From positions 1,361,369-1,425,368 of the forward strand of contig NZ_CP100445.1 in assembly GCF_024227435.1 (NCBI RefSeq): a DNA stretch of 64,000 nt, given 5' to 3'. Positions 1-64,000 of this stretch are shown one piece after another. The notes under the pieces were generated by a model. The model saw only the letters and a list, made by a program, of their open reading frames with translations, searched no databases and was not told the origin of the DNA. Both the position numbers and the translations under genes were made by a program. The DNA is from Natrinema caseinilyticum. GTDB lineage: Archaea > Halobacteriota > Halobacteria > Halobacteriales > Natrialbaceae. Each line of letters starts with the position of its first letter. Position 1 is the stretch's first letter.

Positions 1-2207
1 ACGCGACCGTGGACGTCGCGGTCCTCGACGAGGATGGGGCGACGCTCGCGAACGAAACGATCAGCTACACCGTCGTAAACGAGACTGGCCCGGACGGTCC
101 CGAGGGGTCGATCTCGGTCGACGACCAGACTGGCGACGGCGAAACGCTCGAAATCGACGCGGCGAGCGCGTCCGTTCCCTACGTCATCGCCGCCAGGTAC
201 GGCGGCGAACGCGTCGACAGCGAGCAATTCGAAGCGAACACGACGGTCACCGACGAGACCCTCGAGTTGGACCCGCCGCTCGAGGAGAACGCGACCGTGG
301 GCGTCTCAGTTCGGGCCGTAACGGACGACGCAATACTGGCGAACGAGTCGGTCGAATACGGGATCGTCCGACCGGATCCGGACCGACCGACGGCGAACCT
401 TTCGGTCGCGGACCAGACGGGAGACGGGCGGACGCTCACCGTCACTCAGGCGAACGCGTCCGTCGAGTACGCGATCACCGTGACCGACCAAAACGGCACG
501 CAGCGCCTGGCGAGCGACTCGTTCAGGCCCAACGAGACGATCGGTCCCCGGGAGTTTTCACTCGAGCCGCCGCTCGAGGAGAACGCGACGCTCGAGGTGG
601 CGGTCGTCGACGTGGAGAACGATTCCGTGCTGGAACGGAACACCGTCGAGTACACGGTCGATGGAACGCTCGAGGGGTTCGAGGTCGAGTTTGCGAGCTG
701 TTCGCGAGCGGAAGTCACCGCGTCCCTCGAGGCGGGCGACCAGGTGGCCGCGAGCACGGGCTTTTACACGACCGCCGGATTCGGGAACACGATCCTGGAC
801 GACCTGATCACCGTCGGGGAAGACGTCCCGGCGCCCTTCGACGGAACGATCGTCTTCGAAATCGGTGACGAACGCCGCGTCACGACCGATGGCGATCGTG
901 TTTCGGTCACCGTACCGGACTACGGCACCTTCGGCACCTACATCTCCGGAATCAGCTCGCCGGAAGCGGCGCCCGTCGGTGGGATAGATTACCCGAATCC
1001 GTCGGCAACGTGTCGAGACGAGGTTCGGCCGGAGTTGCCCTCGATCTCCGTCGTCGAAACGGCCCCCAGCGAAGACGGAAACGCCATCGATGTGACGTTC
1101 GGCTACGAGAACCCGAACGACGCGCCGGTGGCTGCGAACAGCGCTTTCGTCGAGGGAACGACGAGCGACCGACCGCCGAGCGAACTCGAGCCGGGTCGGC
1201 AGACGTTCACCGTCGAGTGGACGCCGGAACGCGACGACGAGCGCCTCGTCTGGCGGGTCGACCTCTCGAACTTCGACTACGACGAGCCGCTGACTGCGAC
1301 GACGCCACCGGCGGGCGAACTCGAGCCGTCGGAGCCGGCTTCGTTCGGCGTCTCGATTGCGGGGACGAACAGTCCGGTCGAACGGGGTGACCCCATCGCG
1401 GTCGAGGCCATCGTCGAGAACGTCGGCGGGCGGGCGGGCACCCAGAACGTCTCGATCGCCGTCGGCGGTACCACCGGTGAGGCCGCCACGGTGTCGCTCG
1501 AGTCCGGTGAGACCCGGTCGGTGACGCTGAATTACGAGACGGCGGACCTCGATCCCGGTGAGTACCCGGTCGAAATCGCGACGGCGAACGAGACGGCGGA
1601 GACGACGGTCGCCGTCGAGCCGAGTGGCGACCCGGCCGCGTTCGCGATCACCGACGTATCAGCGCCCGAGACGGGCCGGGCCGGAGCGGCGGTGACGGTT
1701 GCGGTGACGATTCGGAACCAGGGCGACCGCGAGGGGACGCAGACGGTAACCTACTCCATCGACGGGCGGCAGGCTGCGGAGGCGTCGGTAACGCTTGCGG
1801 GGGGACAGGCGACGACCCTTTCGTTTACGCCGACACTCCCGACTGGAACCTCGACGCACACGATCGCGACCGAGGACGATCAGGAATCGGTGACGATCGA
1901 GGCGACCGAACCGGCGTCGGACGAGGAAACCGAGCCGGCGGGTCAATCCGCACCTGAGCGCCCGGAACCGCCGGAGCCGCCCGAACAACCCACCGCACCG
2001 GGAGGACCTGGTACCGACGGCGCGCTCGAGCAACCGGGAGCCGACGGCGCGAACGAATCGGCGCCGAATCCCGGGGGTCCCGAGACGCCAGGCGACGGAC
2101 CCGACGAAACGCCCGACGGGAACGGTGCGGCGGCCGGAGAGGAGGACACGGCAGCTCCCGAAACGGAACCCGATGCCGACGAGAACGAAACTGCTGGCGC
2201 CGGCTAG
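1..2207 (+). CDS. CARDB-domain surface protein, 5' end outside window
   Basis: The C-terminal part of a large exported or cell-surface protein. The frame is already open at base 3 and the first visible residues are mid-repeat, so the GTG at position 9 is not a credible start. Visible residues 1-210 contain two to three copies of a roughly 100-residue repeat, marked by 'DQTGDG' and by 'PPLEENAT' at the domain ends. Residues about 450-540 and 545-640 resemble CARDB beta-sandwich adhesion domains ('VENVG...GTQNVS', 'IRNQGDREGTQ'). From about 645 the chain becomes a Pro/Glu/Gly/Asp-rich low-complexity tail. No PGF-CTERM motif or membrane anchor follows, so the protein may be released or non-covalently bound. 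N-glycosylation sequons are frequent. The exact role is unknown; cell-envelope or adhesion function is inferred from domain type. Confidence 0.8.
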   Translation, partial: ATVDVAVLDEDGATLANETISYTVVNETGPDGPEGSISVDDQTGDGETLEIDAASASVPYVIAARYGGERVDSEQFEANTTVTDETLELDPPLEENATVGVSVRAVTDDAILANESVEYGIVRPDPDRPTANLSVADQTGDGRTLTVTQANASVEYAITVTDQNGTQRLASDSFRPNETIGPREFSLEPPLEENATLEVAVVDVENDSVLERNTVEYTVDGTLEGFEVEFASCSRAEVTASLEAGDQVAASTGFYTTAGFGNTILDDLITVGEDVPAPFDGTIVFEIGDERRVTTDGDRVSVTVPDYGTFGTYISGISSPEAAPVGGIDYPNPSATCRDEVRPELPSISVVETAPSEDGNAIDVTFGYENPNDAPVAANSAFVEGTTSDRPPSELEPGRQTFTVEWTPERDDERLVWRVDLSNFDYDEPLTATTPPAGELEPSEPASFGVSIAGTNSPVERGDPIAVEAIVENVGGRAGTQNVSIAVGGTTGEAATVSLESGETRSVTLNYETADLDPGEYPVEIATANETAETTVAVEPSGDPAAFAITDVSAPETGRAGAAVTVAVTIRNQGDREGTQTVTYSIDGRQAAEASVTLAGGQATTLSFTPTLPTGTSTHTIATEDDQESVTIEATEPASDEETEPAGQSAPERPEPPEPPEQPTAPGGPGTDGALEQPGADGANESAPNPGGPETPGDGPDETPDGNGAAAGEEDTAAPETEPDADENETAGAG

Positions 2208-2312
2208 TTCACTCGGAGAACGCCACCGGCCTCGCGTCCCGATTCGGACCCCAGCCAGCGCTCACGACGAGCGCGGACAGCGAACCCGACACTGGTCGGC
2301 GCGCGTCGGACG

Positions 2313-2603
2313 TCAGTGCTGGTGACCCGTCGCTTCGCCGAACGTGACGCCGAATCGTTCCTCGAACAGGTCCATCACTTTCGACTCCTGGGCCTCGAGT
2401 TCGTCGTCGTCGGAATCGCCGTGATGAACGACGTGGTGGGCGCGACTGGCGAAGGAGAGCAACATGACGTCGCCGATCGTTTCGGCGTCGGTCTGATCAC
2501 CTTCGGCGACGAGGTCGACGAGGCCGGCCGGAATGGTCACGTCGTCCGTCGCGCCATCTTCGGAACTGATCGAGAAGGTCGTCGTCTTGACTTCGTCGCT
2601 CAT
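2313..2603 (-). CDS. Small conserved haloarchaeal protein (DUF7545-like)
   Basis: A 96-residue acidic soluble protein starting MSDEVKTTTF and ending in a His-rich tail (GHQH). The middle (about residues 28-62) is a predicted alpha/beta segment. It is followed by an acidic linker and a C-terminal helix with 'LFEERFGVTFGE'. No signal peptide or membrane segment is visible. The start was chosen because the upstream sequence is Arg-rich and does not read as protein. The pattern resembles a haloarchaea-restricted family that I believe is DUF7545, but the number is from memory. Function unknown. It lies downstream of the DUF5799-like gene on the same strand, about 330 bases away. Confidence 0.8.
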   Translation of the reverse strand: MSDEVKTTTFSISSEDGATDDVTIPAGLVDLVAEGDQTDAETIGDVMLLSFASRAHHVVHHGDSDDDELEAQESKVMDLFEERFGVTFGEATGHQH

Positions 2604-2626
2604 ACTCCTACGCTCGGGAACCGTCC

Positions 2627-2896
2627 CTATAGATGCTGTGGCTTGCGTCGGAGACGCCGTCGGCAGCGACGCTGCTCGAGACGGTCGGCCCCCGCGTCGG
2701 TTTGCCCGTCGGCGACGACCGTCTCCGCGTGCCATCCGTCGACCTCGAGGCGGAGCCGATCGGACAGGAGACGGACCGTGCGTCGAGGACGCGAGGACGA
2801 GTCCGACGGCGACCTCGGTTCGGAACCGACGACCGGGGACGAAGCCAGCGAGTACGCGACGACCCACATCAGCGACTGGTCGGCCGCGAGTAGCAC
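2627..2896 (-). CDS. Doubtful small ORF, possible membrane peptide
   Basis: An open frame of 89 codons from a GTG in the gap between two conserved small genes. The N-terminus is hydrophobic ('SLMWVVAYSLA'), while the C-terminal half is Arg-rich and unlike the acidic neighbours. The frame continues directly from the stop codon of the upstream DUF5799-like gene, so it could be a chance extension of an open frame in GC-rich DNA. I see no family match. The rest of this roughly 325-base gap shows nothing else. Confidence 0.2.
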   Translation of the reverse strand: MLLAADQSLMWVVAYSLASSPVVGSEPRSPSDSSSRPRRTVRLLSDRLRLEVDGWHAETVVADGQTDAGADRLEQRRCRRRLRRKPQHL

Positions 2897-2929
2897 CGCG
2901 GCGGCGAATTGCGCGACCCGGGGACCGGA

Positions 2930-3394
2930 TTACCCGCCGTCGGCTGCGCTGCGTCGAACCGACTCCCACCGCCCTTTCGTCTCGAGGTGAGACTGCAGTT
3001 CCTCGGCGTACTCCTGGGTGAGACGTTCGGCGGCTTCGCGTTGTTCCGCCTCCGACGAGCCACCGTTTCCGCCCATTCCGAGCGCGCCCTTGATCGAGTC
3101 GACGATGCCGCCGCCCGAGGACTTCGATCCGCCGCTCGCTCCCTGACTGGCCATCGCGCCCATCCCCGATTGGATGTTGTCGAGTTCGGGAATGATGCCG
3201 TCGATTTTGTCCGTGTTGGCGACGATCCGGGCTTCGTCGGGGTCGTCGGGACGGTCGATCTCGAACTCGGTCGCCGTCATGATCAGGCTCCACTGCTGGT
3301 TGGAAAACCGCGACTCCTCGATCCGCGTCGAAAACTCCTGATCGACGGTCATCCGCTCGCCGACGATCCGATCGGTCCACGGGTTGTCGCTCAT
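2930..3394 (-). CDS. DUF5799-family haloarchaeal protein
   Basis: A 154-residue soluble acidic protein beginning MSDNPWTDRIVGERMTVDQ. That opening, followed by 'SRFSNQQWSLIMTATEFEI', is characteristic of the haloarchaea-specific DUF5799 family as I recall it. Residues about 1-75 look like one folded domain. Residues about 80-118 form a Gly/Ser/Met-rich flexible linker. The end (about 120-150) is a predicted amphipathic helix rich in Glu and Gln. The ATG was chosen because upstream codons read as Arg-rich non-coding sequence. It is divergent from the UspA gene with about 160 bases between the two starts. Function is not known; no catalytic motif is visible. Confidence 0.85.
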   Translation of the reverse strand: MSDNPWTDRIVGERMTVDQEFSTRIEESRFSNQQWSLIMTATEFEIDRPDDPDEARIVANTDKIDGIIPELDNIQSGMGAMASQGASGGSKSSGGGIVDSIKGALGMGGNGGSSEAEQREAAERLTQEYAEELQSHLETKGRWESVRRSAADGG

Positions 3395-3554
3395 GGCCCC
3401 CGGTTCGGTCGGTGGCTGTATCAGCGTTTCCCTCCCACGGCGGTTCCCGACGGCTCGTGGCCGAGCCGCCACCGAAATCGTTCGTCGAACTGACGGTCGC
3501 TCGCAGCGGGATAACGCTCTTATACGCTCTTGTTGTATGCTATCATGTATCGCA

Positions 3555-4031
3555 ATGTATGACCGCATCCTCGTTCCGACCGACGGCTCGCCGGAAGTCG
3601 AAGACGCCCTCGAGTACGCGTTCGATCTCGCGCGGACCCACGACGCGACCCTTCGGACGCTCTACGTCGTCAACGCGGCCGGCTACAGCGGGCTGCCGAT
3701 GGAAACCGCGCTCGAAGGGATCACCGACGCGCTCCACGGAAAGGGACGGTCGGCGGTCGACCGCGTCGAAGAACGCGCGCCGGACGACGTCGCGGTCGAA
3801 CGCGAGGTACGCGAAGGGTCCCCGAGTCACGTCATCGTCGACGAAGCCGACCCCGACGAGTGCGACCTCGTGGTGATGGCCACCCACGGCCGCGGTGGGA
3901 TCGGTCGGCTGCTACTCGGCAGCGTCACCGAGCGAGTCGTCCGCCGCGCGTCGGTACCCGTCCTGACGGTACAGGTCGATCCAGAGGGCGCCGGCGATCG
4001 GTCCGGAGAGCCGCGACTCGCCGCGGAGTGA
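3555..4031 (+). CDS. Universal stress protein, UspA family
   Basis: A 158-residue cytosolic protein with a single UspA domain. The start MYDRILVPTDGS is the classic first strand and loop. The nucleotide-binding motif G-x2-G-x9-G-S is present at about residues 112-123 (GRGGIGRLLLGS), so an ATP-binding type is expected. The final strand is 'VPVLTVQV', followed by a short disordered tail. The downstream ATG is used rather than in-frame codons upstream because the family begins here. TATA-like sequence (TTATAC) sits about 30-35 bases upstream, giving a short leader. Universal stress proteins respond to general stress; the specific partner cannot be read from the sequence. Confidence 0.95.
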   Translation: MYDRILVPTDGSPEVEDALEYAFDLARTHDATLRTLYVVNAAGYSGLPMETALEGITDALHGKGRSAVDRVEERAPDDVAVEREVREGSPSHVIVDEADPDECDLVVMATHGRGGIGRLLLGSVTERVVRRASVPVLTVQVDPEGAGDRSGEPRLAAE

Positions 4032-4131
4032 CCGAACCGTTCTCGACCGCCGGCCGGACGCCGTTCGGCGACGTCCGGGACCAACGGCGCCCACTGCGAC
4101 GTCTGCGAGGCACGGCTCCGCGCGCCGATGC

Positions 4132-4623
4132 TCACTCGTCCCGGAACGATTCGGGGAGGAACGGCGTCACGTCGCCGTGGACGAACTCGACGTAGTCGTC
4201 GTTCAGCCGCCTGCAGAACAGTCGGAGCTCGCCGTCCGCCCGGACGGTCTCGAGTTTCGCGCGGCTGGATCCGGCATCGTAGTAGGCGGGAACGAAGACG
4301 GCCGTCTCGCCGTCCGGATCTTTCTCGACGACGAGCAGGTAGACCATGCCGCCGTGGCCCCCGCGGAAGACGTCCACGTCGGTGAACGCGTGGTCCGCGG
4401 TCAGCGACTCGAGGTCCTCGTACTCCGGGCCCGGCAGGACCACGTCGAGGCCCGTCCGCGCGTCGGAGTCCACGAGCACGGAGTCCCCGGGGTGGAGCTC
4501 GAGTGTCGTCCAGCCGCGGTCGCGATACTCGTCGGCGGTCGCCGCCATGTCCCGGAGGACGGATCGCCAGCCGGATCGAATTTCGGTGTCGCCGGGCGCG
4601 GAGCCCGCTGGATTCTCGCCCAT
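4132..4623 (-). CDS. Haloarchaeal conserved protein (DUF7529-like)
   Basis: A 163-residue soluble acidic protein. Recognisable elements are 'YRDRGWTTLELHPGDSVLVD' in the first third, 'GLDVVLPGPEYEDL' mid-domain and an aromatic-rich C-terminal segment ('YVEFVHGDVTPFLP'). These match a haloarchaea-only family I associate with DUF7529. The start MGENPAG was preferred to an upstream in-frame ATG (4671), which would run into the likely promoter of this gene. It is convergent with uspA and divergent from the ABC operon. No membrane segment or catalytic motif is visible and the function is unknown. Confidence 0.8.
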   Translation of the reverse strand: MGENPAGSAPGDTEIRSGWRSVLRDMAATADEYRDRGWTTLELHPGDSVLVDSDARTGLDVVLPGPEYEDLESLTADHAFTDVDVFRGGHGGMVYLLVVEKDPDGETAVFVPAYYDAGSSRAKLETVRADGELRLFCRRLNDDYVEFVHGDVTPFLPESFRDE

Positions 4624-4704
4624 GCCTGCACCGCAGGTATCGCCGAAGATAAGCGTTGTCAAGTCTCGCAAGATATTTGATCGCAGGCTCGAGAACTGCA
4701 GGCA

Positions 4705-7695
4705 GTGACTGATCTCCTGTCTCTCTCCGGACTCCGCACGCAGTTCGACACCAACCGCGGTGCGGTGAAAGCCGTCGACGGCATCGACCTCACCATCGAG
4801 GAGGGAGAGACCGTCGGCCTCGTCGGCGAGTCCGGTTCCGGCAAGAGCGTGACCGCACTCTCAGCGATGGATCTCGTCGACGATCCCGGCGAGGTCGTGG
4901 ACGGGCGCGTGTCCCTGCGGCGCGCGGACCTGGCCGCGGAACTCGCGAACGAATTCGACGACGCCGTCGTCCCGTACCCCTTCGAACTCGTGGGGGCGAT
5001 CCGAGCGATCGTCGCGGACCTCCGCGCCGGCGACGGGGACGACGCGGCCGCGTCGGAACTGCGCGCCATTGCCGCCGACCTGACCGGCCGCGACGACCCG
5101 GCGGGGCTCGCACCGTCGATCCGTGACGGCGCCGACCGACTCGTGGACGGTGCGACGGAATCCGCGGTCGCAGACGCGCTCGAGGACGCCGTCGAGGACG
5201 CCGCCGAGGGGTTCGTCTACGTGGACGATGCCGCGCGCGAACAGTTCGAGCGCGGTGCGAGCGCCGACAAGGTGGCGATCGAGGACGGCATCGTCGACCT
5301 GACGGACGCGCCCGAGGAGGCGATGCGGAAGGTCCGCGGCGGCGAGATGGGGATGATCTTTCAGGATCCGATGACGTCCCTGAATCCCGCCGTGACCGTC
5401 GGCGAGCAGGTCGCAGAGTCCCTGCGACTCCACCGGTACGGCGAACGGAAACGGGACACGTGGCTGAACGCCGTCCGGGAGATCCTCCCGAAGATCGGCG
5501 GGGACGAACACGACGAGGACGTCGTCGCGGACGTCGTCGACATCCTCACCGAGGTCGGGATTCCGGAGGCGCCCACTCGCCTCGAGGAGTATCCCCACGA
5601 ATTCTCCGGTGGCATGCGCCAGCGCGTCCTCATCGCCATCGCGCTCGCGTGCCGGCCGAGTCTCCTCATCGCCGACGAGCCGACGACCGCCCTCGACGTG
5701 ACCATCCAGGCGCAAATACTCGAGCTCATCGACGATTTACAAGCGGAGTTCGGGATGTCGGTGCTGATGATCACCCACGATCTCGGGGTGGTCGCGGAGA
5801 CCTGCGACCGGGTCGCGGTGATGTACGCCGGCGAAATCGTCGAGGAAGGTCCCGTCGAAGAGATCTTCCACAACCCGAGTCACCCGTACACGTACACGCT
5901 CCTCGAGTCGATTCCGACGGAAGAGAAAGACCGCCTGACCCCCATCGAGGGGAACGTTCCGGACCTCATCGACATGCCGAACGGCTGTCATTTCGCGGAC
6001 CGCTGTCCGTGGGCTCAGCCCGAGTGTCGGGAGGGTGAGATTCCGTTCCGCCAGCACGGGCCGGACGACGTCGACCACCGGTCGAAGTGCGTCCTCGAGG
6101 ACTTCGACGAAAGCGAATACGGCGACGAGGGGGTCGCGACCGCGACCGACCGCGACGTCGGCGAACCGCTCGTCGAACTCCGCGGGATGCGCAAGTACTA
6201 CGAGCAAGAAGACGGGTTCCTGGACCGATTCGTCGGCGAGAAACCGAGCGTGAAGGCCGTCGACGGCGTGAGCTTCGACGTTCGCGAAGGCGAGACCCTC
6301 GGACTCGTCGGCGAATCCGGGTGCGGCAAGTCGACCGCGGGCCGTGCGATCCTCCACCTCAACCCGCCGACGGACGGGACGGTGGTGTTCGCCGGTGAGG
6401 ACCTCGGCGACCTCTCGAAGTCGGGGATCCAGGAGAAACGCAAGGACATGCAGATGGTGTTCCAGGATCCGATGTCGAGTCTCGATCCGCGGATGACCGT
6501 CGGCCAGACCGTCATGGAGCCGCTGAAGATACACGGCCTCCCGGAGGCCGACCCCGACGTGGCGACGCGCGCGGACGTCTCGACGGCTGGCATCCCGGCG
6601 GACGCGGTGTCCGTCGACGTCGCAGATAACGCGGATGCGTTACTCGGAAACGGCGATCAGGACGTCGTCGTTCCGGTACACGTGGCTGTGACGGACGGCG
6701 ACGTTACCGTGGACGTCGAGGAACCGCTCGACGTGACGACGGACGTGACGCGCGACGGCGGCCGCGTCACGAGCGTGCACGTGGACGTCGCCACGGGCGA
6801 CTCGAAGCGCGCGCTCCGCCGCCGCCGCGTCGTTCAGCTCCTCGAGGAGGTTGGACTCGACGAGAGCCAGTACGGCCGCTACCCCCACGAACTCTCCGGC
6901 GGGCAACGCCAGCGCGTCGGCATCGCGCGCGCCCTCGCGGTGGACCCGGATTTCATCGTCGCCGACGAGCCGGTGTCGGCCCTCGACGTCTCCGTGCAGG
7001 CACAGATAATCAACCTTTTAGAGGACCTACAGGAGGAGTTCGGATTGACGTACCTGTTCATCGCCCACGACCTTTCGGTCGTCCGGCACATCTCGGACCG
7101 CGTGGCGGTGATGTACCTCGGCGAGATCGTCGAGAGCGCGGAAACCGACGACCTGTTCGCGGACCCGAAGCACCCGTACACGAACGCGTTGCTGTCCGCG
7201 ATCCCCGAGCCGGATCCGCTGGCGGACACCGACGACCGGACCATACTGCAGGGTGACGTGCCGTCCCCGATCGACCCGCCGTCCGGCTGTCACTTCCGGA
7301 CGCGGTGTCCGTCGATCATCCCGCCAGAGGACCTCGACATCGAGCAGGAGCGCTACCGCGAGGTCATGTTCTACCGACAGCGCGTGGCGTCCCGAGACAT
7401 CGACCTCGAGGCAGCCAGGGAGGCGACCGCCGGCGAGAACCCGCCGGCGCGCGCGGTCGCCGACGGGGGGAGCGATCTCTCCGCCGTGCTCGACGCGCAG
7501 TTCTTCGACGGTCCGCTGACGGGCCGCGCCCGCGAGGCCGTCGACGAGTCCTATCGTCACCTCGACGACGGCGACTGGGAGGCCGCCGAGGCCGTCCTCG
7601 AGGAGGCGTTCGAGAGCGTCTGCGAGAGGAGGGACCCCGAACCCGGCGGTGGCGAACACCCGGCAGCCTGTCATCTCTTCACCGACGCCGAGTAG
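4705..7695 (+). CDS. Fused DppD-DppF peptide ABC transporter ATPase
   Basis: A 996-residue cytosolic protein carrying both ATPase halves of a peptide/nickel-type importer. First half: Walker A GESGSGKS at 41-48, Q-loop at about 220, signature LSGG-like 'FSGGMRQRV' at about 300 and Walker B '[12 protein letters not shown]' at about 321-332. It ends with an oligopeptide-family C-terminal domain with a Cys cluster (GCHFADRC...PEC, about 427-445). Second half: Walker A GESGCGKS at about 536-543, signature LSGGQRQRV at about 729 and Walker B at about 750, then a second Cys motif near 863 and a long helical tail ending in ACHLF. Each half has an extra insertion (about residues 65-205 and 612-705) absent from ordinary DppD/DppF. 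It starts with GTG and heads the transporter operon. Confidence 0.95.
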
Positions 7696-7812
7696 ACGGG
7701 GTCGCCATCGGCGGGATTTTGAATCTGTTTCCGGTCACGCTGCCCAAAACCGCGGCCGATGGTGCGGAATTTTGATAAGTCGACTAGAACTCTGGATACA
7801 ACTGCGACTTCG

Positions 7813-7818
7813 TATAAA
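7813..7818 (+). promoter_or_regulatory. TATA box of the solute-binding protein gene
   Basis: TATAAA in an A/T-rich island, about 50 bases before the ATG at 7863. Transcription would start near 7840, giving a short leader. A separate promoter here would let the binding protein be made in excess over the ATPase gene, which is common for ABC importers. Confidence 0.6.
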
Positions 7819-7862
7819 TCGTTCTCGTTAGTATTATGTATGCAGAGGCAAGGCATAGTGTT

Positions 7863-9494
7863 ATGCCAGATCACGCTTCCAGACGAAGCTTTCTGAAGGC
7901 GGCAGGTAGCACGACGGTCATCGCGACCGCAGCGAGCTCCCTCTCGGGGTGTCTCGGGGGCGGTGGCGACGGCGGCGGTCCGCTCCGGTACGGGCGCAGT
8001 TCACACTCGGACACCCTCGACCCGCAGAATACGACCAGCGGCGAAGTCGCGAAGGTCACGAACCAGATCTACGACGGGCTCATCGACTTCGAGCCCGGCG
8101 AGGCGGTGATCACGGAGAGCCTCGCGACCGACTGGACGATGGACGGCGAAACCGTCACGATCCAACTGCGCGAGGACGCGCAGTTCGACGACGGGACCGA
8201 CTTCACCGCCGACGACTTCGTCGCGACCTACCGACGGTTCGTCGACGAGGAGTACGAGTACTACTTCGAGGAGGCCTCCGCGTACGGTCCGTTCACGCTC
8301 GGAAACTGGATCGACTCCGTCGAGGCCGACGGTGACTACACGCTGAACATCACGCTCACGCAGCAGTACGCGCCGTTCCTGCGCAACCTCGCGATGTTCG
8401 CCGCCGTCGTCCTGCCGAAAGACGGCATCGAAGGCGGCTTCGACTTCAACGCGGACGCCAACGGCACCGGTCCGTTCCAACTCGAGGAACTCGACAACTC
8501 GAACGGCCGCATCCTGCTCACCCCGAACGACAACTACTGGGGCGACGGGCCGAACGTGGACGAACTCCTGTTCCTCGAGCGTGGGGAGAACTCCACGCGT
8601 ACCCAGGCCCTCGTCGAGGGCGAACTCGAGATCATCGACAACCTCGGACCCGACAACGTCGGGACGGTCGAGGACTCCGATGCCGCCGAGATCCAGTCAG
8701 GACAGGGGATCAACATCGGATACATGTCGTTCAACCAGTCCCGCGTCGAGGAGTTCCGCGATCCCCAGGTTCGACAGGCCATCAGTTACGCCATCGACAC
8801 CGAATCGATCGTCAACGAGGTCTACTCCGGCATCGCCCAGCAGGCCGATCAGCCGTGCCCGCCGGCGCTGTTCGGACACAACGACGACCTCAGCCCGTAC
8901 TCGTACGACCCCGACCAGGCCCAGTCACTGCTGGAGGAGGCTGGATACGGCGACGGCTTCTCCTTCGAGTTGACGACCTTCCAGAACGCACGCGGCTACA
9001 ACCCGGCCCCGCTCCCGACGGCGGAGACCATCCGGACGAACCTCGGAGACATCGGCATCGACGTCACGATCGACGAGCGGCAGTTCTCGGATTACCTCAC
9101 CTACACGTCCGAGGGCCGACACGACGCGTCCCTGGCCGGCTGGTACACGGACAACGCCGACCCGGACAACTTCTACTACGTCCTGCTCCACCCGCAAGTC
9201 GAGTCCCCCAGCGGACAGGACTGGGTCGAGTGGGACACGGAGGACTACAACACGTCCAATCGGAGCGCGTGGGCGAACCAGGAGTACATGAACCTCATCG
9301 AGGAAGCCCAGCGAACGACGGACGAGGACGAGCGCGCCGAACTCTATCACGAGGCGGCACAAATCGCCCACGACGAGGCGCCCTGGGTCTACATCGACTA
9401 CGCCGACGAGGTCCGCGGCGTTCGCAATAATGTCAGCAATTATGAAGTGTCCGCCATCGGCGGCCCCCACCTCCACCTGGTCGAACTCGAGTAA
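7863..9494 (+). CDS. Peptide/nickel ABC transporter solute-binding lipoprotein
   Basis: A 543-residue extracellular lipoprotein of solute-binding family 5. It has a twin-arginine signal (RRSFLK at 7-12), a hydrophobic stretch and the lipobox LSGC with Cys30 as the anchored residue, followed by a Gly-rich tether. The mature protein opens with 'LDPQNTTSGEVAKVTNQIYD', the usual family 5 start. The region around 'YMSFNQSRVEEFRDPQVRQA' and the C-terminal lobe also fit. An upstream in-frame ATG (7836) was rejected because it would add nine residues before the Tat signal and would lie at or upstream of the predicted transcription start. The gene sits between the ATPase and the permeases. The substrate is unknown; peptides are the default for the family. 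Confidence 0.95.
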   Translation: MPDHASRRSFLKAAGSTTVIATAASSLSGCLGGGGDGGGPLRYGRSSHSDTLDPQNTTSGEVAKVTNQIYDGLIDFEPGEAVITESLATDWTMDGETVTIQLREDAQFDDGTDFTADDFVATYRRFVDEEYEYYFEEASAYGPFTLGNWIDSVEADGDYTLNITLTQQYAPFLRNLAMFAAVVLPKDGIEGGFDFNADANGTGPFQLEELDNSNGRILLTPNDNYWGDGPNVDELLFLERGENSTRTQALVEGELEIIDNLGPDNVGTVEDSDAAEIQSGQGINIGYMSFNQSRVEEFRDPQVRQAISYAIDTESIVNEVYSGIAQQADQPCPPALFGHNDDLSPYSYDPDQAQSLLEEAGYGDGFSFELTTFQNARGYNPAPLPTAETIRTNLGDIGIDVTIDERQFSDYLTYTSEGRHDASLAGWYTDNADPDNFYYVLLHPQVESPSGQDWVEWDTEDYNTSNRSAWANQEYMNLIEEAQRTTDEDERAELYHEAAQIAHDEAPWVYIDYADEVRGVRNNVSNYEVSAIGGPHLHLVELE

Positions 9495-9544
9495 GGCGTC
9501 CCCGTGACGAGAGATTTTTAAGAACTTATGCTCATATCCGAACG

Positions 9545-10558
9545 ATGATATCAAAGCGGTTCGTCGTCAAACGACTGCTGTTGCTCGGTCCGGTGCTGTT
9601 CGGAGTGGCGACGGTGGTCTTCGGTATCCTCCACCTCTCGCCGGGGGACCCCGCAGTCGCCATCGCGGGTCAGCGCGCAAGTCCGGAATTCGTCGAACAG
9701 ATACGATCCGATCTCGGACTCGACGACCCGCTCTGGCAGCAGTACCTCCGATTCCTCGCCGACACCGCGACGCTCGAGTTTGGGGAGTCCTACCAGATCC
9801 GGCGCGGCACCGACGTCAGCGCGATCCTCGCCGACCGACTCCCCATCACCATCGAACTCGCGATTCTCGGCGCGATCGCGGGGCTGCTGTTCGGGTTGCC
9901 GCTCGGAATCGTCAGCGCCGTCAAGCAGGACACCCTGACCGATCACCTCTCCCGGGTCGGCGCGCTCGCGGGTATCAGCATCCCGATCTACTGGAGCGGC
10001 CCGCTCCTCATCCTGTTGTTCGCACAGATTCTGGGGATTCTCCCCACGAGCGGTCGCATCGGGTCGACGCACTTCATCGACTCGAAAACCGGGTTCATCC
10101 TCGTCGACACACTGCTGGCCGGCGATATGGCGGCGTTTCAGTCCGCGGTCAGTCACCTGGCCATGCCCGTCGCCGTCCTCGGTATCTACTCGATGGCCTT
10201 TATCTCTCGGATGATGCGCTCGTCGATGCTCGAGGTCGTTCGCCAGGACTACATGCGAACGGCGCGCGCGAAGGGCCAGGGCGCGAAGACGACGATCATG
10301 AAACACGGGCTCAGGAACGCGTTCATCCCCGTCATCACCATCATCGGGATCCAGTTCGGATCGATGCTCGGCGGCTCCGTGTTGACCGAGACCGTCTTCC
10401 AGATCAACGGTATCGGAACGCTGCTCGTCGAAGCCATCAACAAGAGCGACTATCCGGTAGTGCAGGCGACCGTCCTCGTGTTCGCGTTCATGTACACGGT
10501 CGTCAATCTCCTCGTCGACATCACCTACTCGATTCTCGACCCACGGATCGACCAATGA
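9545..10558 (+). CDS. Peptide ABC transporter permease, DppB type
   Basis: A 337-residue integral membrane protein with about six transmembrane helices, the first at residues about 9-29. The binding-protein-dependent permease EAA loop is visible near 235-260 ('RTARAKGQGAKTTIMKHGLRN'), which contacts the ATPase. 'SPGDPA' in the first external loop is typical of DppB/OppB. It follows the solute-binding gene after 50 bases containing an A/T-rich patch (TTTTTAAGAA). It overlaps the next permease by four bases (ATGA), so the two are translationally coupled. Confidence 0.95.
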   Translation: MISKRFVVKRLLLLGPVLFGVATVVFGILHLSPGDPAVAIAGQRASPEFVEQIRSDLGLDDPLWQQYLRFLADTATLEFGESYQIRRGTDVSAILADRLPITIELAILGAIAGLLFGLPLGIVSAVKQDTLTDHLSRVGALAGISIPIYWSGPLLILLFAQILGILPTSGRIGSTHFIDSKTGFILVDTLLAGDMAAFQSAVSHLAMPVAVLGIYSMAFISRMMRSSMLEVVRQDYMRTARAKGQGAKTTIMKHGLRNAFIPVITIIGIQFGSMLGGSVLTETVFQINGIGTLLVEAINKSDYPVVQATVLVFAFMYTVVNLLVDITYSILDPRIDQ

Positions 10559-11478
10559 GCACGGAAACACAAACCCAATCGTCAGACTTCGAGCGAAGCA
10601 CCGTCGAGCGCATCCGCGCGAACCCGTTCCTCACGGAGCTTCTGTCGAACCGCATCGCCGTCGTCGGCCTCACCATCATCATCGGAATGGTCGCCGTCGC
10701 CGTCTACGCCCGATTCGCGTACGACCTCGACGCCATCGTCAGAACCAGCTTCGAGACGAACCCGACGAAAGCGCCGCCGAGTAGCCAGTTCTGGTTCGGC
10801 ACCGACGGGCAGGCTCGGGACATCTTCCCGCGCGTCCTGTACGGCGCGTGGTACGCGATGAAGTTCGGGACCGTGACCGTCCTCGCGTCCACGGTACTCG
10901 GCATCACCGCCGGCATCGTTTCGGCGTACTACGGCGACCTCACGGACAACGTCATCATGCGGACGATGGACGTGCTCCTGTCGTTCCCGTCGCTGCTGCT
11001 GGCGCTCGCACTCGTCACCATCTTCCCCCAGTCGCTGGGGCTGTGGAGCGCGGTCGCCGCCCTCACGCTCGTGTACACGCCGCGGTTCGCCCGCGTCGTC
11101 CGCGGCGCCGCGCTGAAAGTGCTCGAGGACGAGTACATCGAGGCGACGCGTGCGCTCGGTGCGAACGACCTGCGGCTGCTGGTTCGCCACGTCCTGCCGA
11201 ACTGCCTGGCGCCGATCACCGTTCAGTCGACGCTGAACTACGGCCTTGCCATCATCGACATCGCGGCGCTGTCGTTCCTCGGGTTCGGCGCGAGCCCCGG
11301 CGATCCGTCGTGGGGGATGATGCTCTCCGAAGGCGTCGAGCGCGGCCTGTTCTCGGGCGCGTGGTGGTGGTCGTTCTTCCCCGGCCTCTTCCTCGCTCTC
11401 ACCGTGCTCGGCTTCAACCTGCTCGGCGACGGGATGCGCGATGCCCTCGATCCCCGGATGCGAGATGCCGTCGACTGA
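10555..11478 (+). CDS. Peptide ABC transporter permease, DppC type
   Basis: A 307-residue integral membrane protein, partner of the DppB-type permease. A cytosolic N-terminus (about 35 residues) precedes the first helix, as in DppC. The N-terminal OppC-like motif 'FWFGTDGQARDIFPRVLYG' lies at about 79-97, and the EAA loop 'EATRALGANDLRLLVRHVLP' near 197-217. The C-terminus 'LLGDGMRDALDPRM' is a family hallmark. It starts inside the stop of the upstream gene. The small membrane protein gene downstream begins within its last codons, extending the operon. Confidence 0.95.
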   Translation: MSTETQTQSSDFERSTVERIRANPFLTELLSNRIAVVGLTIIIGMVAVAVYARFAYDLDAIVRTSFETNPTKAPPSSQFWFGTDGQARDIFPRVLYGAWYAMKFGTVTVLASTVLGITAGIVSAYYGDLTDNVIMRTMDVLLSFPSLLLALALVTIFPQSLGLWSAVAALTLVYTPRFARVVRGAALKVLEDEYIEATRALGANDLRLLVRHVLPNCLAPITVQSTLNYGLAIIDIAALSFLGFGASPGDPSWGMMLSEGVERGLFSGAWWWSFFPGLFLALTVLGFNLLGDGMRDALDPRMRDAVD

Positions 11479-11845
11479 TTCCGACGACCGCGTCCCGAGG
11501 GCCGCCCTCGGGCACACCCGCCGACTCGTGATCGCTGCCGCCCGCTGGGCGGCCGTCGGAGCCGCGCTCGGAGTGGCCGTCTCGCTGGGCCTACTGCTGG
11601 TCTGGACGCCGCGAGCCGCGACCGACACGGCGTTTGCGCTCGGCGCGCTCGTCCTCGGGTTCGGCGTCACCGCGTGGTCGGCGGCGGTCGGCCTCGGACG
11701 AACCATCGAAGGGATGCAGGATCACCTCGACGTAAGTTCCGGCTGGACGGAGGCCGGCGCTCGCGAGGCGTTTTTCGTGCTGTCGTGGACGGGCGCGGGC
11801 TGGGTCGTCGCCGCGGCCGCCAGTTCGATCGCGCTCGGCGTCTGA
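11465..11845 (+). CDS. Small haloarchaeal membrane protein
   Basis: A 126-residue protein with about three transmembrane helices (roughly residues 20-45, 52-78 and 98-124) and a short acidic N-terminus starting MPSTDSDD. The start overlaps the end of the upstream permease by 14 bases, so it is probably co-transcribed with the importer. The family looks haloarchaea-specific (DUF7268-like from memory). No transport or enzymatic motif is visible, and a role in the importer is only suggested by position. Confidence 0.75.
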   Translation: MPSTDSDDRVPRAALGHTRRLVIAAARWAAVGAALGVAVSLGLLLVWTPRAATDTAFALGALVLGFGVTAWSAAVGLGRTIEGMQDHLDVSSGWTEAGAREAFFVLSWTGAGWVVAAAASSIALGV

Positions 11846-11960
11846 AACCCGACACCGCGACCGACGTTCTCCGACGGATTCCCCCCTTCGAGTCGCGACC
11901 GACGTCGCGAATCGTTCGCGAGTTCCGCGATCGTCCCCGAACCGTCCGGTGTCGTACCGG

Positions 11961-12899
11961 TCAGACCGGCCGCAAGTGTTCACAGTCTCCCGCAGAAACC
12001 GTCACCCGCCCGTCGTCGGTCTCGACCTCGAGCGCGCCGAACTCCGTGATGTCGACCGCCTCTCCGACGAGTTCGCCGGACGGGCGATCGACCCTGACGC
12101 GCTGGCCGAGCGTCAGCGCCAGGTCGCGCCAGGCGGGGACCACGGCCTCGATATCGGTCCGATAGCGCTCGAACTCCTCGAGAAGTCGCTGGACGAAGCG
12201 TCGACGATCGACGTCGCCCGCCTCCTCGCGGATACTCGTCGCGCCCGCCGGGAGGTCGGCGGCGTCGATGTTGGCGTTGACGCCGATGCCGGGGACGACC
12301 CAATCGACCCGATCCGGCTGTCCCTCCATCTCCGTGAGGATTCCCGCGAGTTTTCGATAGTCGCCGTCGTCCCCGACCGGGACGACCACGTCGTTCGGCC
12401 ACTTGATCCCGGCGTCGACGCCGGCCTCTCGAGCGACCGTCGCCGTCGCGACCGCCGCCGCGAGCGTGTACAGCGGCGCCTGTGCGGTCGTGATCGTCGG
12501 TCGAGTGACGATGCTCACCCAGACCCCGCCGACCGGCGCGGTCCACTCGCGCTCGAGGCGACCGCGCCCGCCGGTCTGCTCGCCGGCGACGACGGCCACG
12601 TTCGCTGCGCCCTCTGCCGCCAGCTGACGCGCACGATCGTTCGTGCTACCGACGGCGTCGTGATACTCGATCGAAAACGGCGCCTCGAGTCCGAATTCGA
12701 TCGCCGGAGCGTTGTACGCCGTGACGTCGGCGAGTTCGTAGCCGGTCGGTCCGCTCTCGATGTCGAAGTTCGACTCGCGCAGCGCCTCGATGTGCTTCCA
12801 GACGGCCGCCCGCGAGACGTCGAGGTCGGCTGCCAGCTCGGGCCCCGACACCGGCCCGCCCGAGAGCGCCTCGAGGATCGCCCGTCGCGTCTCGTTCAT
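11961..12899 (-). CDS. birA: Biotin-protein ligase / biotin operon repressor BirA
   Basis: A 312-residue bifunctional protein. Residues about 1-60 are a winged helix-turn-helix ('LSGGPVSGPELAADLDVSRA') as in the repressor-type BirA. The catalytic domain follows with 'GSTND', the biotinyl-AMP loop GRGRLEREW and 'KWPNDV'. A C-terminal SH3-like domain (about 262-312) ends in 'HLRPV'. It would activate biotin with ATP and attach it to the lysine of biotin carboxyl carrier proteins such as acyl-CoA carboxylase, and may repress biotin uptake or synthesis genes. No biotin genes are adjacent. The internal ATG (MNETRR) is preferred over one ten codons upstream because the HTH fold begins here. Confidence 0.93.
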   Translation of the reverse strand: MNETRRAILEALSGGPVSGPELAADLDVSRAAVWKHIEALRESNFDIESGPTGYELADVTAYNAPAIEFGLEAPFSIEYHDAVGSTNDRARQLAAEGAANVAVVAGEQTGGRGRLEREWTAPVGGVWVSIVTRPTITTAQAPLYTLAAAVATATVAREAGVDAGIKWPNDVVVPVGDDGDYRKLAGILTEMEGQPDRVDWVVPGIGVNANIDAADLPAGATSIREEAGDVDRRRFVQRLLEEFERYRTDIEAVVPAWRDLALTLGQRVRVDRPSGELVGEAVDITEFGALEVETDDGRVTVSAGDCEHLRPV

Positions 12900-12975
12900 G
12901 GCCTCGAGAGGGGAGCGCTCGTACTTCAATCGGCATGGTCCAGCCGCCTACCGGTATGCGTCGCTCCTCTCGAGA

Positions 12976-14115
12976 TCAGAGAAGGTGACCGGCGATGATG
13001 TTCTTCTGTATTTCGCTCGTCCCGTCGTAGATCTTCGTGATCCGAGCGTCGCGGTAGAAGCGTTCGACCGAGTGATCCGAGACGTATCCCGCACCGCCGT
13101 GTACCTGCAGTGCTTCGTCGGTGACGTCGACCGCACGCTCACTCGCGAACAGCTTCGCCATCGAGGCCAGCCGCGTCGCACGGCCCTCGTCGCCCGACTC
13201 GAGGGCGGCCCCGGCGCGGTACGCGAGCGAACGCGCTGCTTCCACGCTGGTTGCCATCTCCGCGATCTGGTGGCGTATCGCCTGGAACTCCGAAATCCGT
13301 CGATCGAACTGCTCGCGCTCGGTGGCGTAGGCGATCGAATCCTCGAGAGCCGCCCGTGCGACGCCGACCGCCTGAGCCGCCACGTCGGCACGCGCACTCG
13401 CAAAAAACCGCATTAACTGATAGAAGCCCCGGTCGATCTCGCCAACGACGTTACGTTCGGGGACGCGGAGTCCGTCGAGGACGATCTCTGCGGTGTCCTG
13501 CGCTTCGATCCCGAGTTTGTTCGTGATCCTCGTCGCCTCGTAGCCGTCGACGTCAGTGGGCGTGAGGAAGGCGGTGATACCACCGTGCCCGTTCTCGGGC
13601 GACGTTTTGGCCATGATAATCGTCACGTCGGCCACGCTGCCGTTCGTGATCCACATCTTCCGACCGTCGATCACCCACTCGTCGCCATCTTTCGTCGCAC
13701 GAGTCTCCATCCCCGCCACGTTCGACCCGTGCGCGGGCTCCGAGATACCGGTCGCGATCGGGGTCTCGCCGGCGGTAATCTTCGGCAACCACTCCTCGCA
13801 CTGGCGCTCGTCACCGTACTCGACGAGCATTCCGGTACCGAAATCCGCTGCCGAAATCGAGCCACCGATTCCCGGATCCGCGCGCCAGAGCTCCTCCGTG
13901 ACGATCAGCGTCGAAATCGGGCCCATCCCGGCACCGCCGTACGATTCCGGAACGTGCGGTGCCACGAAGTCGAGTTCGGCCGCTTTCGCCAGGAGATCAG
14001 AGGGATATCGCTGGTCGGCCTCGTACTCCTCAGCGACGGGTCGGATCTCGGCCTCCCCGAACTCCCGGACCGCGTCTCGAATTGCCTGTTGTTCCGCAGT
14101 GAGCTGGAATGACAT
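12976..14115 (-). CDS. Acyl-CoA dehydrogenase
   Basis: A 379-residue FAD flavoenzyme for the first oxidation step of fatty-acid or branched-chain acyl-CoA degradation. The three-part fold is clear: an N-terminal helical domain (MSFQLTAEQQAIRDAV), a middle beta domain with 'GISEPAHGSNVAGMETRA' and 'WITNG', and a C-terminal helical domain with 'QVHGGAGY' and 'ITKIYDGTSEIQ'. The usual catalytic-base sequence here is YEGT; this protein has YDGT, an Asp in place of Glu. Length is normal. It stands between birA and tyrS on the same strand with gaps of about 75 bases on each side. The electron acceptor would be ETF, not encoded nearby. Confidence 0.93.
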   Translation of the reverse strand: MSFQLTAEQQAIRDAVREFGEAEIRPVAEEYEADQRYPSDLLAKAAELDFVAPHVPESYGGAGMGPISTLIVTEELWRADPGIGGSISAADFGTGMLVEYGDERQCEEWLPKITAGETPIATGISEPAHGSNVAGMETRATKDGDEWVIDGRKMWITNGSVADVTIIMAKTSPENGHGGITAFLTPTDVDGYEATRITNKLGIEAQDTAEIVLDGLRVPERNVVGEIDRGFYQLMRFFASARADVAAQAVGVARAALEDSIAYATEREQFDRRISEFQAIRHQIAEMATSVEAARSLAYRAGAALESGDEGRATRLASMAKLFASERAVDVTDEALQVHGGAGYVSDHSVERFYRDARITKIYDGTSEIQKNIIAGHLL

Positions 14116-14194
14116 ACGTCGTTCTCGAGAGTAGAGGTCGTCAAACCTTGGGAGGCGGAAAGCGGGAGAGAGGCGAATCGACCGACGGTCGTCG

Positions 14195-15175
14195 TCACTC
14201 TCGCAGTTCGCGCAACGTCTCTCGACCCGGGGCGATCAGTTCGTCGAGAGCGCTCGCGAGCGTTCCCTTCGCGTCCGCGGGGTGGAGTTCGCCCGACTCG
14301 AGGTCCGCGGCCAGTTCGTCGTACGCATCGTAGGTCAGGTCGCCGCCGTACTTCTCGGGCCGCTCGACGACGACCTCGTCGAAGCGCGGGAAGACGTGGT
14401 ACTCGAAGAGTTCGAGGACGGGGTTCTCGAGGTCGCCCTCCGGATCGCGGGTCGGCGGGCAAAAGGCCGCGTTGACCTTCTCTTCGATGTCCTCGGTGGA
14501 GTCCTCCATCGAGATGGTGACGCCCTCGCTCGAGGACATCTTCCCGTCGCCGCTGGTGAGGTCAGCGATGATGGGCGTGTGAAGGGCCGGCCGAACCTCG
14601 TACCCGAGTTCGGGGAGCTTCTCGCGGGCGAGCATGTGAACCTTGCGCTGGTCCAACCCGCCGACGGCCAGATCGAGATCGAGATACTCGATGTCCAGCG
14701 TCTGCATCAGCGGGTAGACGAGGTGACTCACCTTGGCCGTCTCGCCGCCCTGAATCTCCGCCATCGCGCGCTGGGCGCGATTCATCGTCGTCTCGACTTC
14801 GAGAGTGTGGAGGTCGAGCACGTAGTCCTCGTCGAGTTGGAACTCGGAGCCGTAGACGAACTCCGTGGTCTCTTCCTCGAGACCGTACGCGAGGAACTGG
14901 GCTTTCATCTGCTCGGCGGTGTCGCGAATCTCCTCGAACGTCCCCTTCCCGTTGAGGTAGGCGTGGACGTCCGCCAGCAGAATAACGACGTCCAGTCCGG
15001 CGTCCTGGAGATCGATGAGCTTGTTCGCCGTCAGCAAGTGGCCCAGGTGGAGTACGCCGGAGGGCTCGTAACCGACGTAGACCCGTTTCCCCGCGGGCTC
15101 CGCCGCGAGGTCGCGGACCTCCTCGTCGGTAACGACCTCCTCGGCGTTTCGCGTGATCAACTCGTAGGCGTCCAT
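14195..15175 (-). CDS. tyrS: Tyrosyl-tRNA synthetase
   Basis: A 326-residue class I aminoacyl-tRNA synthetase of the archaeal/eukaryotic type, lacking the bacterial S4-like C-terminal domain. The HIGH-type signature is HLGH at 43-46 inside 'YEPSGVLHLGHLLTANK'. The second signature is KMSSS at about 209-213, the archaeal form of KMSKS. Tyr-binding residues around 'YPLMQ' and 'GGLDQRKVHMLAR' are present. It charges tRNA-Tyr with tyrosine. A clear TATA box (TATAAATT read on this strand) lies about 25 bases before the ATG, so the message should be leaderless. Confidence 0.97.
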   Translation of the reverse strand: MDAYELITRNAEEVVTDEEVRDLAAEPAGKRVYVGYEPSGVLHLGHLLTANKLIDLQDAGLDVVILLADVHAYLNGKGTFEEIRDTAEQMKAQFLAYGLEEETTEFVYGSEFQLDEDYVLDLHTLEVETTMNRAQRAMAEIQGGETAKVSHLVYPLMQTLDIEYLDLDLAVGGLDQRKVHMLAREKLPELGYEVRPALHTPIIADLTSGDGKMSSSEGVTISMEDSTEDIEEKVNAAFCPPTRDPEGDLENPVLELFEYHVFPRFDEVVVERPEKYGGDLTYDAYDELAADLESGELHPADAKGTLASALDELIAPGRETLRELRE

Positions 15176-15198
15176 GTGTGGACTGAAACCGGAGGAGG

Positions 15199-15206
15199 AA
15201 TTTATA
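15199..15206 (-). promoter_or_regulatory. TATA box of tyrS
   Basis: TATAAATT on the minus strand, flanked by AGGAGG and TCCTCC so that the box sits inside a short inverted repeat. It lies 24-31 bases before the tyrS ATG, the spacing expected for a leaderless haloarchaeal transcript. The flanking inverted repeat could form a hairpin or an operator, but this is not demonstrated. Confidence 0.65.
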
Positions 15207-15298
15207 CCTCCTGAAAGGCGTTCGTCCCGACGCGGTTCGGACGCATCGCGGAGGCGCTCGGTGACACGGAGATGGGGCCCCGGCCCGCGGCGAGCGAT

Positions 15299-16252
15299 CT
15301 ACGCACGATACCCGAGATCGACCAGTCGCTCGGTGGCTCGCTCGCCGACCGAACCGGCCGCGTTGATGGGGCCCTCCGTAATCGATCGCCGAGGGCCGTT
15401 TTCGACGACGGCCCACGGGACCGTCGTGAGCCCCGCAGTCCGCACGCCTTCCGGATGGCCGTAGATCCGGATCGGGATCGGCCACGCGCGCTCGCCGATC
15501 GCGTTCCCGTGATCGGCTGTGATCACACAGCGACCCTCGATGGCGGCGACGAGATCGGTCACGGCCGGAAGCGCGTGGGCCAAGTTCTCACCGTACGCCG
15601 TCCACACCGAGTCCAGGTCGACGAGGCCGTGTCTGAGCGCGTCCCACGGGGTGTGGATCGGGTTACGATCCGTGCCCTCCGAAATTTCGTTCGGGTCCCA
15701 CCCCTCGAATCTGAGATCGGACCGGACGAAGGGGTAGTGCGGTTGCATGAAGTGAGCGATGATCCGCTTGTGCGGATACTCGCGATGGGCACGTTTCGCG
15801 GCGGCCGCCACGTCGCCCGGGAGGACGGTTCGTTCCTCCTCGTCGAACGACTCCTTCCAGACCTCGACGAGTTCGTGGAACGAGTCCCCGGCGCGTTTCG
15901 AGATGAACGGATTCGCGGTTACGTAGACGGTATCCCCGAATCGCTCCGACGAGAAGGTACGGTCGGCCCACTCCATCGTGGCACTGGCGTTACTCGTCAC
16001 ACGACGGTACGAATCGAACGTCGAGACGTCGGCGTGCGCTTCGAACAGATCCGCTCGACACGCGTCGAGTACGACCAGCGTATCCCAGTCTTCGGCCATC
16101 ACGTCGATCGCACCGTCGGAGGTGGGATAGACGTGCTCGTGGACGGGGTTGATGATCCGGTCGCGAATCCGGCCGCGCCGCCACCTCGGGTCGTCGTAGT
16201 TCGATCGAAGTTCCCGATATGCGGTTCTCAGCGTTTTGCCGAGGGGAGGCAT
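15299..16252 (-). CDS. Alkaline phosphatase/sulfatase-fold protein
   Basis: A 317-residue protein with the AlkP-superfamily core. 'DTLVVLDACRADLF' carries the first metal Asp and an Asp/Cys pair near residue 60. 'QPHYPFV' lies mid-protein, and 'CVITADHGNAIGE' (about residue 240) supplies the metal-binding Asp-His. The canonical sulfatase C-x-P-S-R formylglycine motif is absent, so phosphodiester or phosphonate chemistry, or a phosphoglycan modification, is as likely as sulfate ester hydrolysis. No signal peptide is seen, so it appears cytosolic. Haloarchaeal relatives often occur in glycan-modification loci, but none is adjacent here. A TATA-like TTTTAT lies about 28 bases upstream. Confidence 0.8.
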   Translation of the reverse strand: MPPLGKTLRTAYRELRSNYDDPRWRRGRIRDRIINPVHEHVYPTSDGAIDVMAEDWDTLVVLDACRADLFEAHADVSTFDSYRRVTSNASATMEWADRTFSSERFGDTVYVTANPFISKRAGDSFHELVEVWKESFDEEERTVLPGDVAAAAKRAHREYPHKRIIAHFMQPHYPFVRSDLRFEGWDPNEISEGTDRNPIHTPWDALRHGLVDLDSVWTAYGENLAHALPAVTDLVAAIEGRCVITADHGNAIGERAWPIPIRIYGHPEGVRTAGLTTVPWAVVENGPRRSITEGPINAAGSVGERATERLVDLGYRA

Positions 16253-16489
16253 CTGCCGATACTATCGGCGTCTGATCGGATAAAACGAACGGGGGCTCGC
16301 AGGTACGAACGACCCGACGTCACGACGAACGGGGGACCAGGCGGATCGAACCCGAGGCGGAGGCGAATCCGATTCCCCCAGGTCGTCGCCGCGAGCGACT
16401 CGAGCCAATCGACCGTCGCGGTCGCGACTGTCCCGACCGTCCGGAGCGATGTGACGGGCGCACTCCCGGTTCGACGACGCCACGACGGT

Positions 16490-17269
16490 TCAGAGGTCGC
16501 CCGACCGGATCCGCTCTTCGGCGTTCTCGAGCGCGCGGTCCCGGTCGAAGTCCGCGACGATCGCCTCGAGGTCGGCCTCGTCGACGTCGGCCAGTTCCCG
16601 GGCGTGCTCGGTCACGTTCGGCACCGCACGGATGATGTTGTCGACGATCGGCACGTCGGCCACCTGCGGCGAGCGCGACAGCGGGTTGAGGTCGATCACG
16701 ATCTCGGTCTTGCCCATCTCGTCTAGCGCCTCGGCGCGATCGCCGTCCTCGAGCGGGACGAGTACCACGTCCGCCTCGTAGATTCCGTCGGCGTCGACCT
16801 TCGACCGTTCGTGGTCCAGATTCGGGATGTGAGCGTCGGCCTCGAGTCCTTTCACCTCGTCCGCGCCGTGCTCGCGCAGGTGGTCGGCGATGGCCTCGAT
16901 CCGCTCGGGAGTCCGATTGAAGAGATTTACCTCGAGGTCGGCGCTCGTGGCAGCGGCGAGGTCGACCATCTCGCCGGGAACCAGCGCCGCGACGTTGCCG
17001 TTGATCGAGAGGACGGGACGGTCCGCGAGGAGGAGGTGGGCTGCGGCCGCTCGTTCTGCGTCGTCGGCGCTGGGGATGGTCTCCTCGCCCAGCAGGTAGT
17101 CGAACGCGCTGCCCCGACCCTCGGCGTGCATCCCCTGGAGGTGCGTGATTCCCTTCTCGACGCCCGCCTCGATTCGATGGCGGGTGAGCAGGTCCTGGTA
17201 TCTGGGATGGTCCTCCGGGATCTCCTCTTCGTGCTCGACGTCGGCGGAGACGGTGTCGTAATCGCTCAC
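16490..17269 (-). CDS. 4-phosphopantoate-beta-alanine ligase (phosphopantothenate synthetase)
   Basis: A 259-residue archaeal-type enzyme that joins 4-phosphopantoate and beta-alanine using ATP, the second archaea-specific step of CoA synthesis. The opening 'HPRYQDLLTRHRIEAGVEKG' and 'HLQGMHAEGRGSAFDYLLGE' are diagnostic of the family. 'NGNVAALVPGE', 'LFNRT' and the C-terminal 'DLNPLSRS' region complete it. Length is as expected. A TATA-like TTTTTTAT about 25 bases before the ATG suggests a leaderless transcript. Pantoate kinase, which makes its substrate, is encoded about 3.5 kb away on the same strand. Confidence 0.93.
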   Translation of the reverse strand: MSDYDTVSADVEHEEEIPEDHPRYQDLLTRHRIEAGVEKGITHLQGMHAEGRGSAFDYLLGEETIPSADDAERAAAAHLLLADRPVLSINGNVAALVPGEMVDLAAATSADLEVNLFNRTPERIEAIADHLREHGADEVKGLEADAHIPNLDHERSKVDADGIYEADVVLVPLEDGDRAEALDEMGKTEIVIDLNPLSRSPQVADVPIVDNIIRAVPNVTEHARELADVDEADLEAIVADFDRDRALENAEERIRSGDL

Positions 17270-17422
17270 GATCGATCACTGGATTCGGTCGATAAAAAAC
17301 GGCCCGATCGGTCGTCGTCCGGGTGCCGTCGCCGCCGCGGGGCGCTTCGACGCCGAGTCGTTCGAATCGTCGTCCGCCTCGGAGCGCGGAGACCGGTACC
17401 GTTTCGGCGATCCCGCCGCCCG

Positions 17423-17430
17423 TATAAATA
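17423..17430 (+). promoter_or_regulatory. TATA box of the methyltransferase gene
   Basis: TATAAATA in a GC-rich context, about 53 bases before the chosen ATG at 17483. The predicted start of transcription is near 17450, giving a leader of about 30 bases. Confidence 0.6.
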
Positions 17431-17482
17431 GGCGATAGGGTTCGTGCTCAGATACACGTTCGTCTCGACCCCACTCGAGAAC

Positions 17483-18184
17483 ATGGCCACACAACAGCGG
17501 GAGCAACGCGGGGACACGCCGAACGGCGACGACTCGACCGACGATGGGTACGAGGACCACCTCGAGCGCAGTCGGACGGTGTGGGATCGCTGGAGCGACC
17601 ACTACACGATGAGCGAGAACGATTTCGAACCGATCCGCGAGCGGGCGATCGATCGACTGGCCCTCGAACCCGGAGATCGCGTGCTCGAGGTCGGCTGCGG
17701 TCCGGGCGTTAACTTCGAGCGAGTGCGTGGCGAAATCGGCGCGGACGGCGAACTCGTCGCCGTCGATTACAGCCCGGGAATGCTCGCAAACGCGCGAGAG
17801 CGGGTCGAGGGTCGCGGCTGGGAGAACGTTCGGCTGCGACGAGCCGACGCGACGACGGCCGAGTTCGACGAGCCGTTCGATGCGGCACTCGCGACGCTTT
17901 CTCTCTCCGTCATGCCCGACGTCCGCCGTGCCACGAAGACCGTTTACCGGTCGCTGGTCCCCGGCGGACGGGCCGCGGTCGTCGACGTCCGGCCGGTTCC
18001 GAGCGGTCCCGCTCGAGTCTTGAACCCCCTCATCTGGCGGTTCTTTCGCTGGTATGCGAACTGGAACCCCGACGGCGATGTCACGGCGTCGATCGCCGCC
18101 GTCTTCGACGACTTCGAGATCGTCGACACCGCCTTGGCCGGCACCGCGTACGCGGCGATCTGTACGAAACGAAACGGGGACTGA
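17483..18184 (+). CDS. SAM-dependent methyltransferase (class I)
   Basis: A 233-residue cytosolic protein. Motif I 'VLEVGCGPGVNFERVR' lies at about 72-87 and binds the SAM adenosine/methionine. The acidic strand 'LVAVDYSPGML' and a later 'FDAALATLSLSVMP' correspond to motifs II and III/post-III. This resembles the UbiE/phosphatidylethanolamine N-methyltransferase group, where small lipophilic acceptors are typical, but the acceptor cannot be assigned. The internal ATG (MATQQREQ) was chosen because a TATA box lies only 20 bases before the upstream alternative. It is divergent from the phosphopantoate ligase gene. Confidence 0.85.
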   Translation: MATQQREQRGDTPNGDDSTDDGYEDHLERSRTVWDRWSDHYTMSENDFEPIRERAIDRLALEPGDRVLEVGCGPGVNFERVRGEIGADGELVAVDYSPGMLANARERVEGRGWENVRLRRADATTAEFDEPFDAALATLSLSVMPDVRRATKTVYRSLVPGGRAAVVDVRPVPSGPARVLNPLIWRFFRWYANWNPDGDVTASIAAVFDDFEIVDTALAGTAYAAICTKRNGD

Positions 18185-18303
18185 TCCGTCCCGACCGATA
18201 ACAGTCGTCGAAACGATGTACCCTCGGCTCACCGGACGGCGGCCAGCGAGAACCCGCCGGCCGCGAATTCGCGAGCGGGGTGTGTACTGCCTTTCAACGA
18301 CTA

Positions 18304-18951
18304 CTACGGCCCTCCCTCGAGCACTCGTTCGACCGCGTTCGCTTCGCCGCGACGGACCAGTTCCGAGGCGGTCGAGACGGCACACCCGAGTTCGTCCGCG
18401 ACGGCCTCGATCCCCTCCCGCCGGGGGATTTCGTAGAATCCGACGTTTCGGGCGGCCTGGAGCGCTGTCAACTGTCGATCGGAAACGGGCGTCTCGGTAA
18501 CCGTTACGTCGTCGCTCACCCAGCGGACGTCGACCGTCACGTCCGCGGAGAGGTCGTCGACGACGCCGGTTAGATCCGCCGCACAGCCGACGATCGTCAT
18601 CCGAACCGACCGATCGGACCGGATCTCGATCGGCGGCACGACCACGACGGTGTCCTGAGAGAGCGCGTTCAGCAACGACAGCCCCTCGGACTGGAGTTCG
18701 CGACGGAGATACAGAAAGAACCCGTCCTCGGACGGCGTCATGTCGTACTCGACGACCGGTTCGTGCTCGAGCAACAGCGCCTCGTAGGTCTCAGGGTCGC
18801 CGTAGACGAACGAGGTTATCGTCTCCACGCCGTCCACCGCTTGCCCGCCGACGATGATCTCGCGATCGAGATCCGGGGACGAACAGATGCCGTCGTGTAT
18901 CGGAGGCGTCGTCTCTCTCGTGAACGCGAGTTCGAGACGCATCGATTTCAT
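18304..18951 (-). CDS. Bat-type helix-turn-helix regulator
   Basis: A 215-residue DNA-binding protein. The N-terminal 150 residues form the haloarchaeal input domain typical of this group ('RLELAFTRETTPPIHDGI'). The C-terminal HTH_10 (bat) domain lies at about 155-210, with 'LTALQAARNVGFYEIPR' and 'VADELGCAVSTASELVRRGE'. Members regulate diverse haloarchaeal pathways; the target here is unknown. TATAAATT on the plus strand (AATTTATA read on this strand) lies about 25-30 bases before the ATG, consistent with a leaderless message. No partner gene overlaps it. Confidence 0.88.
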   Translation of the reverse strand: MKSMRLELAFTRETTPPIHDGICSSPDLDREIIVGGQAVDGVETITSFVYGDPETYEALLLEHEPVVEYDMTPSEDGFFLYLRRELQSEGLSLLNALSQDTVVVVPPIEIRSDRSVRMTIVGCAADLTGVVDDLSADVTVDVRWVSDDVTVTETPVSDRQLTALQAARNVGFYEIPRREGIEAVADELGCAVSTASELVRRGEANAVERVLEGGP

Positions 18952-19167
18952 GATTCGAAATCGCGCTCGTTTGCTATAAATTCACGATCGGTATCGCCTT
19001 CGAACGGCTATCCGACGATCTACACCGTCTCCTCGAGCGTCCGCTCGAGAGCCGTTTCGAGCCGATGACACACGTCGTCCATCCGAATCGGCCTCGCCGA
19101 GTCGCGGAGCGTCGATCGAAAGCAGAATAGTTCGGTTGGCAGGCGGCTTCTCGCGCCGAAGGTGGCG

Positions 19168-20436
19168 TTACTCCGTGAACGTGATCCAGCCTTCGGGCGC
19201 CTGTGCCTTCACGTCGTTCATCGCCTCCCGGGCGGCGGTCCGGGTCTCGTAGGTCTGCGTGCTCTCTGCCATCGTGGACCCGAACCCGTCGATCAGCTGC
19301 CAGACCCAGCCGTCTTCGTCGGTGTGGAGTTCGAACGAGACGCTGTCGATCTCGAGGATGCTCGCCGACTCGATTAGCTCGCGCACGTCCGCCAAGGCCT
19401 CGCGGGCGTCGTCGGACGTCTCGTGTGCCTCCGACCCGGTCGCGACGGTCCGGCCGTCTTCGTCGATGAGCCGCCAGCGCCAGCGGTCGTCCTCGTCGGC
19501 GACGAGTTCGAACGAGGCGACGTCGAAGTCCACCCGGCCGGCCATCGGTGCGAGCTGGCGGACGACCTCGATCTCGATCACGTCGGCTTCGGGGCCGCGA
19601 TCCTTCAGGAAGCTCACCGACTCCTCGGCACCGTCGCGCCGGTCGAACTCGCCGGCACAGGCGCCGACGATCGAACCGTCTTCGCGCGCGAGCGTCCACT
19701 GCCACGTTCCGTCGCGGTCCTCGTAGAGCCGGAACGCCGACGTCGTCAGCTCCATCAGGCCAGCGGAGCTGATCTGGGACTTGACGCACTCGATGCCCTC
19801 CGTGGCGTCCGGCCGCGTCACCGCACTTTCGTTGCTCTGTGACAGCGCCTCGAGGTGAAGCACGTGCCACTTCCAGTCGCCGTTCTCGTCCCGGAAGACG
19901 GCGAACTGAGCGCTTTCCATGGCATCGCCGGTGAGAATCGGCGGGTCCTCGGTCTGTCCTTCCTCCTCGACGAACATCCCTCGCTGTCCCGTGAGGACGG
20001 GAACGAGAGCCGTGACCCCCGCGACGATCCCGATCCCGAACGTGTAGACGGAAATTACTTCCACGCTGTAGTCCGTCCCGAGGGCTCGCCAGTTGTACGG
20101 GTAGGCCCACCCGAAGAACCCCACGCCCGCAAACGAGACGAGCAGGCCGACGAAACTGGCCTGGATCCCTCGCTTTCGCACCGGCAACATCAGTACGATA
20201 CCGAACAGGCAAAACGCGAGCCCAGTCGCCGCCGTGATACCGGAAATCTTGATCAGCGTGTAGGAGTTCGCTTCGCCCGCGTATCCGACGACGAAGGTTG
20301 CGACGCCGGCTGCCCCGACGATGTACCCGACGATGAACAGCCAATAGCCGTACACGTCCTTGCTCGAGTCGGGTTCACCGACGTAGTGTTCGTACAACTG
20401 AAACAAGCTTTGGTGAATGTCAGTTCGTGAAGCCAT
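19168..20436 (-). CDS. Four-TM protein with three DUF1508-like repeats (CdpA-like?)
   Basis: A 422-residue protein. The first 175 residues contain a short cytosolic N-terminus ('DIHQSLFQLYEHYVGEP') and about four transmembrane helices. The cytosolic remainder has an opening degenerate module and then copies of a YegP/DUF1508-like beta unit, marked by 'FRLYEDRDGTWQWTL', 'FELVADEDDRWRWRLIDEDG' and 'FELHTDEDGWVWQLIDG'. Each is followed by a helix. This layout matches what I remember of the haloarchaeal cell-division protein CdpA (Haloferax HVO_0739), which anchors the midcell ring. That link is from memory and tentative. A/T-rich AATAAATT about 50-60 bases before the ATG is a likely promoter. 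Confidence 0.75.
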   Translation of the reverse strand: MASRTDIHQSLFQLYEHYVGEPDSSKDVYGYWLFIVGYIVGAAGVATFVVGYAGEANSYTLIKISGITAATGLAFCLFGIVLMLPVRKRGIQASFVGLLVSFAGVGFFGWAYPYNWRALGTDYSVEVISVYTFGIGIVAGVTALVPVLTGQRGMFVEEEGQTEDPPILTGDAMESAQFAVFRDENGDWKWHVLHLEALSQSNESAVTRPDATEGIECVKSQISSAGLMELTTSAFRLYEDRDGTWQWTLAREDGSIVGACAGEFDRRDGAEESVSFLKDRGPEADVIEIEVVRQLAPMAGRVDFDVASFELVADEDDRWRWRLIDEDGRTVATGSEAHETSDDAREALADVRELIESASILEIDSVSFELHTDEDGWVWQLIDGFGSTMAESTQTYETRTAAREAMNDVKAQAPEGWITFTE

Positions 20437-20755
20437 CGCCAGACTTGACCGGATAACTTGAACGCACCATAATGAAGTTCTGGCCACCAATTTATTATCT
20501 GTCATATAAGATGGGAGTAACATCGATGGCGCTCGCCAATTACCGCCGAAAACGGATTCGGTCGGTTAACGGACTCAATTCGGCGGGAAAAGCCTTCTAA
20601 CGGCCAAGAGTATCAGTCAAGATATGGAGTTTTCGGAGTGAGGGGATTCCCTCAGAAGTCGTCCCGCGAACGGCGTGTCGAACGAACCAAATTACATGTC
20701 CGTCTATCAATTCGACTGCGACACGTATGCTCGAGTTGATAGATGCCGGACGGTT

Positions 20756-21589
20756 CTACCGCAACATGGCACCGGCCGGATGGGTCGCACAGACGGACGG
20801 GTCGTAGCCGGCGTCGGACAGCCCCGTCCCGAGCGCGAACACGGTCTCCCCGAGCATGGCCATCGAGGCCTGGCCGTCGACGTCCGACACGTCGGCGATC
20901 GTCTCCGTGACGCGCTCGGTAAGCAGGTCCGCATCGCGGGCGAACAGCCGTGAGGCGTACACGAACGACAGAAGGGTCGGCTCCTCGACGATCCTGGCGA
21001 GGGCCTCCCTCCCGGCGGCCGTCAGCTGGTCCGTGTCCTCGGAGAGGACGTCGGCCGTCGACAGTCCGCCGAACGAAACGTATTCCACGCGCGCCCGCTC
21101 CGGAATCGCGTCCAGTTGGTTGTTCTGTGGACCGCCGGGCTCCAGGCGGATCGGGACGCCGCCGTGAGCCTGCGCGACCACGTCGCCGAGCCCGGTCCCC
21201 GCCTGTACCTCCGCGCCGTGGGCGATCGTCACGAGTTCGTTCATCGAGAGCGTGCGCTCGAACACCCGGTTCGCCGCGAGCGCCGTCCCGAGCGCCAACG
21301 CACCCGAGACGCCGAATCCCGCCCCCAGCGGTAACTCGGATTCGGCCTCGACGCGTGCGGTCGCGTCGAGCGTCTCGAGAACGGTCGTCACCGGTTCGAC
21401 GTCGATTTCAGTCCCGTCGAGTACGACGGTCGATTCGTCTCCTGTCGCTGGTTCGACCGTCAATTCGACACCGTCCGTCAGCGTCAGTCCCGCACCTCGG
21501 GAACCGGCTCTGGTCGGATCCTCGTCCGGGTGAGCGCTGAAAAAGCCGGTGATGTGTCCGGGTACGAACGCCGTCGCCTCCTCACGCAT
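20756..21589 (-). CDS. Pantoate kinase (GHMP family)
   Basis: A 277-residue archaeal pantoate kinase, which phosphorylates pantoate with ATP as the first archaea-specific step toward CoA. 'AFVPGHITGFFSAHPDEDPTRAGSRGAG' (residues about 7-34) is diagnostic. The GHMP phosphate-binding loop is 'ELPLGAGFGVSGALALGTAL' near residue 85-105, and 'AQAHGGVPIR' lies in the middle. Unlike bacteria, archaea phosphorylate pantoate before adding beta-alanine; the ligase for that next step lies at 16490-17269. TTATACC on this strand is about 27 bases upstream of the ATG. The roughly 320-base interval beyond its 3' end (20437-20755) shows no gene and may hold the terminator. Confidence 0.93.
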   Translation of the reverse strand: MREEATAFVPGHITGFFSAHPDEDPTRAGSRGAGLTLTDGVELTVEPATGDESTVVLDGTEIDVEPVTTVLETLDATARVEAESELPLGAGFGVSGALALGTALAANRVFERTLSMNELVTIAHGAEVQAGTGLGDVVAQAHGGVPIRLEPGGPQNNQLDAIPERARVEYVSFGGLSTADVLSEDTDQLTAAGREALARIVEEPTLLSFVYASRLFARDADLLTERVTETIADVSDVDGQASMAMLGETVFALGTGLSDAGYDPSVCATHPAGAMLR

Positions 21590-21782
21590 TACGCCTCCGC
21601 GTTTCGGCCCAAACGGTATAACGTTGAAGATTCCCGCGTCGGAATACGCGCGGTCCAGGACGAACGCCGACGCCGGTGATCTCGCGGGGAGAGGGGGATC
21701 GGAGGCCCCACGCGCTCCCGCTCGACGGGTCGCGGTGAGCCCGACGGGCTCAGCCGCTGGCGGTCTCGCGAGACGTCTTCGT

Positions 21783-23087
21783 CTAGGGACTCAGACGCTG
21801 CCGATCTCGCGGGAAGAGGACGGCTTCCCGGATGTTCTCGAGGTCGAGAAGCGTCATGACGAGTCGCTCGCCGCCGAGGCCGAAGCCGGCGTGGGGCGGC
21901 ATGCCGTACTTGAACATCTTCGTGTAGTATTCGAACTGGTCGGGATCGAGCCCCTGCTGTTCGAAGCCCTCGATGAGGGTATCGTACCGGTGTTCGCGCT
22001 GCCCGCCGGACACCAGTTCCATGCGGGGGTGCATCAGATCGAACCCGGTCGACAGGTCCGGATCGTCGTCGTGATCCTTGATGTAGAACGGCTTGATTTC
22101 GCTCGGCCAGTCCGTGATGAAGTAGTGACCGCCGACGTCCTTCCCGAGGGCCTTTTCGCCTTCCGTCGGGAGGTCGTCCCCCCAGACCAGTTGCTCGTCG
22201 AGTTCGCCCGTCGCGTTGATCCGCTCGATCGCCTCCTCGTAGCTGAGACGCGGGAACGCCTCGTCAGGGACGTCGAACTCGTCTTCGAGACCCATCGCCT
22301 CGAGTTGGCGACCGCAGTTCTCCTCGACCGCTTCGTAGGCGGCCGTTACGACACCCTCGACGACGTCCATGGCATCGTTCTGGTCGCAGAACGCCCCCTC
22401 GAAGTCGATCGAGGTCGCCTCGTTCAGGTGTCGGGGCGTGTTGTGCTCCTCCGCGCGGAAGATCGGTCCGATCTCGAAGACGCGTTCGACGTTCGAGCCC
22501 GCGATGAGCTGCTTGAACAGTTGCGGGGACTGGTTCATGAACGCCTCTTCGCCGAAGTAGGTGATCGGGAAGAGTTCCGTGCCGCCTTCGGTCCCGGTGG
22601 CGACGATCTTCGGCGTGTTGATCTCCGTACAGTCGAACTCCCGGAACCGCTCGCGGACCGCGCGCAGGATCTCCGCGCGGACCTCGAAGACTGCCTGGAC
22701 GTCGTCCTTGCGCAGATCGAGCGTGCGGTTGTCCAGACGCGTCGAGAGGTCGGCGTCGACCTTGCCGGACGGATCGAGCGGCAGTTCGGGATCGGCGGGC
22801 GCGACGACCTCGACCGACTCAGGCGAGATCTCGACGCCCGTCGGCGCGCGCGGTTCCTCTTCGACCGATCCGGAAACCGTGACGACGCTTTCGCGGGACG
22901 CGTCGAGGCCCGTCTCGACCAGTTCGTCGTCCATCTCGTCTTTCTCGAATTTGATCTGGATCTTGCCGGTGGTATCCCGGAGGATCAGGAACGCGATGCC
23001 CCCGAGGTCGCGAATCTCGTGGACCCAGCCGGCGACGGTGACCTCGTCGCCCGGCTCGGCGTCGGCAGTATAGGTTCTGTCCTGCAT
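21783..23087 (-). CDS. aspS: Aspartyl-tRNA synthetase, archaeal type
   Basis: A 434-residue class II synthetase. The N-terminal OB-fold anticodon-binding domain (about 1-100: '[23 protein letters not shown]') leads into the catalytic core. Class II motif 2 is '[21 protein letters not shown]' and motif 3 is '[14 protein letters not shown]' near the C-terminus. It lacks the bacterial GAD insertion, as expected for an archaeal enzyme. Haloarchaeal AspRS is generally non-discriminating and also loads tRNA-Asn for later amidation; that is family knowledge, not shown here. It lies upstream of pantoate kinase on the same strand with a gap of about 190 bases. Confidence 0.97.
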
Positions 23088-23155
23088 ACCTCCCGGTTAT
23101 CGTAGCCGGAACTTAAGCGCAGTCGTTCCGACTCGAGAGTTCGCCGACGGTTCGG

Positions 23156-23527
23156 TCAGTACGGCGTCACCGAGGCGTTCGTCCGTTGGAACTCGCCGAC
23201 GTTTCTGGTGACCACGGGTTTGTTCGCCTCGACGGCCGTCGCCGCGATCATCACGTCGATCGCACCGATCTGTCGGCCTCGGTCTCTGAGTTCCCGCTGT
23301 TCTTCCATCGCTCGACGGGATTCCGCAAGGCCATACGGAAGGACGTCTACTCGCTGTACGATCGACTCGAACCGGTCTCGGTCGGTGGCCGAGAGGCCGA
23401 ATCCGACCTCCGAAACGGTGAGCGTCGAAACTGACGCACTTCGCCAGTCGAATTCGTCCAGTTTCGCGATCGCGGCCGCGTCTTCGGCGAAGAGATCGAT
23501 GAGAAAGCAGCTGTCTAAGACGACCAT
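23156..23527 (-). CDS. vapC: VapC-type PIN-domain toxin
   Basis: A 123-residue PIN-fold ribonuclease. The acidic active-site set is visible: D5 in 'VVLDSCFLID', E40 in 'TVSEV' and D91 in 'IGAIDVMIAATA'. The TRN-x-x-E motif near 107-112 occupies the fourth position. These are the usual VapC residues, which bind Mg2+ and cleave RNA (often tRNA or rRNA). Its ATG follows directly on the TAG stop of the antitoxin gene with no spacing, so the two are coupled. Activity would be inhibited by the partner antitoxin. Confidence 0.92.
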   Translation of the reverse strand: MVVLDSCFLIDLFAEDAAAIAKLDEFDWRSASVSTLTVSEVGFGLSATDRDRFESIVQRVDVLPYGLAESRRAMEEQRELRDRGRQIGAIDVMIAATAVEANKPVVTRNVGEFQRTNASVTPY

Positions 23528-23782
23528 CTACTGGTTCTCCTCAGGCCGTCTCGACTCAGAGTCATCGAACCGCTCGTTTACGTCCGCACGAAACTCCTCT
23601 GACCGTCTTCTGACCGCCGCTGCTTCGTCGTTATCGAGGAGACCGATCAGTTCACGCAGCGGATTCGTGTCGTCCTCGGCGAGCAGGCGATCGATAGCGT
23701 CGCTGAAGCTCTCACCGTCCCGTTTCTCTCTATCGAGACGGCGATAGGTTTCATCTTTCAGGCTGACCGTCTTGCTTCCCAT
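23528..23782 (-). CDS. vapB: VapB-type antitoxin
   Basis: An 84-residue antitoxin. The N-terminal 'SKTVSLKDETYRRLDREKRD' looks like a short DNA-binding beta-helix module, and 'SFSDAIDRLL' is the usual next helix. The acidic, Arg-containing C-terminal tail probably wraps the VapC active site. It precedes vapC and shares a promoter; an A/T-rich ATATACATA lies about 35 bases upstream. Autoregulation by the VapBC complex is the norm in such pairs. Family placement (haloarchaeal VapB with a DUF7557-like domain) is from memory. Confidence 0.87.
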   Translation of the reverse strand: MGSKTVSLKDETYRRLDREKRDGESFSDAIDRLLAEDDTNPLRELIGLLDNDEAAAVRRRSEEFRADVNERFDDSESRRPEENQ

Positions 23783-23878
23783 CTGTGCATCTATTGTTTC
23801 TCAGTTGTGCTTATGTATATTTCGCTGCTACCCCTTACCGACCATACCGTATTTGAGTTTTGACGACGGCCGTTCGAT

Positions 23879-24694
23879 ATGGACGAACTCGAGCGACTCG
23901 CGACCGAGGTACAGCGCGCGGAGACGGTCGTCGCGTTTACCGGCGCGGGGATCTCGGCACCCTCCGGCGTGCCGACCTTCCGGGGCGACGACGGCGTCTG
24001 GGAGAACTTCGACGAGGGGCAGTTCGCCTACGGTCGGTTCCAGCGCGACCCCGAGGGGTTCTGGGCGGACCGCGTCGAGTTACAGCGCGAACTGTTCGGC
24101 GAGGAGTACCGACCCAACGCGGCTCACGAGGCGCTCGCCTCGATGGGGCGAGACGGCCATCTCGAGGCCATCCTCACGCAGAACACGGACGGCTTACACG
24201 CCGAGGCCGCGGCATCGATCGACGACGGATCGGGGTCTGGCGGGGACGGAACAGACACCGCAGACGGGCGCGAAACGACCATCCTCGAGATTCACGGCAA
24301 CTCCCAGCGGGTTCGCTGTATCGAGTGTGGGACCCACAGCGACGCCGATCCGATCTTCGAGCGCGTCGTCGGGGGCGAACGCCCGCCGACGTGCGAGTGC
24401 GGCGGCGTCTTCAAACCCGACGTCGTCCTCTTCGGGGAGCGACTTCCCGAGGCGGTCTTCCAGCGCGCCCGCTCGCTCGCCCGCGAGAGCGACGTCTTCC
24501 TCGCGATCGGCTCCTCGCTCGTCGTCGAGCCCGCCGCCTCGCTGCCGCGACTCGCCGCGTCCTCGGGAGCGACGGTCGGACTCGTCAACCTCGAATCGAC
24601 CCCGTGTGACGACACCGCCGACGTGGTCATCCGCGACGACGTGACGGCTGCCCTCCCGCGGCTCCGAGACCGCCTCGAGCGGCTGAGCGAGTGA
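23879..24694 (+). CDS. Sirtuin, NAD-dependent protein deacylase
   Basis: A 271-residue Sir2-family enzyme. NAD-binding 'AFTGAGISAPSGVPTFRG' lies at about 19-36, 'TQNTDGLH' is the ribose/nicotinamide pocket, and 'EIHGN' provides the catalytic His. The zinc site is C-x2-C then C-x-C ('CIECG', 'CECGG'). 'GSSLVVEPAASLP' and the C-terminal Rossmann strand are in place. An acidic Gly/Ser-rich loop (about residues 115-137) before the catalytic His is longer than usual. It removes acyl groups from protein lysines using NAD+; an Alba-like or metabolic-enzyme substrate is possible but not shown. It is divergent from vapBC with about 95 bases between. Confidence 0.94.
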   Translation: MDELERLATEVQRAETVVAFTGAGISAPSGVPTFRGDDGVWENFDEGQFAYGRFQRDPEGFWADRVELQRELFGEEYRPNAAHEALASMGRDGHLEAILTQNTDGLHAEAAASIDDGSGSGGDGTDTADGRETTILEIHGNSQRVRCIECGTHSDADPIFERVVGGERPPTCECGGVFKPDVVLFGERLPEAVFQRARSLARESDVFLAIGSSLVVEPAASLPRLAASSGATVGLVNLESTPCDDTADVVIRDDVTAALPRLRDRLERLSE

Positions 24695-24971
24695 GCGGGA
24701 CCGTCGCGGCTCGAACGGGTGCCCGGACGTCGGGATGCGCGTTCCGGACCGCGAGCCGGTCGGCCGGTATCACGACTTCCACCCGGTCGGGAGCGTACTG
24801 GCGCTCGAGGTCGACATCCGCCGGCGGCAGCGTCGAGGGTCGGTCCGGGTACGAGCGCGGGCGACGACGCCTCGAACGCTGCGAAGGGCTCGAGCGCGGT
24901 CGTGCGCCGCGAAGAGACAGAACGGTTCAGGCCGCCGATCAGGATGCTGATCGAGAACGAGCGATCGGAAT

Positions 24972-25673
24972 CTACGCGTCGTTGGCCGCGGCCACGGTTT
25001 CCCGAACCGCCTCGATTCCTTCGTCGTGTGCGAGATCGCCGACGACGATGACGTCTGCGTACTGAGCCATCGAATACGCCGAATCGTAGTCGTGGATTCC
25101 ACCGCCGTAGAACACCGTCGCTTCGTCGGTCGCGTTTGCGGCCGCCTCGACGACGCCTTCGTCGCCGAGCATACCGGAGTACTCGACGTAGACGATTTCC
25201 TGACCGAACATGCGCTCGGCGACCGTCGCGTAGGCAGCGACGTCGTCGGCGCCGAGATCACAGTTCGCCTCCGTCAACGTCGCCACGTCGGCTTCGGGAT
25301 TCAACACGATGTACGCCTCGGTCGTCGTCCGTTCCCAGTCGAGTTCGCCCTCGAGCCGGACCCACTCCTTGTGGGCTTCGGTGATCCAGAACGGAGAGCC
25401 GGCGTTGAACACGGTCGGAATGAGATAGCCGTCCAGCACGTCGTCGTCGAGGACGACGTCGGGGCTCGAGGGTTCCAGATAGAGGGCGACGTCGTGTTCG
25501 GCACAGGCCTCGATGACGGCGCTCATGTTCTCTCGGGTGACGCCCAACGTGCCGCCGACTTCGATGGCGTCGGTGCCGGTCGCACAGAGATCGCCGTAGG
25601 TCACACCCTCGGGTAACTCCTTGTCGGGATCGATCTTGAGAATGTGGTTCCAGTCCTCCCAGGGGGTAGTCAT
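24972..25673 (-). CDS. Geranylgeranylglyceryl phosphate synthase
   Basis: A 233-residue TIM-barrel prenyltransferase of the PcrB/GGGPS family. It joins sn-glycerol-1-phosphate to geranylgeranyl diphosphate, the first ether bond of archaeal membrane lipids. '[12 protein letters not shown]' begins the barrel. '[12 protein letters not shown]', '[10 protein letters not shown]', '[12 protein letters not shown]' and the phosphate-binding '[12 protein letters not shown]' are family signatures. The start MTTPWEDW is preferred because the 24 codons upstream are basic and unlike haloarchaeal protein. No other lipid gene is close. This gene alone marks the DNA as archaeal. Confidence 0.95.
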
Positions 25674-25941
25674 ACCGCGTCGTTTCCCGACAACCAGCAA
25701 AAACGCTACGGAACGACCCCGTCTCGGACCGTCGCGGTCAGCCACCGTACCCGAGCGGCCTCGACGAGCGGTCTCGAGGACCGTCCGGGCGGGTATTCAC
25801 GGCGACGACGGTTCGCGATCGAACCGATTCGATCGGCCGCCGCGACCGAGGGGCCGGGGCCCACCCCGGACGGTTGCGGAGCAGTCGGTAGCCGACGCGA
25901 CCAGCGTGCCGTGTCCTGTGGGCCTGCGCGCGGGCTGGTGG

Positions 25942-26115
25942 TCAGAGTTGTTCGGCGCTGACAGCCCTGAGCGAACTGTCGTTTTCGACCTCCCAGATCC
26001 GCAGGACGAGGTGAGCCTTGCAGTAGTACTCGGCGATCTCGAGTCCGGTGTTGCCGTTCTCGAGGACGAGTTGGCACGTGGCCCCGTTCGAACACTCTGG
26101 TGAATGTTCACACAT
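25942..26115 (-). CDS. 57-residue cysteine-rich small protein
   Basis: A short gene read directly on the minus strand: ATG at 26113-26115, TGA at 25942-25944, 57 residues. It begins MCEHSPECSNGATC and has Cys at 2, 8, 14 and 32 plus His at 4 and 36 ('YYCKAHLVLRIWEVE'). This is a plausible single zinc site with four Cys and two His as candidates. Codons are strongly G/C-ending and the protein is acidic, both in line with real haloarchaeal genes. No hydrophobic segment. It stands alone between the GGGP synthase and threonine synthase genes on the same strand. Function unknown; small zinc-finger proteins are frequent in haloarchaea and often regulatory. Confidence 0.72.
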   Translation of the reverse strand: MCEHSPECSNGATCQLVLENGNTGLEIAEYYCKAHLVLRIWEVENDSSLRAVSAEQL

Positions 26116-26244
26116 TGGTACTCGTCCCGTCTACTCGGTTCGCAGTCAAGGCTCTGTCGGTGGACGGGGTCGGTCGGCGCAGGCGACGGCCACCCCTGCT
26201 ATCGATTAGACCCGGTACACTGGGCGATACCACCGACTGCACGT

Positions 26245-27438
26245 TCAGACACCCTGTCCCATCAGGTGGCTGCGCAGTACGTCCGCTTCCTTGTTTCCCG
26301 CCCCCGTGTTGACGATGACGACCGTCTCGTCGCCCGCGAACGCCCCTCGCTCGGCGAGTTCCCACGCACCGCTGGCCGCCGCTGCGGCGCTCGGAATCAT
26401 CTCGAGTCCGGTCGCCTGGGCGACCCGCACCGCGGCCTCGAGAACGTCCGGGTCGTCCGTCGCGACCGCGCCGCCATCGGTCCGGCGGATCGCCTCGAGG
26501 ACGCGCGAACTCGCGCCGGGATCGGGTATCTCGAGTTCCCCGCAAATCGTATCGGGGTGCTCGACGGGGTCGTGGTCGTCACGATCGTCGTCGAACGCCG
26601 TGACGATCGGCGCACAACCGGACGCCTGGGCGACGTAGAGTGCGGGAAGATCGTCGATCAGGCCCAGTTCACGGAACTCGGTCGCGCCCTTTGCGAGTCC
26701 GACGATCCCGGTGCCGGCACCGGTGGGAGACACGATCACGTCCGGAACGGCCCACTCGAGTTGTTCGACGATTTCGTAGAAGACCGTCTTCGCACCCTCG
26801 TGGCGGTACGGGGTCTCGGACGCGCGCAGGGAGTACCAGTCGTCGTGTTCGGCCAGTCCCTCCTCGAAGGCCCCGACCGCAGCGTCGAATCGGCCGCCGA
26901 CGACGTTCATGTCGCCGCCGTGGACGTTGACCATCGCTTTGTTCGTAAATCCGGACCGGGAGGGGAGATACACGTGCGCGTCGAGTCCCGCCCGGCCCGC
27001 GTACGCCGCGACGGCCTGACCGCCGTTCCCGGTCGACGGAAGTGCAACGTCGGTCGCGCCGCTCCGAGCGGCCGCCGTCACGGCTACCGATGCCCCGCGG
27101 TCTTTGCTCGTCCCCGTCGAATTCCGGCCCTCGTCTTTGAGGAGAACGCGACCGACGCCGAGTTCGTCGGCCAGTTGGGGGCACTCGACGAGCGGAGTCG
27201 CTCCCTCGCTCGTCGACACGGCCGACTCGCGTGAAAACGGCAGCAGCTCCGCGTACCGCCACTGCGAGTCGAACGGTCGATCGGCGAGCGCCTCGCGATC
27301 GATGTCGATCGCGTCGTACTCGTAGGTCGACTCGAGCGAGCCCCCGCAGTCCGGACAGCGGTGAGATTCCTCGAATGCGTCGACGACGGCCCCGCAGTCG
27401 ACACACTCGAGTCCGGCGAACGCGTCTGTCGTCTCCAT
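26245..27438 (-). CDS. Threonine synthase
   Basis: A 397-residue PLP enzyme of fold type II. The N-terminal zinc ribbon has C12-x2-C15 and C28-x2-C31. The PLP lysine is K112 in 'STGTSKDRGA'. 'PSTGNGGQAVAAYAGRAG' binds the substrate carboxylate and 'SPTGAGTGIVGLAKG' is the PLP phosphate loop. It would convert O-phosphohomoserine to threonine. Haloarchaea often carry several threonine-synthase-like paralogues, and some act on other amino acids, so the exact substrate is moderately sure. No other threonine-pathway gene is adjacent. Confidence 0.88.
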   Translation of the reverse strand: METTDAFAGLECVDCGAVVDAFEESHRCPDCGGSLESTYEYDAIDIDREALADRPFDSQWRYAELLPFSRESAVSTSEGATPLVECPQLADELGVGRVLLKDEGRNSTGTSKDRGASVAVTAAARSGATDVALPSTGNGGQAVAAYAGRAGLDAHVYLPSRSGFTNKAMVNVHGGDMNVVGGRFDAAVGAFEEGLAEHDDWYSLRASETPYRHEGAKTVFYEIVEQLEWAVPDVIVSPTGAGTGIVGLAKGATEFRELGLIDDLPALYVAQASGCAPIVTAFDDDRDDHDPVEHPDTICGELEIPDPGASSRVLEAIRRTDGGAVATDDPDVLEAAVRVAQATGLEMIPSAAAAASGAWELAERGAFAGDETVVIVNTGAGNKEADVLRSHLMGQGV

Positions 27439-27621
27439 ATGCGACTGTACGCGGCTCGGAACTAATGGCTGTCCATCGCCGAGTTGTCACCGGACGAGTC
27501 GATCGGCGTCCAGCCAGTAGTCACCGAACGGGTCGATTGGGGCCGGTCGGCCCGGCCCGTCGGCGTCGCTGGGCGCGAGACGCAACGGGCAACGACGAAT
27601 ACAAACGAGAGAACGGAGAGA

Positions 27622-27798
27622 TCAGTTGTCGCCGGTCTTCGACTGCCACTCGTAGTCGCGTCGTTTGGCGGACTTGCCGAACCCACACGACGAACACTCC
27701 TTTTTCTTCACGTGATAGGACTTCTCACCGCAGCGACGACACTTGACGTGTGTCGTCTTGTTCTTCTTTCCTTGTGTCGGGGTTCCTGCACCAGTCAT
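27622..27798 (-). CDS. rpl37e: 50S ribosomal protein L37e
   Basis: A 58-residue ribosomal protein too short for many gene callers. Start [14 protein letters not shown], then a zinc ribbon C-x2-C ('[10 protein letters not shown]') and C-x2-C ('CSSCGFG'), ending '[13 protein letters not shown]'. These are diagnostic of archaeal/eukaryotic L37e. Unlike its acidic surroundings it is basic, as an rRNA-binding protein should be. Its ATG overlaps the TGA of the upstream Lsm gene (ATGA), giving tight translational coupling. The lsm-rpl37e pair is conserved in many archaea. Confidence 0.97.
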
Positions 27799-28022
27799 GG
27801 AGTGATCGACACGACGTTATCGCCGCGTATAATGGTTGTGTCTTCGACCGGCGCTTCCGCTTCGACACCGCCCTCGACGGGGATCGTCACGTCTTCGAGC
27901 ACCAGATTCATGTGCTGATCGTAGCCGGCGAGGTCGCCGACGTACTCGTCGCCACTTTTGAGCCGTACCGCGACGCGTTCGCCGAGTGACGCCTCGAGTA
28001 CATCCAGCGGTCGTCCACTCAT
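27795..28022 (-). CDS. lsm: Archaeal Sm-like protein (Lsm)
   Basis: A 75-residue Sm-fold protein starting [17 protein letters not shown]. The Sm1 motif '[21 protein letters not shown]' and Sm2 end '[10 protein letters not shown]' are clear. It should form a heptameric ring that binds U-rich RNA and takes part in RNA processing or sRNA regulation. An ATTAAG box about 27 bases before the ATG predicts a leaderless transcript shared with rpl37e. Confidence 0.95.
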
Positions 28023-28337
28023 ACGAAACACCGCAGGTGATGGACACTTAATCGTACCGGTCCGGCCGCCGATCCGGGACGGTCGCGGGGAACGTCAGGA
28101 ACCGCCTACACCCGGTCGAACCGAAAGGGATCGAACGAGGACGAAGACCGGACGGGAAACGGGCAGAACGGCTCTGCGGATGCGGTAATATACTCTTAGC
28201 CATCCGTTAGCCATCGCGGGAGACGGATCGGAAACTCCGTCTCACCCGCTCGTCGTCCGTCGCGACTCCGTGAGGGGCGCCTCACGTTCCGACGATCCAA
28301 CCAAACGGCTAAGTACACACTCGTTGACCGTCGGCGC
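28023..28337. other. Divergent intergenic region of about 315 bases
   Basis: No gene is supported here. The left end holds the lsm promoter (CGATTAAGTG on the minus strand). A/T-rich GTAATATACTC at about 28185-28196 and CTAAGTACAC near 28308 are candidate promoter elements for the gene to the right. The middle is GC-rich and featureless. Confidence 0.5.
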
Positions 28338-28646
28338 ATGGGCGACAGGAAATTCACCCTCATCGAGTTACACTTCGACGGCGAGGCAGAGTTCGAACTC
28401 GGATCGATCGGCAGCGCGCTGCCGATCGGCGGCGCAGAATCCACAGACGTGGAACGCGAACCCGACACCGAAGAGACCGCGGTCGCGGACGAAGAGGCGG
28501 GCGGCTCAGGCACGAGCGCCGTCGGTGCGCTGGTCGCGCTCGCCGTTCTCGTCGGCATCGCCGTCGCCGCCAGAAAGTACCGCAGCGACGACGACGAACG
28601 ACCGGGCCTCGAGACCGAAGAGGAGCCGGACGTCATCGTTAACTGA
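28338..28646 (+). CDS. Small single-span membrane protein
   Basis: A 102-residue protein. The first 35 residues form a soluble beta-like segment ('KFTLIELHFDGEAEFELGSI'). They are followed by an acidic linker, one transmembrane helix at about residues 59-79 ('SAVGALVALAVLVGIAVAAR') and an acidic cytosolic tail. The positive 'RKYR' after the helix suggests the tail is inside. It is apparently a haloarchaea-specific family; no function is known to me. CTAAGTACA about 28 bases upstream is a likely TATA element. Confidence 0.8.
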   Translation: MGDRKFTLIELHFDGEAEFELGSIGSALPIGGAESTDVEREPDTEETAVADEEAGGSGTSAVGALVALAVLVGIAVAARKYRSDDDERPGLETEEEPDVIVN

Positions 28647-28829
28647 GTTCTCTCGGTCCGAGGGCCGACCGGCTCGGCGTCGAGCCGCGACTCCCCGTTC
28701 CCGCGGTCGGCGCGAGAGCCAGCCCTGGGCGACGATCGTCTCGACCTCCAACCGGCCGACGGCGTCGAGCCATCGGACGCGAGGGAACCGGGCCGAACGC
28801 TTTTGCGCTTCCTTCCCGTATCCACAGTC

Positions 28830-29786
28830 GTGAATCTCTATCGTAGCGCCCGGGTCGTTGCCGGTGCGTCCGGGACCAACGCGATCGACTGGCGGTCGGC
28901 CGCCGACGCCGCCAAGGCGGCCACGGAACCCGGTTCACTCGCTCTCGAGCCGGGTGAACGCGAGGCCTACGCCCGCGACGTCCGGGAGGCTCGAGACGCA
29001 GTACGGACAGTCTCGGGCGTGGATTTCGACGTCCCCGAGACCGTCGAAATTCAGAATCGCCACCACTGGATCGATGCCAACGTCGCCACGTTCGAGCGGG
29101 TCATGAGCGCCCTCGAGACCCACACCGGAACCTTTCCCGGCATCGCCCGAACGATCAACACCGGGACGATGACCGTCATGCTCGCCTTTCTCGGACGGAA
29201 CGTACTCGGCCAGTACGACCCGCTGCTGCTGGCGGAGACGCCCGCGGACGACCACGCGCTGTACTTCGTCCGGCCGAACATCCTCTCGGCCGCCCACAAA
29301 CTCGACGTCGATTCCGACCGGTTCCGCCGCTGGATCGCGTTCCACGAGGTCACCCACGCCGCCGAATTCGGCGCCGCACCGTGGCTTTCCGACCACCTCG
29401 AGCGGCGCATGCAAGACGGGATCGCGACGCTCTCCGAGGGCTCTTTCAACCGGGAGGCGTTCCGGGACCTCGATGCGGCGATGACCGTCGTGGAAGGGTA
29501 CGCGGAACTCCTGATGGATCACGCCTTCGACGACGAGTACGAGGACCTCCGCCGCAAACTCGACCAACGTCGCAAGGGACGGGGACCGCTCCAGCGTCTG
29601 GTCCGTCGCCTGCTCGGCCTCGGCCTCAAAGAACGGCAGTACGAACGCGGCAAACGCTTCTTCGAACACGTCGTCGCCGTTCGAGACCTCGAGACGGCGA
29701 GTCTGGTCTGGGCACACCCGGAGAACCTCCCGTCACAGGACGAACTCGAAGCGCCGGGGACGTGGATCCAGCGCGTCGAACGATAA
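28830..29786 (+). CDS. Zinc-dependent metalloprotease-like protein (DUF2342-type)
   Basis: A 318-residue protein of the family annotated as zinc-dependent metalloprotease or 'coenzyme F420 biosynthesis associated' (DUF2342/TIGR03624-type). The zinc motif HEVTH lies at about 172-176, inside 'FHEVTHAAEFGAAPWL'. A downstream 'VEGYAELLMDHAFDDEY' probably supplies the third ligand. The N-terminal half is helical and begins MNLYRSARVVAGASGTNAIDW, the typical opening. The start is GTG; an upstream TTG was rejected because family alignment begins near NLYRSA. Its substrate is unknown and the link to F420 is only a name from phylogenetic profiling. Confidence 0.85.
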   Translation: MNLYRSARVVAGASGTNAIDWRSAADAAKAATEPGSLALEPGEREAYARDVREARDAVRTVSGVDFDVPETVEIQNRHHWIDANVATFERVMSALETHTGTFPGIARTINTGTMTVMLAFLGRNVLGQYDPLLLAETPADDHALYFVRPNILSAAHKLDVDSDRFRRWIAFHEVTHAAEFGAAPWLSDHLERRMQDGIATLSEGSFNREAFRDLDAAMTVVEGYAELLMDHAFDDEYEDLRRKLDQRRKGRGPLQRLVRRLLGLGLKERQYERGKRFFEHVVAVRDLETASLVWAHPENLPSQDELEAPGTWIQRVER

Positions 29787-29835
29787 CGGACACTCGATCC
29801 TCGAGACGGCCAACGGACACTCGATCCTCGAGACG
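29785..29835. repeat. Tandem direct repeat, 27-base period, two copies
   Basis: Two copies of a 27-base unit (first 29785-29811, second 29812-29835, 24 of 24 bases identical) beginning within the stop codon of the metalloprotease gene. The unit contains the palindrome CTCGAG. It lies between convergent genes and could reflect slippage in a terminator region. A second repeat with the same 27-base period lies at 31637-31738. Confidence 0.8.
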
Positions 29836-29865
29836 ACGGTGCAGAGAGCCATCTCGAAAATTCGG

Positions 29866-30093
29866 TCATCGATCGGTCGCTATCCGGAGCAGATACCACA
29901 ACAACGCGCCACCGGCGACGGAACCGCCGAGTATCGCCGCGGCGATGACCGACAGCGAGGCGCCGCTCTGGAGGGCGATCAGCCCGCCCGACAGCCCGAC
30001 CAGCAGGACGAACGCGGCTTTGAGTCGATCGGCCCCGTTCGCTCGATTCCACCATCGCGAGGGGCCGCGACGGGGCCCGGGACCGCGGCTCAT
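29866..30093 (-). CDS. Small two-helix membrane protein
   Basis: A 75-residue protein with a basic Trp-containing N-terminus (residues 1-24) and two transmembrane helices (about 25-43 and 48-69, ending 'GGALLWYLLRIATDR'). By the positive-inside rule the N-terminus is cytosolic. Its ATG overlaps the stop of the upstream SnoaL-like gene by four bases, so the two form a unit. Function unknown. Confidence 0.72.
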   Translation of the reverse strand: MSRGPGPRRGPSRWWNRANGADRLKAAFVLLVGLSGGLIALQSGASLSVIAAAILGGSVAGGALLWYLLRIATDR

Positions 30094-30503
30094 AACTCAT
30101 GCGGGGCGCTCACGTGCATCTGCGCGAATTGCCAGTTCGGACCGCCGTTCCGACCGCTGGCGTCCGCCGATCGGTCGATCAGCGTCCCGCTCCATCGGCT
30201 GTCGAATCGGTTTCGATCGCCGCCGTCCGTGTCCGTCCACGCCATCGTTACCTCGTCGGCGAACGTCGCGAATCCGTTTCGCTCCGTAACCACGAGATGC
30301 CTGCTCTCGATCGTCCAGTTATCGGTCGTTTCCGTCTGCTCTGCGAGGGCGGTGGCCACGTCCGCACCACCGAACAGGGAGTCGCTGATGCCAAATTTGA
30401 CGGTCGATTCGTCCCGGAGAAAGTAGGGCTCGAGCGGGGCGCCGTCCCGAAGTGCATCGTAGTACTCGCGGACGACCGCCGCGGCGCGTTCGGTCGATAC
30501 CAT
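30090..30503 (-). CDS. SnoaL/NTF2-like protein
   Basis: A 137-residue cytosolic protein with the cone-shaped NTF2-like fold: N-terminal helices with 'VVREYYDALRDGAPLEPYF', a short loop, then beta strands ('WTIESRHLVVTERNGFATFADEVTMAW'). It resembles the SnoaL-like/DUF3225 group, which contains small-molecule binders, isomerases and stress proteins. No catalytic His-Asp pair can be assigned safely. The start MVSTERAAA was chosen over an upstream ATG because family similarity begins here. It is the first gene of a two-gene unit with the small membrane protein. Confidence 0.75.
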   Translation of the reverse strand: MVSTERAAAVVREYYDALRDGAPLEPYFLRDESTVKFGISDSLFGGADVATALAEQTETTDNWTIESRHLVVTERNGFATFADEVTMAWTDTDGGDRNRFDSRWSGTLIDRSADASGRNGGPNWQFAQMHVSAPHEL

Positions 30504-30608
30504 GGCCGTGTGGTCGGAGGCCGATCGCAAAGAGTCATCGGGCGCAAACGCATGTGGACCGTCTCGCATACGTGCTCGACGGCAGCGGACTCGAGCGACG
30601 CGGCCGCT

Positions 30609-31160
30609 TCACATGAACCCGCGATCGACTTCGTCCGTCTCGATCAGGTCGTCGAGTTCCGAATTCAGCAACTCCTCGGCCTCCTCAAACTGCTCCGACA
30701 GGTCGTCGAGTTCGTCCGGGCGATCGTACTGATCGTACTCCATCGGTCCGAAGGCGGGGCTCTCGACGGCCTCCATCACGTCGTCGAACAAATCCTGTGG
30801 ACGGGTCGGCGCGTCCGCGTGGGTCTCGAGGACGGTCTGGAGACGCTTCGAGACCGTCTCGGCTTGCGCTTCGTCCTCGGGTGGCGACTGGACCGCAAAG
30901 CGGCCGCCCGAGTCCTGTGCCGGAAGGAACGAGCCGATCTCGTCGTCTAGGTTGCGTGCGACGTGCGTCCCGACACCGCGGACCTCGAAGGGGTTTTTCG
31001 CGTACGTTTTCAGGAAGAAGACGCCGGCCCGTGGATGCGCAAGGTACATGTCTTCGCCGACACCGCCGGCCCGGTCACCGGCGACCGCACGCCAGTCTTC
31101 GGGGTCGACGTCCCGTTCGGTGACGTCCTCGAGTATGTCCTGCCACTCGCGAATCCGCAT
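30609..31160 (-). CDS. Haloarchaeal conserved protein of unknown function
   Basis: A 183-residue acidic soluble protein. It has an N-terminal 'RIREWQDILEDVTERDVDPEDWRAV' helix pair and 'GGVGEDMYLAHPRAGVFFLKTYAKNPFEVRGVGTHVAR', a nucleotide- or ligand-binding-like beta segment. The C-terminus is Glu/Asp-rich and helical ('LSEQFEEAEELLNSELDDLIE'). I do not recognise a characterised family; it looks haloarchaea-restricted. It is divergent from the small membrane protein at 31305. Confidence 0.78.
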   Translation of the reverse strand: MRIREWQDILEDVTERDVDPEDWRAVAGDRAGGVGEDMYLAHPRAGVFFLKTYAKNPFEVRGVGTHVARNLDDEIGSFLPAQDSGGRFAVQSPPEDEAQAETVSKRLQTVLETHADAPTRPQDLFDDVMEAVESPAFGPMEYDQYDRPDELDDLSEQFEEAEELLNSELDDLIETDEVDRGFM

Positions 31161-31304
31161 GGGAGACGGTTGGGACGCCGGAAGAATGAACGTATCGATC
31201 GACCCGAAAAACCCCGCGGGCGAATTGGACGCCCCCGCCGGGGCTCTCGAACCAAAAGGAATACGACGGCGCCCCTACCAGATGACGTAACTGACGCTTT
31301 CCCC

Positions 31305-31559
31305 ATGTCCGGCCGTCACAAACTCTCGTTCGTCGAACTGTTTCGCGCCGCACCGGCGAAGAGTTCGCTGTTGACGCTCGCACCCATCGCGCTGGCTCTC
31401 GGCCAGTTATGCAACAGTTACGTCAACGGCGTTTCGCCGACCGTCGCGATGGGCTTTGCCGTCGTCATGGTAACGTTCGCCGTCGTCGCGACGAGACATC
31501 ACGCCGCGGAACTCCGTATTCAGTCGCTCGAGGCGGATCACGGGCCCGAGCAAGCCTGA
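31305..31559 (+). CDS. Small membrane protein
   Basis: An 84-residue protein with two transmembrane helices (about 21-37 and 45-63). It starts MSGRHKLSFVELFRAAP and ends in a short acidic cytosolic tail. No known motif. The start is supported by G/C-ending codon use from that ATG on. It is convergent with the SPW-repeat gene. Confidence 0.68.
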   Translation: MSGRHKLSFVELFRAAPAKSSLLTLAPIALALGQLCNSYVNGVSPTVAMGFAVVMVTFAVVATRHHAAELRIQSLEADHGPEQA

Positions 31560-31636
31560 CACACGGTATCGGCGTTCGAGGGCACCGAGATCCGAGGGAT
31601 GGCCCGCCGGGCGCACGGCCGACCGACTCCACTCTT

Positions 31637-31738
31637 CTCGTGCGTCCGGCTCGAGACGTTGCTCTCGTGCGTCCGGCTCGAGACGCTGCTCTCGTGCGTC
31701 CGGCTCGAGACGCTGCTCTCGTGCGTCCGGCTCGAGAC
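31637..31738. repeat. Tandem direct repeat, 27-base period, about 3.8 copies
   Basis: Units 31637-31663, 31664-31690, 31691-31717 and a partial unit 31718-31738. They are near identical and each contains GTCCGGCTCGAGAC. The array ends four bases before the stop codon of the SPW-repeat gene, between convergent genes. There are no spacers, so it is not a CRISPR array. Like the repeat at 29785 it has a 27-base period and carries CTCGAGACG. Confidence 0.9.
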
Positions 31739-31742
31739 AAGA

Positions 31743-32318
31743 CTACGCGCCCGGCCCGGGTTCGGTCACAACCGTCCGCGCTTCGCGGGCTTCGTAGGCG
31801 TTGTATCCCGCGACGGCGGTGATCAACAGCCCGGCGACGAGCGTACTCCAGAACAGTCCGCCGGTCATGCCGAGCAACGCGGTCGAGACGATCAGCCAGA
31901 TGCCGAGGATGGCGATCAGGGACGCGATACCGGTACTGATCGGGATGTCGTTGGTCAACCGGTAGTAGTTGTACCCGGAAGCCGCCAGCACGACGAGGCC
32001 GACGAGGACGTCGTTCCACAGCGGCGCCGCTGTGGCCTCGAAAACGAGAACCGACAGGACGACCCACCCGCCGAGGCCGGCGACGAGCAGGCTGAGAACG
32101 GACGTCTTTCGCCGGCGTTCCTCGATCGCGATCTGGGTCTGCTCGTCGCGCGGATCGCGGCCGGCGGACGGGAGGGTGTCGTCGCCGGGTTCGGACTCGA
32201 TGTCGGCGACCGTCTCGTCCCGCCGGTCGATGGGAGCGTCGCCGGTTTCAGCCCCGGTATCGGGTTCGGTCTCGGACCCGCCACTCGTCCGAGGATCGTC
32301 GCCGTTGGGGTCACTCAT
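31743..32318 (-). CDS. SPW-repeat membrane protein
   Basis: A 191-residue protein. Residues 1-70 are an acidic disordered cytosolic region. Four transmembrane helices follow (about 72-93, 100-118, 128-149 and 152-172). The two SPW-type motifs are 'APLWNDVLVGLVVLAASGYN' and 'GGLFWSTLVAGLLITAVAGYN', each a Trp start with a Gly-rich helix ending in Tyr-Asn. This is the typical two-repeat arrangement, with the Ser-Pro of the motif changed to Ala-Pro and Gly-Leu. Function is unknown across the family; membrane stress roles are often proposed. The far longer open frame on this strand that continues upstream is not coding. Confidence 0.85.
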   Translation of the reverse strand: MSDPNGDDPRTSGGSETEPDTGAETGDAPIDRRDETVADIESEPGDDTLPSAGRDPRDEQTQIAIEERRRKTSVLSLLVAGLGGWVVLSVLVFEATAAPLWNDVLVGLVVLAASGYNYYRLTNDIPISTGIASLIAILGIWLIVSTALLGMTGGLFWSTLVAGLLITAVAGYNAYEAREARTVVTEPGPGA

Positions 32319-32552
32319 GGCACCGAGCGTACGGTTTACGCTCTCAAAAACTCCCTGTCCGTTGCACCGCTCGAAATCTCTCGAGTGGCTCCGGAAACGG
32401 TGGAAAAACGGGATTACCGCCTCGAAAGAGACGATCGGACGAATCGGGGGCGTCGAACGGACGCGGGCCGTCTCCCCCACCGGCCACCGATTCGATCGAT
32501 CCCGACTCGACGACCGATAGCATTTTTGATCGCTCGCTCGTGACGGTAGGCT

Positions 32553-35408
32553 GTGTACGTACGCGGAACCGTCGCGGGGGAAGTCGAGGTGCGGACGGTA
32601 TCGACGAGCTACGGCGAAACCGACCTCGCCGACGTCCCGCTTCGGCTTGCCGACGACGCGCGAACCGACACCACAGCCCCCGCTCGAGGAGACGGAGGGA
32701 CGCCAGCGGTCGTCGACGGTCGCGAGACGACGACGGTGACGCTCTGGAACAAGTGGACCGAGTCGGCCGAGATGCTCGACCCCGGGATGGAATTGCTCGT
32801 GACGAACGCGAAACAAGAGGAGTACCAGGGCGAAACGAAGTTCGCGACGACGGGCGACTCCTACGTCGTCGTGGAACCCTCGTTTCTCGTCAGCGTGACG
32901 TCGATCCGAAACTGGGTCCAGTGTCCTCGGCTGTACTACCTGAACAAGCTCTCCGGGGTGCCGTTGAATTATCCCGTCGTGAAGGGGACGCTCGTCCACG
33001 AGGTCTTCGGCGACCTGCTGCGCGGCCGAGAGCTCGAGGAGTCGATCGACGCCCGTATCGAGGAGCGGGGGCTCGAACTCGGGCTGCTCGGCGAGACGCC
33101 GGACGCCGTCGCCGCCGACGTCCGAGAAAACGCGAAAGCGATCGAGGGCTGGCTCGAGCAGGGCCGGTTGCCCGACGGAGAGCGGGCGGCTGCTACCGCC
33201 GAAGATGGGGCCGCCGCCGACAGCACGAAGCGGGCGTTCAGGCCCGCGGAGAGCAGTTGGCGGTCGGAACAGCTTCTCATCAGCGAAACGTTCGGCATCC
33301 GCGGGCGGGCCGACGCCGTCCGCCGGGGCGCTCCCGTCGAACTCAAGACGGGCAAGAACCTGCGAAAGGAACCCCGATTCAAGGACAAGGTGCAGGCCGC
33401 CTGCTACGCGCTGTTGCTCGAGGAACACGGGGGCGACGTCGATACCGGGACGCTGCTCTACACGAAGAACTCGGCGCTCGATCGCAACGAGGAGACCGGC
33501 GACCTCACCCCGGCGAAGGAGTTCTCGATGGGCGACGGCCTCCTGAAGTACGTCGTGCGGTTGCGCAACGAGATCGCGGCGATGGAGACGGCGGGCGATA
33601 TTCCGACCGGCTACGAGGCCGATTCGAAGTGCGAGTACTGCTTCGAACAGGACACCTGCATGGTCGTCTCCGGCCGACTCGATCAGGAGTCGAAAGCCGG
33701 CCAGATCGGGCAGTCGTTGCCCGACGAGGAACTCGAGTACTTCGATCGATTCTACCGCGCGATCGAAGACGAACGCCGGGCGGTCCACCGCGAGTACGCC
33801 AAACTCTGGGAGCAAAGCGCACGGGAGCGCGCCGACGACGACCGCGCGCTGATCGACCTCGAGTTCGTCGAGAAACGACCGCTCGAGGGCGGCCGGTGGG
33901 AACTCAGAGCGCGCCGGACCGGCGGCGCGACGTCGAAACTGCGAGAGGGGGATCTGGTACTGGCGAGCGACGGCCACCCGGTTCGGGGCGATTCGGAGTT
34001 GGCGATGATCGAACGATTAGACGACGTCGTCGTGCTCACGGCAGACGAGCCGGTCGAAGTCACCCGGCTCGACGTCTACCCATCCGAACTGACGACCGAC
34101 CGGCTGCTCGTCGCGATGCACGACGCGCTCCTGAAAGGTGACGAGCGGCGCAAGGACGTCCTGTTCGGACGTGCGAAACCTGAATTCGGGGCGTGCGACG
34201 AAACGTTCATCGACAACAACGATGCCCAGAACGAGGCCGTGCGAAAGGCCGTGAGCGCGCGGGACTGTGCACTGATTCACGGGCCGCCGGGAACGGGAAA
34301 GACCTACACGATCGCCCGGGCCATCCGCGCGATGGTCGCGCGCGGTGAGCGCGTCCTGCTGTCGGCGTTTACGAACCGCGCGGTGGACAACGCACTCGAG
34401 GCCGTTCTCGATCAACTCGAGGACGAGGTCGACGAAGAACGAGTCGTCCGCGTGGGCTCCGAAAGCGGCGTCCGCGACGACATGCAATCGTATCGCCTCG
34501 AGCGGTCGGGGGACCCCGACGACCGGGTGAAAGCCCTGCAGAACGCGCGCGTCGTCGCGGCGACCACGGCGACGTGCGGCTCGCGGGTGATGAAAGAGCA
34601 AGCGTTCGACGTCGCGCTCGTCGACGAAGCCGCCCAACTCACGGAACCGGGGACCTGTGCGGCGATCAATCTGGCCGAGCGATTCGTCCTCGTCGGCGAC
34701 CACGAGCAACTACCGCCGGTGGTTCGTGCCGAGGGCGGGACCGGGAACGACCCGGATTCGCCGAACGGTGACGAGCCGCCTGCGCAGGACCTCACCGAAT
34801 CGCTGTTCGAACGGCTTGTCGACCGCTACCCCGCGGCCGGCGTCATGCTCGATCGCCAGTACCGGATGAACCAGCGTATCCAGGTGTTCTCGTCGAACGA
34901 GTTCTACGACGGCCAGCTCCGGCCCGCGGCGCCCGAGGTCGCAGGCCGAACCCTCGACGATCTCGAGGGCGTCTCCCGCGACGAGTTACCCGAACCGCTC
35001 CGAGACCCGGTTTCGTTCGTCGACGTCCGAGGCGACGGCGGTCAGTACACCGATAGCGAGGAGGCTGCGCGGATCGCCGACCTGATCGAGTCGTACGAGT
35101 CGGCCGGCCTCGAGCGCGCTCAGATCGGCGTCATCGCTCCCTTCAGGGCGCAGGTCTCGGAGATCTCGAACCACGTCCCCGACGACGTCGCGGTCGACAC
35201 GGTCGACCGATTCCAGGGCTCGAGCCAGGAAGTGATCGTCGTTTCCTTTACGGCCACCGGCTCGCTCGAGGGGCCGATCTTCGAGGATTACCGCCGGATC
35301 AACGTGGCGCTGACCCGGCCCAAACGCGCCCTCGTACTCGTCGGCGATTCCCGGGCGCTCGCGTCCGATTCCGTCTACGAGCGGATGCTCGAGTGGGCGC
35401 GTCGGTGA
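32553..35408 (+). CDS. Dna2-like nuclease-helicase
   Basis: A 951-residue DNA-repair/replication protein. Residues about 1-110 are an OB-like N-terminal segment. A Cas4/AddB-type Fe-S nuclease follows: first Cys in 'WVQCPRLYYLNKL' (about 123), then 'HEVF', 'GRADAV' and 'ELKTG' (D...E-x-K active site, about 255-265), and the last cysteines in 'CEYCFEQDTC' (about 360-369). The C-terminal superfamily 1B helicase has Walker A GPPGTGKT at about 576-583, 'DEAAQLTEP', 'RQYRMNQRI', 'DTVDRFQGSSQEVIVVSF' and 'NVALTRPKRAL'. Such proteins trim 5' flaps and resect DNA ends. The start is GTG at 32553, where the OB-like segment begins. Confidence 0.92.
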   Translation: MYVRGTVAGEVEVRTVSTSYGETDLADVPLRLADDARTDTTAPARGDGGTPAVVDGRETTTVTLWNKWTESAEMLDPGMELLVTNAKQEEYQGETKFATTGDSYVVVEPSFLVSVTSIRNWVQCPRLYYLNKLSGVPLNYPVVKGTLVHEVFGDLLRGRELEESIDARIEERGLELGLLGETPDAVAADVRENAKAIEGWLEQGRLPDGERAAATAEDGAAADSTKRAFRPAESSWRSEQLLISETFGIRGRADAVRRGAPVELKTGKNLRKEPRFKDKVQAACYALLLEEHGGDVDTGTLLYTKNSALDRNEETGDLTPAKEFSMGDGLLKYVVRLRNEIAAMETAGDIPTGYEADSKCEYCFEQDTCMVVSGRLDQESKAGQIGQSLPDEELEYFDRFYRAIEDERRAVHREYAKLWEQSARERADDDRALIDLEFVEKRPLEGGRWELRARRTGGATSKLREGDLVLASDGHPVRGDSELAMIERLDDVVVLTADEPVEVTRLDVYPSELTTDRLLVAMHDALLKGDERRKDVLFGRAKPEFGACDETFIDNNDAQNEAVRKAVSARDCALIHGPPGTGKTYTIARAIRAMVARGERVLLSAFTNRAVDNALEAVLDQLEDEVDEERVVRVGSESGVRDDMQSYRLERSGDPDDRVKALQNARVVAATTATCGSRVMKEQAFDVALVDEAAQLTEPGTCAAINLAERFVLVGDHEQLPPVVRAEGGTGNDPDSPNGDEPPAQDLTESLFERLVDRYPAAGVMLDRQYRMNQRIQVFSSNEFYDGQLRPAAPEVAGRTLDDLEGVSRDELPEPLRDPVSFVDVRGDGGQYTDSEEAARIADLIESYESAGLERAQIGVIAPFRAQVSEISNHVPDDVAVDTVDRFQGSSQEVIVVSFTATGSLEGPIFEDYRRINVALTRPKRALVLVGDSRALASDSVYERMLEWARR

Positions 35409-35718
35409 CGGGAGCGGCGGGCGGTCACGGCACCTGAAGGAACGTGAAACCGTTCGTACAGGCGACCCCGTATACGTCGGTTACCGTCGTCCCAAAGCGC
35501 TTTGGAACACAGCGGCGGCGGCCGTCGGTCCACGCCGAAAGGCCCGTCGAGACGGTTTCGTCGACCGGACGTGATCGAAACACGACCCGTGCGTGAGGAA
35601 CTAGCTCTTGGTGGAAGAGCGACGTATCAGGGGTCCATCCGGTGGTACCTGCTTCTCGCGAAGACGGACACGCAAAAACGAACGTTCACGTTCCGGACGA
35701 ACGAACGGTGGCTCACAG
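35409..35718. other. Intergenic region of about 310 bases
   Basis: No gene is supported; the open frames across it are Arg-rich and lack family similarity. It contains a perfect 14-base palindrome CCAAAGCGCTTTGG at about 35492-35505, which might be an operator or a weak hairpin. The promoter of the PAP2 gene is presumably near the right end, but no clear TATA box is visible. Confidence 0.4.
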
Positions 35719-36480
35719 ATGCGACTCGAGGACGGAAGTGCAACACTTCGGAACGCCATCCCGGCGGAGTACGGCGAATTCGTCGCAGTCGTCACCGAAC
35801 TCGGCGGGACGACGGTTCTCACGCTCCTCCTCGCGGTATTGTTCTGGTGCTCGGATCGACGCCGGAGCGCCCTCGTGATCAGCTATGCGGTGGCCGGGCT
35901 CGGGCTCTTGCTGTCGATCAAAACGCTGATGGCCCTCCCGCGACCGCCGGAAGACGCGATGCTCGTGGCACTCGAGGGCGAACGCGACGGGTACGGTTTT
36001 CCGAGCGGTCACGCGTTCGCGGCGACGGTCGTCTACGGTGGCCTCGTCGCGGCGTACGACCGCCTGGGCGACTGGCGGGCCGTCGCCGGGGCGAGCACGC
36101 TCGTCGCCGCCGTCTCGCTCTCTCGAGTCGTCCTCGGGGTTCACTACCTGGGCGATGTGATCGTCGGCGTCGCGCTCGGAATCGCGTTCGTGATCGCGAT
36201 GAATCGACTCACGGGCGGCGATCCGACGAACGGGTTCACGATCGCGGTCTGCCTCTCGATCCCCGCTGTCTTCATCGTCGGTGGCACCGAGGACGCGCTG
36301 CTCGGCCTCGGTGGCTCGGTCGGCGGCCTCGTCGCCTCGCGCCGGCTCGCAGCGCTTCCGGAACTGCGCTCCCGACTCGAGGGGGGTGTCCTCGTCGGCG
36401 TCGGCGGGTCGTTCGTCGCCGTTGTCCGCGAACTCGAATCCGTCGTCGCGCCGGTCGACCCGCTGCTCGTCGTCCTCTAG
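35719..36480 (+). CDS. PAP2-family membrane phosphatase
   Basis: A 253-residue membrane protein with about six transmembrane helices. The lipid-phosphatase signature is present: motif 1 'K-x6-R-P' ('KTLMALPRPP'), motif 2 'PSGHAF' and motif 3 'SRVVLGVHYLGDVIVG'. It would dephosphorylate lipid or isoprenoid phosphates on the outer face of the membrane, for example undecaprenyl- or dolichyl-type carriers. The start MRLEDGSAT is chosen since the upstream codons are basic and non-homologous. It stands alone between dna2-like and larA-like genes. Confidence 0.9.
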   Translation: MRLEDGSATLRNAIPAEYGEFVAVVTELGGTTVLTLLLAVLFWCSDRRRSALVISYAVAGLGLLLSIKTLMALPRPPEDAMLVALEGERDGYGFPSGHAFAATVVYGGLVAAYDRLGDWRAVAGASTLVAAVSLSRVVLGVHYLGDVIVGVALGIAFVIAMNRLTGGDPTNGFTIAVCLSIPAVFIVGGTEDALLGLGGSVGGLVASRRLAALPELRSRLEGGVLVGVGGSFVAVVRELESVVAPVDPLLVVL

Positions 36481-36645
36481 GGCGTCTTCCTCGCACCGGC
36501 CGCCGTCGGTCGACTCGAGTTCGACGCGCTCGAGTCGCCGGGGACGTGAGGCGACGACGGACCGCCGGGTGCGAAATCGACACCCGTGTCGGACTGTCCG
36601 CGATAACCAGCGGCGCTTTTACCGGTCGGCGTCCGACCTACGGGC

Positions 36646-37878
36646 ATGAAAATTCCGCTGGGAACGGGCACGATCGACGTGCGATTTCCCGACTGCGACG
36701 TGACGGTCGCCAGACCGCCGGGCGGCGAGGGTGTCGACGTTCGCACAGCCGCCGAACGCGCGCTCGAGGACCCGCTCGGTCCGCCGCTCGAAGATCGCCT
36801 CGATCCGGACGACGAGATCGCGATCGTCGTCACGGATATCACGCGCAAAGTGCCGGACGACGTCCTGTTGGACGTCCTGCTCGAACGCCTCGAAGACAGC
36901 GGGGTCGACCGCGAGCAGGTGACGGTCGTGATCGGACTCGGACTCCATCGGCCGATGGCCGACGACGAGATCGAGGCGATGCTCGGCCCCCACGCCGATC
37001 TGGCGATCAATCACGATCCAGACTCGGTCGTCGAAGTCGGACGGGTCGGTGACGGGGTTCCCGTCGAAATCGGCGATCCGGTCGCAACCGCGGACGCCGT
37101 CCTCTCGACGGGCGTCGTCGAACCGCACCAGTACGCGGGGTTCAGCGGCGGCGCGAAAACCGTCGTGATCGGCGCCGGCAGCGAATCGATCATCCGCTAC
37201 ACGCACGGCCCCGACATGCTCTCCCGCGAGGGCGTCCGCCTCGGCCGCATCGACGGGAATCCGTTCCGCGAAACGGTCGATCGGGCGGGCGACCTCGCCG
37301 GCATCGACTTCTCGCTGAACCTGACCCACGGCCCCGCCGGCGTCCTCGGCGTTCGCGCCGGCGACGGCCGCCGCGTCGTCGACGAACTCGCAACGATCGC
37401 TCGCGCCGCGCTCTCGGTTCCCATCGACCGCGAGTTCGACGCGGTGATCTGCGGCGTCGGCGCGCCCAAGGACGCGAACCTCTATCAGGCGACGCGAGCA
37501 GCGACCTACGTCGCGCTCGGCGATCGGAATCCGGTGTGCGAGGGCGGCCGACTCGTCGTCCCCGCGGAACTACCCGAGGGAGCCGGAGAGGGAACCGGCG
37601 AACGTCGCTTCTACCGCCGTCTGCGCGAGGCGGCCGACGCCGGCTCGCTGTACGAAACGATGCGCGAGGGATACGAACCCGGCGCCCAGCGGGCGTTCGT
37701 CGTGGCGCGCGTCCTCCGCGATCACGACCTCTACGTGACGAACAGTGCGACACCGGACGTCGTCGACGAGTGTCTCATGCACCCGGCGAACGACGTCACG
37801 GACGCGCTCGAGGACGGCACCGAGGTACTCGTGGTCCCCGACGCGATGAATACGCTCCTCGTCGACGGTGCGCGGTAA
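36646..37878 (+). CDS. larA: LarA-family nickel-pincer racemase
   Basis: A 410-residue homologue of lactate racemase LarA. The nickel-pincer residues are conserved: H101 ('GLGLHRPM'), H161 ('VVEPHQYAGFSGGAK'), the pincer lysine K171 and H187 ('YTHGPDML'). The 161-171-187 spacing matches 174-184-200 of the Lactobacillus enzyme. It would racemise or epimerise a 2-hydroxy acid, most likely lactate, though LarA relatives act on other hydroxy acids. Its cofactor needs LarB, LarC and LarE, none of which is encoded in this window. A TTTTAC element about 30 bases before the ATG suggests a leaderless transcript. Confidence 0.88.
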   Translation: MKIPLGTGTIDVRFPDCDVTVARPPGGEGVDVRTAAERALEDPLGPPLEDRLDPDDEIAIVVTDITRKVPDDVLLDVLLERLEDSGVDREQVTVVIGLGLHRPMADDEIEAMLGPHADLAINHDPDSVVEVGRVGDGVPVEIGDPVATADAVLSTGVVEPHQYAGFSGGAKTVVIGAGSESIIRYTHGPDMLSREGVRLGRIDGNPFRETVDRAGDLAGIDFSLNLTHGPAGVLGVRAGDGRRVVDELATIARAALSVPIDREFDAVICGVGAPKDANLYQATRAATYVALGDRNPVCEGGRLVVPAELPEGAGEGTGERRFYRRLREAADAGSLYETMREGYEPGAQRAFVVARVLRDHDLYVTNSATPDVVDECLMHPANDVTDALEDGTEVLVVPDAMNTLLVDGAR

Positions 37879-38074
37879 CCGATCGCACCACCTGGAACGG
37901 GAACGGACGTGAGACGGTGGAGGAACGGAGACACCGTCGTCTCTGCTCCGAGAGGGCACGGCAGCGGATCGGGACCGCTTCATCTGCAGTCCGCACAATG
38001 GGATCGCAGCGGGCGACTGGTCTCCCTTCCCCCGGGGTGCTAACTTTAAGAATCTAGAGATAGTTCTCGGATAT

Positions 38075-38476
38075 ATGACAGTAGAGCGGCATAAGAACGG
38101 AAAACGGGTTATTCGGAGATGGGACGACGTGTTCAAAGCCCTCTCGGCGGAACCGCGCCGCCAGCTAATCGTCTCGCTGGCAGATGCACCCGCGACGCAG
38201 ACGGTGTCACTCCCGGAGAGCGCAATAAACCCGAACGCTCCCGCCGATCCTGCGGTGCTCACGCAGGAGTTGTGCCACCGACACCTTCCGCTGTTGGCCG
38301 ATTTCGAATTCGTCGAGTGGGAGCCCGACCCGTTGGTCGCATCCCGCGGCTCACGGTTCGACGAAGTCGCCGTGGTCTTCGACTCCCTGCACTCGGCGGC
38401 GACCGATATTCCGGATTCGCTGGTCGTCGGCTGTCAGCGATTGGAATGGGAACAGCAACTGTCGGCCGAGGACTGA
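38075..38476 (+). CDS. ArsR-like winged-helix regulator (DUF7344-type)
   Basis: A 133-residue protein. 'WDDVFKALSAEPRRQLIVSLAD' (about 16-37) is the winged-helix opening. 'ELCHRHLPLLADFEFVEWEPDP' corresponds to the recognition helix and wing, with the common haloarchaeal 'HxHLPxL' pattern. It probably binds DNA as a dimer. No sensor domain is visible beyond the HTH. A TTTAAG box lies about 25-30 bases before the ATG, so the message should be leaderless. Targets are unknown. Confidence 0.8.
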   Translation: MTVERHKNGKRVIRRWDDVFKALSAEPRRQLIVSLADAPATQTVSLPESAINPNAPADPAVLTQELCHRHLPLLADFEFVEWEPDPLVASRGSRFDEVAVVFDSLHSAATDIPDSLVVGCQRLEWEQQLSAED

Positions 38477-38569
38477 CCGGTCGACGGGGCCGGTCAGTCC
38501 GAGTCCACCCCGCGCAACCGTGTCCTCGTCGGTACGTCGGATACACGCGAGGGAACCGACGGTCCCGAA

Positions 38570-39571
38570 TCAGTCCTCCTCGTCGGCCGCCTCCCAGAGC
38601 GGATAGAGGTCGTCCTCGACCGGTTCCGTAATCGAGTCCGTGCCGAGCAGAAGTTCCGGTCCCTCGCCGTCGAGTTCACGGACGGTTCCGATCTCGGCCG
38701 CCTCGAGGCCCGTTTCCTCGAGGGACGCGAGACAGTCGTCCAGTTCGTCCGCGGGCACGGTCGCGATCAGCGCGCCGGAGCCGAAAATTCGCATCGGGTC
38801 GACGCCGGCCGCCTCGCACAGCCGTTCCGTCTCCTCGCGTATCGCCACCGCGTCGCGATCCACCTCGAGTCTGACGTTCGACGCCCGAGCCACCTCGAGC
38901 AACCCCGCCGCGACACCGCCCTCGGTCGGGTCGTGCATCGCGGTCGCGTACTCGCGGACGACGCGGGCGTCGGGAACGACGCTGATCTCCTCGAGGAACG
39001 TGGCGGCGCGCTCGCAGACGTCGGGGTCGACCCCGAGTTCCGCGCCGAAGTCGGCCGCGAGGATCGCCGTGCCCTCGAGACCCGCTGCCTTGGTGAGCAC
39101 GATCGCATCGCCGACCTCCGCACCCGCGGTCGGGACGAATCGATCGGTCGTTCCCATCGCCGTCAGGGAGAGCAGCGGGCGCTCGAGCTGGTCGACGTAT
39201 TCCGAGTGGCCGCCGACGATCGACGCGCCGACGCGGCGAGCGGCCGCATCGAGATCGCCGGTGATCGATTCGATATCGCTCTCGTCGGCTCCGCCGGGGA
39301 GCAACACGACCGCCGTCAGCCATCGCGGATCGGCTCCCGAAACCGCGACGTCGTTCGTCGCGACGGAGACGCCGAGGTCTCCGACCTGCGAGGCGGCCAA
39401 CGAGATCGGGTCGGAGCTGACCACGAGCGTGCCGTCGCCGTCCGGCCAGTCGATCGCGGCGGCGTCTTCGCCGTCAGCGGGCCCCTGCAGTACCGTCTCG
39501 TCGAACTCGGTCGCCCCCGTCCGGTCGAAGACGTGTGCGAGCAGGTCGTCCGGACTCACCTTGCCGGGCAT
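38570..39571 (-). CDS. AIR synthase-related protein (HypE/ThiL fold)
   Basis: A 333-residue protein of the PurM/HypE/ThiL superfamily. The N-terminus is 'MPGKVSPDDLLAHVFDRTGA'. The metal/nucleotide-binding Asp-rich element is 'AAIDW' with 'VVSSDPIS'. 'GVSVATNDVAVSGADPRWLTAVVLLP' is the dimer and ATP region. 'MHDPTEGGVAAGLLE' is characteristic of HypE-like members. It lacks the C-terminal PRYCG cysteine of true HypE and no hydrogenase genes are present, so a hydrogenase-maturation role is unlikely. The substrate is unknown; phosphorylation or ATP-dependent cyclisation chemistry is expected. Confidence 0.85.
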   Translation of the reverse strand: MPGKVSPDDLLAHVFDRTGATEFDETVLQGPADGEDAAAIDWPDGDGTLVVSSDPISLAASQVGDLGVSVATNDVAVSGADPRWLTAVVLLPGGADESDIESITGDLDAAARRVGASIVGGHSEYVDQLERPLLSLTAMGTTDRFVPTAGAEVGDAIVLTKAAGLEGTAILAADFGAELGVDPDVCERAATFLEEISVVPDARVVREYATAMHDPTEGGVAAGLLEVARASNVRLEVDRDAVAIREETERLCEAAGVDPMRIFGSGALIATVPADELDDCLASLEETGLEAAEIGTVRELDGEGPELLLGTDSITEPVEDDLYPLWEAADEED

Positions 39572-39717
39572 ACCACGAACTGGGACGATCCACGGCTTGT
39601 ACCTGTCGAAGAATCGACCGTCGATTGCGATCGGATGCCGTCGGGAACGCCGCGAGGGTTCGGTTCGTCCCGATGGATCGTTCCGAGCCGGATTCACAGT
39701 CGGACCGGCGAGACCGC

Positions 39718-40719
39718 TCAGTTGGTCGGCGCCACTGCCTCCATCGTCTGTCGGACTTGCTCCTCGTTGGCACCCCGCGGGAAGCTAACGGCGATGGCGT
39801 CGATGCCGTCGACCGCCTCGTAGCGCTCGAGCGTCTCCCGAACCGTTTCCGGTTCGCCCGCGGCACAGAGGTCGTCCAAAATGTGCTCCTCGACCAGTTC
39901 CAGGGCGCGCTCGCGGTCGCCCTCCTGCCAGGCGTCGTAGATGTCCACCGCCTCGTCGTAGCCCTGTCGCTCGAGTGCGTCCCGGTAGAACGTTCCCATC
40001 CCACCGATGTAGAACCCGATGTGCTGACGGGTCAGCGCGCGGGCCTCCTCGGGGTCGGAGAGCGCACAGCAGGTTACCCCCGCGGTGACCTGGACCTCGT
40101 CCGGATCGCGGTCGCCGAGTTCGGCGCCGCGCTCGACGTCTTCGATCCGATCTCTCATCCCGTCGGGGGTGAGCATGATACCGTGCCAGCCGTCGGAAAA
40201 CCGACCGGCGAGTTCGACGGCTTTCGGACCCATCCCGGTGACCTCGACGGGGGGCACCGTCTCCGGCGGCTCACAGCGCAGCCGGAACCCGGACAGGTCG
40301 AAATCGTCGCCGTCGTAATCGACGGTCTCGCCCGAAAGGACCTGCTGGACGATTTCGACCGTTTCGCGCGTTCGCCTGAGGGGATTTCCGTACTCCATCC
40401 CGTGCCAGTTTTCGATCACGATGGGGCCGCTCGGACCGAGTCCGAGTCGGAAGCGGCCGTCCGAAAGTTCCTGGAGCGTCGCCGCCGTCTGGCCCAGCAG
40501 CGCTGGCGACCGCGAATAGGTATTGAGAATGCTCGAGCCGATATCGATCGACTCCGTTCGTTCGGCCATCGCCGAAAGCACTGTGACGCCGTCACGACCC
40601 CACGTCTCCGGAAGCCACGCGCAGTCGTAGCCGGCCGCTTCGGCCGTCCGCGTGTAGTCTGCGATCGAGTCGATCGTCGGCTGGGCAGCGACCGGTAAGT
40701 GGACATCTCTGTCAGTCAT
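39718..40719 (-). CDS. F420-dependent LLM-class oxidoreductase
   Basis: A 333-residue luciferase-like TIM-barrel enzyme of the methylene-tetrahydromethanopterin-reductase-like group. 'DYTRTAEAAGYDCAWLPETWGRD' near the start and 'SSILNTYSRSPALLGQTAATL' give the F420-binding region. 'GRFRLGLGPSGP' and 'ELAGRFSDGW' follow. It matches the haloarchaeal F420-dependent subgroup I recall as the NP1902A type. It likely transfers hydride between F420H2 and an unknown substrate. The start MTDRDVHLPVA fits the first barrel strand. It lies about 150 bases before the AIR-synthase-like gene on the same strand. Confidence 0.87.
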   Translation of the reverse strand: MTDRDVHLPVAAQPTIDSIADYTRTAEAAGYDCAWLPETWGRDGVTVLSAMAERTESIDIGSSILNTYSRSPALLGQTAATLQELSDGRFRLGLGPSGPIVIENWHGMEYGNPLRRTRETVEIVQQVLSGETVDYDGDDFDLSGFRLRCEPPETVPPVEVTGMGPKAVELAGRFSDGWHGIMLTPDGMRDRIEDVERGAELGDRDPDEVQVTAGVTCCALSDPEEARALTRQHIGFYIGGMGTFYRDALERQGYDEAVDIYDAWQEGDRERALELVEEHILDDLCAAGEPETVRETLERYEAVDGIDAIAVSFPRGANEEQVRQTMEAVAPTN

Positions 40720-40832
40720 CGTCTTCCACAGATGGAGCGCCACCTTTTGGCTGTATGGGAACCGGAGGCACGGAGTATACCGTTTATCCTCCATCTGCCT
40801 GGCTCGCGCGATGGGAACCGCACGAAATGATT

Positions 40833-41609
40833 TTAGACCTCGAGGTCTTCGCCGATCTGCGGGACGCCGCGGACCGTGATGGTTTCGCCGACGACGTACG
40901 ACGAGGCGGGACTCGAGAGGAACTGTGCGACGTCGGCGATTTCGTCGACGGTTCCGATCCGGCGGGCGACCTCCTCGCGGTCGATGGCGTCCGCGGAGAC
41001 GCCCATCTGGCTCTCGACGCCCGGCGTCGCGACGTACCCCGGCGCGATGCAGTTGACGCGGACGTCGTCGCCGGCCCACTCGTTGGAGAGGCTGGTCGTG
41101 AAGTTGATGACGGCCGCCTTCGCCGCGCCGTAGGGACTCATGAGTGGCGAACCGTCTTGGCCGGCCACGCTGGCCAGGTTGATCACGGACCCGCCGCCGT
41201 CTTTCAGGTACTCGGCCGCGGCGTGGGTACAGTGGTAGGTACCCGTGACGTTGATGTCGATGATCGTCTGCCAGCCGTTCGGCGAGATATCGTCGAAATC
41301 GGCCATGAACGACGCGCCCGCGTTGTTGACGAGGACGTCGAGACCGCCGAACTCCTCGACGGTGGCTTCGACGAGCGCGTCGACCGCATCGCGGTCCGTG
41401 ACGTCGCACTCGACCGCCAGAGCCCGGCCGGGACGGTCGCTGTCGTTGATTTCCGCGGCGACCGGATCGACGTTCTCCTGTGCTCGCGAGCAGACGACGA
41501 CGTCCACGCCGTCGTCGGCGAACCGCTCGGCGATCGCCTTCCCGATCCCGCTCGAGGACCCCGTAACGAGCGCGACGTCGCCGTCGACGCTGAACTGCCG
41601 GGTGCTCAC
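40833..41609 (-). CDS. Short-chain dehydrogenase/reductase
   Basis: A 258-residue SDR. Cofactor motif 'TGSSSGIG' lies at 16-23, then 'NNAGA' near 94. The catalytic Ser is in 'INLASVAGQ' and Tyr-Lys in 'YGAAK' (about 157-161). 'CIAPGYVATP' is the post-catalytic motif. It fits the 3-oxoacyl-ACP/3-hydroxyacyl-CoA reductase-like group, in agreement with the fatty-acid genes downstream, but its substrate is not fixed by sequence. Its TATA box (41632-41639) abuts the shared TTAACAATGGTAA element. Confidence 0.92.
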   Translation of the reverse strand: MSTRQFSVDGDVALVTGSSSGIGKAIAERFADDGVDVVVCSRAQENVDPVAAEINDSDRPGRALAVECDVTDRDAVDALVEATVEEFGGLDVLVNNAGASFMADFDDISPNGWQTIIDINVTGTYHCTHAAAEYLKDGGGSVINLASVAGQDGSPLMSPYGAAKAAVINFTTSLSNEWAGDDVRVNCIAPGYVATPGVESQMGVSADAIDREEVARRIGTVDEIADVAQFLSSPASSYVVGETITVRGVPQIGEDLEV

Positions 41610-41637
41610 GATCGATCACCGTCGACCGTCGTGTTAT

Positions 41638-41650
41638 TTACCATTGTTAA
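41638..41650. promoter_or_regulatory. Putative operator TTAACAATGGTAA, SDR promoter
   Basis: On the minus strand TTAACAATGGTAA, identical over 13 bases to the element before the hydroxyacyl-CoA dehydrogenase gene. It is a near-palindrome with half sites TTAAC and GGTAA. It touches the TATA box of the SDR gene (about 25 bases before the ATG), the position where a bound protein would block TBP/TFB. Confidence 0.55.
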
Positions 41651-41880
41651 CCACAGTGAGATATTTACAGCAGTCGTTAATAAAGATAGCCATCGATACC
41701 GTACCGTTAAGTGAATGGCAACGCCGGAAACTGATACGGCGACGTCGAACGACCGTCGTCGCGGACGAATCAACGATCCATGACAGCGGAGACACCACAG
41801 AGAGAGCGCGTGAGCCAGCCCGGCAGCGAAACGGGCCTGTCGCTCGAACGGCGCCAGTCGACGACCCGGGGGACAGACCG

Positions 41881-42630
41881 ATGACCGAGCGTACCGAAGA
41901 CGACGGCGGCACAGGCGTGCCTGGCCGTACCGACTGGGACGCCGTCTTCTGGGACATCGGCGGCGTCATCCTCGCGCTCGACACCGTTCAGGCCGCCCAC
42001 GCCGACTTCATCGGGGACGTCCTCGAGCGTCACGACGTCGACGCGACGCTCGAGGAGGCCATCGAGACGTGGCGAACGACCGTCGGCGACTACTTCCGCG
42101 AGCGCGACGGGACCGAGTTTCGCTCCGCCCGCGACGGCTACCACCGGGGAATCGCATCCATCGTCGGCGAGCCAGTGCCGCGGGAGGAGTGGGAACCACG
42201 TTTCGACACCGTCGTTCGATCGTCGATCGAACCGGTGCCCGGAGCGCCGGAGACGATCGCGCGCCTCGCCGACCGGACGCTCCACGTCGGCGTCATCAGC
42301 GACGTCGACGACGCGGAGGGCCGACAGATGCTCGAGCAATTCGGCGTCCGGAAATACTTCGACTCGATAACCACCTCGGAAGAGGTCGGACGAACCAAGC
42401 CCGATCCCGCTATCTTCGAGACGGCACTCGAGAAGGCCGACGTCGATCCCGAACGGTCGCTGATGATCGGCGACCGGTACGAACACGACGTCGAAGGGGC
42501 AGCGGAGATGGGGATACACGGCGTGGCGTTCGGAGCCGACGACGGACCGGCGGTCTCGTATCGGATCGAGTCACCCGAAGACGTACTCGAGATCGTTTCG
42601 GGACGGGGAGAGCGGCTCTATCGTCCCTGA
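41881..42630 (+). CDS. HAD-superfamily hydrolase
   Basis: A 249-residue haloacid-dehalogenase-fold enzyme. The nucleophile is D25 in 'FWDIGGVIL'; the second Asp of the usual D-x-D is replaced by Gly, as in many HAD-IA members. Motif II is in 'VGVISDVDD', the motif III Lys in 'EVGRTKPDP', and the motif IV acid in 'IGDRYEHDVEGA'. It has a helical C1 cap, so small substrates such as sugar or acyl phosphates are expected. It heads the block running into the acyl-CoA genes and is followed on the same strand by the ACAD10-like phosphotransferase. In vertebrate ACAD10 a HAD domain and an APH domain are fused, so this adjacency may be functional. Confidence 0.88.
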   Translation: MTERTEDDGGTGVPGRTDWDAVFWDIGGVILALDTVQAAHADFIGDVLERHDVDATLEEAIETWRTTVGDYFRERDGTEFRSARDGYHRGIASIVGEPVPREEWEPRFDTVVRSSIEPVPGAPETIARLADRTLHVGVISDVDDAEGRQMLEQFGVRKYFDSITTSEEVGRTKPDPAIFETALEKADVDPERSLMIGDRYEHDVEGAAEMGIHGVAFGADDGPAVSYRIESPEDVLEIVSGRGERLYRP

Positions 42631-42817
42631 GGGGACCATCCACGCGGCCGACGAGTCGGCCGAGAGCGGACCGAAAACCGTGTTAACTGGTTGAACATTG
42701 TACAATACGAGTAACAGCGTAACTATTTTCGTTAGGCAGCGTAGTTGTGATACCGTATACCATGTCGAGCGCGAACCGTGATCCGACGGCTGTCACCGCA
42801 TCGACTCATCGAACCAC

Positions 42818-43879
42818 ATGAGCGAGAACTACTACGAGCGTCTCGTCGACGAGGACGCGCTGGTCGCGTATCTGGAAGAACACCTGGGCACCGCGGACAC
42901 GTACGACATCGCCCGGCACAAGGAGGGCCACTCGAACGAAACCCTGTTCGTCACGTGGGGTGACCGTGAACTCGTCATCCGGCGGCCGCCACCGGGCGAA
43001 ACCGCCGATACGGCCCACGACGTGCTCCGGGAGTATCGCGTGACGAGCGCCGTCGCCGAAACCGACGTTCCCGTTCCGACCCCGGTCCTCGCCTGTGACG
43101 ATCACGACGTCATCGGGAGCGACTTCTACGTGATGGAGCAACTCGAGGGTGACGTCCTCCGCGAGGACGAACCGGAGCGTTTTGCCACCCCGGAACACCG
43201 CACGCGGATCGGCGAGGAACTCGTCGATAATCTGGCGAAGATTCACGACCTCGACTACGAGGCGATCGGCCTCGACGAATTCGGCCGTCCGGAGGGGTAC
43301 ACTCAGCGTCAGGTCGACCGCTGGGGGAAGCAACTCGCGTGGGCGTTCGAGGTCACCGAGGATGAGCGCGAAGTACCGGACCTCCACGAGGTCGGCGACT
43401 GGCTCCAGGAGTCCGTTCCCGACGAGCACCCGCACACGCTCGTTCACGGCGACTACAAACTCGACAACGTCATGTTCGCGCCGGGAACGCCGCCGGAACT
43501 CGTCGGCGTCTTCGACTGGGAGATGGCCACGCTCGGCGACCCGCGTGCGGATCTCGGCTGGATGCTCTCGTACTGGCGCGACGCGAAAGACCCCGAGCCG
43601 TCGATTCCCGAGTTGACGACCCAGTTCATGGAGCGAGAGGGCTACTCGAACCGAACCGAACTGGTCGAACGCTGGGAGGACCGGACCGGCTACGAATTCG
43701 AACAGGAACGATTCTACCGAACGCTCGCGGTCTACAAGCTCGCCGGGCTCGGTGAAATGTTCTTCCGGCGCTACCTCGAGGGCAACAGCGACGATCCGAT
43801 GTATCCGCTGATGCGCGAACGCGTACCGGCGCTTGCCGCGCGAGCGAAGCGGATCATCGAAGGCGACGAACCGTTGTAG
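42818..43879 (+). CDS. APH-type phosphotransferase, ACAD10-like
   Basis: A 353-residue kinase-fold protein. It has an N-terminal nucleotide-binding lobe ('GHSNETLFVTWGDRELVIRRPP') and the catalytic loop 'HGDYKLDNVMF' at about 209-219. The metal-binding 'FDWEMATLGDPRADLGWM' replaces the DFG. It belongs to the aminoglycoside-phosphotransferase-like group tied to acyl-CoA dehydrogenases (ACAD10/11), in which 4-hydroxyacyl-CoAs are phosphorylated to allow their beta-oxidation. That role is inferred from family and context. Between the preceding HAD gene and this one, the leader (42682-42760) contains GTTAACTGGTTGA and an ATTGTACAAT palindrome. Confidence 0.88.
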   Translation: MSENYYERLVDEDALVAYLEEHLGTADTYDIARHKEGHSNETLFVTWGDRELVIRRPPPGETADTAHDVLREYRVTSAVAETDVPVPTPVLACDDHDVIGSDFYVMEQLEGDVLREDEPERFATPEHRTRIGEELVDNLAKIHDLDYEAIGLDEFGRPEGYTQRQVDRWGKQLAWAFEVTEDEREVPDLHEVGDWLQESVPDEHPHTLVHGDYKLDNVMFAPGTPPELVGVFDWEMATLGDPRADLGWMLSYWRDAKDPEPSIPELTTQFMEREGYSNRTELVERWEDRTGYEFEQERFYRTLAVYKLAGLGEMFFRRYLEGNSDDPMYPLMRERVPALAARAKRIIEGDEPL

Positions 43880-44049
43880 GAACTCGAATTCGCACCTGTG
43901 GCACTTTTCTCGAATCTCGTCGACGGACGATGACCCGCCCCGAGCGAACCGGTAGAACCGGGACGGCCGGGAGAAACGAAAGAAAACATTACAAGAGTTT
44001 TGGCGGGACGGGAATTTGTATACGGTTTGTGGTGGGTTTGATTGAACTC

Positions 44050-44062
44050 TTAACAATGGTAA
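44050..44062. promoter_or_regulatory. Putative operator TTAACAATGGTAA, hydroxyacyl-CoA dehydrogenase promoter
   Basis: TTAACAATGGTAA, 14 bases upstream of a TATTAAG box (44077-44083) that itself lies about 25 bases before the ATG at 44108. It is identical over 13 bases to the element at 41638-41650, and 11 of 13 bases match the one at 48134-48146. Confidence 0.6.
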
Positions 44063-44107
44063 GGACGTGTCGGTGGTATTAAGACATTCCAGGTCGACGA
44101 CACGCCC

Positions 44108-46063
44108 ATGTCACTCGAAAACATTGACCGCGTTGCGGTTCTCGGCGCGGGGAACATGGGACACGGAATCACCGAAGTAACGGCGATGGCCGGCTACGAC
44201 GTCACGATGCGGGACATCAAAGACGAGTTCGTCGACGACGGCTACGAGTCGATCGAGTGGAGCCTCCGAAAACTCGAGGAAAAGGAGATGATCGACGAAC
44301 CGGCCGACGAGGTCCTCTCGCGGATCGAGACGACGACGGATCTCGAGGAAGCGGTCGTCGACGCCGACCTCGTGATCGAGGCCGCGCCCGAAGAACTCGA
44401 CCTGAAACACGACATCTTCAGCGACCTCGAGGAGTACACGAGCGACGACACGCTGCTCGCGACGAACACCTCGAGTCTGCCGATTACGGACATCGCGGAG
44501 GTCGTCGATTCCGCCGAGCGCGTCCTCGGCCTCCACTTCTTCAACCCGCCGGTGAAGATGGATCTCGTGGAGGTCATCTACGGCGAAGAGACCGGCGACG
44601 AAGCGGCCGAAGCCGGCTACGAGTGGGTCGAGTCGATCGACAAGACGCCGATCTACGTCCGCAAGGACGTCCGCGGATTCGTCGTCAACACGATCGTCGG
44701 CCCGTTCGGCGGCGAGCCGGCCTGGATGGTCTCCGAGGGCGAGGCCACGGTCCGACAGGCCGACGCCGCGATGGTCCACCAGCGCGGGTACCCCATGGGT
44801 CCGTTCGAACTCGGCGATCTCACCGGCATCGACGTCGGCTATCACGTCCGCAAGGAAGGCGGGAGCCCGATCCCACCGATCACGGAGGAGAAAGTCGAAG
44901 CGGGCGAACTCGGACAGAAAACCGGCAAGGGCTTCTACGACTACGAGGACGGCGATGGCGCCGACTACGAGCGCGGTGACGGCGACGGGTTCGATACGCT
45001 CCGCGTCGAAGCGCGCATGATCAATCGCGCGGCCTACCTCGTGGGCGAGGGCGTCGCCAAACCCGAGGAAGTCGATACGGGCGTCCAGCTCGGCCTCGGG
45101 TTCCCCGAGGGCATCTGCCGACGTGCCGACAAGATCGGCCTCGACACCGTCCTCGAGAAACTCGAAACCCTCCACGAGGAAACGGGCGCCGAGCGCTTCG
45201 AACCCCACCCCTACCTCGAGGAACTCGTCGAAGACGGCGACACCGGCGAGGACGCCGGCGCCGGCTTCTACGACTACGACGACGACGGCGGACTCGGTCC
45301 GTTCCACAACCTGAACTACGAACTCGAGGACGGCCTCCTGCAGGTCGAACTCGACCGGCCGTCCCGGCTGAACGCGCTCTCGGCCGATCTGCTCGCCGAG
45401 GTCGACGACCTCTTCGCTTCGGTCGACACCGACGAGGTTCGGTGTGCGACGATCGAGGGGGCGGGCGATCAGGCGTTCAGTGCAGGCGCCGACATCTCCG
45501 GCTTCAGCGACGCGGACCCGACCGATCTGATGGACGTCACGCCCGCCTTCGAGACGGTCAACGACTTCCCCCGCCCGGTCGTCGCGAAGATCGACGGCTT
45601 CTGTCTCGGCGGCGGCCTCGAGCTCGCGCTGGCCTGTGACCTGCGGATCGCCACCGAACGCTCGTCGTTCGGCGCACCCGAGATCGGGCTCGGTCTGATC
45701 CCCGGCGGCGGCGGCACGCAGCGGCTCACCCGGATCCTGGGGGAAACGCGCGCGAAGGAACTGGTCTTCCGAGGCAACCACATCGACGCCGACCGCGCCG
45801 AAGACTGGGGGCTGATCAACCGCTCGGTCGACCGGTCCGAATTCGACGACACCGTCGGCGAGTTCGTCGACGACCTGCGAACGGGGCCGCCGATCGGTCT
45901 CAAGGTCGCCAAGAAGGTCATGAACGAGGGCCAGGACGCGAGCCTCGATGCCGCGCTCGCCCTCGAGAGCCAGGGCTTCGGCCTCCTTTCGAGCACCGAC
46001 GACGTCGTCGAGGGGACCGTCGCGTTCGCCGAGGACCGCGAGCCCGAATTCGAGGGCGAGTGA
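44108..46063 (+). CDS. 3-hydroxyacyl-CoA dehydrogenase/enoyl-CoA hydratase fusion
   Basis: A 651-residue bifunctional beta-oxidation enzyme. The N-terminal NAD-binding Rossmann domain has GAGNMGHG at 13-20, and the dehydrogenase core includes 'NTSSLPITDIA' and 'LHFFNPPVKMDLVEVI'. The duplicated helical dimerisation domains run to about 395, marked by 'KTGKGFYDYE' and 'DAGAGFYDYD'. From about 400 an enoyl-CoA hydratase/isomerase follows: 'QAFSAGADISGF' is an oxyanion loop and 'GAPEIGLGLIPGGGGTQRL' carries the catalytic Glu region. The domain order is the reverse of bacterial FadB but common in haloarchaea. It would hydrate enoyl-CoA and oxidise the product. It is followed by a thioesterase gene only one base later. 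Confidence 0.95.
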   Translation: MSLENIDRVAVLGAGNMGHGITEVTAMAGYDVTMRDIKDEFVDDGYESIEWSLRKLEEKEMIDEPADEVLSRIETTTDLEEAVVDADLVIEAAPEELDLKHDIFSDLEEYTSDDTLLATNTSSLPITDIAEVVDSAERVLGLHFFNPPVKMDLVEVIYGEETGDEAAEAGYEWVESIDKTPIYVRKDVRGFVVNTIVGPFGGEPAWMVSEGEATVRQADAAMVHQRGYPMGPFELGDLTGIDVGYHVRKEGGSPIPPITEEKVEAGELGQKTGKGFYDYEDGDGADYERGDGDGFDTLRVEARMINRAAYLVGEGVAKPEEVDTGVQLGLGFPEGICRRADKIGLDTVLEKLETLHEETGAERFEPHPYLEELVEDGDTGEDAGAGFYDYDDDGGLGPFHNLNYELEDGLLQVELDRPSRLNALSADLLAEVDDLFASVDTDEVRCATIEGAGDQAFSAGADISGFSDADPTDLMDVTPAFETVNDFPRPVVAKIDGFCLGGGLELALACDLRIATERSSFGAPEIGLGLIPGGGGTQRLTRILGETRAKELVFRGNHIDADRAEDWGLINRSVDRSEFDDTVGEFVDDLRTGPPIGLKVAKKVMNEGQDASLDAALALESQGFGLLSSTDDVVEGTVAFAEDREPEFEGE

Positions 46064-46064
46064 G

Positions 46065-46520
46065 ATGACCGGTGGACCGGACGACCCGTCCGGGTGGCCC
46101 GAATGGGAGTCGTTCGTCGCGCGTCACGGCTACCTGTCGTGGCTCGATCTCGAGGTCGAACACCTCGAGGACGGACGGGCGGCCCTCGTCCTCTCACAGA
46201 ACGAGGACTTCGAGAACCCGATCGGTAGCGACGGACACGATCCGGTCCACGGCGGTATCGTCGCGACGTTGATCGATACCTCGAGCGCCTTCGCGCTCCG
46301 CACCACGTTCGACGACCCGTCGGAAGCCTTCCTGACGACGACCGACCTCAACGTGTCGTACCTCCGTCCGGCAACCGGCGAACTGCGAGCCGAGGCCGAA
46401 GTGCTCCGTGCGGGCGGTTCGACCGGCGTCACCGACGTCACCGTCGCGGGTGCGGACGGCGAGGCCGCCGTCGGACGAACCACCTATCGGCTGTTCCGTA
46501 ACGGACGGGGCGACGACTAA
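46065..46520 (+). CDS. PaaI-type hotdog thioesterase
   Basis: A 151-residue hotdog-fold protein. The active-site region is 'DPVHGGIVATLIDTSSAFAL' (about 64-83), with the HGG turn and the Asp on the central helix. 'LNVSYLRPATGELRAEAEV' is the following beta sheet. It should hydrolyse acyl-CoA or phenylacetyl-CoA-like thioesters. It starts one base after the stop of the hydroxyacyl-CoA dehydrogenase fusion, so both are likely in one transcript. Freeing CoA from stalled intermediates would fit the neighbourhood. Confidence 0.88.
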   Translation: MTGGPDDPSGWPEWESFVARHGYLSWLDLEVEHLEDGRAALVLSQNEDFENPIGSDGHDPVHGGIVATLIDTSSAFALRTTFDDPSEAFLTTTDLNVSYLRPATGELRAEAEVLRAGGSTGVTDVTVAGADGEAAVGRTTYRLFRNGRGDD

Positions 46521-46563
46521 CGGTCTCGATCGCGTTCGAAGCGAATACTCGACGGGGACGTGG

Positions 46564-47088
46564 TCACTCGGTCCCGGGATCGTCGCCGAGTTCCTCGAAG
46601 ATTCGCGGATCGGTCTGGAACTTGAGGACGTTGTGAACCGCCGAATTACGAATGTTCGTGACGGCTTTGCCGTAGTCCCTGTAGCAGTTGTGAATCCACC
46701 GCGAGATTTCCTCGCGATCGCGAAACATCATCACCGTTTTCCACTGGTACTCCCCGTCCGAGAGGAAGAAAAACAGGGTGTGTTTGTCCGCCTTGATGTA
46801 TTCCATCGCCTCTCGCCAGTAGTCGGCGAAGTGCTCGGGATTGAATTTGAATTCGAACAGCGCGAAGATGTAGTACTCCTCGTTCGGGATGATCGCCTCG
46901 CGGAAGACGCCCTCGTCGCGCATCCGCCGGATCGACTCGCTGACGGTGACGTGGGAGACCTCGATGTCGTACTCGGACTCGAGGACCTGCGTGAGTTCCC
47001 GCGACGATAACTGTGGATCGTTCGAGAGTTCGCTGAGGATCGCGATGTCGCGATCTTTGAACTCCCAGTTCGGTGGTTCCTTACTCAT
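46564..47088 (-). CDS. Lrp/AsnC-like winged-helix regulator
   Basis: A 174-residue DNA-binding protein. The N-terminal HTH is 'KDRDIAILSELSNDPQLSSRELTQVL' plus 'VSHVTVSESIRRMRDEGV'. The C-terminal part ('YYIFALFEFKFNPEHFADYW', 'TLFFFLSDGEYQWKTVMMF') is an alpha/beta domain unlike the usual RAM domain, so a haloarchaea-specific effector domain is likely. It sits convergent to the dehydrogenase-thioesterase pair and just downstream of the alpha/beta hydrolase gene. It is the only regulator in the cluster and so the best candidate for binding the shared TTAACAATGGTAA element (inference). Confidence 0.85.
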   Translation of the reverse strand: MSKEPPNWEFKDRDIAILSELSNDPQLSSRELTQVLESEYDIEVSHVTVSESIRRMRDEGVFREAIIPNEEYYIFALFEFKFNPEHFADYWREAMEYIKADKHTLFFFLSDGEYQWKTVMMFRDREEISRWIHNCYRDYGKAVTNIRNSAVHNVLKFQTDPRIFEELGDDPGTE

Positions 47089-47118
47089 ACTAACGTGCCT
47101 CTCATGTGAACCTGCATC

Positions 47119-47973
47119 TTATGACCTTCCATCGGTCAGGAACTCGCGAAGGCGGTCGGCGTAAGCGTCCGACCGATCCTCCGGAACCCAGTGGTAGGAC
47201 TCCGACAGCGGCGCGAGTTCGGTATCGGCGATATCGTCTGCCAATCGTTCGGCGTAGGTGTACGGCTGCATCACGTCGTCTTCCCCCCACAGGAGCAACG
47301 TCTCGGCGGTGATCGCACCGTAATCGATCTCGGTCGTGTGGTTCGTGTTCGTCGCGACGGCGTTGCGGACCAGCGACACGTGGCCCTCGTCGGTCAGCCA
47401 CGGTGCTTTCATTCCGTCGACGAACTCGGGATCGGCCTCGCCGTACGCTCCCTCGACGAAGGCCGACTCGAGACGCCCCTCGAGTTCCTCGCGTTCGATG
47501 TCCGCGGTCGACGGCAGACCCAGGTTCGAGACGAATTCGACGGGCCAGGAGTCGTAACAGACGGCGTTCGAAAGCACGAGTCGCTCGACGACGTCGGGAT
47601 TGTGCGCGGCAACGCGCAGCGCGACGCCGCCGCCGATATCGTGACCGACGAGTGCGACCCGATCGGCGCCGAGGTCGTCGAGCAGGGCGTCCAGCATCAG
47701 TTCCTGGGCGCGGATCGAACGGTCGAAGTCGTCGCTCATCGCGGAGTTGCCGTAGCCCAGCATGTCGGGCGCGATGGTCCGCCGGTCCGTGGCGACGGCA
47801 TCGACGACGTCCCGCCAGAGGAACGACCAGGTCGGAATGCCGTGAACGAAGACCACAGGCGGTTCCTCGCCCTCGTCGGCCCCGTCATCGTGGTAGGCGA
47901 CCTCGAGGTCGTGGCCATCGACGGAAACCGTCGTCGTCGATTGCTGGTCGCTCCAGGTATCGTGGTCGACCAT
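47119..47973 (-). CDS. Alpha/beta hydrolase with Asp nucleophile (dehalogenase/epoxide-hydrolase-like)
   Basis: A 284-residue alpha/beta-hydrolase. The nucleophile elbow is 'LVGHDIGGGVALR' (about 104-116), in which Asp replaces the usual Ser. The oxyanion strand is 'FVHGIPTWSFLWRDV', typical of haloalkane dehalogenases and epoxide hydrolases. The catalytic acid is in 'LLWGEDDVM', but the C-terminal His lies in 'SYHWVPEDRSD'. It would act by an alkyl-enzyme ester mechanism, but the substrate is unknown. The ATG follows an in-frame TAG, fixing the start. The likely TATA box (48112-48117) is about 140 bases upstream, preceded by the shared operator-like motif. Confidence 0.88.
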   Translation of the reverse strand: MVDHDTWSDQQSTTTVSVDGHDLEVAYHDDGADEGEEPPVVFVHGIPTWSFLWRDVVDAVATDRRTIAPDMLGYGNSAMSDDFDRSIRAQELMLDALLDDLGADRVALVGHDIGGGVALRVAAHNPDVVERLVLSNAVCYDSWPVEFVSNLGLPSTADIEREELEGRLESAFVEGAYGEADPEFVDGMKAPWLTDEGHVSLVRNAVATNTNHTTEIDYGAITAETLLLWGEDDVMQPYTYAERLADDIADTELAPLSESYHWVPEDRSDAYADRLREFLTDGRS

Positions 47974-48133
47974 CTAGGTCCCTCCGTTCGGACTGACGCG
48001 CCACAGCGGGGCCGTTGCGTCGTCGCTCTCGTTGCGCCAACTGTCACGGCGTCTCTGAGAGACTGCATCACACGCCATCATCGGTGACATACCTCACATT
48101 CAGTTTCCATCATAAAACCATTTTGGGAGTGAG

Positions 48134-48146
48134 CTACCGTTGTTAA
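48134..48146. promoter_or_regulatory. Putative operator variant, alpha/beta hydrolase promoter
   Basis: On the minus strand TTAACAACGGTAG, matching 11 of 13 bases of the element at 44050-44062. It lies about 17 bases upstream of a TTTTAT TATA-like box (48112-48117) directed toward the alpha/beta hydrolase gene, the same geometry as at the dehydrogenase promoter. Confidence 0.45.
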
Positions 48147-48228
48147 CGATCGGCCGCGAGCGAACGGCGAAAATCGGACGAGTCGATGGGAGTGACCGTT
48201 TCGGACCGACGGCGAGCCGTGGCCGCCG

Positions 48229-51198
48229 TTACTCGTCCTTCGAACCGGTCGCGAGCCCGGCCAGCGACTCCTCGCCGATTTCCTCGAGAACGTGATCGTG
48301 AAACGCCTGCAGTGCGGCACTCTCGTCTTCGGCGAGGACGACGTCGCTCGCCGACAGCGTCGCCAGGCCGAACGCTCGCGGTGTCGGCGAGTCGAGCAGC
48401 CGTCGCGAAATCGCGAGCGAGCCGCCATCGATCGCGTCGACGACGTCCTCGATCTCCGCGACGTTCAGTTTATCCTCAAGGATTTCGCGATACGTTTCCT
48501 CGATCACCGCGAAGTTTTCGAGACCCTCGGCGAACCCGAGCAGCATCTCGCTCGAGACCTGCTGTTCGCTCGCGGATTTCTCGTAGCCCTTGTACCGTTT
48601 GAGGATCATGAGCGAGCGGGTCGCGTTGATCCGGAAGTATCGCTGGAGCAAGTCGGTACCGGCGAGGGACGCACGGAGGTCGTCGCGAACGTCCGCGGCC
48701 TCGAGGTCGGCGACGATCCCCTCCATATCGACTTTGCGGTTCAGCGGCATCGAGAGGACGAAGCCGTTGTCCGCGACCGCGACGCGGACGTTCGCGGTCG
48801 CCTCCTGCGCACAGCGGTACGCGAGCAGTCGAGAGAGCCCGTCGTTTACCTTGCGACCGTACGACGAGTGGACGTAGTAGTGACGTTCGTACTCCTCCCG
48901 GTCGCGGACGACCTCGATCGCGAGTCGGTCGGGCGTGCTGACGCTCTCGGGTCCGGCGTACTGACACTGGTAATCGAACAGGCGAGCGATAGCGCGCACG
49001 CTGTCGTCGTCCAGGGGGAACTGCCGAAGCCACGCGCGGACTCGCGGCGGCCCGCCGCCCTCGTAGCGTTCGAGGAGTTCGTCCTGAAAGGCGAGGATCT
49101 CACAGCCCAGGTCGTACGAGAGCGGAAGTCGCTCCGAGTACCACGATGGAACGGTCGGACGCGCCGTCGTACGATCGACGTAGACGTTCGACCCCCGCCG
49201 ATATCGGTACTCGAAGTGGTTGCCCCCGAGGACGAAGACGTCGCCCTTCTCTAAGGTGTCGAGGTACTGTTCGTCCAGTTGACCGACCCACTCGTCGCTC
49301 GCGCGCGTCTTGACGTCGCAGGTAAACGAGTCCGGGATCGTCCCGATGTTCGTCATGTAGATGACCCGCGCGAGGCGGCCGCGCTTGCCGATCAATCGCT
49401 CCCCGACCGGGTATTCCTCGTGGTGGTGTTCGCCCGTCGGCGGATCGTTGCCGTCGCGCCAGACTTTCGCGTAGACGTTTCGGTCCTCGAGACCGGCGTA
49501 CTCTGCCGTCAGATACCGCATGAGCGACTCGTACTCCGCTTCGGTGTAGTCGCGATAGGGATACGCGCGTCTGAGGATCGCTTTGAGTTCGGACTCGGGC
49601 CGAATCTCTGCGATCGCCATCCCGTAGACGTGCTGGGCAGCGACATCCTGTGCGTTTTCGGGAATCGACACCGAGTCGACGAACCCCTCCTGGGCCTTTT
49701 TGAGCATCACCGCGCACTCGAGCAGTTCGTCGCGGTCGAGGGCGATGACGCGACCGGTCACGGTCTGGCCGACGCGGTGGCCGGCCCGGCCGACCCGCTG
49801 GAGCAAGGCGGCGACCGACTTCGGCGAGCCAACCTGTACGACCAGATCGACGTGGGGCATGTCGATCCCTAACTCGAGGCTGGTCGAGGAGGTGACGACG
49901 TCGAGATCGCCCGCTTTCAGCCGCCCCTCGATGTCCTGGCGGACCTCCTTCGAGAGGCTCCCGTGGTGACAGCCCGAATTGTCCTCGCCGTACTCGTCGA
50001 AGCGTTCCCGGAGATTGTGGAGGACTCGCTCCGCGCCCGAGCGCGTGTTGGTGAACACGAGGGTGTTCGTGTGGTCCTGAATGTGGTCGTGGAGGGACCG
50101 ATAGAACCGTTCCTGGACGATATCGCGGGGCGTGTTGATCAAATCGTCGGTCGGACATTCGAGTTGCAGGTCGAACTCGCGGGCGAATCGGGCGTCGACG
50201 ATTTCGTAGTCACGATACCTGTCGCCGGGTTCATCGCCCGCTCGCGAGTCGCTTCGTTTCTCGTCGACTCGCGGCTCGCTTCGCCCGCCGTCCGCTGGCG
50301 GGCCGTCGATCCGATCGGTCGGATCGGTGGTCGCAGCGCCGTCCTCGCGGCTCGTGTCGTCGGTCACGCGTGGCGTCTCGCACCCGACGAGAAACTCCGC
50401 GACGCGGGACAGCGGTTCGATCGTCGCCGAACACCCGATCCTGGTGATCTCGCCGTCGACCATCGCCTCGAGTCGCTCGAGGCTCACCGCGAGGTGCGTT
50501 CCCCGTTTGCCCGACGCCAACGAGTGGATCTCGTCGACGATGACGTATTCGACGGTGCGGAGTTTCTCCCGGAACTTGGGGGAGTTGAGGAGGATAGCGA
50601 GCGTCTCGGGCGTCGTATTGAGGATGTGTGGCGTCTCCTCGAGCATCTTCTGGCGCTCGGCCGAGTCGGTGTCGCCGTGGCGGATCGCGTGGCGGATCTC
50701 CCCCATCGATCCGTCGCCGTCGCGCCGTGCCACGATTTCCTCGATCCCTTCGAGGGGCACCTCGAGGTTGCGATGGATGTCGTTCGCGAGGGACTTCAGC
50801 GGGGACACGTAGAGACAGTAGACGGAATTCTCGAGGCCGGCGGGAGACTCCGACTCCCGGTCAGACGAACTGGGCCCGTCCGCATCGGCAGATTCCCGGT
50901 CGCGTTCGTAGAGCGTATTCAGTATCGAGAGAAAGCTGGCTAGCGTCTTTCCCGACCCCGTCGGCGCACAGATCAGCGTGTTCGTCCCCTCGTGTATCTT
51001 CGGGATCGCACCGCGTTGCGGTGGCGTAAAGAAGCCGCCGTTCTCGGGGACGAACTCACCGAACTCTTCGAGCCACCACTCCTGTACGGCAGGCTCGAGG
51101 AGATCGAACACGTGGCCGTCTTCGATCGTCACACCGTCGGCGTCGAAGGGGAGGGCGTCGTCGGAAACCGGCAACTCGAGGCGCTCGTTCCCGTCCAT
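48229..51198 (-). CDS. lhr: Lhr-type DEAD/DEAH ATP-dependent helicase
   Basis: A 989-residue superfamily 2 helicase of the archaeal Lhr group. Motif I is 'APTGSGKT' at 78-85, motif Ia 'SPLKSLANDIHRN', motif II DEIH at 222-225. Motif IV/V includes 'LVFTNTRSGAERVLHNLRER', and motif VI is 'LLQRVGRAGHRVG'. The C-terminal half contains the Lhr winged-helix and bundle region. A disordered acidic insert (about 285-335) between the RecA domains is a haloarchaeal feature. Lhr proteins unwind DNA:RNA hybrids and branched DNA in repair. It is divergent from the secreted protease gene. Confidence 0.93.
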   Translation of the reverse strand: MDGNERLELPVSDDALPFDADGVTIEDGHVFDLLEPAVQEWWLEEFGEFVPENGGFFTPPQRGAIPKIHEGTNTLICAPTGSGKTLASFLSILNTLYERDRESADADGPSSSDRESESPAGLENSVYCLYVSPLKSLANDIHRNLEVPLEGIEEIVARRDGDGSMGEIRHAIRHGDTDSAERQKMLEETPHILNTTPETLAILLNSPKFREKLRTVEYVIVDEIHSLASGKRGTHLAVSLERLEAMVDGEITRIGCSATIEPLSRVAEFLVGCETPRVTDDTSREDGAATTDPTDRIDGPPADGGRSEPRVDEKRSDSRAGDEPGDRYRDYEIVDARFAREFDLQLECPTDDLINTPRDIVQERFYRSLHDHIQDHTNTLVFTNTRSGAERVLHNLRERFDEYGEDNSGCHHGSLSKEVRQDIEGRLKAGDLDVVTSSTSLELGIDMPHVDLVVQVGSPKSVAALLQRVGRAGHRVGQTVTGRVIALDRDELLECAVMLKKAQEGFVDSVSIPENAQDVAAQHVYGMAIAEIRPESELKAILRRAYPYRDYTEAEYESLMRYLTAEYAGLEDRNVYAKVWRDGNDPPTGEHHHEEYPVGERLIGKRGRLARVIYMTNIGTIPDSFTCDVKTRASDEWVGQLDEQYLDTLEKGDVFVLGGNHFEYRYRRGSNVYVDRTTARPTVPSWYSERLPLSYDLGCEILAFQDELLERYEGGGPPRVRAWLRQFPLDDDSVRAIARLFDYQCQYAGPESVSTPDRLAIEVVRDREEYERHYYVHSSYGRKVNDGLSRLLAYRCAQEATANVRVAVADNGFVLSMPLNRKVDMEGIVADLEAADVRDDLRASLAGTDLLQRYFRINATRSLMILKRYKGYEKSASEQQVSSEMLLGFAEGLENFAVIEETYREILEDKLNVAEIEDVVDAIDGGSLAISRRLLDSPTPRAFGLATLSASDVVLAEDESAALQAFHDHVLEEIGEESLAGLATGSKDE

Positions 51199-51371
51199 TA
51201 CGGTCGTCTGCGGGACCGGCGTGTAAGAGGGTTTGGACAGCGGAACGAAAGTGAACGAGAAGTGGATCCTCGCGCCCGAAGTCGCGATTCGGGCGACTCC
51301 CGTCCGGGATATCGACCGGACGCTTGCGACGGCCGTAATTTAATTACCCTCGTATTCGTGACGTTCACGAA

Positions 51372-52517
51372 ATGCAACTATCGCGGCTGGCTGGTCTCGT
51401 TTTCGCGCTCGGTCTCCTCACGACCGGGCTCGTCGGCGGAACGACGGTCGTCGATCCCGACGGCGACGGCGTTCCCCCACTGACCGAACTCCGCCACGGG
51501 ACCGCCGTCCTGGCCGCAGATACGGACGGGGACGGTGTCGACGACGGTGACGAAACCCGATACGGCACCGATCCGACCGCGAACGATACCGATGGCGACG
51601 GATTCGACGACGGCGCGGAGGTCACCGCACACGAAACCGATCCGCTCGAGGCGGATACCGACGGCGATGGGATCACCGACGTGGCGGAAGTGCTCGACCA
51701 CGAAACGGACCCGCGCGCGTCGGATTCGGACGCCGACGGACTGTCCGATGGCGACGAACTCGAGCAGTCCGAAACCGATCCGCGTCGGGCCGATACGGAC
51801 GGGGACGGGCTCGCGGACGGGACGGAGGTTCTCGAGTACGACACCGATCCGAAGGCATCGGACACCGACGCCGACGGCCTCACGGACGGTGCGGAGACGA
51901 AGCGTCAGGATCTCTTTCCCGGCGCCGACCCGCTCAGAACCGATATCTACGTCGAGGTCGACACCATGGAGCGAACCGCGTTCGAGCAGGCGGAAGCCGA
52001 TCGAATCGTCAGAGAGTTCGAGACCGCGCCCCTCGAAAATCCCAACGGTTCGACCGGTGCGTCGCTGCACTTCGTCGTCGACGAGACCCTCCCCTGGACA
52101 TCGGCAACCGACGTCGGCGATCTGAACGAGTATCGGAGGCGTAATTTCGACCGCGCGGACCACGGGTATCACTATCTGGTCATCGTCGAGAACGTCGCCG
52201 GCGATTCGGGACTGCAGAATATCATCGGGAAAGCCGGTCTCGGAACCCTGATGGTCGAATCCCAGCCGGAGCGCGACGAAACGGGTTCGACGGTGATGCA
52301 CGAACTCGGTCACTCGCTCGGGTTGTCGAACGCCGATTTCGAGGGCATCGACTCCACGGAATACGCCTTCTGGCGGTACCGGAGCGTCATGAATTACAAC
52401 GCACCCGCGGATTACTACGGGTTCTCCGGGGGGAGCCTCACCGGATTCGACGACTGGGAGTACATCGACGACCACATGTTTACGCCGTCGACGTCGGCCG
52501 TCACCGTCGACGGATGA
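51372..52517 (+). CDS. Secreted metzincin-like protease with Asp-rich Ca-binding repeats
   Basis: A 381-residue exported protein. A Sec-type signal peptide covers residues 1-24 (MQLSRLAGLVFALGLLTTGL). Residues about 30-180 are tandem thrombospondin-3-like D-x-D-x-D-G repeats ('DTDGDGVDDGDE', 'DTDADGLTDGAE'), seven or so copies, expected to bind Ca2+. The catalytic domain contains 'MHELGHSLGLSNADF' with HExxH at 310-314 and a Met-turn 'SVMNYN' near 340, so a metzincin fold. The third ligand position (HExxHxxG-x-x) is Asn rather than His or Asp. Its target outside the cell is unknown. A TTTAATTAC element before the ATG is a likely promoter. Confidence 0.87.
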   Translation: MQLSRLAGLVFALGLLTTGLVGGTTVVDPDGDGVPPLTELRHGTAVLAADTDGDGVDDGDETRYGTDPTANDTDGDGFDDGAEVTAHETDPLEADTDGDGITDVAEVLDHETDPRASDSDADGLSDGDELEQSETDPRRADTDGDGLADGTEVLEYDTDPKASDTDADGLTDGAETKRQDLFPGADPLRTDIYVEVDTMERTAFEQAEADRIVREFETAPLENPNGSTGASLHFVVDETLPWTSATDVGDLNEYRRRNFDRADHGYHYLVIVENVAGDSGLQNIIGKAGLGTLMVESQPERDETGSTVMHELGHSLGLSNADFEGIDSTEYAFWRYRSVMNYNAPADYYGFSGGSLTGFDDWEYIDDHMFTPSTSAVTVDG

Positions 52518-52626
52518 CTCGAATCGCTCACGTCTCCAGCAGTCGGTCCCCGATCGAGTCGAGGCGCGAACCCGGGCTCGGAATCGAACGACGAGCGGGG
52601 ACCGAAGCGACGTTCCGTTCGGTACC

Positions 52627-52890
52627 CTACCGACCGGGAGTCGTCGAGGCCCCCGACTCGGCGGAGCGGGCCAACACGTCGACGTTGCCCCGGCTGTCGA
52701 TACATACCTGATTCCCACGGTAGGTGAATTCGACGGACCTGGCGAGACTGCTCGAGTCGGCGCCCCCCGACGGGAACAGGTCGTCGAGTGCATCCGCATC
52801 GACGACCGCGTGAAGCGGCGGTTGCAGTTCGGCCGGATCCACGTCTTCCTGAGCCGCCACTGCATGGACAACCCGCATACTGGTCGACAT
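52627..52890 (-). CDS. HalOD1 output-domain protein
   Basis: An 87-residue protein consisting of one HalOD1 domain. The pattern 'VVHAVAAQEDVDPAELQPPLHAVVDADALDDLF', followed by 'VEFTYRGNQVCIDSRGNVDV', is the hallmark of this haloarchaeal signal-output module. HalOD1 proteins are thought to act downstream of halobacterial response regulators. The start MSTSMRVV was chosen; an alternative four codons upstream cannot be excluded. It stands alone, convergent with the protease gene. Confidence 0.85.
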   Translation of the reverse strand: MSTSMRVVHAVAAQEDVDPAELQPPLHAVVDADALDDLFPSGGADSSSLARSVEFTYRGNQVCIDSRGNVDVLARSAESGASTTPGR

Positions 52891-53476
52891 TGTTTTCGGC
52901 ATGTCACCCTCGGCAACGAGGACCCAAATAATACCCTCGATACTTTACTGACGCGCGACTGACGGACGTCGGACGAAGCGGACAGTTGTCCTCAGTCCAA
53001 CCGTCGATGCAACGTATTAAAGTGCAATCGGGACGCGGAAAGGGATCGCTCGATCCGAATGCCCGAACCGTTGGTCGCGGTCAGTGCTCCCGCGAACCGG
53101 TTCCCGATCCGAACGGAACGGGGACCCGTCGTCCAGGACCTCGCGAGCGGGTCGCGACCGGATCGGACGTCGCGCTGGCCGACCGGGTTCGCGAACGACA
53201 CGGGCGCCTCCGGGCGGGCCGACGGGTCCCGGAACGCGTCCCGCACTCGAGAATCGAACGTTCGCCGACTCGAGGGACGGAGGACCGTCGAGTCGAGCAC
53301 GTTGGCGATAGCGAGCGAAAGCTGGTCTACAGCATGCGTTCGAGCGACTACGTTGGCCGTTTCTCTCGGACACGGTCGTCCGCATCGCGCCGAAAATACC
53401 GGTTCGGTGTTGCGTGTGAACCTGGGACAAAGTTTTACTGCGGTGGAAATGGTTTCGGTAGCCGCAGTCGGTGCGA
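52891..53476. other. Gene-poor region of about 590 bases
   Basis: No convincing gene. Open frames on both strands are Arg/Ser/Gly-rich and their translations lack acidic character or a recognisable motif. A/T-rich AATAATACC near 52927-52936 is the probable HalOD1 gene promoter. It marks the start of the sparser, variable part of the window. Confidence 0.45.
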
Positions 53477-55186
53477 CTAATTCGGTTCGAACACCATATA
53501 GCCGACGAGTTCGCCAACGTGGCTGACTTCGTCGTCGGCGCTTTGTTCTTCTTCGACGAACACCTCCACGCTCGAACTCGTGAGGTTTCGGTAGCGCAGT
53601 CCGGCCGTATTTGCGCCCTCGTAGGTCTGAATATCGGCGAGGAAATGGGGATTGTCGTAGGTCTCGGAGAAGTGGATCGTCGTCCACTGATCGTCCACCT
53701 CCCTTCGTCCGGCTTCGAATTCTCGTTGCACTCCATTATATTCGTACGTCTTCGGCCCACCGATGGTCATTTCAGTTGCAACGAATCCGATCGTCTCGCC
53801 TCTGTGTACACCGTTGTTCCCCTCTTCTTCCTGGACGCAGACGTCTACGCTATCGGAACCGAGATTCCGCTGACGCGAGACGATCGCTTGCGACCCGTTG
53901 TACGTCTGTGGCTGTGTGAGTACGACCGGATAGCTGTTGAATTCGTGCCCGAACGGGATCGTATGGAACGCCTCGTCGACGCCGTCCAACCGGCCAGCGA
54001 TCATCAGCGAGCCGTCGGTGAGCTCGTGATGCCCCGGTTCGATCAGTAACCCGTTGACCGATTCCGCGCGGTGAACACCGTTCTGGTACTCCCACTCTTC
54101 GATCTGAACCTCGGGCACGGACCCGTCACGGACACGCACGTGGCTCGGCTGTGGGCCGTCGTACGAGAGCGGCCCGAAGAACGACACCGGATCGCTGACC
54201 GGATGGGAGTCGATCGATTCCGAAACGTCGTCTATCATTCGATCCTCGAGGTGGAGTTTCTCACCGAGATCGTCTGGACTGATATCAGGCACCGAGCCGT
54301 CGGGGACCTCGATTCTGAACGATCTCGAATATCCCGGGACGGGGACCGAGTATATCGAGTCGTGATCGTCCACCGGCTTGGCCATGACCGTATTGACGTC
54401 CGATTCGATGGTGAACTCGGCCGACTCGCCCGGATAGAGATCAATTTCGAACTTCTTGAACGCGTTAATTTCAGATTTCGGTTTGTGGTAATATTTTTCG
54501 AATTCGGTCTCCGTGTCCGTGTCGGCGAGTTCGTTCAATTTCGCCAACAGTTCGGCAGTGTCCTTTACGAGGGACATCGTAGAGAGGAGACTGCTTTCCA
54601 GCACGTCAGCCCCGTAATCGAGCAAGAGACCCGCGGCCGTTTTGTTGAAATCTCTGACGTCCGCATCGATACCGTTGTGCCACACTCCGCCCCACTCCGG
54701 TCGTTCAGACGCCGTTCTGACGTCGAAATTCCCGCCAGTGATTTCATCCTTGAACAGGGAGAGTTCGAGGTCTCTGATCGCGGGAATCTTCTTGTGATAT
54801 TTGCTGTACTCACGGTATCCATACTGCGTCGTGGACTGAACACTCATCGCCACGTACATGCGCACCGCGATCTGGTAGTACCCCTGCGACTCCTTTTCCT
54901 GTTGGAAGTCTATCACTTCCACTTCGACGATGTTCGTGAGCGCCCGCAGCGACTCCTCGGCGTCCGGGACGAAGTCGTCGTGAAAGTACACTTCGTCGCT
55001 GTAGTCCCACACGTCGCGCTTCGTCTCTCCGTATTCCGAAAATAGCCACGTGTTGTCGGCCGCCGAGGCCTCCGACACGACGTCGCTCGAGGAGAGAGCG
55101 AGGCCGGCAACCGGAAGCGTCCCGAGAGACCTGAGTACATTTCGTCGCGATTCGCCGACCGATTCGGTTCCGTCCTCGTCACCCAT
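53477..55186 (-). CDS. Tat-exported protein with lectin-like C-terminal repeats
   Basis: A 569-residue exported protein. A twin-arginine signal 'SRRNVLRSLGTLPVAGLALS' lies at about 13-32. A long unique region (about 45-300) includes helical segments. It is followed by three copies of a roughly 75-residue beta unit with a shared pattern: a 'PxSY/QTYxG' turn, 'V-R-x-R-N/D', a 'V-x-V/I-x-E' strand and 'H-R/x-x-E'. Examples are 'FGPLSYDGPQPSHVRVRDGS', 'LTQPQTYNGSQAIVSRQRNL' and 'LADIQTYEGANTAGLRYRNL'. This resembles H-type-lectin-like repeats of bacterial surface proteins and suggests glycan or surface binding. It ends without an anchor. Codon use is less G/C-biased than the core genes, suggesting transfer. 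Confidence 0.8.
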   Translation of the reverse strand: MGDEDGTESVGESRRNVLRSLGTLPVAGLALSSSDVVSEASAADNTWLFSEYGETKRDVWDYSDEVYFHDDFVPDAEESLRALTNIVEVEVIDFQQEKESQGYYQIAVRMYVAMSVQSTTQYGYREYSKYHKKIPAIRDLELSLFKDEITGGNFDVRTASERPEWGGVWHNGIDADVRDFNKTAAGLLLDYGADVLESSLLSTMSLVKDTAELLAKLNELADTDTETEFEKYYHKPKSEINAFKKFEIDLYPGESAEFTIESDVNTVMAKPVDDHDSIYSVPVPGYSRSFRIEVPDGSVPDISPDDLGEKLHLEDRMIDDVSESIDSHPVSDPVSFFGPLSYDGPQPSHVRVRDGSVPEVQIEEWEYQNGVHRAESVNGLLIEPGHHELTDGSLMIAGRLDGVDEAFHTIPFGHEFNSYPVVLTQPQTYNGSQAIVSRQRNLGSDSVDVCVQEEEGNNGVHRGETIGFVATEMTIGGPKTYEYNGVQREFEAGRREVDDQWTTIHFSETYDNPHFLADIQTYEGANTAGLRYRNLTSSSVEVFVEEEQSADDEVSHVGELVGYMVFEPN

Positions 55187-55341
55187 GCAACAACACGATT
55201 AGCACATAGTTCATATAGATCTTTTTACCGAAAAATAATAGGAATCGAGCTGATGCCCCCGCCTCTGTCGGCCGGGCCCGAGACGGGTCGTGATTCACAC
55301 TGTGAGGATCGATCCCGCCGTCGCGCTCCCCATCCGTCCGA

Positions 55342-55887
55342 TCAGTACGAGTAACGCAAGTCGAACACGACCGCACCTCGCTTCGACGTCCGGTATCGAT
55401 ACCGAAGTCGCAACGGGATTGCGCTGTCACGAAACCGTCCCAGTACCGAGTGACCGAGTCGACGGCCGACGGTCCCGGGACGGTCCTCGCGCCAACCAGT
55501 TCGTGACAGGTTACCGGCAATGTGGACGCGGACCGAAACCGGAAACTGGGTTTTCGGGCGGCTCGGGGGGACGAGCCGCCAAGTGTCGAATACGGAGAGG
55601 ATCTCGATCGGTAGCAGCGGCCGGCGGCCATTCGAGTCAGTCCGTTCGACACGATATACGTCGACGTATTCTTGAACTCGGTTGGCTACAGACTGCAAGA
55701 TCGCTATCGGCCGCTCTTCTTGCCGTTTGTTCTTCAACGGCGTCTCGGCTCGGTGTCGAAAGTAGACGAACGGAATGTCGACTTCCTTGAGCACCGCCTG
55801 ATCGATGCCGTCCTGGTGTCGGAGTCGCTCGAGATTAGACGCGTCGAAATAACAGTCTCGAAGGTCGGCAACTCGGAGACCATCCAA
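55342..55887 (-). CDS. Possible 5'-truncated AlkP/sulfatase-like remnant
   Basis: About 181 codons from a weak TTG start. The frame is open further upstream to a stop in 'SGILVVSLDGLRVADLRDCY', which resembles the first strand of sulfatases (V-x-S-L-D-x-L-R). The first half is mixed acidic and coding-like with G/C-ending codons, and the last 60 residues are Arg-rich. It is likely a decayed or fragmentary gene rather than a full enzyme. The remainder of the 55187-56075 interval contains only short A/T-rich segments. Confidence 0.3.
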   Translation of the reverse strand: MDGLRVADLRDCYFDASNLERLRHQDGIDQAVLKEVDIPFVYFRHRAETPLKNKRQEERPIAILQSVANRVQEYVDVYRVERTDSNGRRPLLPIEILSVFDTWRLVPPSRPKTQFPVSVRVHIAGNLSRTGWREDRPGTVGRRLGHSVLGRFRDSAIPLRLRYRYRTSKRGAVVFDLRYSY

Positions 55888-56075
55888 GCTGACAACCAGT
55901 ATGCCAGAGGAGTTCGAACATCACCTGTTGACGCGATGCGCGCGAATACTGGCTTAACTTCTCTCGGATCTTCAGGCCGAAGAGTTAGAGTAAAAAAACA
56001 GTATGGATATCACTCATCTTAGGTTGCGATAATAAATTGAAATCGTGAAATAGGCTTAGAGAAATTAAGGAACTA

Positions 56076-56480
56076 TCACGGGTTCCAGGTTTGGACTGTC
56101 GATTCTTCCCCTTGGTACGTTCCGACGATAGTTACTGTTTCATCGTCATGATCGCAACTGACTGTTTCCCCAACGTCTGTCAATGTAGGATTGGTCGCAT
56201 TTCCTTCACAATTGACAGTAAGGGATGTGCCATCGTCAATTCGGTCCTTTGAAATTAGAGAGACTTCAACAACGCCACTTGGCGCAGCTGCTTTATCGAA
56301 CTGTGCGCCTGCTGATGCAGATGCGCTTTGGCTTTGTCCTAAATCAAGGACAAAAGCCGCAATCACGGCTGCGAGGATGACCGTAATCGCTACCATGAGG
56401 ATAACCCCTATGACAGGCGATACGGCTCGTTCATCCTGTTCTCCGATCAACTTTCGTTGTATTGCTTTTCCGTCCGTCAT
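56076..56480 (-). CDS. Archaeal type IV pilin/archaellin-like protein
   Basis: A 134-residue pilin. The prepilin region MTDGKAIQRKLIGEQDERAV is followed by a 28-residue hydrophobic helix 'SPVIGVILMVAITVILAAVI...', the H-domain of haloarchaeal pilins (DUF1628-type). PibD would cleave before it. The mature domain is short, Thr/Ser/Asp-rich and has a Cys pair ('VNCEGN', 'VSCDHDD'). It may form adhesion pili; no pilus assembly genes are near. An ATG two codons upstream (56486) is also possible. Its codons are more A/T-rich than the housekeeping genes. Confidence 0.88.
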   Translation of the reverse strand: MTDGKAIQRKLIGEQDERAVSPVIGVILMVAITVILAAVIAAFVLDLGQSQSASASAGAQFDKAAAPSGVVEVSLISKDRIDDGTSLTVNCEGNATNPTLTDVGETVSCDHDDETVTIVGTYQGEESTVQTWNP

Positions 56481-56799
56481 TATCATGACACATCCGGCAT
56501 CGACGGCGAGAAAGCTTATCAGCACCCTACCCAAACCGAGGCTTGCGGACCAGGGGGATTGATAGCAACCTGCGTCCCCGCTTTCTCGAGCCGTCTTACC
56601 GATGCTAACGAAGAGGCGTCACCGGACCCATATATACGTAAGGGAAAGTCAGATTCGTCTGACCTGGAAACACTTTCAATCGTGATAATTAGCCACTGAC
56701 GGAAGGGTTACAACAGGTACTTGAACCGGTTCCGTCTGCCGATTTTGTCGGAAATTCAGGGCTAATAGAACTTGTGGCCCATCGAACAAATCCAACCGT
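56481..56799. other. Intergenic region with a TATATA box and a UUCG hairpin
   Basis: No gene. TATATA at 56631-56636 is followed by GTCAGATTCGTCTGAC at 56648-56663, a six-base-pair stem with a TTCG tetraloop. On the plus strand this hairpin straddles the predicted transcription start, so an operator or a start-site hairpin is possible. No clear coding product follows immediately. Confidence 0.4.
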
Positions 56800-57108
56800 A
56801 TGTCAAAATCGACTACAGTCACTCGCCTGCGCGGTCTCGCGCGCACCGCCGACGGCGGTCCCGGAGACGACGCGTGGCCGCTCGAGAACTAGTACCGACG
56901 GGCCGTTCTATACCAGACCGACAATACGGATGCCGAAATCGAAGAGATCGACGACGGGTCGGTGTCGCCTCGAGTCGAGACCACCTCGGTGATCTCCGGG
57001 GGACCGTCTCGACGTTCTCCAGAAAACCATCTCGGCGGTCTCCCGGCGCTGCTCGAGTCCGCGGGTACCCGTCAGTTCGACGGCTGGTCCGCTCGGCCAA
57101 CGAGATGA
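56800..57108 (+). pseudogene. Possible disrupted gene with in-frame TAG
   Basis: From ATG 56800 the frame reads 'MSKSTTVTRLRGLARTADGG' and about 30 residues before a TAG at 56890-56892. The same frame then stays open with G/C-ending codons and mixed acidic composition for another 71 codons to TGA at 57106. Coding-like sequence on both sides of a single stop suggests an inactivated gene. No family match, so this is weak. Confidence 0.25.
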
Positions 57109-57160
57109 TGGGTGATCGCGAGCGTGCCCGCGCGGGACGGCCGCGAGGTGTTCAGTAAGC

Positions 57161-57168
57161 TATAAGTA
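57161..57168 (+). promoter_or_regulatory. TATA box of the structured-leader transcript
   Basis: TATAAGTA in an A/T-rich stretch. Transcription should start about 25 bases on, near 57187-57190. That is immediately before the first base of the structured leader at 57192, so the fold would form the very 5' end of the RNA. Confidence 0.6.
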
Positions 57169-57191
57169 ACCAATGATAATCACCTAAATTA

Positions 57192-57266
57192 GAGGCACAG
57201 GACGGCCGATACGAAATCGGCCGGGTGTAAGGGCACCCGACCTGTGTCCTCGCATCCATTGAGGAC
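57192..57266 (+). ncRNA. Candidate structured 5' leader / RNA switch
   Basis: The RNA folds by eye into a three-way junction. P1 pairs 57192-57201 (GAGGCACAGG) with 57241-57251 (CCTGTGTCCTC), with U57247 bulged out. P2 pairs 57204-57210 with 57216-57222 (GGCCGAT/ATCGGCC) around a five-base loop ACGAA. P3 pairs 57223-57227 with 57234-57238 (GGGTG/CACCC) around a six-base loop. Only two bases join P1-P2 and P3-P1. The 3' arm of P1 can instead form a second hairpin: 57246-57251 (GTCCTC) with 57261-57266 (GAGGAC). That hairpin would hide the GAGG Shine-Dalgarno-like sequence just before ATG 57268. Two mutually exclusive folds, one masking the ribosome site, is riboswitch-like architecture. Not matched to any known class here. 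Confidence 0.5.
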
Positions 57267-57267
57267 A

Positions 57268-57462
57268 ATGTATACTCACACACCACCCTACGAAAGAATT
57301 TCGGAAGCTGAGGCCGAGAAAACGTCCGGAGAGCGCCTGCTACGCAGTTTTGCGGCATCACTCGAGGCCGAGCGAACGCCGTCTCCCGCGGTGTGCGTCG
57401 CCGCGGCAGATAGACCGACGGGCCCCGCCGATGACCGTCACGCGGAGGGCGACCGCACATGA
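57268..57462 (+). CDS. Small ORF under the structured leader (64 residues)
   Basis: A 64-residue protein from ATG 57268, MYTHTPPYERISEAEAEKTS, with a mid-protein helix ('GERLLRSFAASLEAERTP') and an acidic/polar C-terminus. GAGG lies three bases before the ATG, a short spacing but Shine-Dalgarno-like. No known domain. Its stop overlaps the ATG of the next ORF by four bases (ATGA), so the two are probably co-translated. Coding-like composition and coupling support it as a real gene, though it is small. Confidence 0.45.
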   Translation: MYTHTPPYERISEAEAEKTSGERLLRSFAASLEAERTPSPAVCVAAADRPTGPADDRHAEGDRT

Positions 57463-57644
57463 CGGATGGCCACCAGTTCACGCGCGTTCGACTCGAGGAG
57501 GTTCTCGGCGAGGTCAAGACGCTCGACAAGGAGCTTCCCGAGCCGATCACGATGCGGCCGTCGATCAAGAACATCGAGTCCACGATCGAGCTGTTCGAAC
57601 GGGTCGATTCCACGGGCGCCACTGCACGGGAGCGGACTCGCTGA
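57459..57644 (+). CDS. Small ORF, second gene of the pair (61 residues)
   Basis: A 61-residue acidic protein, MTDGHQFTRVRLEEVLGEVK, with two predicted helices ('RVRLEEVLGEVKTLDKEL' and 'SIKNIESTIELFERVDS'). It may be a small binding or regulatory peptide. The start overlaps the upstream stop (ATGA). No family is recognised. G/C-ending codons and acidic helices make it look genuine. Confidence 0.5.
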   Translation: MTDGHQFTRVRLEEVLGEVKTLDKELPEPITMRPSIKNIESTIELFERVDSTGATARERTR

Positions 57645-58330
57645 CGAACTCGATTACCGACTCAGTCAGTCTCCCCGATCAGGTCGGCGTCACCACGTCA
57701 CGGGCGTCTGAACGTCCGCGAAGCTGTCGGCCGTCGGCCTCGAGCGAATCGCCTCGATTCGCATCCGACGGGACTCACTCTGGCCGTCGAACGGCAGATC
57801 GGAGCCGGTTCTCGCGAGCCACCGCTCGAACGGTGAATCGACGACGTGATCGGCCGTGTGAACGCCTTTTCCAGTGGAAGCAGGCCCTTTCTCGAGCGTT
57901 GCCAAACGTTGTCGTATGTAACTTCCCCCCACCCTGCTCGCGTGTGTAACTGGTCGTCGATTCGGCCAGGTGGTTCTATGGTACGTACGACGCTGGCGAG
58001 AACGTCCAACTGCTCGAGGAGGCCAAAGAGAGCCGCGCAGAGAGACAAACGCCGCTCGAGTGCGGTAGTGCCGGCGAAGTGGCGATCGGTGGCCCGAGAC
58101 TCAGGACGGTGAGCACGAGGAGCGATAGACGCAGTCGAGGCGATAACCGGATGACGGCGGCGACCTGTCCGCGTCCGGGAGCCCCCGACGTACTGTAGAG
58201 GGCGGTCAATCCCTGGCTCATCGCTCGCTCCCGGCGGGAGCGAGGCGACCGATGGGCGGGCGGCAGAATATGGCGGGGATCTGATTGATAAGACGCGCGT
58301 GAGGCGCGCACGCTCGCGGAATCGACCGCA
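57645..58330. other. Gene remnant region of about 690 bases
   Basis: No intact gene is supported. On the minus strand 57690-57932 is an 80-codon open frame ('GVHTADHVVDSPFERWLART') with coding-like composition but no family. On the plus strand an open frame at about 57950-58198 carries 'LVVDSARWFYGTYDAGENVQ', then an acidic helix-like segment and an Arg-rich end. It begins right after a stop and has no start codon. Both look like fragments of accessory genes. Confidence 0.35.
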
Positions 58331-58750
58331 ATGCCGAGTCACAAGGCGAACAAACACGGGACCGCAGCGGAGTACCACCTGGCGGAAAAGTATTGCGGCG
58401 ATCTCGTCGATAGCGATGGAAAACGGATCGACACGACGTGGTACGACGGGAAGAAAGGGCACACCCCGTGGGAGTTCAAAGCGACCGCCCACCGACACGC
58501 AGACGGCCAGCCGGGGAACTTCAAGGTCTACGAGCAGTACCACTCGCAGCTGGTGCGAGCCGTCGGCATGTGCAGTTTCGCGATCTACCGGCGACGGGGG
58601 ACCAGAACGCAGATTCTCAAGACGAAAGCTGTCGCCGCCTCGAGCCTGCCCATGCTCCGGTGGCACGGAGACGGGGACCATCGACACACGAAACAGGCGA
58701 AAATAGCGATTTCAGATTTTTTCGGCTCTGCCGAAATCCTCAGCAGATGA
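58331..58750 (+). CDS. PD-(D/E)XK nuclease-like small protein
   Basis: A 139-residue protein with the core layout of small archaeal resolvase/restriction-type nucleases: 'NKHGTAAEYHLAEKY' (E14 on helix 1), D34 before 'TTWYDG', and 'WEFKATAHR' with E48-x-K50. The Asp-to-ExK distance of 14 residues fits the PD-(D/E)XK fold. The order resembles Hjc, but it lacks the Hjc-specific residues, so this is a fold-level call. It is basic, unlike most proteins here, and lies in the variable region, consistent with a virus- or plasmid-derived gene. The substrate is unknown. Confidence 0.6.
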   Translation: MPSHKANKHGTAAEYHLAEKYCGDLVDSDGKRIDTTWYDGKKGHTPWEFKATAHRHADGQPGNFKVYEQYHSQLVRAVGMCSFAIYRRRGTRTQILKTKAVAASSLPMLRWHGDGDHRHTKQAKIAISDFFGSAEILSR

Positions 58751-58860
58751 TACGAATAGCGTGCTGAATAGAGAAGATGGATTCACCACCCACTGATAGG
58801 CGTAGTGAAATCACGAAACCGACAAACTTCCTTTGATGCTTGACTCTCTCAGAGTGCCAG

Positions 58861-59712
58861 TCAGCCCTCGGAGAACTGGACGAGTTCGACGTCTTCGTCG
58901 ACGATAATGCCAACACCGGGTGCGAAAATTTTCTCGTCTCCCCACGAATTTGGGACGTCCTCCGGCAGGGGATCAGGCAAGGGTGAGGGAGGTCCTGTTT
59001 GTCCCTCGATCGGATTCCACTCGAAGACTCTGATACAGTCTTCGAACGTGGCGGAGTTTTCGTTCTCGAGATCAACAGCCAATCCAGCCTCGACGATGGC
59101 GGCCTCGTCCAGGGCTGCCTCAGGGGCAACCTCCTGTTGCCAACGCGAACCCACGACCGGCCACGTGGTCATCAGAATGCCCGGCGCACTGGCAGAATCG
59201 TCTGCGCGCCACGCTCCGACGTCTGCCCCACCGTTCTCTACCGGTTCGCCGTCGAAGACGAGAAGTTCCTCGCCGAAATACCATACCGTCCCGTCACACG
59301 TCTGGGCAGCGTAGTTCTCCGAAACTTCGATGAGGTCGAAGTCATCGGGGAAGGTCGGGTCTTCCGCCTCAGACTCCCATTCACGCTCTTCGAACACACG
59401 AGTTGTAATACCGGCGACGTCCTCCGTCTCGTCGAAGACGGTGACCTGCACTCTGACGGTCACTCCTTCGTCGTCGGTCCCTTGCAAGACCGACTGCTGA
59501 CCCACCTGGAGTGGAAAATAGGGATTGTCGATGGACAATGAGTAGCATCTCCGGTTCCGGTTCTGGCCTTGCTCACCATCTGACTGTGCCGCTCCTGACC
59601 CGGTCGATGCACCAAGCAGACCGATTGTCGCACCGGCACCTCCGGCAATTTCGAGCACTGTTCGTCTCCGAAAGCCGTGGCCATCCGTCGATTCCGTATT
59701 ATGCTCTGTCAT
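58861..59712 (-). CDS. Tat-exported protein of unknown function
   Basis: A 283-residue exported protein. The twin-arginine signal 'FRRRTVLEIAGGAGATIGLL' covers about 14-33, followed by an Ala/Gly cleavage region ('GSGAAQS'). The mature domain opens 'SLSIDNPYFPLQVGQQSVLQ', then 'VTVFDETEDVAGITTRVFEE'. 'YAAQTCDGTVWYFGEELLVF' is a strong family feature I recall from uncharacterised bacterial and haloarchaeal proteins. No lipobox is evident, so it is likely soluble outside the cell. Two Cys in the mature part may form a disulfide. Function unknown. Downstream of its start the strand turns to a separate gene at 59852. Confidence 0.8.
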   Translation of the reverse strand: MTEHNTESTDGHGFRRRTVLEIAGGAGATIGLLGASTGSGAAQSDGEQGQNRNRRCYSLSIDNPYFPLQVGQQSVLQGTDDEGVTVRVQVTVFDETEDVAGITTRVFEEREWESEAEDPTFPDDFDLIEVSENYAAQTCDGTVWYFGEELLVFDGEPVENGGADVGAWRADDSASAPGILMTTWPVVGSRWQQEVAPEAALDEAAIVEAGLAVDLENENSATFEDCIRVFEWNPIEGQTGPPSPLPDPLPEDVPNSWGDEKIFAPGVGIIVDEDVELVQFSEG

Positions 59713-59851
59713 ACCTCTATCCTCCCGTCTCTACGGGCAACGCAGGATCGTAATAATGTTATACGCCGATCAGTTGACTCACTGGAAAACGCCACAGTCA
59801 TGTCGAGATGACCGATTCACGCCCTGTATTCAGCACAACCGCTGAAACCTA

Positions 59852-60148
59852 TCACCGTATGAGGGTTTCAACGAGGCAGCCTCGTTCCTGTTCTGAGTCG
59901 GCCTTCGCGACGACCTCAGTGTCGACCTCGAACGCCATCGTTCGAGTCGAGAGCGTCTCGGCGATCTCCCGACGCTGCTCAAGCGTGAGGTCATCGCACT
60001 CGAGGACGCGGCGGGCGGCTTGAACGAATTTCGGAACATCGTCGCAGGCGCTCACCACGGCCTTCGTCTTGTTGCAGTCGTAGAAGGCAGGTGCACGTTC
60101 AATCGCATCCCGTCGATACGCGTAATCACCGTCGGTCCTGATTCGCAT
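59852..60148 (-). CDS. Small haloarchaeal helical protein (DUF7692-like)
   Basis: A 98-residue protein starting MRIRTDGDYAYRRDAIERAP. It is mostly alpha-helical: 'AFYDCNKTKAVVSACDDVPKF' looks like a short HTH-type segment, then 'RVLECDDLTLEQRREIAETL' and a final strand 'MAFEVDTEVVAKAD'. It resembles a haloarchaeal family common on plasmids and in proviruses (DUF7692 from memory). A DNA-binding role is possible but not shown. The internal ATG is preferred over one four codons upstream. Confidence 0.7.
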   Translation of the reverse strand: MRIRTDGDYAYRRDAIERAPAFYDCNKTKAVVSACDDVPKFVQAARRVLECDDLTLEQRREIAETLSTRTMAFEVDTEVVAKADSEQERGCLVETLIR

Positions 60149-60639
60149 GCTCGTACACACGACCCTCGAAACCCTAGTTTTTTCGACTCACTGACCGGCC
60201 CATTTCAGCCCGAAATCAGCTGAGCATGTCGGACAGTCAGAGAAGAACGACGATTCGAGCGATGGATCGACTCGAGATATGCACACGACGAGTCGCGGCT
60301 CGTGTGCATATTCGGAGATCGAATTCTGCTGACGGGCGACCCCTGGGGTCGGATCAGAATGGTACTTCACCGTCTTCTATTCACTCAGAGATAACTGAAC
60401 ACCGCGTATGACTACAGGTGCGCATATGCTATCGAGAGGCTGTTATCACGTCACTCGTGAGATGCCGCGTCCTCATACCCCTGGTGTCATTAATAGTCAA
60501 AAAAATTTCAAATGACGTTTGATTCGATCGGCCAGTAAATGGAAGGTATGAAAACACAAACCGATAGCGTTCATCATAGAAATATCCGTTCTGTCTGGTT
60601 TGGAGGAACTGTTTTATTCGCTCGTTGTGTCTCTATCGC
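60149..60639. other. A/T-rich intergenic region of about 490 bases
   Basis: No gene. It contains the strong hairpin at 60277-60311, listed separately, and an A/T-rich segment at about 60488-60530 (TCATTAATAG, then an A-rich run). A likely TATA box TTTTATT at about 60611-60617 lies before the HTH gene at 60640, giving a nearly leaderless start. Confidence 0.45.
60277..60311. repeat. 35-base inverted repeat
   Basis: ATATGCACA, a three-base bulge CGA, then CGAG on the left arm pairs with CTCG and TGTGCATAT on the right, around a six-base loop. This is 13 base pairs in total, and the outer arms ATATGCACACGA and TCGTGTGCATAT are perfect complements. No T-run follows, so it is not a standard terminator. 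It could be an operator, a mobile-element end or a hairpin in a transcript from the A/T-rich region nearby. Confidence 0.6.
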
Positions 60640-61089
60640 ATGGCTGGCGAACCTGACCCGGATGAGGAAGCATCATTCGACGTGTCTGCGTCACCCGAAA
60701 AGCAACTGCCGCCGCCGAGCATTTTGGAGATAGAGCCGGTGTACGAGGCGTTGGGGCACCCCCGACGGCGCTACCTGTGCTACACCCTTCTCGAAGACAC
60801 CGAATGGTCGCTGAGTGACTTGGCGACGAAAATCGCCGCCTGGGAGAACGAGGTTCCGGAACACGCCGTAACGGAAGACCAGCGCGAAGAGGTGTACGTC
60901 TCGCTGTACCACGCCCACGTCCCGAAACTGATTGACGAAGACGTGGTTGCGTTCGATGAAGCGACCGAGACGATTACGACCGCCGAACACGCCGAACAGG
61001 TCTTGGCCGCCCTCGAAGGGATGGGTGCCAGCCTCGACACGAACCAGGAAACTCACGCACGGAGTGATATGGATGAGCAAGAGGAGTAA
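60640..61089 (+). CDS. DUF7344-type winged-helix regulator
   Basis: A 149-residue protein. The N-terminal acidic tail leads into a winged helix, 'EPVYEALGHPRRRYLCYTLL' (about 36-55), 'DLATKIAAWENEVPEHAVTE' and the recognition segment 'VYVSLYHAHVPKLIDEDVV'. 'ALGHPRRRYLCYTLLEDTEW' and 'YHAHVPKL' are diagnostic for the haloarchaeal DUF7344 group. The start MAGEPDPDEE fits a leaderless message from the TTTTATT box about 25 bases upstream. The stop lies inside the next gene, the HalOD1 protein, suggesting one transcript and a shared function. Confidence 0.87.
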   Translation: MAGEPDPDEEASFDVSASPEKQLPPPSILEIEPVYEALGHPRRRYLCYTLLEDTEWSLSDLATKIAAWENEVPEHAVTEDQREEVYVSLYHAHVPKLIDEDVVAFDEATETITTAEHAEQVLAALEGMGASLDTNQETHARSDMDEQEE

Positions 61090-61435
61090 CGATGGAACTA
61101 TCGACGGAGACGACCCCACCAGTGGTTCCGATATGCACCAGACGCAGGTGGCACAGCGACACTACGAATCCAACGGACAGGGAGAACTCACGACCGCAAT
61201 CGTATACGCCATCGCAGAGGCCGAAGGCGTCTCTCCGAGAGAGGTAAAGTCGCCACCGCTGTACGAATCTGTGGATGTACCGTCGATTGAAGACGCGTTC
61301 TTCGGATCAGACGTAGCCGGAGGTTCTCGGCAGGGCATTGGGACTGTCGAGTTTCAGTATACCAACTACCTCGTGAAAGTCCGAAGCGACGGATGGATAC
61401 AGGTGTACGAACAGACCGAAACAGGCCTATCGTAG
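61073..61435 (+). CDS. HalOD1 output-domain protein, overlapping the HTH gene
   Basis: A 120-residue protein. Residues about 25-115 form a HalOD1 domain: 'VAQRHYESNGQGELTTAIVYAIAEAEGVSP', then 'LYESVDVPSIEDAFFG' and 'VEFQYTNYLVKVRSDGWIQV'. It starts at ATG 61073, 17 bases inside the end of the DUF7344-type gene, in another frame. The pairing of a winged-helix regulator with HalOD1 recurs in haloarchaea and implies a regulator-output unit. The signal is unknown. Confidence 0.82.
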   Translation: MSKRSNDGTIDGDDPTSGSDMHQTQVAQRHYESNGQGELTTAIVYAIAEAEGVSPREVKSPPLYESVDVPSIEDAFFGSDVAGGSRQGIGTVEFQYTNYLVKVRSDGWIQVYEQTETGLS

Positions 61436-61500
61436 AAAGGCACTCCGGAGCCATTGTGGGATCACACGCCGGATACTCGACCGGCCAACGTATTTGTAAG

Positions 61501-62481
61501 TCAACCTTTTGCTCGTCGCCCTCCCTCGTTCGCTTCGCTCGCGGATGCTCGCGCATTCAGCACTCGGCCTGTACCGAACGGTCGGTGTCTTGTCCGTAAG
61601 TGCTCGAGGACGTCGTCCCATTCAGAGACGTGTGGGGGCTCTCCGCGGTCGACACCCGCGTAGGAAGCTTCGAGCTTCGGGTGGTGGAACGGATCGCTTT
61701 TCGACTTCTTGTGCCACTGGTTCGCCTGATAGATTTTCACCTCCGTACTGTAGCGCTGGGGCTTGAATCCGAGCAGGTGCCAGCGGCCACTCTCGATGAG
61801 TGCTTCGAGCCACCCTTCGCGCTGCCGGCGCTGGTGGGCGTCGATCTCGCTTTCGCCGCCCCAGCCGATGAGCTGCTTCGACTGCTCGGGAGTCTCGATC
61901 GCGGCGTTCTTCTTCGCGATCCCAAACCGAATGTGCGCCTCGGCTTTCGGAACCCGGCGTGCATCGTCAACGCGATCGTCAAGGTCAACCGTGTCGGCTC
62001 GGTAGACGGCTCGAAGCGCATCGTACATCCGGCGTTCGATCTCGAAGGGGTCCTCGGCCCATGTCGTCCAGGCGAGCAACCGCGTTCCTTCGCCGTACGG
62101 GCACTCGAGGGAGTCACCGCTCTTGTAGACCATCTCGCGGAACTGGGGCATGATCTCGACATGCAACGCCAGCGCGGGCTTCCGGAGCTCGCGCTCGCCG
62201 TCGTCTGTGTATCCCCACTCGCGGAGCTTCAGGTGTTGCTCGTAGTACGACCGATAATCGTCACCGTGACCGGTCCCGGCCTTCCACCGCGACAATGTGA
62301 GCACCAAGGCGTAGTCGCCCGGCGGCAACCAGTCGGCCTCGAAGTCGTCGACGGCGACGTACGGCTCGAGGTCGCGGTCGACGATGTGCTCGCGCCAGTA
62401 GGACAGCGACCGATCATACAGCGTCCCACGATCACTGCTCCGATCGGCGTGAGGAACCTGAACATCGGCGAGGTGATTCAT
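61501..62481 (-). CDS. Haloarchaeal mobile-cassette protein (DUF7845-like)
   Basis: A 326-residue acidic soluble protein beginning MNHLADVQVPHADR. It has a long N-terminal region ('YWREHIVDRDLEPYVAVDDFEADWLPPGDYALVLTLSRW') and 'GDSLECPYGEGTRLLAWTTWAEDPFEIERRMYDALRAVY'. The C-terminus contains 'VKIYQANQWHKKSKSDPFHHPKLE', a conserved basic/aromatic element. It matches what I recall as DUF7845, seen in haloarchaeal plasmids and proviruses. It is the last gene of the small-gene cassette beside tRNA-Pro; a GTG just before the ATG is also possible. Function unknown. Confidence 0.75.
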   Translation of the reverse strand: MNHLADVQVPHADRSSDRGTLYDRSLSYWREHIVDRDLEPYVAVDDFEADWLPPGDYALVLTLSRWKAGTGHGDDYRSYYEQHLKLREWGYTDDGERELRKPALALHVEIMPQFREMVYKSGDSLECPYGEGTRLLAWTTWAEDPFEIERRMYDALRAVYRADTVDLDDRVDDARRVPKAEAHIRFGIAKKNAAIETPEQSKQLIGWGGESEIDAHQRRQREGWLEALIESGRWHLLGFKPQRYSTEVKIYQANQWHKKSKSDPFHHPKLEASYAGVDRGEPPHVSEWDDVLEHLRTRHRPFGTGRVLNARASASEANEGGRRAKG

Positions 62482-62576
62482 CACCGCGGCGCCGTGAGCG
62501 CGGGGTTCCGGAAAGGTGTCGGACTCAGACCCGGTGACATCGTCAAACTACACCGGATCGTCAGCAGCATCAACGC

Positions 62577-62696
62577 TCACAACAGTCCCTCACGTGCGTC
62601 GCGAACGTCGCGCGGACACTCTGCACATAGTCGGCGAAGCCCGTCGACGGCCTCGTCACAGCGCTCACACACGCTGCTCTCGACGAGTCGAGTCAC
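62577..62696 (-). CDS. 39-residue zinc-ribbon micro-protein
   Basis: Read directly from the sequence: GTG start at 62694-62696 and TGA at 62577-62579. The start overlaps the TGA of the upstream HTH gene in a GTGA arrangement. The peptide begins MTRLVESSVCERCDEAVDGL and has two pairs C-x2-C ('CERC' and 'CAEC') separated by ten residues, a minimal zinc ribbon. Codons are G/C-ending. Tight coupling and the metal-binding pattern support it despite the length. It may be a partner for the HTH protein. Confidence 0.65.
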   Translation of the reverse strand: MTRLVESSVCERCDEAVDGLRRLCAECPRDVRDAREGLL

Positions 62697-62890
62697 GCTG
62701 CCCCCACCTCGAGTTTGGCTTCGGCTCGCGAAAGGAGATTCCCGATCGTCCCCGGCCGGCGATCGGTCCGCCGGGCGAGTTCGCGGACCCCGACGCCGTT
62801 CTCTCGACAGGCGACGTAGGCCTCGCGCTCGGCCTCAGTGAGCGCGGAGAGATCCGACCAAAGTCGACCTGTAGCCTGCTCACTCGACAC
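62693..62890 (-). CDS. Small sigma-70-region-4-like HTH protein
   Basis: A 65-residue protein. 'ALTEAEREAYVACRENGVGVRELARRTDRRPGTIGNLLSRAEAKL' is a compact helix-turn-helix of the sigma-70 region 4/LuxR-like type, with the recognition helix around 'RPGTIGNLLSRAEAKL'. It starts with GTG, overlapping the end of the upstream zinc-finger gene by 11 bases, and its stop overlaps the 39-residue gene by four bases. Haloarchaea use such mini-HTH proteins in proviruses and plasmids. Targets are unknown. Confidence 0.75.
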   Translation of the reverse strand: MSSEQATGRLWSDLSALTEAEREAYVACRENGVGVRELARRTDRRPGTIGNLLSRAEAKLEVGAA

Positions 62891-63356
62891 GCTCGCTCAG
62901 CTCCCGTTTAGGGATTGCAACGTGGCGAACGTGCTCATCAGCGAAGCGGATCTCGACGCCGGTCCAACCGTCGACGAACGCGCTCGCGTCCGCATCGCCG
63001 ACCCGCATCGGCAGTACGATCTCGTAGGGATGGCGTTCACACCGCCAGCCGAACGTGACGAGTTCGTCGAATGTGCCGGCGAGGGCGACATGAACGAGGT
63101 CGGGTTTCTCGATCCGCTGCGACCCCTTCGAATTCGCAACGGGATGGCCGCATTCCGGGCAAATTGGGATGTCTTGGCCGTCCCGAGCAGGCTCGCGAAC
63201 GACCGTCGGGGGCATGAAACCGAACCGCTGCCTCACCTCGGTTTTCGAACCTCTGCCGAACGTCCGCGTCGGTCGCTTGATAGGCTGGATGGGCGATGGC
63301 GTCCGACTGTCGGCATCGTATAGCCGACTCGCACGCACGAAGTCGGCCTTACGCAT
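62880..63356 (-). CDS. Zinc-binding cassette protein
   Basis: A 158-residue protein. The N-terminal 50 residues are basic and linker-like. The core contains 'PICPECGHPVANS' (C-x2-C) and, 40 residues on, 'GWRCERHPYEIVLPM', a Cys-His pair that may complete a zinc site. It ends with 'IRFADEHVRHVAIPKREL'. The ATG at 63354-63356 overlaps the TAA of the upstream gene. I see no characterised family. It resembles small zinc-finger proteins of haloarchaeal mobile elements. Confidence 0.68.
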   Translation of the reverse strand: MRKADFVRASRLYDADSRTPSPIQPIKRPTRTFGRGSKTEVRQRFGFMPPTVVREPARDGQDIPICPECGHPVANSKGSQRIEKPDLVHVALAGTFDELVTFGWRCERHPYEIVLPMRVGDADASAFVDGWTGVEIRFADEHVRHVAIPKRELSERVE

Positions 63357-63594
63357 CGGCTTCACCTCCGTGACGGCCGAGCGACGTTTCTGGATCGAGA
63401 ATCGATACGTCGACGCCAGCCGCGGAGCCGCGGCTCAGTCGCGCGTTGGTATCGCAGTCGCCACAGCGGAGGGCTCGATCGTCGTCGTCACCGAAGACGC
63501 GGCGGAACCGGTCGGTAACGTGGGCTCCGCAGTGACGACACGTCGAATTGTCGACCAACGGCCACGGTGCGACCGTCACGCCGACCACCCCCAC
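63349..63594 (-). CDS. DUF7563-like zinc-finger protein
   Basis: An 81-residue protein with 'CRHCGAHVTDRFRRVFGDDDD' and 'RCGDCDTNARLSRGSAAGVD'. That is two C-x2-C pairs in one zinc ribbon with the conserved FRRVFGD and GSAAG elements typical of the haloarchaeal DUF7563 group (family number from memory). It starts with GTG; ATATATTT about 23-30 bases upstream is a good TATA box, implying a leaderless message that begins the cassette. It is the gene nearest tRNA-Pro. Confidence 0.8.
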   Translation of the reverse strand: MGVVGVTVAPWPLVDNSTCRHCGAHVTDRFRRVFGDDDDRALRCGDCDTNARLSRGSAAGVDVSILDPETSLGRHGGEADA

Positions 63595-63697
63595 ACAGCC
63601 TGTCGGCTATGTGGAAATATATCGAAGCCGAGAATTGGATTTTCCGCCGTATCAGAGGTATGAGACACTAAGAGTTGAACACGTAGATAATTTCGAG

Positions 63698-63768
63698 TGG
63701 GACCGCCGAGAATTGAACTCGGGTCCTACGGACCCCATCCGCAGAGGATACCACTACCCCACGGTCCC
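63698..63768 (-). tRNA. tRNA-Pro, anticodon GGG
   Basis: A 71-nt cloverleaf on the minus strand. The acceptor GGGACCG/CGGTCCC has seven pairs, followed by discriminator A. The D-arm includes GGGTAGTGGTATCC. The anticodon stem TGCGG/CCGTA has loop ATGGGGT, so U33 is followed by anticodon GGG. The variable loop is four bases and the T-arm is CCGAG-TTCAATT-CTCGG. No CCA is encoded and no intron is present. TTTAAG about 22-30 bases before the 5' end (63789-63796) is its likely TATA box. The 3' end faces the small-gene cassette at 61501-63594. Confidence 0.95.
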
Positions 63769-63788
63769 GCACGTGGACCGATGAGCGT

Positions 63789-63796
63789 CTGCTGTT
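63789..63796 (-). promoter_or_regulatory. TATA element of tRNA-Pro
   Basis: CTTAAACA read on the minus strand, 21-28 bases before the tRNA 5' end; this is the only A/T-rich stretch upstream. Confidence 0.5.
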
Positions 63797-63901
63797 TAAG
63801 GATGTCGTTTTCACCCGACGGGTGTCGGCCGGACGGGCCGTGCTGGGACGCGGCGACACCGGTTCGCGCCCCCGCTCGAGGGAATTCGCTCTCCGCTCGG
63901 A

Positions 63902-64000
63902 TCAGTGCCGATATCGCTCGAGTCGATCGCCCACCGCCGTCCCGACGGTGTCGCCGAGTCGATCACGGACCGTGCCGAGCAGCCCGTTGGGGACGAACAG
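63902..64000 (-). CDS. C-terminus of a gene running out of the window
   Basis: The last 32 residues are visible before the stop at 63902-63904: 'LFVPNGLLGTVRDRLGDTVG' and a basic end. The pattern 'F-x-P-x-G-L-x-G' is reminiscent of the C-terminus of LivM/UrtC-type ABC permeases, but the fragment is too short to be sure. It reads toward tRNA-Pro on the same strand. Confidence 0.5.
   Translation of the reverse strand: MFVPNGLLGTVRDRLGDTVGTAVGDRLERYRH

Follow-up and report, generated by a model that had tools for sequence, protein, structure and literature searches.

Structured leaders are regarded as untypical of haloarchaea (PMC4983044). The question raised by the locus described here is whether the segment preceding a small gene of Natrinema caseinilyticum, proposed earlier to be a switch-like leader with two exclusive folds, is such an RNA and how it might act. 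The locus was analysed within a window of 64,000 nucleotides (contig NZ_CP100445.1, positions 1,361,369 to 1,425,368 of the forward strand), the numbering of which is used throughout. As a whole, the observations are best explained if the window copy belongs to a new, class-wide haloarchaeal family of cis-acting bistable mRNA leaders, a reading that we consider fairly likely. Such leaders probably turn on and off the translation of many accessory genes, often those of mobile elements, across haloarchaea.

A three-way junction and its rival pairing

The TATA box and the two small open reading frames overlapping as ATGA that the original prediction had described are present in the window (Table 1). 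The predicted three-way junction is both the minimum free energy (MFE) and the centroid fold of 57187-57270, at -39.2 kcal/mol. Shuffled versions of this leader reach -22.9 ± 3.3 kcal/mol (z = -4.98) and none of 200 shuffles was equally stable. P1 joins 57192-57201 with 57241-57251 through 10 bp and a bulged U57247, P2 joins 57204-57210 with 57216-57222, and P3 joins 57223-57227 with 57234-57238 through 5 bp, or 6 bp if C57222-G57239 closes it. The rival pairing that had been proposed for the 3' arm of P1 is found as well, between GTCCTC (57246-57251) and GAGGAC (57261-57266), beside the ATG at 57268. When the window RNA is forced into each fold, the energies are -37.2 versus -35.6 kcal/mol, a difference of 1.6.

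Table 1. Features of the leader and of the cassette that contains it, in window coordinates.
Feature	Position	Strand	Basis
TATA box (TATAAGTA)	57161-57168	+	sequence
P1 5' strand (strand 1), GAGGCACAGG	57192-57201	+	MFE fold; covariation with strand 2
P2 hairpin, 7 bp, loop ACGAA	57204-57222	+	fold
P3 hairpin, C-GGGTG...CACCC-G	57222-57239	+	fold
P1 3' strand (strand 2), CCTGTG-U-CCTC, common to both folds	57241-57251	+	
Anti-P1 strand (strand 3), GAGGAC; partner 57246-57251, hairpin against the start codon	57261-57266	+	three-strand covariation
ORF1, 64 amino acids, first gene behind the leader	57268-57462	+	
Part of the RNA element within ORF1 (codons 1-13), with a motif around codons 9-13	57268-57307	+	synonymous constraint
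ORF2, 61 amino acids, overlaps ORF1 as ATGA, conserved protein	57459-57644	+	
Dispersed cassette promoter-leader-ORF1-ORF2	57035-57653	+	blastn boundaries against genus paralogues

No Rfam 15 family was matched over the window. In the interval 56900-57600, the best matches were at chance level and none reached the gathering threshold. In 20 diverse homologous loci the single type of match was a tRNA, and no tRNA or tRNA-like element lies at the leader position. A known RNA family is ruled out by these searches of the window and of the 20 homologous loci, in agreement with the earlier failure to recognise a known riboswitch class. Absent from Rfam and, with one major survey not covered, without an earlier description in the literature searched, the leader family itself appears to be new. 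Competition between P1 and an anti-P1 strand is a mechanism already known from bacteria.

Covariation of the three strands

A blastn search of 100 relatives recovered all or part of the 161-bp region in 8 genomes, and several of these had many copies. Two covariance models were built, R1 from 24 leaders and the broader R2 from 95. In the 95 leaders, 95.0% of cells hold standard pairs, compared with 78.0% after shuffling and 34-43% with slid partners. Two-sided changes were observed in 18 of the 20 modelled pairs, and the covariation score is 0.500 against 0.176 for shuffled data. Two-sided changes affect six of the seven pairs of P2 and four of the five of P3, in which 99.6% of cells are paired. 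Sequence is also kept around the junction: J3/1 contains a nearly invariant A, the P3 hexaloop is conserved, P3 is flanked by GGC and ACC in most leaders, and 45 of 60 leaders have GAA within the P2 loop or next to it.

The alignment of the 95 leaders was fitted to the structure and therefore an alignment-free test was added, in which the duplex energy of a leader's own strands is compared with that of permuted partners. In a first set of 31 leaders under 80% alike, strand 2 pairs with its own strand 3 at -9.25 versus -4.60 ± 0.43 for permuted partners (z -10.8), and strand 1 pairs with strand 2 at -7.57 versus -5.05 (z -6.4). A second, largely separate set comprised 32 leaders under 80% alike from loci outside the training of R2, some from the same genomes, and gave z -9.6 for both pairings. 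Direct pairing of strand 1 with strand 3, which served as control, was rejected: it stayed at background in the first set and at z -1.2 in the second, as expected if both strands compete for strand 2. The covariation between strands 2 and 3 is not built in, because the model contains no such pairs.

In the window, strands 1, 2 and 3 read GAGG / GTCCTC / GAGGAC-AATG. Other leaders have, for instance, GAAGC / GCTTCTG / CAGAAGC-AATG, GAGACC / GGTCT / AGACC-AATG, GGCAC / GTGCCTT / AAGGC-AATG or GAGAAC / GGTTCTC / AAGAACC-ATG. Strand 3 resembles the outer part of strand 1, as is required of two strands that compete for strand 2. At the level of sequence, the decisive result is this three-strand covariation, in which the 3' strand of P1 is complementary both to the 5' strand of P1 and to the strand before the ATG. 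That homologues keep both pairings through different sequences confirms, as far as sequence comparison goes, an observation well beyond chance. Loss of pairing in homologues had been named beforehand as a possible refutation; pairing is preserved, and the prediction is not refuted. With the fixed position of the TATA box and the absence from Rfam, these data strongly support the switch-like leader with two exclusive folds.

The covariation also bears on the alternative of a DNA-level element (a transposon end, an attachment site or an operator), the inverted repeats of which would only resemble RNA structure. The leader is indeed multicopy and dispersed, and lies in places near integrases or resolvases. 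However, stems of many differing sequences are preserved, and the three-strand covariation contradicts such an element. Moreover, the spacing to the TATA box and to the start codon is fixed, the leader has the same orientation as the gene that follows it, and 28 of 29 genes of a SWIM zinc-finger family have it upstream. No constant terminal repeats were found and the leader lies inside the duplicated cassette. Covariation and geometry rule out a DNA-level element, to which we give next to no probability; the concern that the segment is a transposon end is likewise answered by stems that vary with pairing kept, between promoter and gene start.

Proposed masking of the start codon

In most of 60 non-redundant homologues, a TATA-like hexamer is found 24-32 nt before the first base of P1. 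Transcription is therefore expected to start within a few nt of P1 and, going by the position of the TATA box, should begin at or just before it. At the other end of the leader, the anti-P1 helix ends 0-1 nt before the ATG in 54 of the 60 leaders and measures 6-8 bp in most, and a mean of 5.8 bases of strand 2 are paired in both states.

The original interpretation as a whole stood in part. The window copy happens to have GAGG before its ATG, but a Shine-Dalgarno (SD)-like sequence was found in the last 12 nt of only 6 of the 60 leaders and the masked strand varies freely; what the family has in common is a hairpin that abuts the start codon. Masking of an SD sequence is thereby ruled out as the general mechanism, and what is masked is therefore the start-codon region. 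In line with this, SD sequences have been reported to play a weak role in haloarchaea (PMC8241225).

The RNA would first fold into the three-way junction closed by P1. The last 6-9 nt of the leader, a near copy of the outer 5' strand of P1, would displace that strand and pair with the 3' strand of P1 in a hairpin ending at the start codon, while P2, P3 and the four inner base pairs of P1 could remain in place in either state. In the closed-junction state, the unpaired stretch preceding the AUG would be accessible and translation presumably on; once the anti-P1 hairpin has formed, a 6-8 bp helix would end at the AUG and translation would presumably be off. Control would act at translation rather than transcription, and the inner junction, which would persist in both states, is the likely sensor.

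In 144 leaders the junction is favoured over the anti-P1 fold by a mean of 3.7 kcal/mol. The energy parameters apply to 37 °C and 1 M NaCl rather than to molar KCl, and this figure indicates no more than that the two folds are nearly balanced. The small computed difference in most copies is consistent with an RNA thermometer or ion sensor, in which temperature or salt would shift the balance of near-equal folds without any ligand. A simple thermometer would, however, need neither the conserved junction core nor the coding motif described below, and such elements rarely keep sequence conservation. We regard this explanation as improbable.

Distribution of the leader

With the covariance models (E <= 1e-5), the leader was found in at least 136 of the 382 genomes of Halobacteria searched, which represent at least 60 of the 85 genera. 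These counts are a lower bound obtained from 12 scored candidates per genome, and some of the matches that score below about 30 bits may be false. Among 393 genomes sampled across the phylum, 35 were positive, all in one and the same order. Twelve copies were detected in the window's own genome at E <= 0.01, of which eight are strong. By DNA similarity, the leader is also present in plasmids of Natrinema, Natribaculum, Natronococcus, Halalkalicoccus and Halopiger. In addition, it was observed in several IMG/VR contigs and in the tailed virus HJTV-4, the only cultured virus found with it, where it ends just before ORF48. Three downstream protein families gave no tblastn match in the phage collection.

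A second leader subtype precedes SWIM genes (L276:1428-1503, L268:1412-1503, L291:1413-1506 and similar). Its junction differs (GGACGG...GTGGCCTTC...AAAGCC-AATG) and its three-strand logic is unchanged. R2 scores this subtype at 18-30 bits, and the census is therefore too low.

Genes behind the leader

The 99 non-redundant downstream proteins belong to many unrelated families, including 12 SWIM zinc-finger proteins, two integrases and an HNH/HTH protein, as well as small cysteine-rich and other small proteins. Outside this locus, the leader thus directly precedes accessory genes, among them those for the SWIM zinc-finger, integrase and HNH proteins. Neighbouring genes encode integrases, resolvases, ParB and restriction-modification systems and include ordinary host genes, so that the surroundings resemble mobile islands more than any single defined element.

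Among the genes behind it, the leader is linked most strongly to the SWIM family. A search with the protein only yielded 29 loci, which come from named genera (Halosimplex, Halorubrum, Haloferax mucosum, Halobacterium, Haloarcula japonica, Haloquadratum and others), and 28 of these loci have the leader. These leaders, the second subtype included, nearly all end at or within about 12 nt of the match start.

Leaders were also observed directly upstream of two tyrosine recombinase (integrase) genes (L133:4142-4924, L244:7638-8512), the N-termini of which have the same or a similar register pattern to that described below. At L210:4943-5903, a copy of the leader immediately precedes a gene with weak similarity to csm3 (RAMP), and a cmr3-like gene comes next; this may be a type III CRISPR-like module behind the leader.

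Two marks of a riboswitch are found in this family: a conserved aptamer-like fold in the 5' leader, and an exclusive alternative pairing that reaches the initiation site, as seen from the three-strand covariation and from the helix ending at the AUG. In a strict riboswitch, the junction would bind a small molecule or ion and stabilise P1, with translation on as a result (or the reverse). The compact junction with its nearly invariant J3/1 A, GGC/ACC flanks, P2-loop GAA and P3 hexaloop would suit such a function, as would the typical P1/anti-P1 expression platform. However, few unpaired bases are conserved, no known class matches and no shared metabolic theme was seen among the downstream genes, which makes a strict riboswitch rather unlikely.

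Platforms of the P1/anti-P1 kind occur in translational riboswitches of the purine, SAM and preQ1 types. The leader resembles these in its 5' aptamer-like junction, the closing stem of which competes with an initiation-blocking hairpin, but it matches none of them in sequence or fold. Its masked strand has no conserved SD sequence and abuts the AUG, the element enters the open reading frame, and it is found on unrelated accessory genes of haloarchaea. According to one published account (PMC8241225), the fluoride (crcB) riboswitch RF01734 is the only natural riboswitch of archaea that has been determined by experiment. It is likewise an archaeal leader RNA presumed to act on translation, but the fluoride RNA is a small pseudoknot whereas the present leader is a three-way junction with no RF01734 match. 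Finally, ribosomal-protein leaders of Halobacteria such as the S15 leader (PMC7247131) are structured leaders from the same archaeal class. They differ in the genes they precede, as no ribosomal-protein family is among the 25 commonest Pfam and PHROG families listed for the 99 downstream proteins.

Extension of the element into the coding region

Across unrelated proteins, codons 1-13 follow a register-locked pattern in which codon 9 encodes E or a similar residue. Part of the constraint acts on the nucleotides themselves. GAA and GAG occur 47:4 at codons 8-13 versus 156:294 after codon 20 (p = 5e-16), and the third base of codon 11 is T in 46 of 60 cases versus 234 of 2133 elsewhere (p = 9e-31). 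This synonymous constraint places about the first 40 nt of the open reading frame within the element. In the most diverged genus paralogues, similarity spans about 57153-57307 plus ORF2.

Pairing of the coding motif with the leader was rejected, no covarying complementarity being found in any window compared (all |z| <= 1.6). A coding hairpin was rejected as a universal part, as only a subset of leaders forms one and the mean signal is weak, at z -0.78 ± 0.22 for +19..+42. At seven loci (L055, L139, L142, L210, L216, L242 and L264), codons 5-13 contain differing inverted repeats at the same place, possible hairpins about 19-36 nt after the ATG. The alphavirus downstream loop and other ribosome-stalling hairpins also lie within the open reading frame. 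The coding motif resembles these as a conserved element 20-40 nt behind the AUG, near the ribosome entry when the AUG is in the P site, but differs in that a hairpin is possible in only part of the leaders and a linear motif is conserved elsewhere. It is perhaps a ribosome-positioning or factor-binding site.

The coding motif also bears on control by a protein. A host or mobile-element RNA-binding protein would recognise the junction, and perhaps the coding motif, and set the winning fold. Most of the conservation falls on stem bases near the junction and on this motif of fixed sequence, and one leader type precedes many unrelated genes, as in a one-factor regulon. No candidate protein was found, however, and we see protein control as conceivable but not probable. 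Whether ligand, protein, or temperature and ions, each of these is an answer to what works the switch, and all are compatible with the bistable leader family favoured here.

At the locus itself, blastn against genus paralogues places the cassette boundaries at 57030-57153 and 57648-57657, a length of about 500-620 bp. Neither ORF1 nor ORF2 matches a Pfam family. Codons 1-18 of ORF1 have unusually few synonymous changes in most paralogue pairs, and from codon 19 onwards pN is close to pS among genus paralogues, almost neutral. In ORF2, pN is below pS in all paralogue pairs (e.g. 0.058 vs 0.347), indicating purifying selection. ORF1 may thus be chiefly a translated entry to the coupled ORF2, which would be the product that matters. 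ORF2 forms a small conserved genus family (TRVRLEEVLAEVETLDxxLPEPI). An archaeal type IV pilin gene lies upstream of the cassette (56076-56534, minus strand; Pilin_N E = 1.5e-16).

Possible significance and divergent copies

Bistable leaders in at least 60 of the 85 sampled genera of Halobacteria are at odds with the earlier published view. Tentatively, the family might represent a new class of regulatory RNA and the main one of haloarchaeal mobile elements, with a junction that senses a signal, an AUG-abutting hairpin that controls SD-independent initiation and a second motif in the open reading frame. If so, viruses, plasmids and islands would have a common translational on/off control. The findings point to a control layer common to archaeal mobile elements and offer a system for studying translational control without an SD sequence. 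The leader is a possible source of native switchable parts for haloarchaeal genetics, and the three-strand rule leads to simple and direct mutational tests.

Related RNAs with a long P1, in which CCGAGAC replaces the CCGACC junction, were observed at L087, L089, L091 and L256 and are perhaps a third subtype; some of them lie upstream of a conserved short peptide (TGYKHPARPRY). The copy L017:1541-1624 of the window's own genome (C1:1691882) is decayed: its P2 and strand 3 pairing are broken while its coding tag looks intact, and it is perhaps a dying cassette.
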